Below, piece by piece: positions 1-64,000 of a DNA stretch of 64,000 bases. Source of the DNA: Paracyclopina nana (lineage: Eukaryota > Arthropoda > Copepoda > Cyclopoida > Cyclopettidae); assembly GCA_019096065.1 (NCBI GenBank), contig JAGUCH010000008.1:4903001-4967000 (forward strand), given 5' to 3'. Every line of letters starts with the position of its first letter. Positions within the stretch are counted from its first letter, which is position 1. Made by a program: the position numbers and the translations under genes. The notes under the pieces were generated by a model. The model did not search any database, had not been told where the DNA came from, and worked only from the letters and a program-made list of their open reading frames with translations.

Positions 1-285
1 GGAAAATACCAAGCCACCCACCAAGCTGAACATTTGGCACATGAGGTCCTATCAGGATCTGTGTATGTGCAGCAAACTGAGGTTGAGCAAAATCAGCGGC
101 CAGAAGAAGAGCTGATAGATGAAGATGATGAAGATCTCTACTACATTTTCTATGATGATGGCAAAAGTGACCAACAACAAAAGTCTAGTCCTGCTAAGTC
201 AAGTACATCCCACTTTAACCTCAGTGTCAATGGCCAGACACATGGATTCAGCCACAATTTTGATCACAGTAGGGCCAAAAAGTAG
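1..285 (+). CDS. C-terminal exon of an acidic protein, unrecognised
   Basis: The frame is open from base 1 to the TAG at 283-285, so this is the last exon (or its end) of a gene that begins left of the window. The visible 94 residues are hydrophilic. A Glu/Asp-rich block (EEELIDEDDEDLYYIFYDD) is followed by a Gln/Lys/Ser-rich stretch and a His/Phe-containing tail ending in RAKK. There is no membrane segment or recognisable domain. It faces the next gene tail to tail, with about 250 bp between the stops. I do not recognise the family. Open reading alone supports it, and the biased composition argues for real coding sequence. Confidence 0.5.
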   Translation, partial: GKYQATHQAEHLAHEVLSGSVYVQQTEVEQNQRPEEELIDEDDEDLYYIFYDDGKSDQQQKSSPAKSSTSHFNLSVNGQTHGFSHNFDHSRAKK

Positions 286-532
286 TAGCCTGACAGCTAT
301 GAAGAACTTGCCTTCAACTCCTCAGTAAAACATATTCTTATATTTACAACACTAATTTATGAATGTCTCTTTTGCATCGATCCATTTTACTACCAAGGTG
401 CCATCACTATAAATCAAGACTTGAGATTGAGTTAAAAATGGATCTTCTCTGTAATTTTGTTGTTGTCGTTGTTTTCAGTGTACAGGTTGGTTCTTTTCAA
501 AAATCAGCAATAAATGACAAACGGGCATGTGT

Positions 533-2187
533 TCAAGCTGAGAACTCATCTCGGTTGAAAATGGGATTAGGTCTAGAGATGTTTTCTTGGTTGTCGTCTA
601 TAGCCTTGGATTTTTGCAGCCAAAAGGAGCCAAAAATGCCCAAATCAACCAATTGTGCATTGCGATCTGGCATTTGCATTTTTTGAAAATTCCCACTCTT
701 TTTTGCTGCCCTCTGTAGAGCTTGTACGACAACCAGTTTACTTCCGTCTTTGCCTGTTTCTTCAACGATTTCATTTGTCAGCTCAACCTTGGGCTCAACT
801 GTTGTTGCGGTGGGTTTAAAATCTCCTAAAGACTCTACTTCCTTCCATTTAGAGGTGGCAGTAGGCATAATTGTCGTGTCGGCAATTAAATCAGCTAAGC
901 TACCCATTTGTTTGTTGGTTCCTGAAGTAATTTTCTCAGCTGTCATGACTGTTGACTCAGCCATTTCTGGTGTCTCAGTTACCACCTTAGCTGATTGCAT
1001 GGTCTCAATAGTTTTTTCAGTGGTCTCAGTAGTTTTTTCTGCGGTCTCAGTAATTCTTTCAGTGGTCTCAGTAAATTTTTCAGACATCTCAGTAAATTCA
1101 TCAGACATCTCAGTAAACGTCTCAGACGTCTCAGTAAATTTTTCAGTTGTGGGCTCAGCAATTATCTCAGTTGCCGCTGAGAGCTCAGCTCCTTTGTTGG
1201 TGGTGCTGGTGGACTCAGTTTTCATTGTGGTTAGGGGTAGAGGGTCTACTGCAGTTTTAAATTGCTTCGAGGTGGACACTAAGATAGGGAGGGGAGTGGG
1301 TAAAAATTCAAAGCCAGAACTCTGTTCTCGATTGTTGACTATGGGCAAAGGAGGTGGTTGAGCCGGCTGATAATCCTGGCTGAAGTCCTGGTCATCATTG
1401 TAATTGTAGTCCACTTGATAGTCATTCTGATGGTCATCATCATCGGCATAATAGAATGAATCCAAAGTTGCCTCTGGCCGAGTTCTGGGTTTTTCTTCAG
1501 CTCGTTTTCGGGCTAACACTAATGGATGATTACGACCTAATAAGTGCTCTGGCGCGTCCTGAAAAGTCGAAATCCGCATTTCAAAGGAAATGCCCACAAT
1601 TTTTCCCACAAAATTCACTTACTTGCAAATCCTCTAATCCCCTGTTCGAAACTATTGGCAATCCGCGACAGGCTTGGGCTGACCAAAATCTCCCATCTCG
1701 CATGCTCCAAGTGGTATCTTCAAAGCATCCTGACTTGGGGTTGTGGGGGTCTCGCACATTTTCCAAAAAGCACCACACAGGATTGATCCCATCATTCCTA
1801 TTGGTATCCACCCTGTTCATAAAAAGATAGGCGCATTTGGGCTTGTGGATCTAAAATGCACATAAGATAGTGACATTATTCCTACCCTGAGCAATTTCCT
1901 CTAATTGAACCATCACGAGCAATTTCCACTGCATCTTCACCTTGAGCACATCTGCAAGTATTTTCATATAATCTGTGCTTCCGTCCCTCTTCACCACCGC
2001 GATCACAAATGGGTGCCTTGAACAAATCTTCTGTTGGTGGCAATAATTGGAAGGAGGGAGCTCCTAACCAATTTGGAATGGCACCTGGTACAGCTGGGTT
2101 CACACACTGGCCCTCAATTATGGAGAATCTCCGATCATTACACTCATTTCCTAGAAATGTTAAATATAAGTATACTATGATGGCCAT
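533..2187 (-). CDS. Secreted protein: Cys-rich N-terminal part plus Thr/Glu repeat region
   Basis: Three exons join in phase: 2187-1886, 1812-1623 and 1558-533 (introns 73 and 64 bp), giving about 505 residues. The start at 2187 gives a short hydrophobic leader (MAIIVYLYLTFLG), so the product is probably secreted. A TATA-like tract lies near 2300-2310. Exons 1-2 carry about nine cysteines, including the run CRCAQGEDAVEI, a pattern like small extracellular disulphide domains. Exon 3 has an acidic Asp/Tyr/Asn segment, a Pro-rich segment, then about nine imperfect 7-residue units of the type TEKFTET/TEMSEKF, then a basic C terminus. An alternative is that codon 1 lies in an upstream exon joined at the AG near 2169. 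I do not recognise the family; it may be a mucin-like cuticle or matrix protein, which is inference. Confidence 0.6.
1000..1160 (-). repeat. 21-bp tandem repeat coding Thr/Glu heptads
   Basis: On the plus strand a unit close to TCAGTGGTCTCAGTAATTTT recurs every 21 bp about seven or eight times. On the coding (minus) strand it gives seven-residue units of the form TExxTET. The units differ from each other at several positions but keep the codon phase. Confidence 0.8.
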
Positions 2188-2594
2188 TAGTTAAAAAGAT
2201 TGTAATCTGCTCTCTTAAAAACCACGTGGTGTGGTTTTAGCGGTCGTTCTGAATGTGCAATTTTTTCTGCAAATTGACTTTGGAAATGGCAAGGATCCAG
2301 TATATAATAGCAGCTAGGCAGGGTGATAATAATATTTGAGAAAAGGGGCTTGTAATAAAATTGATTTACTAGGAAACATGGCGCAAGGCTATTTTGCATG
2401 CATTCACCGTAATTCCACATTAATTTTGAAAAGTGACATATTTTTGGCCAGGGTGGTCATAAAATGAAACTTTGGGTCCTTGGACTCTATCTCAACTATT
2501 TACAAGGTATTTTAATGAAGGGCTGCGGTATGATAGGGGCTACTTTGAAAATGGCCAAAAATTATAGATATTGGCTTTCGCATTTGGGAAGCAA

Positions 2595-3146
2595 TTATGG
2601 TCGCACACAGAGAAATGATTCCATACTTGCACCAGGGCATCCTTCTGTGCAATCTCCCCATTTGCCTTCAATCACGGTGCCATTTTGATGGACCTGAGTT
2701 GCGCACCAAACCGCACCCTCTGCTGCATGGGTTGAAGTGCAGCTATCGTACTGAATTCCCTCGTAAATGAATGGAAAAGTGCATGGTTCCCCATCATTTC
2801 CGATCGTCTTACAAGATGCTGAAAAGACCATTTTAATATCGCTATAAAATATTTGCACACGTTTTACTGAATAATTACTGCAAGTTTTGAGGCATGACAA
2901 TCCTTTGGCGCATTTGCCACCGATCCCATTAGGACCTCCACAGGGCTGCAACTCTGATTTGGCACACGCGAGACAACATCCACATTCATCGTAGGTGTAC
3001 ATTCCACTTTCACAACAATGAGGAGGGGGTGGACACGAAAAATTAGGCACAACTTTACACAGGCAACCTTGACAGTCCTCCATCAAAAAGGAGTGCAAAA
3101 CTAGCAAAATCACAGCCAATTGGGATGACACCAGCTTCGACCCCAT
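2595..3146 (-). CDS. Secreted IGFBP-N domain plus fibronectin type II domain protein
   Basis: Two exons, 3146-2879 and 2818-2595, flank a 60-bp intron (GTAATT..TTTCAG, phase 1) and give 163 residues. Residues 1-27 are a signal peptide (hydrophobic SSQLAVILLVLHSFL). The next ~65 residues are Cys-rich with CGCCLAC, matching the GCGCCxxC signature of the IGFBP N-terminal domain, as in arthropod single-IGFBP-domain proteins. The C-terminal ~55 residues (GEPCTFPFIYEG, YDSC, WCAT, GKWGDC) are a fibronectin type II module, normally a collagen- or ligand-binding extracellular fold. The frame would also read through the intron, but only the spliced form keeps IGFBP spacing. IGF/insulin-peptide binding or an immune role is family inference. 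The FN2 addition is unusual for the short IGFBP proteins. Confidence 0.85.
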   Translation of the reverse strand: MGSKLVSSQLAVILLVLHSFLMEDCQGCLCKVVPNFSCPPPPHCCESGMYTYDECGCCLACAKSELQPCGGPNGIGGKCAKGLSCLKTCSNYSVKRVQIFYSDIKMVFSASCKTIGNDGEPCTFPFIYEGIQYDSCTSTHAAEGAVWCATQVHQNGTVIEGKWGDCTEGCPGASMESFLCVRP

Positions 3147-4063
3147 CCTTAATTTTTCTCCTTCACTATTTGTGCTGCAATGTACAAAATCCTATACTTA
3201 AAAGAAGCTGCGAAGCAAAACAAGTAAAGTTTTGCAATTCAACCGTACCCGTAGTGTGTGAAATAAAAAGGTGCGAAAAGGTTATCGAAGATATTAATTA
3301 TTTTTGGCTCACCTAAAACGTGGTTTCAGCTCTGTGCAATGACTGCAACTGCAAAAATGTAAGGCTGTACCGTTGCAGGCTTTAAGTACATTCAATGATT
3401 ATAATGGCAATCGCCAAATGTCAAGCACTTCGTCATGTCAAAAGTCTTATGGGTTGCAGCAACAGCGCGTTGTTGTCTATATGGGTGAGGTTGTACTAAA
3501 GCACACTACTGGGAAAAAAGTGTGCATACTCCTTGAGAACGAGCTTGCACTCATCTTCATCATAAAACCCCGATTCCGCCCTGTCACGCTACTATCGCTC
3601 GTAACAAACACACACTGGGGTGTTATACTAGTATTCGTGCCTGAAAAGAATTTATTTAGGCCAAATTAAAAATGGTCAGTCCTTGATCTTGTCAATGACG
3701 GTGGAATGGACGCGAAGGTGTCAAGCTCATTTGATGGGACCTATGATTTTCTTCATTTTCCACCACCACCGGATGGCGAATAGACCTCATGCTTTGAAAT
3801 GAGGCTTTTAAAGAAAATGATTGAAATTTGAGAGCAACCACCAATTTGAGACATAAATTATCTGTCAAGATTCGGCCCCAACTCACAAAAATTATTCTAC
3901 TGGTACAGCATTGAAAAATCGACATCCCCTTTTTCCTCCCCAGAGCACTCGATTTTTTTGAAGGTCGTTCGCGCAAGTGCGCATACGCAATCATCAAGGA
4001 ACAGACTAATTTATTGTCGCGGAAAAAATACACGGCTTAATGTCATCGCATTTATTGCTGGCA
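3147..4063. other. Intergenic: no gene seen
   Basis: This lies between the IGFBP-FN2 gene start and the AP-4 beta stop. It contains only short overlapping frames without coding character. The AP-4 beta poly(A) signal (AATAAA on the minus strand, near 4046-4051) lies at its right edge. Confidence 0.6.
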
Positions 4064-5784
4064 TCATTGCATAAGCAGATGTTTTCGACAAAGTTCTGAG
4101 TGGCTGTGCAACAACTTTGCATACAAGTCGACTTTTTTAAAAAGTTCGGGATGCCCTTCACAAATGCGAAAAATGCATCCAAGAACGTGTTGGCTCTCTG
4201 CTGGAGATGCTAAAAACACTTTAACCCCGGTTAGCAGCAATAAGTTCATGTTCTCCAACAATGCACCTTTGCTTAGTATGCTAAGCATCCTCTCAAGAAT
4301 GTAAGATGCACTTTTGATCTCCTTGGGATGATGACACATTGTCCACAATACTTCACTCACATACTGCTCGTATGGGTGGCAATACGAAAAAGAATATTCG
4401 CACAATTGATTCAAAAATTCACCTTTGTCGCCACCCAAATTAAGAGGAATTGTGCGAGCATTTTTCACAAGGATTGGAACAGCAACATCTGGGCTTGCAT
4501 TCACGACTTTGCTCAAATCGTTGGCCAAATCAGGAGCATTGATCTTACATAGTGCTCTTAACAGAGCAGTTTTTGTCTCGCACTTGTGGCTGGGATTTTC
4601 CAATTCATTGATAAGGTATTTGACAATGTCCTCCCCTTGGTTATCTGAATGTGCCAATTTAGTCAAAATATCACACTTAAGCGCACAAATTTCACAGGTG
4701 TCCTTTGGCTTTAATCTGAAGTCTTTATGAGCTTTTGCCAGATGAGCCAGTGCGTCATCAGGTGACATTTCAGCAATAAATGTGAGGAGGGCTGTCAATA
4801 GATCTGCGCTGACAGTATCTCTCATAAATCTCTTCAGTTGAGGCTGGAAGCGATCAATAAAATCCGCAGATAACTTTTTGGTGTCTTCGTCGCCAATCAT
4901 TATAGTGTAGAACAATTTGGAAGCAGCCAAGAAGACAGAGCCACTTTTGTGTCCAATCAAAGGGTCAATGTGATTCATGATTGCAAGTCGAGAGGCTGAG
5001 CCTTTGGGCTTATGCTTTTGCAGGTAGTCAAGAATAAAGCATTTTTCCAGATCCTGGCAATCATCGAGTCTTGATAGCAAGTAGTTCGCCATGGGTGAGT
5101 TGATGATGACTCCACCTTCATCACTTAAGATTACATTTATCGTTTGAAGCGCAAATGTCATCACTGAGGGCTCAGGATCTCGCACCATGGTGTACAGCAC
5201 ATCAACTATCCCATTGTCCTCTATCACTTTTGGCGAATGCCTCCATACTTTGCCACAACCTACAACTGCAGCTTTTCTCACTCTCGGATTGGAGTCCTTC
5301 AACCCACAAGAAATGGCCTGGAGTGAATGCTCTTCAGCTAGCAGTGACAAAGATGCAGTTGTGTCAACAGCAGTGGCTCTCACATCTGGATTGGGATCAT
5401 TGACATCCTTGAGCAGGATGTTCACAGCCAACAGCCCAACGTCAGGCCTCGAGAATCTCTCACTGCAGCAAATCAGTGCATGACAGGCACTCTTCTTAAT
5501 CTTTGCATTGTGATTAGCGCAAAATTTGATGCAAGCTGGTAGAATTGTCTCCATGTCGATAGTTTTGGCCTCCAACATTCCAGGAATCTACAATTTAAAG
5601 GATCACTCATCGGATTCTCGTGGGATCTCGCGATTAAATGAAAATGTACCATTGCAAGATTGGCAGATATTTCTTCAGGTGTGAGCATTGACAGCCTCTC
5701 GTAAGTCCAAAAGGTAGGATTTGTCGGAGCCAGGTTTGACCTTAGTCCTAGGGCTGTCAAAGGAGAAGGTGGAGATGTAGCCAT
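4064..5784 (-). CDS. AP4B1: AP-4 adaptor complex beta subunit (trunk only)
   Basis: Exon 1 is 5784-5650 (45 codons) and exon 2 is 5587-4064, with a 62-bp phase-0 intron, giving 552 residues. The product is an adaptin-N HEAT/ARM solenoid. The segments LLAVNILLKDVNDPNPDVRA, then DEGGVIINSPMANYLLSRL and LDYLQKHKP, follow the beta4 pattern (xEGGVxINxPxAxxLLxR) rather than beta1/2/3. AP-4 is a clathrin-independent coat acting at the trans-Golgi network for TGN-to-peripheral cargo export. Known beta4 subunits run to about 740 residues with a hinge and C-terminal appendage. This one ends after the trunk, and a poly(A) signal lies about 15 nt past the stop, so the ear seems absent. It is transcribed divergently from NCAPH2. 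Confidence 0.85.
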
Positions 5785-6163
5785 TCTTCGTCACACTTGT
5801 GGAAACTGGAAAAAATGACAGCATAAAAGACAACAAAAAACAAAGGACTCGAAACGGAAAATAATTATTTTGTTGAATAAATGCGCAGATCGGAAAGTTA
5901 CTAAGCAGAAATGAAAATCAGACGGTTTTCTTGAAGCCTTCGTTTTGGTACTCTTATTTTTGTTTACTTTTCGCCCCTTTCGCTTTCGCGTTATTTTTGT
6001 CCAAGAAGAGCCAAGAAAAGGGAGATTTTGGCGCTTTACATTAAATTTTCCGCCGAATCGCACGATTCGGGCAGATAATTCGAACTGTTTTCGCGCTTGA
6101 CTCAAAAACAAAAATAAACTGAAATTTCAAACCAAAATAAAAGTATGAAATAGTTCAAATGCA
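5785..6163. promoter_or_regulatory. Bidirectional promoter AP4B1/NCAPH2 with E2F-like sites
   Basis: 379 bp separate the two divergent start codons. Two E2F-type motifs are visible: TTTTGGCGC at 6026-6034 and TTTTCGCGC at 6088-6096. No TATA box is obvious. E2F control suits a condensin subunit; use of these sites is inference. Confidence 0.55.
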
Positions 6164-8356
6164 ATGAAAATGGCTCCTCCCAAGCGATCAAGTTCACAAG
6201 TGACTTCCACTTTTTCGTCACAGACTTCGAACTATGGCGAAGACGACGTGCGATTTGTGGAGTTGCTCAAACCTATAAAAGATTTGACAGCTAATTGGGC
6301 CGTCCCACTTGCCAAGTATCTCGAAGACTACTACGAAGAGCTCACAGATTTGCATATAAGCCTAGATGGAAGACATACTAAGGTTAATTTTGCAGAGGCC
6401 GCCCTTTTTCTCCAGGGAACTGCATCGGTCTATAGCAAAAAAGTGGAGTTTCTATGGCAAAATGTGCTTCAGATGCTGGACTTGCTTGCCTCCAAGAAAG
6501 CTCTTGAAGAAGCTTCTGAAGACACAGATGAGCCTGGTGATGGTACTGGGAAGAAACGTCAGAAAAAAGCTGCCTTTGATGCCAACAGTTTTGAGCTAGT
6601 CAGAATTGAAGTGGCTAAAAACACAGATTTGAAAAGTGACACCAAAGATAACATACATGCTCGTAAAATGACTCTCAAGTTCATATTTGTCACTCCTCGT
6701 CAATTGATTGAAAAGGAGGGAAAGGAGCAAAAGATGACAAGAGTGAACATGTATGTAAGAGCAGCAGGCAAATATGACTTACTAGGCCAGAAAGAGGAAT
6801 TCCGAGTCAATTCTCAATTTGCTCTTGGAACCGGGATGATTGGTGAAGAGCTCTGCGCAGAAAGTGATCTGGCAAAACAGTCAGTTTCACTATGTGATGA
6901 CACATTTGAAGTGCATACTAGTTTAGTAACAACTGAAATTGTTCACTCAGAAGAGCCAACTCATGAACTTGATGCTCACCCCAATGTGATTCGCGAATCT
7001 GAAATTGTGGAAGAGGCAGTCACAGATCACGATGACATGCCTTTGCATGATATTCCAGATCACAATGAGTCAGACGATGAGTTAAAAGAACCTGCTGACG
7101 AAGATTCTTCGCCTAGAAAGAGGAGGGTGGCTGAAGACTACTTAAACGAGCCAAAAGCCCCCCTAGAGGACTCCTGGGTCCCTATCGAACCTCATGAAGT
7201 GGTCACGATACCAAAACCTATTAGAAAAGGCCGTCGAAAAAGGGCTTGCACTTCAGCTCCAGATGTATCCAAAGTGAAAAACACTGCAACTAGATCTCGT
7301 GGAGGAAACGCTTCCAAAGGCTCAATATACGAAAATTCCAACAACAATGGCCTGACTCGTGTGACAGTACCTATTGAGGAATTTCTCATTCAAGAATTTC
7401 AGAAGGGATCAACGTCTGTGCCAAGCATAATTGAGGCCAATCTGGCGCAGCCTTTCCGTGACGATGCAATAGCCGAAATCAAATCCCGTAAATCAAGACT
7501 GAAAGATGACATCAAGGAGGGAGAAGTAGAGGAAAAGGCAAAGGAGGCAGAAGAAGACAATGAAGCGGGGGATAACGATGACAATCCAATAAATGAAGAC
7601 GGTTGGGATGACTTTCTTCCCGATAGCCAAGAAATGATGCCAGAAATGAACCTGCCTAACGAAATTCCTAAGAATGATGCGTCTGCTGATGATCCTCAAA
7701 CCCCATCGTCTAATCAAGACACATATGAAGAGCTTGTAATGAAACGAGTGGCGTCTTATGTTGCTCAGTCACAGGACTATGTACAATCCACAGATTTGGC
7801 CAAGAGAGTTCGTGCTTGGCATGAAAGTCTTGCCCTTAAGCTAGAGGCTGTGGAAAAGCGAGGAGATTTCGATATCCACGAATATGGATCTCGTATTTTG
7901 AGCCATTTCCCCGAGGATAATCGAAAAACTACTATCGATTTTAAGGACGTTGCTAGTGGCTCAACACCTGAGGAGGTGTCACGGCTGTTTTTATCTTCTT
8001 TAATGCTGGCCAATGCCCAAAACGTGGAGATTGAATGCAGTGCATCTGAAAAGACACATTTACCCATGGACCAAGTGAGTATGACATTGCTGTCAACTCA
8101 GAGGCACCACGAGCATATGCTAGACCACATTCCCGACTCTCAAGATGAATTGGAGAGGCGGAAAGCGAAACGAAAAGTGCCTAAAAATAAGAAGCTGACA
8201 GCTATTCCGGAGGAGTCATTCGATATCGATTCTGAATATGCTGAAGGTCTAGCAGCCTTTGATGCCGTCCCTGTCGCGAAAAAATTCGACAGCTTTGTGA
8301 AACCGTCTTGCTCAACGATAACCTCGAAGGCTCCAGGTCGAAGGAAGAAGAACTAG
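6164..8356 (+). CDS. NCAPH2: Condensin II complex subunit CAP-H2
   Basis: A single intronless frame of 730 residues starts at ATG 6164. A second ATG two codons on (MAPPKRSS) is an equally good start. The N-terminal ~110 residues (RFVELLKPIKDLTANWAVPL, FAEAALFLQGTASVYSKKVE, LWQNVLQMLDLLASKK) match the CNDH2 N-terminal helical domain that contacts the SMC2 neck. The middle is long, acidic and disordered with basic NLS-like clusters (KGRRKRA, RKRRV). The C-terminal part (YEELVMKRVASYVAQSQDY, LAKRVRAWHESLALKLE, SRILSHFPED) resembles the winged-helix kleisin end. CAP-H2 is the kleisin of condensin II, a nuclear complex for chromosome compaction. It is longer than the human protein (about 600), mainly through the acidic linker. 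Confidence 0.9.
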   Translation: MKMAPPKRSSSQVTSTFSSQTSNYGEDDVRFVELLKPIKDLTANWAVPLAKYLEDYYEELTDLHISLDGRHTKVNFAEAALFLQGTASVYSKKVEFLWQNVLQMLDLLASKKALEEASEDTDEPGDGTGKKRQKKAAFDANSFELVRIEVAKNTDLKSDTKDNIHARKMTLKFIFVTPRQLIEKEGKEQKMTRVNMYVRAAGKYDLLGQKEEFRVNSQFALGTGMIGEELCAESDLAKQSVSLCDDTFEVHTSLVTTEIVHSEEPTHELDAHPNVIRESEIVEEAVTDHDDMPLHDIPDHNESDDELKEPADEDSSPRKRRVAEDYLNEPKAPLEDSWVPIEPHEVVTIPKPIRKGRRKRACTSAPDVSKVKNTATRSRGGNASKGSIYENSNNNGLTRVTVPIEEFLIQEFQKGSTSVPSIIEANLAQPFRDDAIAEIKSRKSRLKDDIKEGEVEEKAKEAEEDNEAGDNDDNPINEDGWDDFLPDSQEMMPEMNLPNEIPKNDASADDPQTPSSNQDTYEELVMKRVASYVAQSQDYVQSTDLAKRVRAWHESLALKLEAVEKRGDFDIHEYGSRILSHFPEDNRKTTIDFKDVASGSTPEEVSRLFLSSLMLANAQNVEIECSASEKTHLPMDQVSMTLLSTQRHHEHMLDHIPDSQDELERRKAKRKVPKNKKLTAIPEESFDIDSEYAEGLAAFDAVPVAKKFDSFVKPSCSTITSKAPGRRKKN

Positions 8357-8765
8357 CTGAGCTAGACGCATCCGCAGTCTTTGATGCCTTCCTTGCGATG
8401 GCTGCTGCTATGTATGAGAAGCAGTATTGCTCCAACATTTACCTCACACTGACGATGGCTAGAAGAGAATCAATATTTATTATTTTTATGGTCGTTCAGA
8501 GTTTCACAGAAATATACTTAAGCACTACCAATCTACAAAAAAAATCGAGCCCCTCAGAAATATACTTGAAGAAAGTTAAATACATTTACTAAGAAAGCGA
8601 TTCTGATAGACAAACGTAAAATTTACTACCTTCTGAAGAAATGCAATAACTAGCATAAAAGCCCACTATCGAAAGAGTAAGCCAAGGAGTATTGGAATCA
8701 CAAACAGGTGATTAAATCTATTTCTCGTGTTAAAATCATATCACAGCTCATCATACAAACAATAA
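8357..8765. other. NCAPH2 3' region and convergent intergenic gap
   Basis: AT-rich sequence following the NCAPH2 stop and holding the 3' ends of two convergent genes. The motif AGAAATATACTT occurs twice (near 8508-8519 and 8556-8567). No further gene is seen. Confidence 0.6.
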
Positions 8766-9797
8766 TTATTTCACAGCATCTTTAGGGTCTGACGCCGACG
8801 AACTTCTGTAGCTTGATCCGTAAGTTTGCTGACCGTAAGTTTGCTGACCATAAGGCTGCTGACCGTAAGTTTGCTGACCATAAGGCTGCTGAGTACCGTA
8901 AGATCCATAGCCTCCAGTGTACCCATATGAAGGAGATCCGTAAGACTGGCCATACCCATAAGAATTGGGAGTTCCATATCCGAGCGAGCCATAAGCTTGA
9001 GGAGACACTCCAGCGTACTTTTGCAAATATTCATATTCGGCAGGAACATTGTTGTAGTCAAACTTGACCCTCAAATTTTGCGTCTTGTAATCGTTTTGGA
9101 CTTCCGTATACTCGTTGATTTTGTTCAAGACCGAAGGGATGTGGCTATCGTCATTCACCGAAGTGCTTCCAGCAGTCAAACCATATCCGCCAAGACCGCT
9201 CAATCCATAGGAACCATATCCGCCATAGCCACCAACTGAGGATGATCCGTATACTCCATAACCTCCAATGGCACCATAGCCTCCATAAGAAATGCCATAC
9301 GTGCTAGGTGATCCGTAGGACGAGTATCCTCCATAGCTAGGTGCTCCATATGACGAATATCCACCATAGCTTGGCGATCCGTAGGACGAGTATCCTCCAT
9401 AGCTAGGTGCTCCATATGACGATTGGACCCCGTAGCTCCCATAAGATTGAGGAGCATAGCCGTAAGAAGGGGGTGCCCCGTATGAATTGCCGTAAGGTTG
9501 ACGGGGTACTCCGTGATGATCGCAAGGAGGTTGACCATATTGGGATACTCCATATTGTTGAGGTCCATATTGAGGCTGTTGAGGCCCATACTGAGGTTGT
9601 TGGTTGCCATATTGGGGCTGCTGGCTACCGTATTGAGGTTGTTGGCTGCCATATTGCGATTGGGTTGCCGCGGGCGCTTGAGTACCCGAAGCTTGACCTC
9701 CAGAAGCCGACGACTTCGGATAAGATGCATCTTGCGTTCGTATATGGCTTACGCAGATTGTGAGCACAACCACAAGCAGAAGAGAAGAAGCCCTCAT
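8766..9797 (-). CDS. Secreted Gly/Tyr-rich low-complexity protein
   Basis: 343 residues from ATG 9797. A non-coding first exon ends at 9864 and a 63-bp intron (9863-9801) sits in the 5' UTR, which places the start at [20 protein letters not shown], a clean signal peptide. The mature protein is built of low-complexity blocks: [13 protein letters not shown] units, then about six [14 protein letters not shown] units, then GYGGYG blocks, and YGQQTYGQQ units at the C terminus. A non-repetitive island of about 55 residues ([39 protein letters not shown]) splits the repeats and may be the conserved core. Composition resembles cuticular, silk or adhesive structural proteins, but no chitin-binding R&R consensus is seen. 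The exact role is unknown. Confidence 0.8.
8815..8900 (-). repeat. 18/21-bp YGQQ(T/P) coding repeats in the Gly/Tyr gene
   Basis: The plus-strand unit GTAAGTTTGCTGACC and variants recur four to five times, coding [10 protein letters not shown] on the minus strand. Separate repeat blocks lie at about 9310-9420 ([11 protein letters not shown] units) and 9570-9660 (QYGSQQP units). Confidence 0.75.
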
Positions 9798-9864
9798 TGT
9801 CTGCAAATAAGATATGAATAATGCGACGATTCCTGAAGAATTAATCGATTTTTGCACCCTTACC

Positions 9865-10213
9865 TTTCTGATTAAAACGCACTGGCTGAACTGAACTGGA
9901 AATGGAAGAGGGATGTTGACCGCTGAGAGCTGGCCAAGTTAATACGCTGAGCAAAAAGACCGAACTGATTTGGCTGAGATTATTGAATAAGGTTGAGATC
10001 GAGCGCATTTTGGGTTGAGCGGGAAATTTTGATATCAGTTCATAACCATTAAAATGCTTCTATTGATTCTCACAAAAACTTAAAAACTTTAAAATTAATG
10101 ATTAATCGTTTCATGGCCGAGCCAGAAATCGTTGTCAATTGCTAACAATAGAAATGGTGAAAGATGTCTTTTTTGTCCAAAGTAGTTCTATTTCATGAAA
10201 AAACTAGTATCGA
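9865..10213. other. Intergenic between Gly/Tyr-rich gene and CHAF1B
   Basis: Holds the promoter and upstream part of the non-coding first exon of the Gly/Tyr-rich gene and the CHAF1B 3' UTR. No gene or clear TATA box is identified. Confidence 0.5.
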
Positions 10214-12131
10214 TTATTTGGAAAGAGTGACGAAGGGGACTCGTTTCTTAGCTTTTGCGTCCACGGTTGAAGAAGAGGCGGCGTCAGTCTGCTTTGAGGT
10301 CACTGCAAGCTTTTCGTGCTTTTCTTCGGCAAGTGGAGACGTTTCCTCCAGCACCAAACTAAGATCATTTTCGTCTATGTCATCATCAACCTTTGCCTTT
10401 GGACTCGATATCGTGATGAGCTGAAGCCTTTTGGGATTTGGCTTGCCACCCTCCTTCACGCTTCTGATCTTAATCTCAGCCGGACTGCAAACGCCTTCTC
10501 GATTCAGAGGAATGCCTTCCTTGCTAACTGGAACCATGTCATCATCCTCATCTTCCTCTTCCTCATTAATTTCGTCGTCATCATCGTCCATCATTTCCAT
10601 AAGGCTGTCATCGACGTTCTCCGCAACTTGGCTTGTGTACTCTGTTCCGATTTCTCCTTGCTTAAATTTGATAATAGAGCAAAAGCCATCAGTTGACGAG
10701 ACGATCAAAGACAGTCCATCTTGAGACCTGAAAAGGAACAAATTACGTTACATCCGAGAGATATAGAAAACGGGCTTTAACGAATAAGCATACCATGCAA
10801 GATCATTAAGGCTAACATAGTGAACTTTTGAAACTCGAGCGAATGGTTCGGGCTGCTGAGTGTCATAAAAGATGATGGTGTTTTTGGTAGCCACAGCAAA
10901 CACCATCCGGTATGGTAGGGCAAACAGAGACAAGTATTTGGTCCATGGCTTACTTTCTTCCACTATCATTCCCTCCTCAGTAGGTCTTGGGACTGGCCTG
11001 AGATTGTATTTGATTGGACTGAACCTGACAGCAATACTGATCTCTTTGCCAGGTAAATACAAGACAGGCCTGGAAAAAAATGCTACTCAAAACTTGAGCT
11101 ATTTGAATGCAAGAAAAAAGAGCTTACTTGGTAAGATTGCCTCGGGTGAACACATAGGTGCAGTTTCTGATATTCGTCTCTCCGTCAACTTCTAAAACGC
11201 CCGAAGGTACCACAATCAGCTCTCCATCGGGGCTCATATCTAACCGTCTGAAGAATGACTGAAAGGTGTCATCGTGGAACATCCTCACATTTCTCTCTTC
11301 AGTTTTGAACTGACCAGGAGTCTCCTTATCTTCCACAGTTACTGGTAAACTAGCTTTGTAAGTTTTACTCACACATTTGTAGTTCTTTGTGCTGTACACT
11401 CGGAGTGCCCTGAAAATAATTACCAACATTCTATTCCAATCTCTAATTTGAATAAACTATGCTACGTACCTGTCTCCAGATAATGTAGCAACAAATTTGT
11501 TCAAAGGATCCCAAGTGACTCCATTGACCCAACTTTTGTGGTCATCCAACATTTTGACTTTGGTGCCTTTGGCAACATCAAAAACGATTGCAGTGTTATC
11601 GGTTGAGCACGAGATTAGGAACTTGGAGCAGGGAGACCACGCAAGACCAATGACATCTTGCAAATGACCTCTAAGGGTACCAACAACGCTCCAGTTTTCC
11701 TTGTTGATCACTTCCTCACCATCTCCAAAGCCATTTGCAGCTCCTTCAAAGATATCGGGAGCAGCCTCAGCCTCGGAATACTCAAATATGAAAATGCCCG
11801 AGTCGGTGTCAGCCGAGGCCAAAAGTTTGCCATTTGGACTCCAGCGGACAGCATTGACGGAGTTCTGATGACGGCTTATGTCACAAATGCACTGAGGCTC
11901 TATTTTGCCGGAATCGTCGGTAAGGAGCTCCCAAATCTGGAAGGCACATCACTATCATTGGGAGCGAACAATTCAAGAATAGCAACTTACCACTACATGG
12001 TTGTCATCGCCACCAGTGGCTATTCGAGTGCCTCCCTCTTTTGTCGGCCTTGGGTGGGGAAATGGCTGAAAGTCAACGGCAGAAACTCGATCTCTATTAT
12101 GCCAGGCGACCAAGGGAGTGAACACTTTCAT
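10214..12131 (-). CDS. CHAF1B: Chromatin assembly factor 1 subunit B (p60), WD40 protein
   Basis: Five exons join in phase: 12131-11991, 11936-11470, 11409-11128, 11069-10794 and 10727-10214, with introns of 54, 60, 58 and 66 bp, giving 559 residues. The start MKVFTPLVAWHNRDRVSAVD matches the p60 N terminus. WD40 blades follow: TGGDDNHVVIWELL, HQNSVNAVRWSPNGKLLASA, HLQDVIGLAWSPCSKFLISC, HKSWVNGVTWDPLNKFVATL, SFFRRLDMSPDGELIVVPSG and LNDLAWSQDGLSLIVSSTDG. The C-terminal ~140 residues are acidic and basic disordered sequence, where vertebrate p60 carries its ASF1-binding B motif. CAF-1 deposits H3-H4 onto newly replicated DNA in the nucleus. Length equals that of the vertebrate protein, and nothing looks broken. 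Confidence 0.92.
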
Positions 12132-12563
12132 GTCTTGACTATTTTACTATTTTGCATTCGCAGCACTCAAAAATAACACTCAACATTGCATCTCCCGCGT
12201 ATTTCGATTGTCGGAATAATTCAAAGAAAACTCGCGAAATCTTGTATTGATAAAAGGATCGTATTATAGCCCGATAATAATAACGAAACTATTGATTTCA
12301 TTAAAACATTGAAAAAAATCCATTTCAAAAATTGATAATTTTCAAGTTAAAAATCTTTGTGCAGATATAGATTAAATGGGGAAGATATGACTCTAATTTT
12401 TCTACTTTTCACCCCTGAGTAACAAATCAAAAGCCTTAAATTTTTAGAAAACATTCATACCAAGATAAGTAAAAAAAAACAACTCGGCAAAGTATTTTTT
12501 TATCTAATGTGCTAAAAATCAAAGAGAAATAAGACGTGAAAAAACTAAGAAAGTTAGTGGAAC
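12132..12563. other. Intergenic: CHAF1B promoter side
   Basis: AT-rich. A TCTCCCGCG motif near 12187-12195 and a CTCGCGAAAT stretch near 12230 lie just upstream of the CHAF1B start and could be promoter elements. Nothing else is seen. Confidence 0.4.
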
Positions 12564-13086
12564 TCAGGTAGCACTGTTTTTATTAATCAACTTGGTTAAT
12601 GTTACGATTCTTAGCAATCTGAGTAAATCTAACTGTCGCAAGGGAACATTCCTACGTTTGAGTTTGATGTTATTCTTTTTAGCAAACTCTAGCAGCTTGA
12701 GATAGTGATATTTCAGTTTGGCCAACTTTGCTCTTAATTCATCGTTTTCTCTTTCCAATGAGTCAACCTTTCCAGCCTCAATATCTTTTTGTGATTCTAA
12801 TGTTTGAACTTCAGTGTCTTTTTTTTTCTCGACAGCTAAAAGAATCCATAAGTTAGTAAATCAAACATTTTGAAATGGTTTTATGGGTGACTCACTCAGT
12901 GGCATACTTCCTATTTTTGAGAGTTTGCCGTCTTTGCTTCAGTTTTTCCATCGTGTCTTTTGATAAGCCCTTCTCCTTCAGTTTTCTATTAAGATCCTTG
13001 ATATTGAGACAAACTAACTCATCGTCTGGTATGATTCCAGCTTATGTATCGTCGAAATCTGGCATGATTCCTCTCTTCTTTGACAT
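12564..13086 (-). pseudogene. Small-Maf-type bZIP gene, apparently disrupted
   Basis: Two exons, 13086-12896 and 12835-12564, flank a 60-bp intron (GTGAGT..TTTTAG). Exon 1 reads DDELVCLNIKDLNRKLKE, then LSKDTMEKLKQRRQTLKNRK, then YATDCR. This is the Maf extended homology region plus basic region (compare LKQRRxTLKNRxYAxxCR). Exon 2 gives the leucine zipper (LERENDELRAKLAKLKYHYL, LLEFAKKNN) and a short tail, like MafF/G/K, which pair with CNC factors on ARE/MARE sites. Two defects are seen. An in-frame TAA (near 13042-13044) lies between the only upstream ATG (13086) and the homology region. A run of nine A just after the splice junction puts the zipper out of frame; eight A would restore family spacing. 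It may be a relic, an assembly indel, or a gene with an unseen 5' exon. Confidence 0.7.
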
Positions 13087-16000
13087 TGTGATACTTGAAC
13101 GTGGGCATCCTAAAAAAGAGTCATGATTTGCTGCTTGTCTCTCATAATTTGTTCGTATAGTTTTGAGGCTTACAGGTTTCCTGAATTATGAAAGGGGCGA
13201 ATTCATTTTATTTTTTATAGTTTTTAGCGTTCCCTTGGAGCTGCATACTTGTCGTAGTAGCCCGATTAAGCTTGACAACCTAGCTTTTAAAGTCGAGCTC
13301 TTTGTTACTATGACTACGCAATCGTGAAAATATCAATAGTGAGCATTTTCGGCAAAAGTAATGCTGTTAACGCACGAAAACAAAAAATTGATTAGTTTAA
13401 ATATGCATAGCTTTTTACATAATTTAAAAATCTGCAATTATGATGCCATGTCTAGCCTGAGTTGTGGAAGCTCGATCCTATTATCACCTGCGCATTTTTT
13501 TGGTGCTTTGAATGCTTTTATAATTGATGTAATTAATAGCAGCTTTACTCAAACATCTGATAAATGATCAGTTTCTCTATTTCAACGGTGAATTTGGGCT
13601 GCCTGAAAGGTAGAGTTTTTAATTGTTCTGCGCTAACGCTATTCATCGGATTTTTCTGTAACGAGTCACGAAACTTTTCATAGTAGAGTTTGCATGCTCA
13701 TGCGTGATTGCTTTATCTAGCTAGCTTTATCTGTTAGCTTCCAGAGTTTTCGCATCGCAATCTACGCTGTTTGCCACTTTTTTCTTATGCTTATCTGACA
13801 AGGCAGAAAATTTGGAAAATTAGGCAATGATTGTATGACAACAGACACACGCGACTGTTGCGTGACCATAACTTTAGCTTAATGAGGGAAAGCATCTGGT
13901 TGGTAAATAGCTAAATGTCTTTATTAGCAGCTTGCAAGTGTTGTAAAAGTGTCACATAAAATAGCCACCATGACCATTTTTACAGTAGCTCGCCACGTGT
14001 AAGCAGTAACAGAAATAGCACTCTTTTTAATTAGCTTTTCGCTGCAGCAGAAGAACTTGATCAACTTTTGTTCTTTTTAGGGGCTTGTTTGCTGCTAATG
14101 ATTGTCGCACCTTTTTAGTGTCACATTTGCGAAGAAGGATGACAAAGTGTGGGAAGCTGAGTTTTTTCCTCCAGTAAAGTTCTGTTTTTAGCCAGGCATG
14201 CATGGCCAATGATGTTTCCTTCATCAGTCACTCAGTCATCCTTGATCCCTTCCGTTCTTCAGGTCATTAGTGACATTGAAGCGTCTCCTCGAAAAAGCAA
14301 CTGGCAATTTCTTGTGATTTCTTAGCTGCTACTTCAGAATGCCCATGGGCACCACACGACTCATTATGTGGTAAACACATCCATTATCTGGCAATACCTG
14401 CTGCAACGTCCATCAATATTTTGAAGAAAAGAAAGTGGTCCTCATCTGCTGCTGCTGCTGCCCATAAAGGCAATTTTCACTTGTGGGATTTCATCATGCT
14501 CAAGTAGATGACTCGGCTCATTTGCGAGTTGTCGGTGTTGCTCTCGGATAGGCTATCTACGTTATAATTCGTTATACTATATAACCTCTCGATTGGCCTT
14601 ATCTTCCTTGATAATGTGCAACGAGCCAATTTTCCTGTTCCACCTTCAAGTACAATAAATAATGTCCCGCAGAGTCATCTCAGCAGGCCAGCCAATATGC
14701 TCATGATCAGATGCAAAAAAATTGATCACTTGCGACACAAAGATTCCGCGAAACACTCATCTTTCCCGTAAAACAGCGTGAGATCAGAAGTATCCACGTG
14801 CAATTGAGCAAACACTTGCAGAGCTATCACCACGTGAAATCGAGATTGCCCGTAATTGCCAGCAAAAAAATCAAGTGTACAACATTTATACTCTTTGTTT
14901 GTTTGGCCTTCGTTCTCCTAGTATTTGCCCCCCTCAATAATAATCTCCTCCAGGTGGAAAAAACACTTTGCAGCCTCACAATATTGGCAAGATTTGCCTC
15001 CGTGAGGGGTATGACACATCAGCTCTGAATGCTCTTTAAAAGCGTTCAAGTAGTACTTGAGCAACGGCCAGTCTGTAGCACTGAACACTTGGCTTTATCT
15101 TTTCACACACAACAATGCACACTGGCCGATCGCAAGGATCAATTCACAAAAGACTCACTAGCAACTGTCAAAAACTCGGCTCTTTTTTCGCTGAGCAAAA
15201 CACGCGAGTAACGTCTAAATGGAAGCCTTTTAATGTGCATGGCATCAAAAGTATATACTGGTGAAAAGGCGAGGAGCACATTCGGTAATGCGGCCAGTGT
15301 GCAAAGAGATTGGAGCAATTTTCAACAAGTAGTACACGAGTACTTGAGTTTTGAAAGTGGCGTTGCACTTTTTTTAATTGCCCAAGTTTTTGATAGCTTG
15401 AGTTTTACGCTCTTTTTTCGAGGAGCAGCCAGGGGAGAGCTTGTTTTCAGATAAATGATGCTTTTGTTTCCCATGTAGCAGCGCTGAGAATGTTCTTTGT
15501 CTTGCGCAAAAAAAGTCGACAAATGAGTGACCTGAAGACACATTTATGGGAAAATTGTTTGGCTTTGATGATGATGATGAGGGTGACACTTGTTTTCTTC
15601 GCATAATATCACGGATAGATGGTTGAAACTGATAGGAATGACCGGAATAATTGAATCTTGCCCAGTTGACACAGTGGCCACATGCTGGTGAGACGAGCGA
15701 TAACCATCTCACTTGATGATCACCACAAAAGCAAAGTTGCTGCAGTATTATTGCACGTGCAATATGGCAGGCATAACAAAAGGTTTTTGCCTGCAGGTGA
15801 CATATGGCAAAACAAGATACAAGCCGAATTCATCAGTGCGTAGCAGATATTTCTGCCTTATTTTCCACTTGATTTTTGCGGAGCATCGAATTTCTTGGCT
15901 AATGTGCGATGATGGAGCGAGGTTCGAGTTACGCGAGAGCAACGCAGGAAAAATTATCATTTTCACAAGTTCAGAGGTCACGCGCGAGTGGCTCGCACGT

Positions 16001-16546
16001 ACACACACAAGATGGGTCAACTCGTCACCAACTTTTACTATACGTGCAATTTGATGATGACAAATGCGAAAAATTGCAAATATTCAGACAAGGGCTCGCG
16101 CGCGTCTCGTCGGGAAAGCTGCCTAAAAATTGCCAGCAGTTCTCAAGATCCAGAGTCTTTGTTCTTAATTGCGTCTCAAAAAATCACCCGATTTATTATC
16201 ATGTTATTCATAAAGTACTAATGAGTCACACACGCAGGATAGCAATGTTTCATCATCCTCTATAATTAGCGAGTTTCAGCTTGAACGCAAGCATTGTCAA
16301 TATCATAAAAAAGTGCGCAAAATTGAGCTATATCTCCTCGTGAGTCAACGTTGATTTACTTTTAACACCCATCATCCGAAGCTGGCGGTGCTTCGCAGCG
16401 CAACGCACGGTTGGAGTGGAAATTCGTGAGGCGGAGTTTCACGTCATCAGCGGAGTGCGAGCGTGCGTTTCTTAGCTCGGCTGAAAATCCTTGCGAAGTT
16501 AGTTTTTCACCTTCGCTCATTGATACCAGACGTGCCTTAAATTACT
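13087..16546. other. Gene-poor stretch, 3.5 kb
   Basis: No supported gene. Short frames on both strands lack coding character and domains. A CTG-type trinucleotide run lies at 14446-14461. The last 150 bp (16390-16546) are richer in CpG and are the likely promoter and 5' UTR of the following gene. Confidence 0.5.
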
Positions 16547-17323
16547 ATGGCTATCCCACTTTTGCTGCAAGTTGGAGCCGTTCCTTTCGTGACCGGCCAA
16601 GACTCGCTGGCCGCCCGAAGACAGCACCAAAGGGCAGCAGCAGCCGCAAGCACAGTGACACTCACCAGCCACCAGAGGGCTGTCATCGGGGAATTGATGT
16701 CAGAGGCCGCTCAAGCCATCAAGGATGTCCTCAGACAGCCCCAGACCTCATCCATTTGCATCAACACTGATCTCACGGTACCGCCAAATACTCCCAACTT
16801 GACCACCTCGACGTTCGAATTTCCCGAGCCGCCAGCAGCGATGTCATCAAGCTCCTCAGACGAAAACGAGCTTGGCACGCCAAAGAGACCTCAGCGAAAG
16901 CTGAAGAGAAAGCGAGTGCAATCCTTCAAAAAGCACCGGGTTTCTCCCAAGAAGCAGACCACCTCGGACGAGGCCGATGACGAGGCCAGTGACAACGAGG
17001 AAAGCCTGGAGGAGCTCAAGCTCAAGCTGGACCTGATCTCAGAGTCGCAAATTGCTGCAGTGACTTCGTCGCCCTCAGATGCCGAAAGCGAGGAAGAGGA
17101 CGATGCCAAAAAGTGGGCTCAGGTTGGAGAAGAGCTGAGGTTCATTGCCGACAGGTTCGGCAGTCCGGATGAAGACTCCGCCGAGATCGATTTCAGCAAT
17201 CCCTTCAAGGCCTCCGACTTGGTTTCCCTCATGAACTTGATGCTGCCAGTGTCGGTTCCACAGTCCCTTTGGTCAGCTCTGCTCAGCTACGCAGCATGGA
17301 AGATCTTCAAGAGATTCCAATGA
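16547..17323 (+). CDS. BH3-only-like Bcl-2 family regulator with C-terminal hydrophobic tail
   Basis: An intronless frame of 258 residues starts at ATG 16547, and a poly(A) signal AATAAA lies near 17442. The N-terminal half has an Ala/Gln-rich helix and a Ser/Glu- and Lys/Arg-rich disordered stretch with an NLS-like cluster (RKLKRKR). At about residues 188-202 lies WAQVGEELRFIADRF. It fits BH3 (h1 V, h2 L, h3 I, small A, invariant D, h4 F) and lines up without gaps with Bim IAQELRRIGDEF and Bmf IADQF. The last ~30 residues hold a hydrophobic tail (LWSALLSYAAWKIFKRF) placed like the Bim/Bmf membrane anchor. BH3-only proteins bind pro-survival Bcl-2 proteins at the mitochondrial outer membrane and trigger apoptosis. 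No BH1/BH2 is seen. Function is inference from motif and layout. Confidence 0.65.
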   Translation: MAIPLLLQVGAVPFVTGQDSLAARRQHQRAAAAASTVTLTSHQRAVIGELMSEAAQAIKDVLRQPQTSSICINTDLTVPPNTPNLTTSTFEFPEPPAAMSSSSSDENELGTPKRPQRKLKRKRVQSFKKHRVSPKKQTTSDEADDEASDNEESLEELKLKLDLISESQIAAVTSSPSDAESEEEDDAKKWAQVGEELRFIADRFGSPDEDSAEIDFSNPFKASDLVSLMNLMLPVSVPQSLWSALLSYAAWKIFKRFQ

Positions 17324-20300
17324 TGGCGATGACTCATCGTCATTTTTTCGCATTGCTGTGATAACTTATAAATACTATTTTCTTCTCTCATGACTATCAT
17401 ATTTTCGTACCCATATCCACATATAAAAATATGCATACGCAATAAAATGGAATTTTTTTGTAAGTAGACTCGAGTCCTATTTTTAGTCGGCCTGTCAGCT
17501 ATAATGCAATTATATTGATGGCACCGCGAGGATTTGTCAGACAGCTCTCTGTCCAAATTGACCCAGGTCAGCAGGTTGTTGTTTGTTCAAAATCGAAATG
17601 ATGATGAAAGATTGGGCTGCCAAAGTCCGGCTTCGCGACACACAAACGTTGTAATCATCCGATTATTGAATTTCGGATCGTTGTTACCTTCAATCATCAT
17701 GATGGTTTTGCTGCAAAATTTATGCAAAATCCAACCCCTCATTTCCATGCCAATTATGTCCCGTGCCAAGCTCTGCGTACTACATCAATTGCCGACGCAG
17801 TCACAACCATTACACACACTTTTGAGCCGGCTAAATCACCACTTAAGAGAAATTTATTTGCTGCTACCTAGGCTTTATCGCATGATAAATTAGCCCCGCG
17901 CTTAATGACCGGGTTCGCAGTATGCAGTAGCAGCATGGAGAAGAAATCTGTAATCGCCAATTATTTGGTCATTTAAAAAGGGGTCGTCACCTTTTAGGGT
18001 TATTGTTGATGAGGATCTTCCTGTTTATTCGATTATTATCCTCTCTCTGCCAATAAGTTGCCGCTATCGAGGTCAATGACTTGGTGATTTCCATGAATTA
18101 CACAATGGTCTGATCTTTGTGAACCCCATTTTCAGCAAGTGGTTCGTGTCTAGCCCGTGCCGGCCGACTTTTTTCCCACCCTGTTTCTCGGGGCTACCAT
18201 AAAATACCGGTTTACTTTAATGCACCTTCAAAGGTCGCTTTCGGGGTCAACAGCGGCCTTTTGGAGCAAAAAATCACGCAACACTATGAAAAGTTTGCCT
18301 TTGTGCTCAAGAGCAGGAGTGAAATCTTCCGGCTTTAACGTTGCGGTTTGCCAAATAATTGCTACTTGACATTAAAAACGCGCGTTTTCCGCGAAAAATT
18401 TTCAACGGCAAATGCGTCAATGGGAAAACAGGGCAATTGTTTCGCAAGCGCCAATTTATTTACTGCTAATGCTAAACTAGTAGAGGTACGCTAAAATATG
18501 TGGCGGTAACAAATATGAAAAGTGACAAATGCGATTGAACTGCTTAAAGGTCGGCTCACGTGCCAAATCCCAATTTTTGTGAGTGACATGGCATGGAAAC
18601 GTGCCCGCGTGCATTATGTACCTCGCACTCATTAATATGGGCGATTTTATGCAAATCGCCGCCTTTATGTGACTCCTTCTTTAATTGACAGTTGAACACA
18701 CACGCGCGCGTCTACAGCAAAAAAAGCGTAGTAGCGAAAAAGGAGAGCTTTGTAGCATTGGAAAAAATTAGCTGCATTTTCGGTAGGGTTGGCTGGCTGC
18801 GCACGAGCTTCAAAAATGAGTTGTCACCCGACTAAATTCGGAGATTAGACAAATTAATTGCCACTCTAATGATCCCGACCCCCTCGGGTAAATGATGATG
18901 GTGTTGAGTCCATTGAGGATAAAAGCGTGCACTTTTTTATAGCGCCAACTACATGCGAGGATTTGCATAAACTCCTTTTTTATGCCCCATTTTTACATCT
19001 TCCACCTGTCATCGCCTTTTTTCCGTTTCGCCGTTCTTTATGCTCGGCGGAATGAAACATCATTTCGACCTATCCTTGATTTAAGCAAGAGCGCAGTCAC
19101 CTGTTTTGCTGCGCAATTTGGCAAGCTCAGTTTTCATGATCGCAGGCCTTTTTTGCCGGTGGCGTCAATTGCCTTTTTTGCGCGGCATCGATGTCAAACA
19201 AAGAAAGTGATTATCAATGCTCTTCTTTTCTCCCAGTTTTATTGGTGAATCGCAATACGGCGCGACAAAGTAGGTCAATGATCTCCACTCGGTCCGGGGA
19301 AATTGCGCAACGAAGAGCCGTGAATTTATTAGAAAAGAGCAGTTGACATCCACGTGTGAAATGATGCATCAAACAAAAGCAGCTCGGCTAGGGGTGACTG
19401 ACCTATATTGTAGCATGGCGGATACTATTTTCGGAAAAAATGTTCAGCAGCTTTAATTACCCGACTTCTTCCAATTCGAAGCTCCTCCTCGGCCGCCTCG
19501 CGTTTGTTGACAAAGCAAACAGCGGAGATTGAGGCCATCTCTGTGTACTCAAAGGAGCTGTTTGCTGATGAATTTACAATTTGAGAACCCTTCTTGATTA
19601 CACAAAAACATAGAGCATATTTGACAATGTGCAATGGCCTTGAACGCGCAAGAGCAGCCCTTTTTAGGGCGTGAGCAGCAAGTGAGTCATCGGAAAGTAT
19701 TTCCGCTAATTCTTCACCGTAGATATTTATCTGGCTGCATTTTTGGCGGATATGACTCACGCGCATTGTTCAGAGATAAAAATTGATTCTTTGACATGGA
19801 TATTGAGTTTGGTCAATTAACTCCTCAGAAGTGATGAGATGAAGGTACAATTGCACCTTTTGGCATCATCATCATTATTTGGCAGGAGCCCAGCTCACGT
19901 CCAATTACTTCTTGCCAATCTTCCGAGCTCGAGGCGGGATTGGAAAATATTAAGAGCGCCATAAATGCAAGCCTTTCCAATGATCGAAGGATCATACGTC
20001 ATTGCATCAGCAAATAATATTCGGAATTATTTGAATGGGGCCAAAAGGGATGAATGTCGAATTAATTTTTGAATGATGGAAGTTTTGTGAAGTCACTCGA
20101 ATTTGTAACCACATTTCATATTCAAGCTCTCGACACCACCACGTGACGCAAATTAATTCACAAAGGAACAATGCTTAACCACGTGGTTTGCATAATAATA
20201 ATAATAACAAATAATGGTAGCTTCCATTTTTCAAAAAACGAAAATCCAGAGCAAATGCCGCAGTGATGTTGATGATGAAACTGATCATTAGTGATTATTC

Positions 20301-23300
20301 ATGCATGATTTGATAGAGGGTGAGGAGAAGAAATAATGACTTTTTTTCTAATTTGCATATTGCACCTGGCTCTTGGGGCTTTTATCTTTGGAGCAAAAAA
20401 TGGCGGTCTTGTTGGGAGTAATTGTTGCAATTTTGCTACGGAGAGAGCGTGCCAAACAAAAGAAATATCTCTCTCGGCTAGAATGCAGCCATTAAAAAAA
20501 TCCACTCCTGATTTACATTCCTGTTTATAGTCGTAGCATGCATGTAAAACCAGGAAAATTGTGCTTTTTGCACTTTGCTATTATTCCCCATCCTCAGTTG
20601 CTTGTTGGCCATATCCACTTTGGTAGATAATTTACGACCTCTGGCTGTCTTCTTTGTTCTGCAAATTAATGCCAATATAGCACACTTTTTAAAGAGTAGT
20701 AGTTTATATTGTGAAAACCCAACACTTTGCATACCACACACACACACTCGCGCGCATATGTTGGTTATAATTCACGCGCTATGAGGATTTATGATCCACT
20801 TGGTTTATTGCTTCATCATGTAAATAATGCCAGAGAAGAAAGCAGCCCATTTCGCAGATTGTTATCAAAATGGCCGCAAAAAATGATGGACTACGGTTCA
20901 CTTCCTTTGTGGCTTTATTTATGGGCTGCCAATAATTATTATATATTTACGGCCAACTAGCAGCCATTCTATAATTTGACATCAATTGAAAGTGAAAATG
21001 GACACCTTGGCGAAAAAATGAGTCTGAGGTCAAACTAGCTAGGTCTCTTTTGTTCCCCAAAGGCCAAAAAAGATAAATGGCTTGTGAGTACCTATCATCA
21101 TCATCATCATCAGATCAGGTGGTATAAACAAGGGACATGAGATTTTTCCAGCCTGGCCTGCAATAGAAAATCTCATTTCCTCTTGGAGGTAATTTGATGT
21201 GGCAGCTAACAGTGGCAGCAGCTCTCTCTCGCTCTGCATGACCCATTTGTAATTTGAATTCAAGAATTGGCCTCGCTTCGCTATATGCGCATCACACTAC
21301 GCTTACGGAAGGCTTATAAACCTTTTAGCAAGGCGATGAAACTTGGTCAATTTGAAGCAGTAGTGTCTCGTTTTTATGGACACTCGAGTCCAGTTCATGT
21401 GGAAGGTGCCATTGTTTTATGGTATTGGCCCAGTGTGCTCGAAAAGCTGTCAGAGTTGAAGGGTTGAAATATCAGCAATAAACACGAGCACTTTTGAAAA
21501 TGAGGGGAGCTCAGCGAGAGCACGTGTAGAGCAGTTAAAATTGTCTCACGTTACAATGTTAGAAAAATAGACTTTTCTGAGATATGTCAAGAAATTGGAA
21601 ACGAGGGCTCGTGCATGTCCAAGGAGCAAACAGAATTAACTTGAGCGTGAATTTTGGTGAAATGAGTTGTTTTGTCGCTCGAGAGCTCGTAAAAGTTGAT
21701 GCATCACATGCAATAAAAGGTGGCCACGTGATTGGTTTGGAACCGTAGGTGCTCATTAGTCGGGACCAGGGGCACACACCAGACAACATTTAATAGTTCG
21801 AACAAAGACCAAAACCCACCACCTGTTGCACACTGGGCATCATCGACAACTTGACTCGACCCTCAGCCCGACATCGAAATCGCCCATCATTGCTCATAAA
21901 ACATTTGCTCATTTCGCGCTGGCCAAAATGAAAAGAAAAAATCGAACAGCTTTTGCAGCTTCTTGGTTCGGGCGATGCCTAATCCTCCACTTTCCTACGA
22001 GTCGAGTTGGAGGACGGGCATCAATAATCTTTTAAAGGGAGACAAGAAGTGATTTGCCCCGGAGCTCGAGGTGGGAGAACGGGGTGACGCTGCAGCGCAA
22101 ATCAGTGCGAACATGCTGCCAAAGCCCGAGAGCGATCATTGTTGAGCCACCCGATCTTCATTTAAGCCAGTGTGAAGTGTGCTGAGCTGTCCGCTTCGTA
22201 ATTAGCGGTGATTTCATGTTCAAATGGACAATTGAGGACCCCCTCATTTGCACTGCGAGAAAGTTTCATTTTCCGCAAAATGGCTACTGCTGCTGCTGCT
22301 GTAAGTAGTCATAAAGCAAACACATGCCCTTTAGCCCTCTTGAAAGACGATTCATCAGCCCAAAGAGCAGCAGCTAGGTCGTCTGGTGTTTTTCATATAT
22401 TATTGAGAAGAAATTATCTTATCCGTGGCAACATGTGAGTCGCCTTGTTTATCACCTTGCGCTAATGAAGACGCGTCTCTGGCAAATAAAAAAAAAAGTT
22501 GACAGCACCACCCACACACGGAGCTAGCATATCAGCAAGAAATTACGATCGCTCGTAAAGTTCCCTTAATGAGAGCTCTGCATCTGGCAGAGACAAACGC
22601 ATCTTTTTATGGCAAAGTGTTTATGGGGCGCGCGCGAGCATGAGGAGAAAATTGACGTTTTTACTGCGCGGATTTGGGGCTGCCGAGGTGTTTCCTCGTT
22701 GACGCAGCTTTCCAGGAAAACGCAGCCAATTTCCAAGAAAAAGAGTGGTTTTCTCAACCCTTGCTAGACCATGACCATCTGGACAAATTGTTTGTTGAAA
22801 CGTTCATTGCCCTCCAACCAAGCAGGAGACCGAGTTGAAAACACATCATCAGGATAACCGAAAGTGGCCATCAGCAATAATAATACGAGATTAGCGTTGT
22901 GACCGCGCTCGTTTTGCGTACTTTTTGGTGGCTACTGCAGCAATTCTCTAGCCTTCCAAGTTTTGTGGTCAACTCAAATGGGTGGTGGTTATAGTAGCAT
23001 TGGTCTCTCTCCCATTTACACTCGATTAATTTTCGAACCGAGCGATGATTGACAAGTGTTGGAAAAAATATTGCCCACAACTTCAGCAAATGTTGTTGTG
23101 GATGACGACGAGCAACAGTTTTTGACGCAATGCTACGAAACAACAAAAGGGTTGAATTTTGAGCTTTGAACACGCTGCATGACGTCCAAAAACACATGAG
23201 CAGCTCTTGTCATTGTCATGAAATCCTCATGACAAATGACCGGCGAGGAAAATATTTTTAACTCGCGTATAGCTCGGTCTGTGTGTCGCGCATTTTACCG

Positions 23301-26300
23301 TTTAATTGGTTCAAGTGAGACTGCCGAATCCGCTTAATTTTCCCTAATAGGATTAGCCTTCTTCGTGCGTCGAGGAAAAGGCTTACAATAATGGAAGAGC
23401 AGGAAGGAGAACCGTGAGAGCAGCACAAATCATCGTTTGACTTGTTTATGCCACTACCTTCCATATTTGATGGATTAAATTGCACTGCTCTGCCATGTTG
23501 CAGGTGGATGATGTTATTTTTCGATGATCCGGTTAAGGACCTTTCTCTTATAGTAAATAGCAGAGTAGGAAAACGTGGGAAAAGATCAACTTTGCATCTG
23601 CTCAATTGTTTTCCACCAGCATTGGCTTTAAAGCTGGGAAGCCGTACAATTACGCACACTGGTCAAGATCAAAATGATCTTCTGATGATATGATGGAGGT
23701 AATAAAAAGATTGGTACACTTCATGAAATTTATCTTTCGGAATGGATTTCATGCAAAATTAGGCTAATGGCCAATTTTGGCCTGGCGCAATTATCATATA
23801 AATGTGATTCGAATAAAAAAATTCTGCACTTGTACCATATAATACTAGTAAGAGATCATTTGTGATTTTTTATGACTTTTTCACTGCACCCCTCGGGATG
23901 GAAATTAGGGCTGCGTAAGCAATCATAAAAAATCTCTTTTAAAAGCCCTTTGATGACGATTAAGTAGACCTCAAATTTTAATGACCTCCCTATGATAATG
24001 TACACTCAACCCTGATTTTTCTGGCCTAATGGCCCAAATTCAATTTTTCACAGCGCCAACAGCAGACGCGCGCATCTGTCGGGGATGATCGCCACAAAAT
24101 CCAATATTTACCAATTTCATATTCGGGCTGCAATAACAATTAGACATTCGAGCGGGTCAATTTTCTTGAAAGTGAAAAGAAAAGTGTGAAATCGCCTCTG
24201 TGAGAGGGTAGCTGCAGCCAGCAAAGTGTTGCGGTCTAATTATCTTTTGGGTATATTACCTCGCCAGCATCATGATAATTGCTTATGCCACGAAAATGGG
24301 TTTCTCTTCACTGTTGCAATTTCTATTTTCGAGCATGTTCGAACTGACCGCACTGTGCATTGTCGTTCGTTATTGATGTCCATCTCTCTCTCTCTCCTTT
24401 TTCTGTTGTTGTGATGACCTCAATACTGCAAAATTACTAGTGAAAGCCCTAGTCATCTCCCCTCATCGCGAAGGCAATCAAAGGATTAGCTGGAGGTGCA
24501 AAAAGGCCGAAAGTACAGATGATGACGCATCTGTCCTAATTTAGGTCAGATGACGAGGGTCTTCAAATTGTGCCAAACCGTCTGGTGTGTTTGTCTCTCT
24601 CTCTTGCTGCTGATTATTGAGCTGCTAAGAGCATCAGGTTCAGTTTCACCACGTTACACTAACGGCACACGAGCTAGTTGCTACCTTGAGCCTAACTGCT
24701 GCTGCTACACGTGCACTTTGCCCGTTGATGTTTTTCGTGACTAATCGCATCATCTTATGACTCATTTTGACGGCAAATACTAGCACTGTCAAGCCATCAA
24801 AGCAAAGTAGGACAATTAGGCTCGATGATTTTGAATCTTAAAATTCATACTGTAATACGAGAGCACAGATTAATTACTTATTTTTTTATTAGAGTATCTG
24901 TTCATGAATGATAAATTAGCCTAATATAAGGACAATTTGGGTTCAGTTAAATCTATTGTTTTAGTTCCCAGTTTATCTTTTATAAATAGGAAAAGAAGAT
25001 GTAATTAAAATTAATGTAGTTAATTATCCATGGCTATTTCACAAAAAAATAAAAAGCCCGCTAAATTACGTTTGCGTTGTTAATTGTGCTCAACTCAAGA
25101 GCAAAAGTGGTGTAAATCCGATTTTTCCAATTTCGGGGCGGAAAAAATCCACAAGAAGGCTCAATGGTTTGTTTATTGCGGAAATTATAAACGCGACGAG
25201 GCCCTATCAAACTATTTAGGTCACTAGCCCGCCAAAAACGCCAAAATGTTAAGGCAGCAAACAAATCCGTATCTGGCGTATTTGGCCCCTGCACGGTGGC
25301 GCCATCCAAAGGAGTAGCGAAAAGCAGAAGAACTAAATGTATGAATCTGGGCTTATATTGCAAATTATTACGTATGTCAACGTTCTTCTGCGCGAGCTTT
25401 CTTAATCAACGCCAAATGTGCGCGAGCCGCCCTTTAATGATGCTGTCTATTAAACTTGACAAGTTTTGCTTGAGGTAGAAGCGTTAGCAGATGATGTGCG
25501 TTATGGAATCAACAAGTTGGACCACTTTCTATTGGCGAGATGAGGCTACCCGAGCCTCAGGGGGTCGTCCGACTCGATCTTGGCGAACAATAACCTGTCA
25601 AACGAGTGTCCGTAATAATAATAATTATGGTGATGATCTTTGGCTGGTTAGTTACACAATTGAGCAGGATCAAACTTGCATTTTGACCAGGGAAAGTGAA
25701 AGAATACGACTAATCCCACAACTATTTATGATTCCGCTGCTACTGCCATTGTTTACTAATAGCATAGTCAAAATTTGGTTGCAGTAATTGTTGACTATTT
25801 TCACAACTTTGTGACCCATATCTAATCTGATGCAATGTCAGTCAGCATTTTGCCAAAAATGCACTCTTTTATCTCTATTTACTTTCCTATTGTTTCAAAC
25901 CTAAAATTTAGCTGGTCGTTTTATTTGCAAGAACGGGCAGACCGATTTTTGAGTAGAGGTTTGTTTATTGTCGATTTATCTTGAAAATTTTTCGATTTGC
26001 CACGGTTTGTTCATGACAATTTGTTTGCAACTTTACTGCGATCCGAATATGTTATTTTTCGTCACTCTTTTTTCTGATTGCTAAACCAACAGAGTCAATA
26101 AAGTCAATTTGAGGATTAGGGCAGGCAAAGCCGGATGTTTTTTCACCCCAGCATTGCATGTTAAAAAAAACCTTTCTACGAATTCATTTTTGGCTATCCA
26201 TTATGAAAATAGCTTGAGGCATTCACACGCGCATTACTGTGCTAGTGAGCCCAGGTCATCTGCAATTCTAAGCAAATCTCATTAGCCAAACAATCTATCA

Positions 26301-29206
26301 ATAACCCATTATCTTGGCTCCCAGTGGGAATCTTTGCAACACCATTAGCCAAAGCTCGATTTCCACCAATTTTTTTCCAGGCCATTAATCCTCATCCATC
26401 AGCCCTTAGATGTAGCCTAAAGTACTACAAGTAGCTGCAGAAGAGGTGTGTGTATATTTTGCAACTAGCCTTGAGGTTCCAATTTTCTCGGTAAATAAAA
26501 AATAAGTGTGGTAGTTGCTCAGCTGGTCTGGTAAAATTAGTCGTGTGCCTGGAAGCCAGAGATTTGGCCTCTCCCATGGCCTGCTATCAAATATCGCGCA
26601 ACGTCGACCTGTTGCCCCTTGCTGTATAGCACTCGCTCGCAGCGAGGCGAGGGCCTCATTTTCTCCCATTACGGTATATGCTGTACCTACTCCATTCTAT
26701 ATGTGCTACTTATGCTCTCTGTGCTTCTGGTGTCATCTTACACCCTGTGTTTACGTGACCAGAGAAGATTAGAAACCCCCTCCCTTCAGGCCAGATAGAT
26801 ATGAGTGAGTTTGGTGCACTCTCAAAAGTGCAATTTCATATGCGATCGAGGAGCACCTAATATCATAATACATATCTTCTTTGGAATGCATAATGTCAAA
26901 ATAGCAGCAGCTCATTATTACAACCATAAATTTCAGTTTTTAAGGGACAATTGAATTTGAAAGATGATTAATTTTATGAATTGAAATATGATTCAGGTCA
27001 TCAGTTTTCCCTAGAAGAATTAATGCTTCCTACAGCAATTTTAAATTGTTAACTCTAGTTTTAAGAAATGAAAAACCGAGGCAATTGCTGACAGTGAAAT
27101 CGTACACAAACAGGCAGTTAGTGCGAGCAATCAGAGAGTTGTTTGGCGAAATCTTCCTGCTTGTGGATATGTGTGCCATTATCGGTTACCAGCAGCACAC
27201 TTGTTAACCCAAAAACTAATCAACACATCTTTAAGCGAGCCCCTTAAAACTGTATTTTTAAGCTGAGCACAACAACTGCGGGTGTAGTATGGCACACGTG
27301 TTCAGGTGAGTTGAATAGATTTTGGGGACGTACAGGTCCATTAAGCAGTTGCGCGTTTAATCCTTTCTGATGCGAGAGAGAGCTGACAATGATGATGATG
27401 AGGTGATCCGCTTTCTGAGCTGGAAACCTTTTCAGAAACCATCATCATTTTCACTTCAAGCCACACCACTATCCGTACAAAACCGTTGCGAGGAGCTGAA
27501 CTACAACCCATTGTTCGGGACAAAAACACGTAGCGCATAAACCGGTACACTAGTGGACATTTATGCTGAAAAATAAGGCTTATCGAGACACTCAATTATT
27601 TGGGGAAAAAGACGCTAAAAGAGTTGTTGCAAAAAAGGCTAAGGAGGATTTTTATGCACAGTTTCTCAAGAAAATGCCATCATGTCTTAATTGTGGATGC
27701 ATAAAGCAAATTGGTCAAAGTTTTTTTTTACGATGTCGTTCGTGACTCGTGATTTTTTTCATCATCCTATAGCCCCTAAAAATTTCGTGGATTGTGCATG
27801 CACAAGTACCATAGTCATAATTCAACCCAATCTACGAGGTTCAGGAAAGAAGTGCAAAATCATATGCCAGCCACTTATCCATTGAAGCAGAACATGGTAA
27901 ACAACAAGTGTGCAGTGCTGTGGCCAAATGTCGTTCCACCTTTGTGTCAATTTACTTGCATATGATATCCATCAAAGCAAAAAAGCCCAATTCAATTAAT
28001 TCCCGCTGTGAAAATATGGCAGACATGGTTTTCACAAAGCCTAGTAGCTGCATGCTATCAGTCGCGTGTACGTTTTGCCTAAAGGGCAAAATAGCCCAGA
28101 GCAATTCAGGTGTCACTACTTCTTTTTTTTGTTTCACCTCCCCATGAGAATAATCTACGACTTCAGCTCAATTTTCATTAAAAACTTGATTGTTTTTATA
28201 GCAAGTAGCCGCACCACTACCACCACCGGCCATCATCTTTTGAAAAGATAAAAAGATGCAAATAAGCGGTGGTCAGATTATATTACCGAAGTCCGGTAGC
28301 TCATGAAAAACGTCTCCTCCTCCCATTCTTATATACTTTGTTTTACGAGCAAAAGGGGTAGAACAGCCATTAATGCACGTGGGAACCTGAATCTCAAACT
28401 TTTTTGTGCTTTCCTTTCAAAAAAGAGGTGTCATTTATCTAATCTCCCTTGTTTCACATGTAAATGCTGTTTGCCCCAAAATTGAGGAACTAAAGTGTCA
28501 CCAGGTGGCGCTTTTAAAAATGGCACTGCCATCTCAGCCCACAGCCGTGCAGCCATCAGCTGAACGCCGTAAGTAGCGCCACCTAGTGGTGAAATAAGTC
28601 CCTTGCCATAGTTATTTACACTGAAAGCGTTGATTTCGTTAAAAGGATTTGATGGCCCAATTTATGTGAAAAAAGGGCAGATGAGCATATCTAGTGAACA
28701 TCACCATGCTTCAACGAACTTTTCCACGCTTTTCTCAGGTTAAGTAGCGCAAGTACCTTTACAGTCTCATTGTTTTTGTGTAAGATCTCGATTTTGTGAC
28801 GCGAGATGAGTATCAAGTGCAAACACTCAGCAGCTCGCGCTACTAATAGCTCTGTCACGTTTGGCGCGCAAATTGCTCCATCAAAGGCGCAACACCACTC
28901 AAAATGGCGCCAAACCTGCCAAATCTGAGCTTTTCTCCTTGACCCTTTGATGTGGTTGCAAATCATGACGAAATCCCTAATTATTCCAACTCCTTTACAT
29001 AATCTACTAATTGGATAAAGTGAAAACTGTACCCTCTTCTGCAGTAAATAAAAGACAAAATGAAATTAGAGGCATCATTTTTTCAATTTTTATTGCGAGT
29101 TTTAGAATAATAGAGATCAAAGATTACAAAGAGATCTGTAGTATGTATATACAAATGGAAATTCATATGGAGATCACAGACGCGTACTTCGAGACCTGGT
29201 TCAGTT
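17324..29206. other. Gene desert, about 11.9 kb
   Basis: No convincing protein gene. Many short frames occur on both strands, with no shared phase, splice pattern or domain. Visible items are an ATC trinucleotide run at 21094-21111, an ATG followed by a splice-like donor (MATAAAA then GTAAGT) at 22280-22306 with no partner exon found, and an inverted pair of CTCF-like motifs at 28498-28592 (listed separately). It could contain enhancers or long non-coding RNAs, but none can be shown here. Confidence 0.5.
28498..28592. promoter_or_regulatory. Convergent pair of CTCF-like motifs / short inverted repeat
   Basis: TCACCAGGTGGCGCT (28498-28512, plus) and, on the minus strand, TCACCACTAGGTGGCGCT (28592-28575) face each other 62 bp apart. 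Both match the CTCF core CCASYAGRKGGCR closely. The pair could equally be the terminal inverted repeats of a ~95-bp MITE. Confidence 0.5.
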
Positions 29207-29824
29207 TTACATAGATCTTTGCTTCGCATGTGAGGACGGATATGGAGGCCGAGCCGGAGGCCGGCAATTGGTCATTCTTGGCGGCAACGGCGGAGCCGGT
29301 TTTGGCGGAAGTAAAGTATTGCAGGAATGGGCACTCCTCAATAACGTCGAGCTTTCCATAACCACTGTGGAGCTACTGGAGGCTGTTTTCGCGTGCTTGC
29401 AAGGCGCCTGAGGCTGCTCAGCCTCCTCAAAGGGGTCTTGCAACTCGCACAGTTCTTCAATGGTGGAATACACCTCAGAGTAGGCCGAATCGTCCGTGGA
29501 AGTCAGCCTCAACTTGGAGGAAAACGAGGACGTTCTTGAGACTGAGGCCGTGGAGTTGTACCCCGACGAAGGCGTGGAGGTTCTCATGGGGTAAAACTCC
29601 CATGCTGAGTCCGTGGCAATGGGTCTTCTCGATCTTGGAGGCTCCAGATTGAGCAGCCCCAAACTGTCGACAATGGACGAGGCTGTGGAGTAAGTCCTGG
29701 ATCGAATAGATCTTCCGTCCTCGGAGGCCAAGGAGGGCGTTGGCGTTGTCCTCCGCTGAACCTTCAACGTGAACCTCAATTTGTGTATCTTGATGCCAAA
29801 CTCGGTGTACTCAGGATCCGCCAT
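29207..29824 (-). CDS. Ser/Pro-rich protein with C-terminal SH3-ligand motifs, unrecognised
   Basis: A single frame of 205 residues starts at ATG 29824. The start MADPEYTEFGIKIHKLRFTL is the only hydrophobic/basic segment and may be a short conserved head. The rest is disordered. It is Ser/Thr-rich with many potential phosphorylation sites (RSIRSRTYSTASSIVDS, SRTSSFSSKLRLTS), then acidic (STIEELCELQDPFEEAEQ), then a proline-rich tail with PPKPAPPLPPR and RPPARPPYP, which fit class I/II SH3-binding consensus. There is no transmembrane segment or Cys pattern. Codon use looks coding, as the frame is GC-richer than its surroundings. It may be a cytoplasmic scaffold or adaptor, which is inference. 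It stands alone in a gene-poor region. Confidence 0.65.
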   Translation of the reverse strand: MADPEYTEFGIKIHKLRFTLKVQRRTTPTPSLASEDGRSIRSRTYSTASSIVDSLGLLNLEPPRSRRPIATDSAWEFYPMRTSTPSSGYNSTASVSRTSSFSSKLRLTSTDDSAYSEVYSTIEELCELQDPFEEAEQPQAPCKHAKTASSSSTVVMESSTLLRSAHSCNTLLPPKPAPPLPPRMTNCRPPARPPYPSSHAKQRSM

Positions 29825-31302
29825 GCTTGCTCGTGGTGTTGGTGCTCCAAGAGTTGGCGAAGATCTGGACTCTATAGAAAAGTGGGACGTGGATCGAGCG
29901 GCGAGCGCGCAGCATGCGCCGAATCCCGATCGCCGAAAAGTCGGAACATTGGGAGTGTGCGGCCAATCATATCATAAGGGCGCTGGTAGCCGAAAAAGGG
30001 GCTGCTTTCAGCCTCTTACAAAAAACATAGCTGAAAGGTCAGCCTTTCATTTTTGGAAAGGATTTGAAGCCCAAAACCATTATATGTAACCCACAAGCTG
30101 TGAAAAACAACTTTTTTTTGTAATAATTTACAATCAACGTTTCAAGATATTTGCCATTAGTACCCCGTACATCGTATTTGAGAACTTTTATGTCTATTTA
30201 TTATGACAATTCAGAAATTAACTTCCACAAATGGATTTTTCAAAAACTGTCAAGATTATGTTTGGCACCCAATCAAAAATATTGCTTTATTTCAAACAGC
30301 TAAAAACTACATGATTTTTTTGTCCAATGTAAAACCGTTACATTGGAATAGAACATAATTTAAATAAGACTTGAAAAATAATTTCACAGTAAAGCACATT
30401 TACAGAAGAAGCATGTTTTGGTCGCATTTTTTTGCATAATTAAAAGCTGCATGGCTCTTGGAAGAAAGATGGTATCAGGAATAATAAGAGGGACATTTAA
30501 TGGCCATATTTTCTCGGGAGACGACCCAGGGCAAGGAGGAAAAATACTTCAACACCCATAGAGGCTTAATTCCAAGATTTTTATCAGGTAGCCGCGCTCT
30601 TTGGCATATGCAAATGATGTTGTGATTCGGCAATTATGGAAAAACAAGCTTGGTCTCTCCCGCTGCGGTGTGGCCGTCAGAGCAATAATAATCCCCCTTT
30701 TTCTTGGGTCTCCTCCAAGGATCGTGTTTGGACACGCTTCGCAGGTCAGATTTAAAAGATCGTGGGAAATGGGATTAGCAAAGCTACAAAAATCACCGAC
30801 TAACTGGATTTTCTCGATGATGGCCTGTAATTTGCAGGGCTTCAATTTAAAATGGCTCAAGCCTTTTCATCACCTGCGAGTTATTGTATGACTTCCTACT
30901 TTCTCACACGAAACTGCATGCTCATGACCATTACATACATAATGGTGCACTTGTCACACTAAAAAATCAAATAAGAGCTCATAGCTGATTGACATGAAAA
31001 AAGGAGCTTTGTTGTTTTCGTAGGACTCTGCTCGCGTTTTCCAAAGTTGAGAAAGTGGCCATTATTTTGGGGTCACCGATTTCACGGATGATCAATTACT
31101 GGCCACAGGTGCACCAAGAGATGGGTGCAAAATGACTCTTTGATTAGCACTACCTGGGGACACGCCCTCGTTCCTCTTGCCCTCAAGGCAAAATTGGGTG
31201 ATATACATTTTGATGAAGGCGAAATTGATCGATGCCTATTTTTCGTGGCCTTCTATATAATCCGTGGGAACTTTGGATTGTCTGCTAGGGCACATATATT
31301 TT
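29825..31302. other. Intergenic, 1.5 kb
   Basis: About 150 bp upstream of the Ser/Pro-rich gene is CpG-richer (29870-29950) and is the likely promoter. The remainder is AT-rich with no supported gene. Confidence 0.45.
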
Positions 31303-34300
31303 TTATTTACTGGCACTTTTTCCGGCCGATGAAGAAATGGCTCTCGCCAGCTCTTTAAGCATGTGAGTTTGGCACACGGCTATAACGCCACACTTCTTGA
31401 ACTGCTCTGCGACCTCGTGGTTCCCACTCGAGACTAGGCTGCTTAATAAATCATCAAAGGCAGCTTTGACACCTGTGTCAAGCCCTCCGCGACGAACCTT
31501 GGACAAGTTGGCGATAATTTCCTGCGCCCATCCGGACTCCACTATGAACTGAGCGATCCATGGCAACTGTAATAAAAAGAAAAATATTCCATCATTATTT
31601 TTTGTGAAGGGGGAATATAGTGGATTATTTCACCTGGCAAAGTAGACTGCTCAAAACTTGCATGCCAAGGTACCACAGGTCAATCAAGTCATTCCAGTAG
31701 GGCAAATAAGTACTTGACACGGTGTACTCGTCCTCGTCAGGAGACTCGTCAGTGTTGTGAGCGTCCCATAAAAATCGAATGACTGCTTGAATGAACTTGT
31801 AGACGCTGAAATCCGTGGATTTGGGACGCCGTGAATGGTGCTTCAATAGGAGCAGGCCAAGGATCGAGAAATTCCCATACAGCACCAATTGCTCACCTGA
31901 AAAGTAAATCGCATGCACTGAAAATTATTATGCCGAGAGAAATAGCAGCCTTGATTACCTGTGTTCTGCAGGGTTGGCAGCGAGTTCATTACGAATTTGA
32001 GCAGGTGAAAGAAAACTGGATCTTCCTCCACAAACTTGTGCTCTAGCACAGTGATGTTCATGAGTACGTTGCTGATTGTCACCATTGCGAACTTGGAGTT
32101 GACCATTTCAAAGTTGGAGCTCTCGAGCATGAATTTGGGCTCTGACACGTCATCCTTGTCTGCATGAGCAGCCTATTGATTCAGCTCATTTATTTCTGTG
32201 ATAATAAGGTAATTAAAGAAAAGATCACCTGTCCTTCGAGCCACTTTTTGAAACTGTCAAAAATGGTCCAATGATATGATAAATACGTGTACAGCACTTC
32301 TTGCATTTTCATGTCGAGGAAGATTTTGCGCGGCCTATCCTCAGCCACCAAGTGACACATGCCCGGAATCAAAAATCTCAAAGTATCAGGAGTAGATGAT
32401 TGCGACCCTGAAAAAACCAAAATAACAACAGCTCTTGGAAAACATAATCATAATTAAAAAAGGCAGATCAACTAGCCTACATTTTCGAGAGCACATTTTA
32501 TCGATGTTATTGGAAAGCTCAAAAGTTACAATTAACGCATAAAATTAGCTTTTTCTTGTTAATTGAAGACCGGAGATTCCCCAACCAGATATTCTGAGCC
32601 CTAATACGCCAAAAAAAACCTCAGTGAAACATATACATTTTATCAACATAGAGTTTAAGTCATTATGTAACCCTAACTGCCTTGACACCCAGGTAAAATC
32701 AAAAACACCAATTAGTTAATGTTACATAACGACATAAACTCAAACTGGGTAAAATGAAGGAGTGCTAACACGTTACAATGATTTTCAGAAAATTCTGGTT
32801 GGGCCATGCTTGCAAAGAAGATTTTTTTCGATAATGGAAAAGTGTGCAACTCCTTACCTTGTTTTTGCAAGTTGTTTAAGGCTGTTTCAGGTGTGAAGCT
32901 TCCTTCTCGTCCGGGCAAAGCAGCCAGTTTCGCGGATTTTTGGGCCTCGAAAGTCTCATTTCCAAGCTCCATGATAAAGGGCATGATGTCATAAACGTCT
33001 TCCCTCAGAGCCTGCGTCTCTTCTGACAGCCATGCCCCCAAAATGCGAATGGTGGCACAGACAAAGTATTTGATTTGAGGATCCTCCAGTTTCTTTGGCT
33101 CGCTTTTTAGCATGTTTTTTGACAACTCTTGCAGGAACTTGAGTATTGCAGCAAATGCGTTATTCAAGGCCTGTTGGATTCTTCGGCTCTGCTTGATGAC
33201 TGCTGATAATTGGTTCTCCGGATTGGCCAAGTAAGACACTGCAGACTCCACAACGTAATAGCAAGCCACGAGTAGCTCCGAGTTAGCCATGATGATGTCC
33301 AAGTCTTGCTCTTCCAAATGCATGATCACTTCAATGCAAGCCATATTGAGGACAACAAAGAAAAAACGACCGTCATCTGCTTCCTCATCTTCACTGCGAA
33401 ACACAAGCAATATTAATAATGCATAGGAAATGAAAAGAAAATACTTTGTGATTTATGTACTACCTCGGTTCGTAGTTGCTCAAGCACCATTGGAAATCAG
33501 AGACTTCAATCACTGATGCAACAAGCATCATGGCAGGATCGCGCTGCTTTTTGCCCAATCTGCTAAAAAGGATATCGTGCAAGCCTTGCTGGACCATTGG
33601 CAACCATTCGCAGTCATCGTCGTCGAACGAGGATTTGGGATAACTTCTCAGTATGGTACGTATTGTGTCACACAATTCAAACTTGGCTTCATCGTGCGAA
33701 TTGGCAAAATCCGTGCATAACTTGCCCATCAACCGATTAAAGTCCTTAAAGGCACTGTGATACGACCAGCATAGATGTCCACTGGTGGAAAGCAAACTTA
33801 GAAGCAGCTCTTGTGCATCTTCAAATTGAAAAGTTTGCTTGGTGATGACTTCACAAAGGCTATGAATGCCTCTGTTGTTAATAAAAGCTGATCGTCCCTT
33901 GTCTCCCCCAACATTGACAACTGCACCCAAACATTGGTAAGCATCTTTGACAATTAAGAGATTATCCTCATATAGTTCATCATCTGCGTTGGTGACAATA
34001 TCGAGAATCATTGGTAGATTAAAAAGGACCTGGAAAATGAGAAGCTATTGCAACATCAGCCATTAAGGGAGTACGCTTAAATTACCGAAGGGTGCGTCAT
34101 TATTTCCTCATCTTGGGTGAAACAGCTCAAAACGGACAAGGCAACAGATTGAAACATCAGTTTCGGACATCCGTCCGGACTATCTTTGCTTCTTAGCATC
34201 CTCGCTAAGAAAGAGTAGCCGATTCCCTACAAAAATGGGGATTGAATGCTGATGTGAAACTGGAGAAAAGATTTTACCTTCATTAAACTAAGTCTCGCAT

Positions 34301-34565
34301 TCTTATCACATTCAGTGCCATGCACAAGTTTTGGCACGAGGAAGAGCGTTGCAAATTTCTCGGTATCTGTCTCAGCCGCCTCAAGTGCTCTTATACATTT
34401 TCGCACTTTTTCTGCAGCATAAAAAGAATGGAGTGGATGCTTTTGTTTAGAGCTGCATACTTTTGAAATACCTGGTAATTGGGACTTTGATGAGTCTGCC
34501 ACTGAGTTTGATTCTGAGGGTGACGATGAAGAAGTTGACGAGGCTGATGCGGCCATCGCGGCCAT
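31303..34565 (-). CDS. NCDN: Neurochondrin
   Basis: Nine coding exons join in phase: 34565-34472, 34411-34278, 34226-34086, 34029-33464, 33393-32858, 32407-32229, 32172-31959, 31896-31634 and 31566-31303, giving about 796 residues. Introns are 51-70 bp except the fifth (450 bp). The helical-repeat pattern fits neurochondrin: CIRALEAAETDTEKFATLFL near the N terminus, GIGYSFLARMLRSKDSPDG, DAYQCLGAVVNVGGDKGRSA, FVVLNMACIEVIMHLEE, then KYFVCATIRILGAWLSEETQ and LRFLIPGMCHLVAEDRPRKI. Neurochondrin is a cytoplasmic ARM-like leucine-rich protein linked to neurite outgrowth, GPCR/CaMKII signalling and SMN/Rab5 trafficking in vertebrates. Start 34565 was chosen because a donor-like site near 34642 suggests a 5' UTR intron. 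The first intron is 60 bp, in frame and stop-free. AATAAA overlaps the stop. Confidence 0.9.
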
Positions 34566-35944
34566 ACTCTTCAAATTTTTAGTAGATTGAAAATGACCAC
34601 TTTTGTTTTTCACTCCAAAATGATCAAAAATGGCCAACTCACGCTGAACTCAACAATTTTCAGACCTGTTCTATTTTTGGATCGAGTTCAAGGAAAGTAA
34701 GTATCAAGTACCGAAAAACAGGCGTGCTTTCTTTCTTTTCTTGTATGAGCGAAGAAGAAGTTTAGCAGAAAGTTTTGAATTGTTTACTTTTTGTGATTGG
34801 CAACAAATCGAAATTTCCCAAACTCAACATAATCTGTTTCTTCTTACAAATATAGAAAATGAATTGATAAAAAAGGACTCACGCTGCAAAACTGAAACTT
34901 TGCTGATATAATGAATTCGCGAATTTGTTCGCATTCTAAAACGGGACTTGGCAAAAAAAGAAAGGAAATGATACATTTGAGCCTTAAAAAACCTATCAAA
35001 CTTCACGGTAACAAAGAATTTCTTAGAAGAGCCCAAGAAGAAATTGTCTTCTCCTTGATTTCAATAGTATAAAATTCAGTTTAGTTATTCACAAAAGCAC
35101 TTGACATAGACAGTTTCTGGCAAATAACTCAAAATTATTTTACAATGCTGAATTCGGATGGCTATCGTAAAACTTGAATGGCTCTTTTTAGGGTAAACAA
35201 TAATTGTTGTGCTACTCCTTCATTCTCAGACAGTTTTGAGTATTATCAAACCTAAAAGATTTTACGAACTGATCAAACCTTTTTGCATGTGATCCATGCT
35301 ACATTTTTGATGAATCTTCCTAAAAAGAGATTAGGAATGGCAATGTAAAATAAATTGAATTAGTCCTAAGTTTCGAGTCAAGATCATTCTTGAATGGTCA
35401 CGTGACACCGACTCCTCGTGTGATTGGCCGAATTTTCCGGGAATCGCCAATCCCACGTGGGTAGGAGAATAAACCGTGAATTTCGTCATACTTTCGTGCA
35501 CGGTGCACTCTGTTCGTAATAGTAAGCTATTCTAGCCCAAGTTCTGAGCTGAATAAGACGTGTGTGATTTTGGTTCCCTAGGAATGTCGTACAGTTCCTC
35601 CATTTTCTCTGCAAATCAGCGTTGAGCACAAAAAGTTTCCAGTTTACCGGACTGTCAAGTGTCAAAAACACAAGTAAGTCCATCTCTACGAGTTTCCAAA
35701 GATTGAGTTTTTTAGTTCTAAACGTTTTATCTTCCCGTTACAAAATTTGTGTTCCCTTCAGTTCTAAATTTGACTACTATTAGAAGCATTTTTTTGAAAA
35801 CTTAATTTTGCAATTGCTTTACTTAAGTTTGGAAGCACCAAGAATTTTTAAGTTCTTGCAGAAATCGATATAGCCTGGGAGGCCTTTCATGAATATTAGA
35901 TAAGGCCGCCATGATTTTTGCAAGTTCAGGGTAGACGTAGATAC
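34566..35944. promoter_or_regulatory. Divergent promoter region NCDN / bZIP factor
   Basis: 1.4 kb between divergent starts. Notable is a near-symmetrical block at 35397-35461: GTCACGTGAC (35397-35406), ATTGG (inverted CCAAT, about 35423-35427), TTCCGGGAA (35435-35443, fits the STAT TTCNNNGAA form), CCAAT (about 35448-35452) and CCCACGTGGG (35452-35461). A donor-like CACAA|GTAAGT at 35673/35674 suggests a non-coding first exon for the bZIP gene. Two tiny upstream ATG frames (near 35889 and at 35911) precede its start. Confidence 0.5.
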
Positions 35945-37425
35945 ATGACTCATTTCTTTCTAGGAGAGTCCACGTTATCTCAAAAGAAGTCAATAATCGC
36001 AACTTCTCACTCTTTGAGAAGGAGCAAGAAGGAAGCTCTTGCACTTTCGAAGAGGTCACTCGAAACCTCTTCGATTTCCAAGACCCAGGCTTCAAAAGCC
36101 AACAAGATTAGCTCAACAGCTTCTCTAAACGGAACCATTTCTTCATACGAGACCGGAGATCTTAACCCAACTCAAGCCCCACTATGGTTGCACGACGAAG
36201 CCCACTCAAATCCAATGTCTCTGGAGAATTCCATTCAGTTGTCCTCCTTCTTCGCGGAGGACAACCCCTCGATGCGAGAACAAGAGATTCTCCAGGAACC
36301 TGTTGCACCACCCAAAGCCGACCTAGGACAATATACTGCCAATTTGGACACGCCCCCAAGTGGAAAGAAGAGACTTGTCACGCCCAAGCCATCCTTGAAT
36401 CTTGAAACCTGGAACTTGAACATGGACCAAAACGAAATGCTGATCGATGATCTTTTCCCTGAGGCTCGCATTGAGCTAGTTGAGGACCCTGAAAATACTG
36501 CAGATAATGGCCCAAATCAAGTAAATACTCTCTGGTCTGGAGACTCGATAATGCTGACGCAAAATGACGAGTTTGCTTGCTACAATCCGTTCGAAGTTGA
36601 AGGCCTGGAAAAGCCTTCTGTCACGACTGACAATACAAATGAAGCTGTACAAAGAGAGGAGGACTTTGATTTGCTGGATTTCGTTGTCAACGACGCGATT
36701 GATCCCAATGATCCACAAATGAAAGCCTTTATCGATGACACTGGTCCTCAACTCATTACGGTTGACTTGAGCCAACTTGCCCCCTCCACATCTGCAGCTA
36801 ACAGTACAACTGTCACTATCAAGGAAGAGCCCACTGATGACGATCCTGACTACCAACCAGAGCCTCAAGTCATTAAGCGCGGACGAGGTCGTCCTCGTAT
36901 TCCAAGAGCTGACTTGGACCTTCCAAGGTTAGCTTGAGTATTTGTAACTTTTTTTTAAATTCTCATTTTAAATTTCTTATTTCTCCTAGGAGACCACGTG
37001 GGCGTCCCCCAACTGCAGCCATTGTGGCAACTGTCAATGAGTACGACTCCTCCTCGAATTTTTCGAGTGACGAAATTCAAGAGATCAAGTACAGGAGAAT
37101 GCGTGACCTCAACAATGCAGCCTCTAAGCGATGCAGGATCAACAGAAAGAGAAAGTTCGAGGTCATGGAGGTTGAAGAGGAACAGCAGAGGGCCAAGAAT
37201 GCACAACTGAAGGCTCAAGTTGAACACCTCGAGAGCCAAGTAGCCAATGCCAAGAAAGTCATCATGCTGATGGTGAAAAAGAAGAGAGTTGACCCTCCTG
37301 TGAACGTTGCTCCTGCTGTCATTGCTCCCCTTGAAGTTGTAAATGAGCCTCCTGCCCAAGTTCTCGAGGACTTTGACATTGATGCCTTGCTGAACACAAC
37401 CATTGATGAACATAACTTTATCTAA
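35945..37425 (+). CDS. Acidic AT-hook bZIP transcription factor, family not assigned
   Basis: Exons 35945-36927 and 36990-37425 flank a 62-bp phase-2 intron, giving about 472 residues. The first ~60 residues are basic and Ser-rich. A long acidic, Asn/Asp/Thr-rich central part is a likely activation domain. Two AT-hook-like GRP cores flank the splice junction (KRGRGRPRIPR and RRPRGRPP). The bZIP follows: basic region RMRDLNNAASKRCRINRKRK (N and R positions fit NxxAxxRC), then a zipper with heptad leucines and methionines (LKAQVEHLESQVANAKKVIM). A short acidic tail ends DIDALLNTTIDEHNFI. The basic region is not clearly CREB, Fos/Jun, C/EBP, PAR, Maf or ATF4 type. Start 35945 is the first ATG of the open frame, and an upstream coding exon is possible. 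Confidence 0.75.
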
Positions 37426-37696
37426 AGTATGAGCATAATGTATCATTATTTCTATTGATCAATGTACAAAAGTGCTGTAATGTGTCGCTCAAGAAGGCTC
37501 CTATGTATATTTTTACAACTGCTGCTAGCGTTACTGTATGCCCCTTTGTAAATCTGTCATTTGTCAACGGTGAAAAAGTTGGTGCGGCACCAAAACAAAA
37601 ATGGTTTTTTTTTGTGTGTGTGTCATTAAGCATATTTCATTCGTATTTGAAAATACATTGAAATGAGGATACAATTACTAGTCTATATTTGGCACC

Positions 37697-38950
37697 TCAC
37701 GAAGATCTCCTTTTGTCTTGCTCAATGATGACAATGCTGACATCTTCATTGTCATTCCTCCCTTGGACTTCATTGCCATTGCTCTCCAATGACAGCTTGG
37801 TAATACTCTACAAAATGTCCGTCATCTATAAGTATCCTTTTGCCAAGAGTGTTATTTACCTCGGACGTGTTGCTAATGCTGGATTTGTTGCTGTTGGCAT
37901 CTTCATCGCTGCTGCTAGCTACAATTTGATTCGCTTTATTTGCCCTCTTGTGGCCTTTGGCCTTGTTTCTCTTCTTCTCTCCTCCCTCCGGACTTCGCTT
38001 TTTGCCACACAATACCGTGACAAAGTCTGCAACAGTATCTATAATGAATCTTGGCTCTCCGGCCCAATTTTTCATTATACTACCTTCGTAATTGATGAAT
38101 CCATCCTGGTCAGAATCTGCTGCAGCCATCATTTCGTCCAGTTCCTGATCCGACATTTTGTCGCCTAAACTCTGGAGGATGCCTCGCATTTCGTCCACTG
38201 GAATGAAGCCATCATCGTCTTTGTCAAAAATGCTAAATGCATCCGTGAGGGAATCATAATTGGTTCCGGATCTCTGTTGCTTGGACAAAAGCTGCAAGAA
38301 TTCGTTGAATTCTATGGTGTCATAGACTGGATCAGCAGAGACCTCACGGACCATCCGTAGTAGGGCCTCCTCTGAAAACATGTGCATATTCAGTATACAC
38401 ATCTTTATGGACTTGTCATTAGGAAATACCACTGGGCCTCTGGCCAAGGCTTTTCATGACCACGATGAGCTCCGGAAAGGACAAAACTCCATCCTCATCC
38501 TTGTCAAATAGCATAAAAACCTCCTTATACTCGGCTACTTGCTCGTTAGTCAATTGCCACTCACGCTATAAAGAAAGCAGTGATATGAGAGAAGTATGGC
38601 AGAGGCTGAGGCCCGACGAAAAACTTTCTTACCAAATCTATGTTGACGATCAGGTCGTAGGTCTCTTTTTTGCCCTTCTTGCCTTTCTTGCCTTTGACCT
38701 TGATGTGCTTCACATGTCCTCTGGATGATGGTGGAGGAATCTTGCCTTTGGTAATTCCAATCGCAGCTTGCTTTGAAGTTACATACGGATAAGCCAATGG
38801 GGGGCAATTTGCAGTTGGCAAACTTCCTTGCTTGATCTAGGACAATAGAATTCCTGGTCGAAAATGAAGCTCAAGGGATTTTCCTTACGTAAATAGAACA
38901 GAATTCGAGGAAAGTCTGCTCCGGCTTTCTGTTATTGGACAAATATACCA
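37697..38950 (-). CDS. Calmodulin-like EF-hand protein with N- and C-terminal extensions (5' end incomplete)
   Basis: Exons 38950-38889, 38836-38633, 38565-38430, 38371-38084, 38026-37860 and 37807-37697 join in phase, with introns of 52, 67, 58, 57 and 52 bp. The first shown exon begins at an AG acceptor, so the start codon is further upstream. A Lys/Gly-rich head ([14 protein letters not shown]) precedes four EF-hands: loop 1 [12 protein letters not shown], loop 2 [12 protein letters not shown] (degenerate), loop 3 [12 protein letters not shown], loop 4 [12 protein letters not shown]. The linker [20 protein letters not shown] is calmodulin-like. A basic then Ser/Asp-rich tail follows. The last intron is optional: reading through ends at 37770 with ...AVIGEQWQ, while splicing ends at 37697 with ...EQDKRRSS. 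It is probably a Ca2+ sensor with three working sites; targets are unknown. Confidence 0.8.
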
Positions 38951-39276
38951 CTGCATGTAACGCGAAGAAAACTCAAAAACTTTTTAAAAACTCCGCGCAT
39001 CAAAATGAAAATTCAGCCATTTTCTGTGATTCGTGTGACAAGTGAGATTCAGGCGGAAATTAGAAAGTCGCAGAATTTTTTTGGCCAAACAACTTCTTCT
39101 GTCTGAGGAATTAAAATTTATGGCCTTGTCAAGTTAAAAGTTAGAAAAAGAGGCTGCACAAGGTACGCTACTATGAGCAGTACCTTTACATACCAAATAT
39201 ACTAATATACAAATGTTTCGTAAAGCCTTTCGGTGTAATGGAAGGCAGCCATAATTAATTGCATGAAGGATTCTTC
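38951..39276. other. Upstream of the EF-hand gene
   Basis: Expected to hold the missing first coding exon and promoter of the calmodulin-like gene. Candidate minus-strand ATGs occur near 39002 and 39020, but no frame-compatible donor could be settled. Confidence 0.35.
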
Positions 39277-39801
39277 CTACCCAACCAAACAAATGATCCG
39301 TAGTTTATCAGTAGTAAACGGATCTGAAAATTAAAAGTGTTAATTTTTAAAAAATATTCTCAAATATTTATTCTCCATGGTATTTAGTATACAGAAATGT
39401 AATTTTTACTTAAATATCATTTCAAACATAAGAGATATGATTTTTTTTAAAACTTGATTTTGCGTCATTTTGGCTCTTTGACAGACTCTTCTAATTTTTT
39501 AGGAAACCAATTTTTTTCAACTTATATCATGTTGCTAGGATCAAGCAAAGAAAAATAATTGATTTTTTTTAATATTGTTAATTTTTTAAGTCAGTATTAT
39601 TAAAGTATTAAATTAGGTTTTGACAGTTGTACTACTTATATACTACTGTAAAATTTTTATCAGTAGTAGGAATAAATTTTATTTGCCATACATATATATA
39701 TTAAATCAGTATTTAATCCATTTACTACTTATTTTGAAATCTGTTTTTTATCGGTATTCACGTTCAAGTTAATTAATAATTATTTGGGTATTATATCTGT
39801 A

Positions 39802-40352
39802 GGAAATCAGTCTGAACCTGATTTACTGCAGCAGTAGTAATTCAGTGAAGTGCAACTTTTCACTTGGCTGTCGCCACCAGTCTTATATCAGCAGATAACA
39901 CATTATCTACTGCCACCTAACTCGCTAGTGCGCTTTTTCATCCTTGCTAAAAAATCTGTACTAAATCAGTTTGAAATCAGTCTGAACCGGATTTACTGCA
40001 GCAGTAGTAATTCGGTGAAGTGCAATTTTTCACATGGCTGTTGCCACCTGTCTTATATCGGCAGTTAATACATGATCTACTGCCACCTAACTCGGTAGTT
40101 CCCCAGTGCATCCTTGCTAAAAAATCTGTACTAAATCAGTTTGAAATCAGTCTGAACCTGATTTACTGCAGCAGTAGAAATTCGGTGAAGTGCAACTTTT
40201 CACATGGCTGTCGCCACCAGTCTTATATCAGCAGATAACACATTATCTACTGCCACATAACTCGCTAGTGCGCTTTTTCATCCTTGCTAAAAAATCTGTA
40301 CTAAATCAGTTTGAAATCAGTCTGAACCTGATTTACTGCAGCAGTAGTAAAT
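39802..40352. repeat. 170-bp tandem repeat, about 3.2 copies
   Basis: Units begin near 39802, 39972 and 40142, with a partial copy from 40312. Each starts GAAATCAGTCTGAACCTGAT and includes CTGCAGCAGTAGTAATTC, then CAGTCTTATATC and TACTGCCACC. Copies are over 90% alike by eye. It lies inside the TIR element. Confidence 0.85.
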
Positions 40353-40792
40353 CAGTATTTTATCTGTTTTCATGAATTAAATTTAGTAAACTATTCAGAG
40401 ATGGCGCTGCTTACATTTCATTATATTGTGAAAATTCTCTTGTAAATAACTTTTATTGAGTTATAGATTTTGAAAAAAAGTATTAATAGCTTTTAGCTGT
40501 AAGTTTCTAAATATGCTTTTGAAAATGGCATTCATGCTTATTTCTGATTAAATAAGTAAAACTTCAAAAAAAATTAAATGTATTTGTCAGGAAAGAAGGT
40601 ATTGCCTTAAGTGCTTATAATTCAAATAACCATATAAATGATTACCAATCGTCTAGTCTGATGAATGGAACATGTTCACCTAAGTGGAGAATTGAGTCAT
40701 CATATCTAAGGCATGCAAAGTTCCTAATTGTGCGCTTTATTGAATGACTTAAATATATGTCATTGCAAATCTCCTTCAAAGAACACATAGAT

Positions 40793-40995
40793 TTTCAGTA
40801 GTTTGGTGGCAGAAGTACTGAAATGAATACAGATATCCTGCTGTAGTTGGGTGTGGTGGAAATCAGCAGTTTCACCGTCAAACGCCGGATAAAGGAGGGG
40901 TAGAAATTCAGTAGTCTGGTGGCAGAAGTAGGAATTCAGATACAGATTTCCTGCTGTAGTTGGGTGTGGTGGAAATCAGCAGTTTTACTGTACAC
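40793..40995. repeat. ~115-bp direct duplication inside the TIR element
   Basis: The segment containing TTTGGTGGCAGAAGTA, then TCCTGCTGTAGTTGGGTGTG and GTGGAAATCAGCAGTTT, occurs twice. The first copy is at about 40793-40882 and the second at about 40908-40990. Parts (GGTGGCAGNAGTA) resemble the inverse of the CTACTGCCACC segment of the 170-bp repeat. Confidence 0.7.
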
Positions 40996-41466
40996 TACAG
41001 ATAAAAAACAGTTTTAATATTGATAAAATACAGGCTCGCATTCACAAAAATCAGAAAAAAAAATCAGGTGTTAATGTGTTGAAATCAAGTATTTGACAGA
41101 TTAACTACTGAATAAAATTTTATATTCTAAAATTAAAAGATTGTTAACTTGCCAATGAAACATATTTTGAAAAAATTAACTACATATTTGGCATTGCTAG
41201 AGTGCGAGGAAGGCAATAATAATGATTAGAAATCTGTAACTTTAATTTTATAAATCAGTATTTTGAAAAGCTTATATTTTATGATATCGTTACAAATTAA
41301 TCAGTAGTAAACCGGGAAAATACGGATGATAATACTGGTAGTAAATCTGTATTAAATCAGTAGTTTTTTTTGTTTTGTTTGGTTGGGTAGCTTTCATATT
41401 TTATGGTGGCACCACACTCTATGTTGTACATAATTTATAACTGAATTCGGTATACTTGTGCTACTC

Positions 41467-41939
41467 TACTTTGGTAAAGAGAGTAAAAAAGAGAAAACAC
41501 ATTGAGCATATATTCTTGATTTACCCGCTGCTGCTGAATGTTTCTGGAAACCACTCCTGCGTGCATTGTAGATGATGATAGGCCTGAAATAAAGACTCGA
41601 AAACGTGTACTCGGGCTTCTTTTTAGCAAAAGTGGTTGATCTCTTTGTTTGTGTATCCGTTTCCTGAGAGGAGCGGAGAGCCCGAATATGCTTCTACGTA
41701 CCCTGGCCTGACTTCCCGGGCAGAACCGAAGATAATAGAGTGGTGCTTGATTCACTTCCGGCACTGAATCTTGAAGATGCGGCGGAGTAGCCAATCGACT
41801 TACATGGCGAGGAATCACCCGAGATGGATCGAGCTCTCAGCTGGAGGCTAAAAATCGAATCATAATTGAATTGCATCTCCTTGTCACCAACTTTCAGAGC
41901 TTCAAAGTTTGGGTGAAACTCGAGGAAACGCAAACTCAA
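41467..41939 (-). other. Possible additional coding exons, uncertain
   Basis: Open frames with coding-like composition (QFNYDSIFSLQLRARSISGD, SSRFSAGSESSTTLLSSVLP) end at a donor-like GG|GTACGT near 41702. A further open frame follows an acceptor-like CTCTCAG near 41669. Phases do not join cleanly to each other or to the gene at 42152-42790, so no model is given. Confidence 0.25.
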
Positions 41940-41967
41940 AAGAATTCTCTATTTCAAACACAAAAAA

Positions 41968-42080
41968 TTATAGAGGGCGCTGTTCCTGAAATCTTCAAGG
42001 TGTCCCAGCGCGCCTTTTTGAAATTGCTCATTAAAATGGGACTGCAGGGCTAGAAAAGTTTTATGCAGCGCCCTCCATAA
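41968..42080. repeat. 113-bp inverted-repeat element (MITE-like)
   Basis: TTATAGAGGGCGCTG at 41968-41982 is mirrored by CAGCGCCCTCCATAA at 42066-42080, with one mismatch in 15. The interior is unrelated. The arm contains TAGAGGGCGC, again close to a CTCF core. Confidence 0.6.
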
Positions 42081-42151
42081 TTTACTATAATATTCAATTG
42101 AGAAAATTCAGGCCTTTCAAAATTGCTTGAGGAAAATTTCTTTCAAAAGGG

Positions 42152-42790
42152 CTAAAATCTACCAATTTGACTGCGTGTAAACCTTGGCAAATTTGCTGAC
42201 CTTTGACGCCTTAGTTGCAAGTACTGTTGCAATTTCCCCCGTTTGGCAGCGGCGACGATTTCAGCGCGGATTTCCGGTGGCAGAATGTAGTCACTTCCAT
42301 TGGAGGCGTTTCCCGACTGACCACTTGCTCTGTGATGATGGCCGTGGTGGTGCGGCCTCAACGAGGTCGCGGCTGAGGTCGCGTAGAGCGTCTGTTCTCC
42401 TGTCGCGGGGTCGATCAACAAGTACTGGCGCAAGTTGCCATATCTGCAGTAGTCTGTAGCCGCGCGGATCACCGAGAACAAAGCTCCGAAGCAGGACAGG
42501 CTCGGAGGCTGCTCTTGAGGCTGTTGCAGGGGCTGTTGTAGCAATTGAGCTTGTGGGTGGCGTCGCGTGGAGGCTGCGGCATTCAGAGAGGCCTCCGAGG
42601 TCCATATTGGCCTCTTTTTGCTGCTCGCCCTCCGCTTGGCAGAATTGCGAATCTTCTTGTTCGCAGGAGCTGCTACAATAGCTGCTTTCTCCGCGGCTGC
42701 AGAAACAGAGACGGCCTTTGAAGGCCTCCGGTTGTTCGTGCCGCTCATGACAGCACGAAAATTCCCTGAATTATTCACCTTATCAGCCAT
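42152..42790 (-). CDS. Basic Ala/Gln/His-rich protein, unrecognised
   Basis: An open frame of 212 residues starts at ATG 42790. The N-terminal half is Ala/Ser-rich and basic with NLS-like clusters (KKIRNSAKRRASSKKR). A Gln/Pro-rich stretch (QLLQQPLQQPQEQPP) leads to a hydrophobic-aromatic segment, LSCFGALFSVIRAATDYCRY then GNLRQYLLIDPATGEQTLYA, which looks like the one folded part. A His-rich run (HHHGHHH) and a C-terminal basic helix (EIVAAAKRGKLQQYLQLRRQ) follow. The last codons include a donor-like ATTG|GTAGAT, so the true end may be spliced onto sequence nearer 41.9 kb. The function is unknown; basic composition suggests a nuclear location, which is inference. Confidence 0.55.
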   Translation of the reverse strand: MADKVNNSGNFRAVMSGTNNRRPSKAVSVSAAAEKAAIVAAPANKKIRNSAKRRASSKKRPIWTSEASLNAAASTRRHPQAQLLQQPLQQPQEQPPSLSCFGALFSVIRAATDYCRYGNLRQYLLIDPATGEQTLYATSAATSLRPHHHGHHHRASGQSGNASNGSDYILPPEIRAEIVAAAKRGKLQQYLQLRRQRSANLPRFTRSQIGRF

Positions 42791-45700
42791 TTTGACATTT
42801 GATTGCTATTCACGCTGCATCAATTCAAACATGCACACTCTTTAAAGTTTAAAGTTAGCTCCAGCATCATATAGCATATTACGAGAAAAATGCCTGAAAA
42901 AGAATGAATGACATGATATCACAAATGGAAAGTGTGGCCTTTAAAAAACCCTATCACAACGGTATATGCGTAAATGTTATAGCACGTTGTTGCGTATTTA
43001 TTGCAGCTAAAGTAGTAGGCCGATTTCACGGGCGCGACGCACAGCAAAGTTCATGGTTCAAGCTCGCATTTTTCCGTGCAAAGACCTTGCACTTGGCAAA
43101 CAGTAAAGTTGCACAATTTCCATCAACCATTGGTACATATCTGCGCTGCATTTAAAATTCCTATTCTGTTTAACCCGTGAAGGAGGTACTGTTTTTTAGC
43201 GCTGGCTGCACGGCCGTCGGCCGAATTGGCAGGTGCAATGAACAACTAACGCCATCTAGTGGACATTTTTGGATCAATTTTGGCTGAAAATGTAAAACCG
43301 GCAAATTGAAGATTTTTGCGTGACGCAGCTAGCATAAATTGAGCTTATGCTCGTTTTTCGCCCAAATTGCTTTGAAATTGCGCGTTTCGTCGACAAATTG
43401 AGCCATTTTGAAGAGAAGAATGGAGAATCACATGTCAAGGCTATTTTGATTATTTGTGAAAACTGTAGACATGGAAAGCAGGCTTAAGACACCCTGTAAT
43501 TTTACCTTGGTAGCAGCAGCAGCAGGGGGAAAATGCACTTTAGTCAACTTTTTCACAATATTCGTTGACACGCGAGGCGATTTTAGGACCTCAGGACGTT
43601 ACCGAAAGCTCGGTGAAACTAAGACACCTAAGCGTATGTCGATTTGGACACAGACCAAAAAAAGTAGCATCCAATTGGGATGAACAAACCCGTCCAGAAA
43701 GCGCGAGTAACCACATAACATAATGCTTTCTTACCCAGACGGAAACGTTGAGAAATCCCATATTCTTTGCTTCAGTCTTTAAACTATTGCAATAAAGATT
43801 TACGTTATCAACTTGGCTGTTGCAAAATAAGATGGCATTTCTGTCAACATGGTAATATGCTGAATATAAATGGAATTTTCGCGAGTGACTCACTGAGACC
43901 CTTCTTTCTTGGAATTCAAGGGACTTTCCATCAAGCTACTATTTTTGGCCAACTTTGCTCAAGCACGATTTTTGCTCCAAAATTGTATGAAAAAGAACAA
44001 GTTCGGCTTTTTGTGTCCTCAGATGGCGCCATCTAGCATCTGTTGGATGTTTTATCAAAATGTACATATTCAATGTATTCAAATGGGGGAAAAATCAGTG
44101 AGGAGGAAGAGATGGTTGACAGATGAGGTCAAACGCTAGATTGATTGGAGAATCCGCAATCCTCGTGTAGTTGTATAGTACAGAGCAACTTCTATCTGGT
44201 GGGGATGTTGATGAATAGTCAGAATGTGAGCCCGGCTTGCAATTGACGTGTGGCCAAAGTATCATGATTAGTCTTCTTCTGTGTCACCAAAGCAAGGGCT
44301 TGAGCCATGTGCACTGTTGGCCTTTCTGACCTACAAAAAGCCAACTTTGCACCATTGTAGTATTGCAAAGGAAAATTCAATGATATTGTCCTCAAAAATC
44401 CAACTTTGCATGCAGCATTCAGCGAGATAAGCCTGAATATACTCGAACTTTTGCATAGCATCGTAAAAGGAAAAAAGATTTTTTTGCTCCCCAATTTGTG
44501 TTAGGTCGAGGGGAAGCATGTTTGATTGTGCTTTTATGCTCTTATAGGTAAAAAGCAAAAGCTGGGGCTATCTTGAGGACAATGGATGATCAATGTGCCA
44601 AGAAACCAGCTGGATTCTCCCATCGATCATTATGGACGGGTGGTACATGATATGACCGACTTGATGAAACCCAGCTCTGAGATCACGAAAAAGCACTGTT
44701 TTTGCCAACTAAAAAACACGAGCTGTTGTTGGTTTTGCAACAAGTTCCACCACTCAATTTTGCCCACGAAAAGCTGTTTTTCACGTTTTTCATTGCATTC
44801 TTCAAGGAGTACGTTTGCATTAAATTTTGCTCAGTGCCAAAAGAAAATTGACGAAAAAAGTAATTTTTACAGAAAAACAACTTGCAAATGTACTGTAATT
44901 AAGGATACATTCACTAGCCTGCATGTAGTATAATGAGAATAATTAGCTTTTTTGTCAATCCTTGAAGGAACACTACTTGCTTGTTTTTGCCATGTCTTAG
45001 CCTCAGAATGAGTGTACATTTTCTTATCTTTTACTTTGCAGGCATTGATGATGATGGGTAATTATTATTAGCTATAAATACGGCTCTTCTAACAATAAAA
45101 CAGCATCATTAACAGTGAGCCAGCAAAAAAAAGAAGATGATGATGTAGAAGCTCTGATAGATTATTATTATGGTTTACTCATTTGGAAACCAGAATTGAG
45201 GACTGCAGCATCTTTGACCATATTCTGAAGGAAAAATCTGAGCACTTTTCCCATGCCACATCAGCAGCAGAAGACATGTCTATGCTACAGTAAAAGGCCA
45301 CCAAGAAAAGAAATAATATTTACTAAAGCTGCACAAAATTGCCACGGCTAATTCCTCAAGACAAAACAGTCGGCATTTCCTGGCTTTTTTCAGGCATGCA
45401 ATGACGTCATTCCTTGAGATTACTTACTGTGGACGCTCACGTAAGGGAAAGCCTCCCACGAGCAACTACTACATTTTTGGCGCAACTTCCAGCATTAATG
45501 GTCTCTCTATATGTATAGTATGCCCACCTATAAACACACGTACCCCAAAAGGCCCGTGAAAAATCGTTGCAATAATGTACATAGTTATAATTATTATATA
45601 GACAGACCTGACATTCTCATTTGCCTAATCGTTTAGCGAGCAATCAAGCCATTCTAATTAAAAAGTAGTACGCAGTGGTAAATGCAGCTAGTAAGCCGAA

Positions 45701-46082
45701 CTTTATGCCAGTAGAGTAGGCCATAAAAAAGGCTTTTGTCTTGTCAGTGCTTGGACCTTTTTCTCTTGACAAAATTAGCTTTCAAATGGGTGTGCTAGTT
45801 TCCCGCTAGGAAGCTAGGCGAAAAAGTCGCATTTTCTTCAATCATCTAAATGGAAGCTGGCAATAGAAGAAATGAGGGTGTCCTACTATGACATGGAAAA
45901 CTTTCGGAAAGACCATTTTTAACAGAGATTTATTATATTGTGGTAGATGGAGGCTGAAGGCAGCCAAGCAAACAAAAACAGTATTTTGAAAAATCAACAA
46001 CTTGAGCAATTATTAATAATGCCTGAAACCAGCCTGAAACATTGATGAAATGTATAGAGATGAGAAAAATAAAATAAAAACA
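42791..46082. other. Intergenic, 3.3 kb, with CTCF-like motifs
   Basis: No supported gene. CGCCATCTAGTGG at 43250-43262 (minus strand CCACTAGATGGCG) and the palindrome AGATGGCGCCATCT at 44021-44034 followed by AGCATCTG match CTCF-type cores. The rest is AT-rich. Confidence 0.45.
43250..43262 (-). promoter_or_regulatory. CTCF-like motif
   Basis: The minus strand reads CCACTAGATGGCG, matching the CCASYAGRKGGCR consensus at every position. The preceding sequence (GGCTGCACGGCCGTCGGCCG, about 43204-43223) resembles the CAGCCGTGCAGCC context of the 28.5-kb site. Confidence 0.5.
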
Positions 46083-46361
46083 CTACTCACTCACCTTAGA
46101 ATGCTGTTGTTGCTGGCTGTATGTTGAGTAGTAATTACTTTCTTGTTGATCATTCCCCTTTAATGCATAAGCTGCTCCTTTCACAGCAGCAGCTCCCAAT
46201 TTAGCAGCCCCCAAAAGTGCCAAATTGGTTGCCAAATTGTTCACCACGAGGATAGAAGGGATGGCAGCTGCTGCAAAGTAAATTGGGGCTCCATTGCATC
46301 CACTCAGCAGGCTCAAAGTGGCAAAAATTGCAGCGGACAAAACAATGGCTGAGAATTTCAT
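46083..46361 (-). CDS. Small secreted Ala-rich protein, paralogue of the 11-residue-repeat protein
   Basis: 92 residues from ATG 46361. A signal peptide (MKFSAIVLSAAIFATLSLLS) is followed by APIYFAAAAIPSILVVNNLA and LLGAAKLGAAAVKGAAYALK, then a Gln/Ser/Tyr-rich tail. The AP-I..AIPS-VV..LAT.LA..GAAKLG segment matches the start of the large gene at 47391-49469, so the two are tandem paralogues about 1 kb apart on the same strand. Near the end, CTAAG|GTGAGTGAG is a perfect donor, so the last three codons may be intronic and another exon may follow. The family is unrecognised; the hydrophobic Ala helix could be membrane-active or structural. Confidence 0.65.
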   Translation of the reverse strand: MKFSAIVLSAAIFATLSLLSGCNGAPIYFAAAAIPSILVVNNLATNLALLGAAKLGAAAVKGAAYALKGNDQQESNYYSTYSQQQQHSKVSE

Positions 46362-47390
46362 CTGGAAGAGCAGAAAAAGATGAAATGAGATTGATGTACT
46401 AGATTATTTGAATAATAAGGCTATATTGTTGTGCTGGAATGCAGCTTGACACTTTTACGAAATTAATGAGATGTTACCTTTAGCAGATGACAAAAGTGAC
46501 TGATAAAAAGGGAAGTAAGTTGTGGTCTTTAAATAGCAGCAAAATACAAGTGAATTGCGGAACCAGTTAAAGCAACGTGCGAGTGCATCACTTTTTCACA
46601 CTCTACTACCCACTTTTGCTGTATAGTGTATAAATAGCCTTCAGCAATCAGCTAATGGAAGAAAGTAGTCAATTTCTCCATTAAAGGAACCCACAGAATG
46701 AGCCGATTTAAGTGCTCTATCAATGAGCCTTCAGCCAATGAGATGTACCCTCTAACCTCTGTGTATATATGAATGTATTTATTGTAATTCGCCAAAGTTG
46801 CAAAAGCTGCAGTAACTTGTAAAAACTTTCAAAACAGGAAATGTATGGTTAGCAACTTTTGCTATCATCATCATCATGAAAGCTGATTGGCTGACTTTGG
46901 TGCAAATGTCATTCTGTCATTTAGAGTAGTAAATCACTGTTAAATGCTATGGCTTTGATCAAGGAAGTTTTCAGCCGACTAGGCTAAATATTGGCCATTT
47001 TGCTGCATGGCTCGTAATTCCATCATGATACGCTATATTGCAGTCTATAAGCGAACAAATAACATCAGAAAAGCTGCTTTTGTGATCATGACGATGATCG
47101 TGGCAACAATGCAGATAAAAAACGATAAGCATGTTTAATCAAGGGAGAAATATGACTGAGTGCATGAGAGATTTTGAGGGATCATGGAGCAGAAAGTGTA
47201 TTTTTTTGGCAAGACCTCCAATCTCATGTTGATGATAAAGAGAAAAATGACCAAGCACTTTATTGCAATTTTCCAAGGACTCCATGATTGCATTTCACCA
47301 GATGACATCAAAAACGGATGCTTAATTGGGAGCTTTTTTATTGGAACGTTAAATCTAGTAGAGTGTAATAATAATGCCAACTTATACTTT
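46362..47390. other. Intergenic between the two Ala-rich paralogues
   Basis: The promoter of the small paralogue is expected here; a TATA-like TTTAAAGACC (minus strand) lies near 46526-46535. No other gene is seen. Confidence 0.4.
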
Positions 47391-49469
47391 TCATTTATTT
47401 TTATAGAGTGTCAACAGCCAATTGAAAAAATTATCTCGGTCCTTCCACATCGAATTTGGGATATTTTCACTACCGCGAGAACTTTTTGACCTTTGATGCT
47501 GCAAAAGTTCCTGTGGTTCAGGATGAATGATTCTTCTCTTTGATTTCGTGTTGTTGATGTTGCTTAATGCAAGGGAATCACTTCTGCTGCTGATCAAATT
47601 TTTCGGCTGAAAGAAGGGGAAAAATGACGTTATAGAACTTAGCTGTACATGATGCAAGTGCCATGACATTGAACTCACGTGAAATTTTATAGAGTAAACG
47701 GCATCATCAAATGCGTAATCATCCTCGTTTTCATCTAATGGCAAAATGAACTGACGGCTCGGTTTGAAAGGAATATGGCGAGATTTGCGAGTGGATGTGT
47801 CAACGTAATCATCTCCGAAGACATTGTAGTCATCGCTATCACTATAATCATACTCAGGTAGAATGGGCAAATCCGTCGGATTCACATTGTCTAGCACGGT
47901 AACTGCAGTGTCAAAGTCTATATTGTCGATGTCACCCGGGATTTTGGACAAGTCAAAGCCTGGAGGTAAGTTAAGCAAGGTATTGATTTGTCCCTCTGTC
48001 AGCTGAGACAGCTGCTCAACTTGCTTGGGCGTCAGCTGACTCAGCTGGTTCACTTGGGTGGGCTTTAGTTTACTCAGCTGAGATATTTGGTCACCTGAGA
48101 GCATATTCAGCTGCTCAATTGTGTTAGAGTCCAGCTCATTGAGCTGCTTCAATTTGGCAGGGTCAAGCTCAACTAAAATATCAATTTGATCTTGGCTCAA
48201 CTCGTTCAGCTGTTTAAGCTGATCGGCTGATAGTCTTGTCAGCTGATCCACTTGCGCTGGGGTCAGCTTGGTCAGCTGGGTCAGCTGCTCTGGCTTCAGT
48301 TTATTAAACTGGTCAATCTGCTGGGGTGTCAGCTGATTCAGCAGCTTGAGTTGCTCAGGGGTCAGCTTCTGCAGCTGCTCAACTTGCTCAGGGCTCAGCT
48401 GCTGCAGTAGATCAACTTGCTCTGGGCTCAGCTTTTGCAGTCGATCCACCTGCTCAGGATTCAGTTTTTGAAGCACTTCAATCTGACTAGGGGTCAGTTG
48501 ACTCAACTGGTCAACTTGTCTCGACTCAATTGGGTGAGCAATTTCACTTGCTCAGCTGACAGTTGATTGAACTGGTCAATTTGCTCGGGCGTGAGCTGAC
48601 TCAAAAATTGCACTTGCTCTGGAGTCAGTCTGCTGAGCATCTCCACTTGCACCGGAGTCAACTGGTTCAACTGCCTCACTTGTGTTGGGTTCAGCTGCTG
48701 CAACAGCTGCACTTGACTGGGAGAGAGCTGCATTAGTTGCTGAACTTGCTCAGCGCTCAGCTGGCTCAGCTGCTGAACTTGTTGCGGTGACAGCTGACTG
48801 AGTTGCTGCACTTGCTGAGGTTGAGTCGACTCAGTTGCATCACTTGTGACGGATTGAGACTCCTGAGTTGCTGAATTTGGTCAGGCGTGAGCTGACTCAG
48901 CAGGTTGACTTGAGTTGGGCTGAGTTGGCTGAGCTGACTTATTTGATCCTGGTTCAGCTGCCTCAGGAGCTGAATTTGCATGGGATCTAATTGCCTAAGT
49001 TGTTGCACAGTCTGAGCATCCAGTTGGCTCAGTTGCATCACAGTTGCTGAGTCTAGTTGAGAGAGCTGAGTCACAGTGGCTGGGTCAAGCTGCATCAGCT
49101 GCCTCAGCTGATCAGGCTGGAGCTGAGTGAGCAGCATGACCTGCTCAGAGCTGAGCATTCTCAGCATTTCCACCTGTTGCGGCTGGAGCATTCTCAGCTG
49201 TTTGATTTGCTCAGGCGTGAGCATTCTCAGCTGGTTGATTTGCTCCAGTGTGAGTCCACCAGTGAGGCTTCTGAAGGCGGCAAAGGCCGCCCCTCCAGCA
49301 GCAGCAAGGCCCAGTTTGGCAGCCCCTGCGGCTGCCAGCTTTGTGGCCAAGTCTCCCATGACAACGACTGAGGGTATGGCACCAAAATGGGAGCTGATTC
49401 ATAGCTCTTGATGAAGAACACAAGAAAGGCTATTGCTGTAATCCAACTGCTCCACCACTTGGACTTCAT
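47391..49469 (-). CDS. Secreted protein with ~39 tandem 11-residue repeats; frame broken three times
   Basis: It starts MKSKWWSSWITAIAFLVFFI (signal peptide) at 49469. An Ala-rich helix follows (LATKLAAAGAAKLGLAAAGG), shared with the small paralogue. From about 49254 to 47966 run some 39 units of 11 residues, consensus [S/T]PEQVxQLxQL, with nearly invariant Leu at two positions and S/T-P-E/x-Q helix caps. An acidic Asp/Tyr segment and a 72-bp intron (47678-47607) lead to a basic C-terminal exon (SKRRIIHPEPQE..FNWLLTLYKNK). The reading frame shifts by one base near 49385, 48821 and 48520, yet the repeat pattern continues across each. Either these are assembly indels or the gene is decaying. 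I do not recognise the family. Amphipathic helix/solenoid structure is inference. Confidence 0.7.
47966..49254 (-). repeat. 33-bp coding tandem repeat array, ~39 units
   Basis: The unit on the plus strand is close to CAGCTGACTCAGCTG..TTGCTC and its period is 33 bp throughout. Codon third positions vary widely between units while the amino-acid pattern stays, so the array is old and under protein-level constraint rather than freshly expanded. Confidence 0.85.
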
Positions 49470-52400
49470 TGGTAGAGCAAGATGCCAACAGCTGGCAGTA
49501 CCAAGTAAAGCCTTGATATAATTTCACGTCGTGTTTACCATAGGAAACGACATGCTGAACTGTGTACAGTGCTGGTATGTAGTTTTAGTAAAGGACCTTT
49601 TTCACATAAGTGCACATGCTGATGATGGAGTGGTGCGTGGCAGAATTTCGATGTCATCGCAAGCCGAAATTTTCAGCGGGACTGAGAACTTTGAACTTGG
49701 GAGTGGTGTCAGCCATGTAGGAAAATGATGAGCGCTCGCTTCAACACATGCAAAGTAACCTTGGTAAAAACCGGGAATTCGAAGCGTTCGAACGCGCGGC
49801 GGAGTTTACCTATGCTGTGGACACAGTACAACTTTGGCATATATGAGTTGTCAAGCTTCAGGAAGCTTTTAAGCTGATCCAAGTGTACGCATAGTGTGAA
49901 TTTTGGGAAAAATCTTTTGAATATTCAAAAAGCTAATTAATGCTTGCATCCTGTTCTTTCATTAATTAAAATACTCAATTCAATTGAAAATGCCCCTTTT
50001 GTGAATGTATTGTGCGCAATTTGAGACAATGCCTCGAAGTTGATATGGATCTCGTAAAGTGAGGATGTCCCATAAAAAATGTTCCATCATCAGCTTTTAT
50101 GATGCTTTTCTTTGCTATGTGTTAAACGCTTTATTGAGCAAACAATTATACGACTACGATGATGCAGAAGAGACCATCGACGATTTTTGTCAGAAGGTAC
50201 AGGAAAAATCCAGTTGCATTATTATTGCAAAATGTTTCTCAATACCATATGGCTCACATAATTGGATACCAAGTAACGAAGTAAGACACAAATTAGACGC
50301 CAATAATTCTCTTCAATTTTTATCTTTGATTAGAGTTCAAATAATTGCCTGTATTTTCTCGGCAAATTGCAAGAGTTTAATAATGCGTAACAACGTTGAC
50401 GCAGCCATAAATCAAACAATTGTATATTATGGCTGCCTTTAAAATAGACTACTATTCAGCCCTGGTAATTGCAATAAAAACTAGCTCTTTTACTATAGGA
50501 GCAAGCCACAAGTTTCCCGACCGGATGATCAGGGATTTCGTGTTCTTGAGCAAATCCGTTAATTTCTTGCTCATGTAGAATCTCGTACAATACCACTGGA
50601 ATATAAATCGAATTAAAGCCGAATGGAAGGAAACTTCTTAAGAACGACCCATTTTAAAAAGTTTTTCCAAGGCCAACAAAAATTCTTTGACTTTAACTTC
50701 TGCTAATAACTCATGATTGGTACCACAATGTATCATTTGTCCTCTTTTTATGATTTTTAACATTTCTTTCAAAAAGTGGACTGACCACGCACGAGGTTAT
50801 CAAGTCTCTTATCAGTACATGTTGAGTAGTCCAAAGATGCCCACCATAAGACCTTTTTTATTTTTGCTTTAGCATAGGGACAATATTGTGAAGGTCGGAA
50901 TGCCACATTGTCATTCTCTGCTTAGTAGTGCAGAGGTCAAATGTCCAAGCAAACTCTAAAAGAGGAAGAAGAAGATCTTCGTCTAGTTGGAACTTTGTAG
51001 ATTTATTGGTGATGGGTGAGGATACTGCGAGCTTGGTATATCCCAGATGATCATCGATAATTCGACCTTGGTATAAAGAAAAACATCCAAATAAAGCTCA
51101 GCCTAGTTTTTTCATTTTGGCTCCTGCTACAGAATTAAGAATCAATGACCTTAAAAAGCCAACTTTGAGGAAATGTCATTCTTGTTAGACATGGCTAAAG
51201 CTAAAAATGGGCTCGGTTTTCCAGCCTTTTGAGCCGCAAATTTGCGCGTCATTAATGCTTTTTCTAAAGTCATTTCAAGCCAAATTGGGATAAGATATTA
51301 AAAACCCAGTGCATGACTTGCAATGCAAGCTCAACAGCAAATGTCAACTTTGCAATTTTGATACCATATATCAGCATAAGATTTCACTCTGAGCATGCTA
51401 TAGCAATTGTGAAAAATCCTTGAGATTGAGAAAGGTGATGTCATCAATCCCCATCACGGATGCTAAATTCAGACCAACCCATTGTACCATTCAATCTTGA
51501 ATTACAGTCAAAACACAATAACTGAAAAGGTCATAATATTGCAAAAATCTACCCCCTAAAAGCATATGTTGAATGAGGTGATTAAAAAATAAACCATCTG
51601 GTGTATTACTGGCCTCGAACTTTTACTCTGGACAATTCCAACTGCTGAGATAAATGGGGCATTCAATTACTCTTTAGAGTGTAGCCTTAACCTTGCAGCG
51701 CGCTTTTTTCTATCCCGGCCTAGTCCATTTAAAGCGAGGCGTGACAAAAAGTATGGTTGACTTTTGCACAAAACTTCTTAAGAAAAAGGGAGAAAATAAG
51801 CTCTGTAATACACTAAAGGTCAGGTGGTAATGTGTGACAAATTGGAGAATGACATGTCGAATTCTAACGTACATACTATAATACACAAGCGGAAAATTCA
51901 TGTTCAGGTCAAGTGTCAATATTTTCGCCTTGCCACGTGGAACTGAAAAAGAGTGATGCTACTCAGCTTTAATGCATTTATTACCGTAGCTACTGCAATT
52001 TCACTGGATGCTTCTACCCTATAATTATTACTGTAGTATAGCATATAACAGCTCCACGTTGAAGCCTTGGAATCAAAACTAGCTGATCTACTCTGGTGCT
52101 CAGTCGATCATGGCAAACTGTGATCTCAATTCAGCAGTTGCACTGTGACCAAATGTGGCGTCCGCCATTGTGAGTGTGTGTGATTCAGATTCAGGAAAGC
52201 AACCTTCAAATGTCATTTGTCTAGATGACTCATTTAACCCTAGCATTTCTCGAGTAGAGCCAATAATCTACACGTCTTGATACTACAAGCAAGGTTATGC
52301 TAGCATACAGCATTTTTACTATGTGCCTAGCCTTTAATGCTACTACGCGCAAAGTGAATGAATAAGACAAATTGGACATTGCTACTGCACACGTGTGTGG

Positions 52401-54650
52401 TGAAGAAATGCACTCACTTTGAAGCCTCCAGCAATTTTTTATCATCATTTCCACACTCAGCTCGAAGATGATTCTGGTGTCCGATGGTGGCCTCCCATGA
52501 CCTCCCAAGGTGAGAGTGGCAAAAAAACGTGATTTTACTATCATCAGCCTCTCATTGAGGCTCTAATGAGGTGCTCATCTACATTTGATGGAAGGAAATC
52601 CTTTAACGCATGGAAAATAATGAATGACGCATTTCATTTCAGAAGACTTGAATGAAAGTTACCCATTAGGCATCATTAACTGATTCCTTGATTTTTTAAG
52701 GGCTGCACCAAAAATATGTAATTAAGTCAATCCTGTTGATTTTCTAATTCGAAAACAAGACAAATGCACAATCAAGCTATATTATAGTTTTTCTTAATTT
52801 TTAGCTTTTAATTAGTATTTTATGCAAATATATCAAAATAAAAACATTACTGATGCAAGGTTTAAATTCGAGAGAGTTTGGAGCAGATGAACATCACATA
52901 CCGTAGAACAGCATAAGAATTTGAATGGCTTTGTAGTACAACAGCAGGGTGCATATGTGCTGGGAAAAATGGGTGTGACTTATGGATAAGTTGTTTATCA
53001 TATTTTTAGCAAGGCCATCTCTCACTATGATTGTTCCTTTACCCCCAAAGAAGACGATGAAGAGAAGAAGACGGTGATTTACCAATCATTCATGTCTATA
53101 AAGGAAATAGTTTCTCACTGCCTACGCGCAGCTTTATTTTGATGCAATCTCACATTGGATATTACGAACGGGGCTAAAATTGCCAGGCTCAACGACGAAG
53201 ACTTGATTGCCGAGAAAATGTCAAAAAGCCATCATCTTGTCCTTCCTCAAGATTCATTCTTCGTTTGCTCATGAATGAGAAGTGCCAAGGGTTTGGCAAA
53301 GAAACAATTCAAGACACCCACGTTTGTAGCGCGCGCACGGGAAAAATCAACCTCGGAAATGACACACTAAACGCAAGGTTGAGTTATGCAAATGGATTCA
53401 AAAAGTGAGAAAATAATGAATTTATGAGCTTTGGCATACCCTGAAAATACCCTCGAATGGCTCTTCGAATTATCAACCTTGGAAGACCACCTATAACACC
53501 AATTAAAAACTTTTGGCGTGAAGAAAGGTTGCCATGAACCAATTTTCTCGCTCCTCGGCCCATCATTTGATATAGGGAACTAATTTATTAAGGACGAGAC
53601 ATGAATAAAAATGCCGGAAAAGGTCAGGTGTCCTTGAGCTCTATCTATTCCTACTAGACCACAACTTGCGAAATCTCGTAGATTCGTGGAAGCAATTCTA
53701 AAAAAGGGTCGAGACATTCACGATTTGCAGCGAATTGTCCTCAAGGATTCGCCTGAAATCGATACATCTAGTAACTTTTGCCCCGCGTGATCAAAGGTAT
53801 ACGAGGTCAATGAGCGTGCATGTTGAGAGGTTGCGTTATTTGAAAGCTCTCATGTTCCGTTAATATCCGCATTTCACATCGCAAATGCATTGTTTCACGA
53901 CATAGAGGAAAGATGACTTCCATTTCGTTTGGGTACAATAATTTTGCTGTATTTTACCACTTCGTTATTATTTTTTGGGATTTCGTGTAAATTCTTATGT
54001 AAAGATTGACGAAAGCACGTTCTAATGGAAAAAGGGCAACCTCAGATTCGGCCTTCTAAAAATATGACCTAATAATTGTAATAAATTGTTTTATAGATGG
54101 TTAGACAAATATTTATTCATATTATTATCACGGATTTTTTGTAACAACTACAAGCAGAAGCTTTGGCAGTTCCACTTGGGTAGAAAAGTCAATTTAACAA
54201 TATCTCTTTGAAGTGATATGGCAGGTTTTTTCCAATAAGCATGAAATCGTGCCAAAGGGACCTCACCAGTTGATGACCAGTTGATGATGATGTCAAGCAT
54301 CCACAATTATTGTTCACGTGCCCTTTGGCACCAATAATTTTCCTTTTTTGCTGGGCCCATCAATAATCGGAAATCCACTTCGATGTGCAAACGCGCAGAA
54401 AGGGCATGCAATGAAAATTAAAAACTTATCGGTTAATTTGACATAGAATGTGAAACACCGCACTTTGCCTTCGTTTGAGGGGCTTCTATAGTTTCATTAC
54501 ATGACTCGCGTTCTTTTTTAGCCTCAAAGCAGCCGAGCTGGGTCGGGCTAACGCAGCGCAATCAAAATGCCACCTACATGTGGCAAATGAAGCTATTTCG
54601 CCAAACACAATTAAAACCTTTGAATAAAATACTATCTCGTGTTTCATCGG
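49470..54650. other. Gene-poor stretch, 5.2 kb
   Basis: AT-rich, with no supported gene. The longest frame, 50059-50442 (+), begins at a non-ATG codon and has no domain or signal, so it is not called. Confidence 0.5.
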
Positions 54651-57541
54651 AGCTATACGTAACGATTAAAAGTCGACTTCTGGAGCAAGCTCCTCGCAAT
54701 AATTAATGAAGTGGACCAAGTTTTCGGCGTGGAAGGATCAAAGTTTGCGGCAAGGCGTTGTCCGCTCGCAGCAGTTTTAAAAGGCTTAAAGGAGACGCAG
54801 TTCGCTTTGCGGCACTTTGCCCGCATATTTGGAGTCTCGCCCAATAATGCACGGCAATAAAGCGATCGATTAGCGATGATTAGCGGAAAGAAAGTCAGTC
54901 CTCCGTCGCGCACAATCGGATGGTAACAGCCATCTCTGTCTGAGCTTGAACACCGGTCGATATTTCTGTCTGGGACCTTTAAACGAGCTTATGCATCCCT
55001 CGCTCCCTTTTCCCTCCGCCGAAGGAATACAGCGAAGAAGTCGTCGTATCGCAGGGCAAAGTACCGGCTACGGTTGTAGCGGCAGTGCGGTCGCAAGCTG
55101 GCCTAGATAATGCGACACAGTGGGCAGAGATGGCGCAAAAAAGCGCTATAGCAGATTGGAGCAAAGCGTTTCATGAATGCCGAGCGTGGAAATGGCGTTT
55201 GAGCTCTCTTTTTCAAGGCATGCAGCCTATGTAGAACGCGTAGTTAGCCTCTTTCTTTCGAGCCTGCTGCGGTAAAAATTTTCACTTACAGTGCTTTCAA
55301 TCTAACGTCCGGCTTGACCGCAAAAGTAGCCAACGGTAGCTAGCGCGTTTGGGCCTTAAAAGACTTCCCGAAAAGGTCCTTTTATGGATTTTTAAAACTT
55401 CCAATAGCGATGCGAAAGCCGCGTCAATTCGCGCGGCTCGAGGGACATCCTTCGCGTTCGCAGCTTCGACGGTTGATCCAATTAAACGAGCTATTTCACA
55501 GTTGGCAACACCTGACTAGATGGAGTTCCCTGTAGTGCTTTCTCTTTTACAACTAGGGTAGGGTGTCTAAAAAAGCGCTGGCTATCGCGAGCGCTCTCCT
55601 TTCTCCTTCTTTTTTTAAGGAGAGCGCGAGATTCGTCCTTTGTGTGTTGTTATGGCGTGTAGTCGTCGTCGTCGCGCAGAATGTGTGTGCCTAGTCGTGG
55701 ACTCGGCCTAGAATTAGGTCAACGTCCCTTCAGCGGAGAACGCAGCGGCAAAAATTGTCTTTTTCCTCGCGCCGTTAAAGCTCCAGTCGCGCACTGGACA
55801 CCGCTCGCATCGCACATCAAAGGCTCGGCCCTAATGGCTGCAAACGGTGAGTGACGTTCAAAGTCGGCTTTTAACGAAGGCGTGACTGCCATCTTCGTTA
55901 ACGACGAGCATTCGCTTTAGCAAAGGAAAGCCAACGTCGCTTGAAAAGTCCAAAGCGATCAAGACCGCATGCCCAGTTGCGGTGGATTCCGGTTGTCTTT
56001 TTTTGCATCCTCGCGTGAGTCATTACACTGTATATATCTTTCGATCGTTGACCGCATTTTTCGTTTCAACAAAACTATCCTGTTTTTATGACCCACTGCC
56101 GCAATGCCTGGTGCCGGGCAAGGCAAATGCAAGCCGCGAACGTGCCTTTAAAGCACGTCGCATCCTAATCGCGAACGAGGCGCTTTAATGAGCTTCAAAG
56201 CACGGATTTGATCATTTTCCGCCTTTTATTGAAAAATTCGCGACCAGTCCATGGGCTTGCGCGTCTGGCATCGATGCACTTTCAACACGGGTCCAGACGC
56301 GTGCATTTGCCATCCTTTTATCCGGATCCGATGCCCGAGTTGGACCCATTCGATTCGCGAATCGCGAAGGCGGATCGAGAAAGTGAAATCATCTCGAGGA
56401 TTTTGCGCATGCATTGTTTTAGAAAGTTGGGCCGGGGTTTGCACTTGCACGAGAGGCGCCCGCCGCTCCATCCCAGCATGGGTGGTTTTCAGACAAGACG
56501 GAATGCAAAATGCATCCAGAGTCATCGACCTCGGGCCCGCGAGAGTCGAGACTCGCGAATTCCGAATAAACGGGAACACGTGCGCGCACGGATATTCCGC
56601 CAAACGGCCGGGCGTCCGCCCAGCTGCACCGCGACCCCCGACCATTTCGCGACTTTTGCGGAACGTCAACAAAGCCGTCACGTGGTTGGCCGTTGAGCCG
56701 TTTCAGGCCTCGCAGCAGCAGCCGAGGTTCGCGCAGACACTGCAAGATGGCGCCGCGAGGCGTCGCGCCGGCTGTGACAGCTGAAAAGCTGCCCGCCCGC
56801 CGTCCTTACTCCTAAGCCGGGCATGCGGGGCCGGAGCTTAAAAAAGAGCTTGATAGCTGATCATCGACGCGTCGGCTTTGAGCCAAGGCTTGCTTTTTTG
56901 CCAAGCGCTCTTGGCGCGCCGAAACATGTGAGTACGTGAGCGATGCGGTGGACCGACTTAGGTCCGGGCTGTTGCCCGGCAAAGCCAGTCAGTCTCGCTT
57001 CTCGGCCCGACGGCTAAATTTGTCATTTCCCATCTTCCAGTGAACGCCACCAGCTGCTGCCTTTTTGGACGAGACTCTGAGGATCACGGGGTTTCCCAAC
57101 TCTGAGGATGGGCCCGAGCATAGGGAAAGGCGGACTCGTGCACCAGCCACCGTTACTTTCTTTGCAAAAGGCCACGCCGGATCGGATGATGGGACGTTCG
57201 CCATTTTCCCAGTGCTTGCCCTCCGACTTTGCACACTCTGCCGCTGCTGCTGCTAACGCAGCGGCCGTGGCCGCCGCCAACTTCGAGCATTTGCGAATTC
57301 AATGCCTGCTTCACTTTGCTCACCGCCAGAGGGACGACACCATTGCGAAAAAGGCCGACCACATCGCACCCTTGCCCCAAAGGTTCCCCACGAGGTAGGC
57401 CCCATCTGTGTCCGGCTCACCACTCGATGCCCGCGAAGAAGCCTTCGAAGGCTTTCTTTCGGTTGGCTCCGCGAGCCGCCACCGATTTTTCAAAATGGCG
57501 ACCGAAGAAGAAGATTGCCAATTTCCAGCCAGGCTGACAGC
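54651..57541 (+). promoter_or_regulatory. CpG-rich tract upstream of mir-100/let-7, probable promoter and 5' exon(s)
   Basis: CpG density rises sharply here compared with the flanks and falls after about 57.9 kb. An exon-like segment ends at a strong donor, AACG|GTGAGT, at 55846/55847, just after an ATG (55834). A second donor-like ACAT|GTGAGTACG lies near 56929. These could be exons of the let-7-complex primary transcript. Long overlapping frames on both strands (for example 56208-56784) reflect high GC and show no family signal. Confidence 0.45.
55591..55627. repeat. 11-bp perfect hairpin in the CpG-rich tract
   Basis: GCGCTCTCCTT (55591-55601) and its exact reverse complement AAGGAGAGCGC (55617-55627) enclose a pyrimidine-rich 15-nt loop. 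Confidence 0.6.
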
Positions 57542-57610
57542 AACCCGTAGATCCGAACTTGTGTGGCCTTTATGTTGAGATGCAAGGGCGCATCTAAGGG
57601 GAGCCTGTCG
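57535..57610 (+). ncRNA. mir-100: mir-100 precursor
   Basis: The mature 5p sequence AACCCGTAGATCCGAACTTG plus TG lies at 57542-57563 and is identical to bilaterian miR-100 (miR-10 family, seed ACCCGUA). A 3' arm around 57582-57602 (CAAGGGCGCATCTAAGGGGA) pairs with it, CCC:GGG, TAGAT:ATCTA and CTTG:CAAG blocks leaving a short loop. In arthropods miR-100 is co-transcribed with let-7 and induced by ecdysone in developmental timing. It lies 103 bp upstream of let-7 on the same strand, consistent with one primary transcript. Confidence 0.93.
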
Positions 57611-57654
57611 GCTGGCAGCCTTCGTCCACGGAATTCTTCTTGAGGGGGGTCGAA

Positions 57655-57735
57655 CGCGGGATGAGTTGAGGTAGTAGGTTGTATAGTTGAACCTCTTGAA
57701 CCCACTGTACAGCTTGCTAGCTTTGCTCACGAGCA
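57655..57735 (+). ncRNA. let-7: let-7 precursor
   Basis: The mature 5p sequence TGAGGTAGTAGGTTGTATAG plus TT lies at 57667-57688, an exact match to the universally conserved let-7. The 3p arm CTGTACAGCTTGCTAGCTTT plus GC at 57705-57726 pairs with it (TTGTATAG with CTGTACAG, then GTAGTAGG with CTTGCTAG allowing G:U) across a ~16-nt loop. let-7 is the heterochronic regulator of late developmental transitions. miR-125, usually the third member of the cluster, is not seen in the remaining 6.3 kb. Confidence 0.97.
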
Positions 57736-59556
57736 AGATCTTCTGGGACGCCATTGGCCCATCCGTCGTCTCCTTGTTGGGGAGGACAAACAAATTGTTT
57801 ACGCCCACTGTGCGAGAAATGCATCTGCACCCTCTGTGCTGCTGCACCCTCACATGGGATTGGCCAGCAATTTCACCTGGAGTTGCCGGCTGCTACTGCT
57901 ACTGCAGTTTCTCAATAATGTGCCCACTATCTGGCCCTTGCCCTGCTAATATTGCTTTTCCCCCTGGACCAACGACGCAGCAGCGGTCACATTGGTATTT
58001 GATGTGATAGAAGACCAGCAGCAGCCACCCTTGACAAAAATCCACCTCCCACTCTTGACCGTGACTACTTTTACTTCTCGTCGCGTTGTCAATTGAACAG
58101 GTTTACTTCTAGTGTATATTATGATGGCTTCAAGTCGTTAGGGGCGAGCAGCTGCAAGCCCTAATAGTGTTTGAAAAAACCCAAGAAGAAGCATCAGAAG
58201 AAAAAGAAGTTTTTGCTGTTCAGCTCATATAGGGGATAGAATCTAGGTCGGAGGGGGCACACACACAAGAAAACGTCATCATTGTGGACGCCAGTCACAA
58301 AGATTCAGCTGCCTTGCTGCTCCTGCTCCCGCTGCTGCTGCTGCTGCTGCTGGTGTTGGGGCGGTCCAACTTTTGCTCTCTCTTTCTCCTTTACACGGTT
58401 GATATTATAAGCCTTCTTCTGCTTCCTCAGACTTGGCCACGCTTTTGGCTCTTCTGGCTTTTTGACCCGTATCACATGCCCGCACCACATATTATCTACT
58501 CACTTCTAATTGCAGAAATTAATTTGCAAACTGCTTCATTTTTCGTCCCATTACAACTGTAGGTTCCAGAAGCTAATTTTGGGAAAATGCGAATTAGGAG
58601 GGGAGAGCATTGCCACAAAGCTTGGTCTACTACCGACAAGAATTGGTTTCTATTCATGGAGATGAGTACAAATGTGCCAGGTCATGGTTCAATCAATTTT
58701 ACAATCTTCACAGTTCAGTTGGAAGAAGAAGGAGACCATTATTATATATGCAGTGTTTACCCTAACCTCCTTCGTCTTCTTCTTCTTGTTGTCGTTGTCG
58801 GTGGTGGTGGTGGTTGGGCTGGCCAAGAAGAGAGTGGAAACAAGATTTTGCGCACCTGCTGTTTTATGAAGCTGCCTTTTCTGCCAAGGGGGCCAATTTT
58901 GCAGCAACTCAAGACGGGCTGCACAATGGCAGAAATTATAAAATTGGACAACAAGGCCTGCTTCCATGGAAGAAACACGTGACATTTTACCTGGCCATGC
59001 AAAGGACAGCAACGTGTGCGAATAATGTTACGTTATTGATTCAAGCTGTTGCAAACTATCAAATTGCCTCCTCTGCTGATTTTATTCCACGAATACAACA
59101 ACTAAATTGGCATTCTGTTCGTTTTAATCCACCGACAAAGAGCTGCTGAGAGTTGAGTGCGCAAAAAAAAAACGGGATTCCTTCGATCATTCCTCTTCAC
59201 TGACAAGATCACTGCAAACCAGAATAATTTTGTTCTTGTATACAACGTCTCAACCTTTAGCAAAGCTGCAAAAAACGAGTCGTGTGATCTTTTTGCCAAA
59301 ATTGGGAGCTGCTTCAAGCTTCAAGCTTCAGTTCATCATGCAACGCTACAGATTTGCAAAAATGAAGCACCGCTCTCGAGAGCGAGTGGAGAGTGAGCAA
59401 CTAAGTAGGAATTTATTTAGTTTTAGGATGTGATAACATTCCACCACATCCCACATTCATGAAATGTTCATCCACCCGCTTACTTAAAATCTTACGAAAA
59501 GTCCTCAATTTTGGGCTAGTTACTCAGGGAAAATTGCAAAATATGGTCATCTAGCC

Positions 59557-59988
59557 TCAATTTGGCCACCTTTTAAAAATTCCTAATATACGAAAAGTGC
59601 AAATAAATGAACGCCGCAAGACGTAACAACCAAGATGAAATTCATACGATTCTAGAAGCTGCATTTTCTCGAAGAATCTGTGCACTTGTGAAAAGTGTGC
59701 AAAAATACCTCCTCGTTTTTTTGCATTATTGCGCATCTCCTTCAAAATGGCGGCCGTGCCATTAGCACACACAGTACATGGACAGACGGCGCCAAAAATC
59801 CAACCATCCATGATGAGATCCGGCTTGAGAGCTTTGAACTTGATGACAACGTGCAAAAATTCTTCGAGCTCACTATATGGCAACATTTTATTTAATACAC
59901 CTCGCAGCTTGATACGACGATGTGTTTTCAAGGAATCGAGGTAAAATTGAAGCCCATCCATCAATTCATGAATGAAAACCGTTGCCAT
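59557..59988 (-). CDS. Possible small protein gene, unrecognised
   Basis: A frame of 143 residues starts at ATG 59988 (MATVFIHELMDGLQFYLDSL), preceded at about 60086-60093 on the minus strand by TATATAAC, a plausible TATA box some 100 bp upstream. The first 95 residues read as an ordinary globular, helix-rich sequence (GVLNKMLPYSELEEFLHVVI, KFKALKPDLIMDGWIFGAVC); the end is basic and aromatic. No family is recognised and there is no signal peptide. It could be a chance frame. Confidence 0.3.
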   Translation of the reverse strand: MATVFIHELMDGLQFYLDSLKTHRRIKLRGVLNKMLPYSELEEFLHVVIKFKALKPDLIMDGWIFGAVCPCTVCANGTAAILKEMRNNAKKRGGIFAHFSQVHRFFEKMQLLESYEFHLGCYVLRRSFICTFRILGIFKRWPN

Positions 59989-61734
59989 ATAACCTGGATA
60001 TATCAGCGTGTAATTAATCCATCAAAAAAAACCTCCATGAACGTGTGTGTCGTTTTTGGAAGCCATTAATACAGGAGGGGTGGGTTATATAAAGTATATA
60101 ACTATGGTATTTGTCTGCAGGAATTGAAAGTCATATAATGAACCGGTCGTCATCGTCATTTTCATCGTGCTCTTGGAATTACTGCACACCATAAAAAAAG
60201 AGCTGGAGGAAAAGTGTATTCAGCTAGCTTTTGATCTAATGTAGCGATTTCTCCTCTGGCTACGACAACCAAATAGCAAATAGTTATGGCATGCAGCTAG
60301 CTTTTCGCAAGGGCATTGCACTCTAGGCTCATTTTTTCACAACTAGCACAAGGTGCATTTCTGAAATGTTTCTAGACGTCTAGAGTCTGCATGGGCTGCT
60401 CGATGGTGCGAGGGCATAATGATTTGCACCGGCTCCATTAAATACACCTCAACAATGCCCACAAGTTTAACTCTCATATTTTGCATCTGCAGCCCGTTTT
60501 TAGCCGCGTTTCCCTCGATTTTCCGAGCAAACATGGAGTGAGTTGCGAAAACATGTAAGCCGCGATAATGGTCAAACCCGGCCGCGCAAAAATGCTGTTT
60601 CGCTGGCCTGACTGAATAGTAGCTACTTTAAAATATAGGAAAATACTCATGAGCATAAATGCTCGAAAAACAGGCTGCAGCCCAAGTTAACGTTATTGCG
60701 CTAATGTGGCTCATATCCTAAGCCCATTTTGATATTGAAGCTGCTCTGCTTTGTTATACTGCTCCGCTATTACATGGGGTCAGGTAAAAGTGTAGAGCTA
60801 CACACTGGGCTATGTGGGTGCATTTTTGGATGGGCTGAAATTTGTGTTTTGGCCGGGCACTGAAAAATCGTCTAGACTGCAGACACCAACGTTTGACTTG
60901 AGTTCAGCTGCTGCTGCCGTTGCTGCTGTTGCTGCCGCTGCTGCTGATGCACTCGCCATATTACTAGCGCATATACTAGACCCAGACTCAATATAGAAAG
61001 AAAGACACAAAACGACCGTTGCTGCTGCAACGACGACGACTACGAAGCTATGTGCAGCACACACCACCCTATGCTACTCAAAAACCTTTGTGTCCACATC
61101 TGTTAAATCCCTCCAAATACTTAGATACATTACGTATAGTGCTTCCTACTTATTTGGATCAGCATAGTAAAAAACCACGCACATTTTTACCCATGTATCG
61201 TTATAAGAGCAGTACCAAAACTCATGAATTCATGGCATGGTTCTTTTGGCTACAAAAAATATTTGTCGTAAAAATTGCTATTTGCTGTTGGAACTACTTT
61301 TTTTAAGTGGAGCAAGTCCACAAGTCAAGTGTTCAACGTAAAAAATTCACTCATCGTTGAAAAATCAAAAATTGTTGTTATGCAACAAAAAGTCGACTTG
61401 TTCGAAAGAAAAAGCTAAAAATCTCGTTTTTATGCTGTATAGTTCAAGCTACTATTGTTAATACAGTTTAAAGTACTCCGAGCAGCTATAATTCGAAATG
61501 CTAAATTCGTGGAAAATCGTGTTTGTTGATTGCATAACAAGTTCTGTGTCTATGTTGCTGCAAAGCAAGGTTGAATTTTTCCTCGATTTGCCTGCGGCCC
61601 AAGAGATGGGTAAAATAGCTGTGACTGCACCTCGCACTGTTGACGACAGACGTGACAGAAAAAGCTGCCTGAGTTCAAGGCCCCTCAGTGCAGTGCTGCT
61701 TTTTATTACACATGACACCTTAGAATCTTTTTAT

Positions 61735-61756
61735 GACGACGACGACGACGACGACG
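61735..61756. repeat. (GAC)7 microsatellite
   Basis: An uninterrupted GAC trinucleotide run followed by GAAAAGCC. Confidence 0.9.
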
Positions 61757-62828
61757 AAAAGCCATAAAATGCCTATAATTGGGGATAGAATTTCAAGCTA
61801 TTGCTAACTAGAAGAGGAGATCAATATTTCCAAAACAGATAATAGAGCTATTTGAGAAAGATCACGAACTTTACAAGTTAGATAAGCACAAAGAAAGAAG
61901 ATACATTCAATAGAAATCTAATTTTACAGGGCCGCCTTTTTAGTGAGTCATGAAGCATTTTAATTTTACATTAAAAGAGGTTGCGTGCATTTATTGCGCA
62001 ACTTTGCGCTCCGAGCACTAACCCTATTCTAATTTTACCCTTCAAGAGGAGGTTTGAAAAAGTAGCCGATAATTTTCAAAGGCATAAATGAAATGCCCCT
62101 TTTGTCTGAACTGCTTCCGTAAATCATTGGAATTATGTAAACAGTTGTAGAGGTGCAATTAGTTTATTTTAGCCAAGACACGCGCTCCACATAAATACTA
62201 AATAGCTTTTGCATGAGGAAACTTCCACGCAAACTCACCAAGAGAAAGCTGTGGGTTGCCAGAGTACTTGCTGTATCCTCCGATAGAAAGTTCGTAGAAA
62301 AGGCCGAAATGGCCTTCTTTTCTCTTAGTAGAAATACCCACAGTTGGTTATTTTTGCTCTGGTCTCTTTTACACCTAAAGGTGGGAGGGTTCTGGATCTA
62401 CTCTTCATGCGTATTTGTCTGGATTGGAAAGAGTGTTGACGACAAAATACTGGATTCCTTTATCTGAAACAATTATACAAAATACACAGCAGAACCTTCA
62501 TCATGTTTGGTAAGAGTCTTACTTATTCTTGATATCCTATCGATAGGAGCTACAAAAAAGTACTTTCAAAAAATAGAATCATAATGCCATTGAAGATTCT
62601 TGATGAAACATTGGGAATACTACATCATGACAAAATACATCCGATTCCTCTTGAATCATAAACGACATTTTCAGGACTAAAATTATTGGATATCGAGTGT
62701 TTGGGGGAATTTGGAGGCTTTTTATTGATTTCTTAACGACAAAAATATGCGTAGTAAGGTTTCCAGTACAGCAAAGTAATAATGGCTTCAAATGCTATTA
62801 TTAGTACTTAGCTTTATAAAGGCGCGGC

Positions 62829-63600
62829 TGTTGTAGTATAGCGTGGCCAAAGTATGCAGTGGAGCTCTAGAAAGCAAAGACCGGCAATTGAAGGCCCCAC
62901 GACTGAGCTTTGGTTGTTGAGTGAAAGCAGCTATAGCTCAAGCCGTATAAGCGCAATAATACTTATACTATGTAACCTGACTTATATGTAGCAGGATCCC
63001 GAGCCTGCGTACCTGCGCTCTCGCCTCCTCTCGTGCGGTAGCACTACAATTGTACAGTAGTAAATAAACGACCATGCGCGAGCGAACAGCTCGACGACAT
63101 ATCCTTCCAACCAAAGATGGAGTCTTGTAAGCTATAAGTTAGTAAGGTGTAGCGCGTAGGTCTCAGAGTGTTCGAACCCCTACAAAATTGGCGCGGTGCT
63201 GAGGACAACTCTTCGAGTACCGCAAAACACGCGACACCTTCGCTCCCGCCTCCATCCCTGGGGAAGTCGTTGTTTCCGACAACGACCAAACAAGACCGGG
63301 GAGAGGAAGCAATATTAGTGCGTTCCGGCTGAAAGTATGCCACGAACACCAACCTCACCCTCGCTGAGGCTACGGTGGCTGAGGCTACCAGAAGCTCACG
63401 AGAGGGAGCAGCTTGGGCAGCAGATCCCGCCACCCGCGTCGTCCCTCGAGACACCGAGTGCGGATGCTGTGCCCCCTGGGTCCAAACACCAGGACCGTTT
63501 CCGCGTCGAGGTCGGGTGCCCTTGGGAAGAGGCCATCTACCCCGGACCACCGGAAGCGCATAACACAGTGGGCATCGCATCACTCAACAGAAAAGTGTAA
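62829..63600 (+). mobile_element. Possible LTR retroelement 5' end (LTR, primer site, start of gag-like frame)
   Basis: A ~356-bp segment begins TGTTGTAG (62829) and ends CCCCTACA (63184), the TG..CA ends of an LTR with short inverted termini, and includes AATAAA near 63062. Directly after it, TGGCGCGGTGCTGAGGA (63189-63205) has the TGG start of a tRNA primer-binding site. A Pro-rich frame (63337-63600, MPRTPTSPSLRLRWLRLPEA) follows where gag would begin but stops after 87 residues. No second LTR, protease or polymerase is visible before the window ends. It may be truncated or may not be an LTR element at all. Confidence 0.35.
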
Positions 63601-64000
63601 CGAGCCACTAAATGAGAGCTAGTCGCTATACATGCATCGCAAATGCTAATAAATCAAATTCGATCAGCACGATCAATTCTCTGCTCATTCTCATGCTCCC
63701 AATTCGATTCGAATACCTGCGCAGCGAACTGCCGGGTCGGCCACACCCCCGCACGTCACGATCGACGGCCTCGAGGCCGCGGTCGCCCAGAAGCCACACA
63801 GGGCGGGCCAGCAACCCCCTGAGGCAGAGCCAGAGCCGCTCCATTTCAATGCATTTCAACGCATAATTGCTGCTGCTGCAATTTACGCATCGGCCATCTT
63901 GCAGTGAGGCAAGAGAGCGCCAATAAACAAGTCGTAAAACTGGCCCCTTTATGAGGGCTGCATGCTGTGCTTCACATGTGCAAGGCAATTATCAAGATTG
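63601..64000. other. Right edge, no gene seen
   Basis: Moderately GC-rich with several short overlapping frames on both strands. No family signal or RNA gene was recognised. Confidence 0.4.

Follow-up and report, generated by a model that had tools for sequence, protein, structure and literature searches.

The locus described here raises two questions: what kind of protein would be built from 39 head-to-tail copies of one 11-residue unit, and is the gene that encodes it still intact? The window, by which we mean the whole stretch of DNA analyzed (64,000 nucleotides, C8:4903001-4967000), comes from the Paracyclopina nana assembly, which comprises 91.95 Mb in 10 contigs.

Layout of the gene

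As Table 1 shows, the parts of the gene follow one another in the order signal-peptide-like start, Ala-rich domain, 39 units, tail, probable intron and last exon, and the array is real. The residues API directly after MKSKWWSSWITAIAFLVFFIKSYES are the same as those at the mature start of a nearby paralog, and the encoded product is probably secreted. In the AlphaFold model the tail is largely without regular structure and has a single 9-residue helix. The probable intron has a length that is a multiple of 3 and contains no stop, such that its retention would add 24 translated residues. For comparison, 11 of the 15 gaps between matches to CCT chaperonins in the same genome span 38–68 nt.

Table 1. 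Features of the repeat-protein gene and its neighbor, in window coordinates
Feature	Position	Strand	Remarks
Repeat-protein gene, ATG to stop	49469..47391	minus	
Signal-peptide-like N terminus, MKSKWWSSWITAIAFLVFFIKSYES	49395..49469	minus	judged by eye
Frame break 1, single base	49383..49388	minus	separates signal peptide from Ala-rich region
Ala-rich domain	49252..49385	minus	common to gene and paralog; low-confidence prediction of one 30-residue helix
Repeat array, 39 head-to-tail 33-bp units	49251..47967	minus	
Units 1-13 of the 11-residue repeat	48823..49251	minus	one helix per unit in model
Frame break 2, single base	48823..48824	minus	TGAGTCGA stops a few bases earlier
Units 14-22	48527..48823	minus	
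Unit 23	48495..48526	minus	split by single-base frame break 3 (near 48518-48523); adjoins second TGAGTCGA
Units 24-39	47967..48494	minus	one helix per unit in model
Tail	47679..47966	minus	LPPGFDLSK..., acidic Tyr-rich DYSDSDDYNVFGDDY, then basic site TRKSR
Probable intron, 72 nt	47607..47678	minus	GTGAGT...TTCTTTCAG; by eye
Last exon and stop	47391..47606	minus	
Tandem paralog of N-terminal part, 92 residues	46361..46083	minus	same strand as repeat gene

A first-pass annotation of this locus had described about 39 uninterrupted 33-bp units preceded by a signal peptide and an Ala-rich helix. The N-terminal parts hold up, as a signal-like start is seen by eye both here and in the paralog, and residues 12-41 are helical in a low-confidence model. 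The count of 39 tandem units holds as well, with 38 intact and one (32 bp) split by a frame break, but the description of the units as uninterrupted does not, since the reading frame is broken by a single base at three sites. That annotation had joined the frames, and it contained neither the three breaks nor the repeat-free paralog located 1 kb downstream.

Elsewhere in the window, the minus strand carries a 390-residue open frame (8766-9938) with a signal-like start and Tyr/Gly/Ser/Gln-rich repeats that has no Pfam match to E 0.01, and its product is a candidate for a further structural secreted protein. The region 2595-3191, also on the minus strand, encodes an IGFBP-like domain (24.9 bits, Pfam cut-off 28) and a fibronectin type II domain (39.9 bits). 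A 170-bp tandem repeat (3.2 copies, 90% matches) is located at 39803-40350, and between 56001 and 58000 the G+C content reaches 0.56 and long open frames overlap on both strands.

The repeat unit and its conservation

All unit statistics refer to the 38 intact units, the split unit 23 having been left out before counting. The unit consensus reads [STDN]-P-[ED]-Q-[VI]-x-Q-L-x-Q-L. Position 5 is V, I or L and position 11 is Leu in 38/38 units; at position 8, 36 units have Leu and the other two have Phe. S, T, D or N is found at position 1 in 33/38 units, Pro at position 2 in 26 (another residue in 12), and Gln at position 4 in 33 (another residue in five). Position 7 is Gln in 24/38 units and a large hydrophobic residue (L, M, F, V, I) in 12. 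Against a background of the array's own composition, and for positions chosen after looking, the enrichment at positions 1, 2, 4, 5, 8 and 11 gives binomial P values of 4e-16 to 2e-26; weaker enrichment is observed at positions 7 (Gln, P 3e-7), 10 (Gln, 1e-4) and 3 (E/D/Q, 6e-4). The repeat is not due to chance.

The mean pairwise identity between units is 53% of bases and 45% of residues, and identity by codon position is 0.56, 0.67 and 0.37 for the first, second and third positions. Six different Leu codons are used at position 8, and six at position 11. These codon-position identities and the variety of Leu codons at both sites argue that the units are old and that the protein is what was kept. 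Likewise, the protein pattern was selected, since V/I/L-5 and Leu-11 are present in every intact unit while third codon positions agree at only 37%. Adjacent units are slightly more alike than those far apart, with a base identity of 0.60 at a distance of one unit and of 0.52–0.57 at distances of 2–12 (Spearman -0.18). The data thus bear out the earlier claims that the amino acid pattern was kept while the DNA diverged and that Leu occupies two fixed positions. The S/T-P-x-Q cap had been attributed to every unit, which goes too far for the units that lack Pro-2 or Gln-4. In composition, the array is 24% Gln (about 2.6 per unit), 21% Leu and 3.6% Lys.

A predicted helix in each unit

AlphaFold2 was applied to two parts of the protein. 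For units 24-39, with two other array pieces serving as the alignment, the model contains one helix in 16/16 units, each starting at unit position 2 (mean pLDDT 44.4, pTM 0.27). When the Ala-rich domain was modeled together with units 1-13, the alignment being made up of three other window pieces, a 30-residue helix (12-41) is followed by one helix in 13/13 units, again from position 2 (mean pLDDT 50.6, pTM 0.27). The unit helices are 7–9 residues long in 29/29 units modeled, and pLDDT is <70 at every residue of both models; one short helix per unit is therewith predicted at low confidence.

The element L-[STDN]-P-[ED]-Q-[VI] resembles the classical beginning of a helix, and most units carry its signals. 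Helix starts are described as being reinforced by N-cap residues, by a capping box from N3 to the N-cap, which Gln at N3 can also make, and by a hydrophobic contact between N' and N4 (PMC11101637, in excerpt); the pairing of capping box and hydrophobic motif occurs in glutathione transferases (PMC4429112, in excerpt). We propose that each unit would form one helix of 7–9 residues begun by its own N-cap, with S/T/D/N as N-cap, Pro as N1 and Gln as N3, and with the Leu of the previous unit and Val-5 forming a hydrophobic staple. Stacking of these helices, chiefly through Val-5, Leu-8 and Leu-11, would give a rod with 2–3 units per turn and, if regular, a length of ∼15–35 nm.

A backbone scan was carried out with the helix fixed at positions 2-10, residue 11 varied and residue 1 extended, with neither side chains nor oligomers. 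No clashes are present in 721 of the 1092 conformers. The 25 conformers with the best 5/8/11 burial contrast turn by 129–178 degrees and rise by 3.9–8.9 angstrom per unit, and 22 of these 25 are left-handed by the sign used in the scan script. Among 165 triples, 5/8/11 shares the highest attainable burial contrast (it is listed second), and none of its ten other rotations is among the 15 triples listed. In the 36 most compact conformers, mean burial falls in the order 8, 5, 7, 4, 11, and of the 15 most compact, a single one has 5/8/11 as its top triple. A correlation is seen between mean burial and the conservation of residue class (Spearman 0.64, P 0.03, n=11; 0.73 without Pro-2), and the corresponding value for single-residue conservation is 0.51 (P 0.11). 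The scan shows that a stacked-helix screw is possible, and nothing beyond that.

A period of 11 residues would also be expected of a right-handed hendecad coiled coil, and a phmmer search with the typed consensus matches 6h9l, a solved structure with tandem TKEDIEALRKA 11-mers, at E 1e-5. That match, however, rests on period and composition, and the aligned 6h9l repeats contain no Pro and are strongly charged, unlike the array. The hydrophobic residues at 5, 8 and 11 are spaced 3-3-5, not 3-4-4, the Pro at position 2 in 26/38 units would disturb a long helix, and in both low-confidence models the helix is interrupted at every one of the 29 units. A coiled coil of this kind is accordingly very improbable.

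Returning to stacked short helices, an 11-residue helical unit would, to our knowledge, be the smallest of any natural alpha-solenoid. In its boldest form, the proposal is of a natural one-helix-per-unit solenoid in which 39 self-capped 11-residue helices form a rod of the above length, having evolved within one arthropod lineage from a 90-residue secreted protein and paralleling a screw fold that looks designed; taken with all of its parts, we consider this speculative and rather unlikely.

Searches for relatives

Pieces of the gene have no match at the curated cut-offs of Pfam and NCBIfam, PHROGs gave nothing under E 0.01, and Foldseek against the PDB returned no match at E 0.001 for either model (0/52 for the first and 0/1 for the second). 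The first-pass annotation had suggested one short helix per unit and had placed the protein in no named family. Both statements agree with the HMMER and Foldseek searches and with the structure prediction, in which all 29 units are helical in models of mean pLDDT 44 and 51.

Several family matches fell below their cut-offs and were rejected: NH_RiPP_Os17 (E 2e-9, but 37.5 bits versus 40, with a best stretch of 22 residues), Abi_alpha (E 5e-5, but 23.9 versus 29 bits), LTXXQ (E 4e-4, but 21.6 versus 24.3 bits) and Phasin_2 (E 8e-4, but 20.1 versus 24.9 bits). We read these as single LTPEQ-type helix starts or as helical composition. De novo TIM barrels in the PDB profile search (E 1e-6 to 5e-6) were set aside as 13-residue stretches. 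Leucine-rich repeat, HEAT, TPR, ankyrin and TAL-effector profiles gave no match to E 1 in the Pfam search of three gene pieces. The R&R cuticle family Chitin_bind_4 has no match in the gene pieces or the paralog; the genome has 80 such matches at E 0.001 or better, versus none in any of 14 control prokaryotes, which supports an arthropod host. Type I antifreeze proteins have an 11-residue Thr spacing, and this candidate was rejected on the grounds that Thr is at position 1 in only 12/38 units and Pro at position 2 in 26/38.

Outside of this genome, none of the 108 and 371 pattern matches in bacterial/archaeal genomes, nor of the 18 in IMG/VR, was confirmed as a relative; phages gave no matches, and plasmids gave two places at 28.6% identity. 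Searches of open-licence papers listed no account of such a repeat. Within the literature and databases searched, the repeat protein appears to be undescribed.

Among PDB sequences, HeliScrew4 (9zem) matches best, at E 3e-4 with the window piece, 1e-7 with the typed consensus and 3e-7 with the unit profile. HeliScrew4 and the array have in common a tandem L-[ST]-P-[ED]-[QK]-[IVF] helix-start motif. They differ in the unit itself: by eye, that of HeliScrew4 has eight residues and is Ala-rich and LTPEQIAA-like, whereas that of the array has 11 and is rich in Gln and Leu. The 33-bp spacing, which holds across the array save at the breaks, does not correspond to an eight-residue unit of the HeliScrew type. 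From its name HeliScrew4 is seemingly designed, and from name and sequence we would guess that it consists of short N-capped helices stacked into a screw. 9zem is absent among the fold matches listed by Foldseek for both models, and we treat the likeness as a motif match that does not imply descent.

An 11-residue helical periodicity is also a feature of exchangeable apolipoproteins, synucleins and LEA group 3 proteins, and apoA-I contains helical repeats of 22 (2 x 11) residues punctuated by Pro. The amphipathic 11-residue period of the array could accordingly belong to a lipid-surface protein resembling an exchangeable apolipoprotein, in which Pro-separated amphipathic segments would wrap lipid particles. 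However, we know of no N-cap/Pro start in every unit of these families, and the array is poor in charges, with 27 K+R and 40 D+E in the 418 residues of its intact units. The hydrophobic moment of the repeat is 1.73 at 120 degrees and 1.09 at 100, unlike that of one long alpha helix. Finally, exchangeable apolipoprotein, synuclein and LEA_4 models, which are presumably present in Pfam, gave no match to E 1 with the three gene pieces in a search whose HMMER filters drop weak matches. A lipid-surface role is thus unlikely.

Breaks in the reading frame

Each break shifts the frame by a single base; one lies at 48823 and the other two in the neighborhood of 49383-49388 and of 48518-48523. The three shifts share a direction, which places the tail and the signal peptide in one frame, and at both array breaks the unit pattern is kept right up to the break bases. 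Introns were considered as the cause and rejected: no GT[A/G]...[C/T]AG stretch with a pyrimidine-rich end and a length of 32–98 nt (2 mod 3) spans any of the three breaks, and the pattern is intact up to the array breaks.

Eight CCT chaperonin loci from this genome were inspected as a control (23/28 family matches, ∼4,100 translated positions). By eye, none of the 15 gaps between matched stretches is a bare one-base frame change. The gaps contain introns, GT...AG with one perhaps GC...AG, two long ones having been viewed at their ends only; the second gap of locus L023 has a weak A-rich acceptor. Since no bare break is seen in these ∼4,100 positions, general assembly error would rarely give three breaks, and a Poisson bound from the control puts three in ∼690 codons at ∼0.015.

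This contrast, three breaks here versus none in the CCT loci, is what would be expected if the breaks are real and a formerly useful repeat protein was recently broken in the individual or species, and the location of break 1 outside the repeats points the same way. On the other hand, the three open pieces (558 codons) contain no stop codon, and V/I/L-5, L/F-8 and L-11 are kept in 38/38 units. Simulated neutral decay retains both features with a probability of 0.43 after 5 substitutions, 0.22 after 10 and 0.019 after 25. These values make an old pseudogene unlikely; we regard a young one as a serious though doubtful possibility.

The lack of decay in the rest of the gene, together with the common direction that joins signal peptide and tail, is readily accommodated if the gene is whole and all three breaks stem from local consensus errors. 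TGAGTCGA occurs in only two copies on the gene's strand, at 48833-48826 and 48528-48521, each a few bases from an array break, which suggests a context-linked pattern, and round contig sizes such as 6,825,000 point to an assembly that was scaffolded. When pairs of array sites are drawn at random, 0.6% of the draws have a twice-only 8-mer in common and 2.2% have any 8-mer in common, although this comparison is post hoc and break 1 has no TGAGTCGA context. Also to be set against local error are the CCT loci, in which nothing like it is seen, and four long ORFs of the window that are likewise open, though these were picked for openness. On balance we give local assembly error an even chance.

In favor of programmed frameshifting, by which the breaks would be read through, all three breaks call for one direction of shift, and two of them share the 8-base TGAGTCGA context. 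That context is weak evidence, no canonical slippery heptamer is seen by eye at any break, and three serial events would result in a very low yield, making recoding extremely unlikely.

Number of copies and a probable origin

The repeat was found at one place in the genome, a lower bound, and the gene is apparently single-copy. A search of the genome with the typed consensus gave twelve further matches at E 1e-4 to 0.74, eleven of them at E 0.07 or weaker. The strongest, on C1 (E 1e-4), was rejected as a chance match, its frame running antisense to a Gln-rich coding region.

The N-terminal domain, in turn, is found at two places in the genome, 3 kb apart. The tandem paralog has a signal-like start (by eye), the API... 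mature start, the Ala-rich domain and a Gln/Tyr-rich tail, and no repeats; its Ala-rich domain is 61% identical to that of the repeat gene over 36 residues (E ∼4e-5). The upstream regions of the two genes gave nothing convincing by blastn, with a best match of 27 bp at E 0.03. The ATG of the paralog directly follows a splice-acceptor-like TCTTTTTCTGCTCTTCCAG, which suggests an intron in the 5' UTR.

From these likenesses, the small neighboring gene is the probable donor of the N-terminal domain. A copy of this gene, for an Ala-rich secreted protein of ∼90 residues, would have gained an 11-codon unit that then multiplied. The simplest reading is that the small gene was duplicated and that the array then grew, and the reverse order is also possible.

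A proposed role for the repeat protein

We propose that the product of the gene is, or was until recently, a secreted structural protein. The solenoid and the lipid-binding, silk or adhesive roles put forward in the first-pass annotation are at this stage conjectural. As the three frame breaks may mean that the gene is dead, its present function depends on whether they are real. As an extracellular scaffold or filament, the rod would have its place in cuticle, cement, egg or a secretion, and might be fixed by Gln-Lys (transglutaminase) links or by Tyr-Tyr links through the Tyr-rich acidic tail. We infer such cross-linking from the Gln and Tyr content only, and since Lys is so scarce in the array, partner proteins would be needed for the Gln-Lys type.

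The closest functional analogue is most likely involucrin of the mammalian cornified envelope, an elongated helical rod with units that are not known to carry a Pro cap. Involucrin is described as having a 10-residue unit that is repeated 39 times, with three Gln per repeat, and that is fixed by transglutaminase, and as having one Gln only that is a ready substrate in vitro (PMC8835998, in excerpt). Both proteins would then consist of 39 tandem short Gln-rich repeats, an equality of number that we take as coincidence. They differ in that involucrin has 10-residue units and is attached inside the cell membrane, whereas the array has 11-residue units, and the involucrin profile gave no match to E 1 in the Pfam search of three gene pieces. 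Lipid-binding, coiled-coil and antifreeze readings fit worse than a structural rod. As a whole, the observations are best explained by an apparently single-copy gene for a secreted Gln-rich rod of capped helices, an involucrin-like extracellular structural protein, an account that we favor tentatively and with considerable reservation.

Whether or not the breaks are real, automatic annotation will probably split this gene or overlook it; if they are real, the locus would document that such a repeat protein was lost recently. Should the helices stack as proposed, the protein would be a natural example of an architecture whose nearest solved sequence seems designed, and it would offer a testable rule, an N-cap and a staple in each unit, with length set by copy number. 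If the rod reading holds, the locus would illustrate a route by which the addition of repeats turns a small secreted protein into a long extracellular rod.
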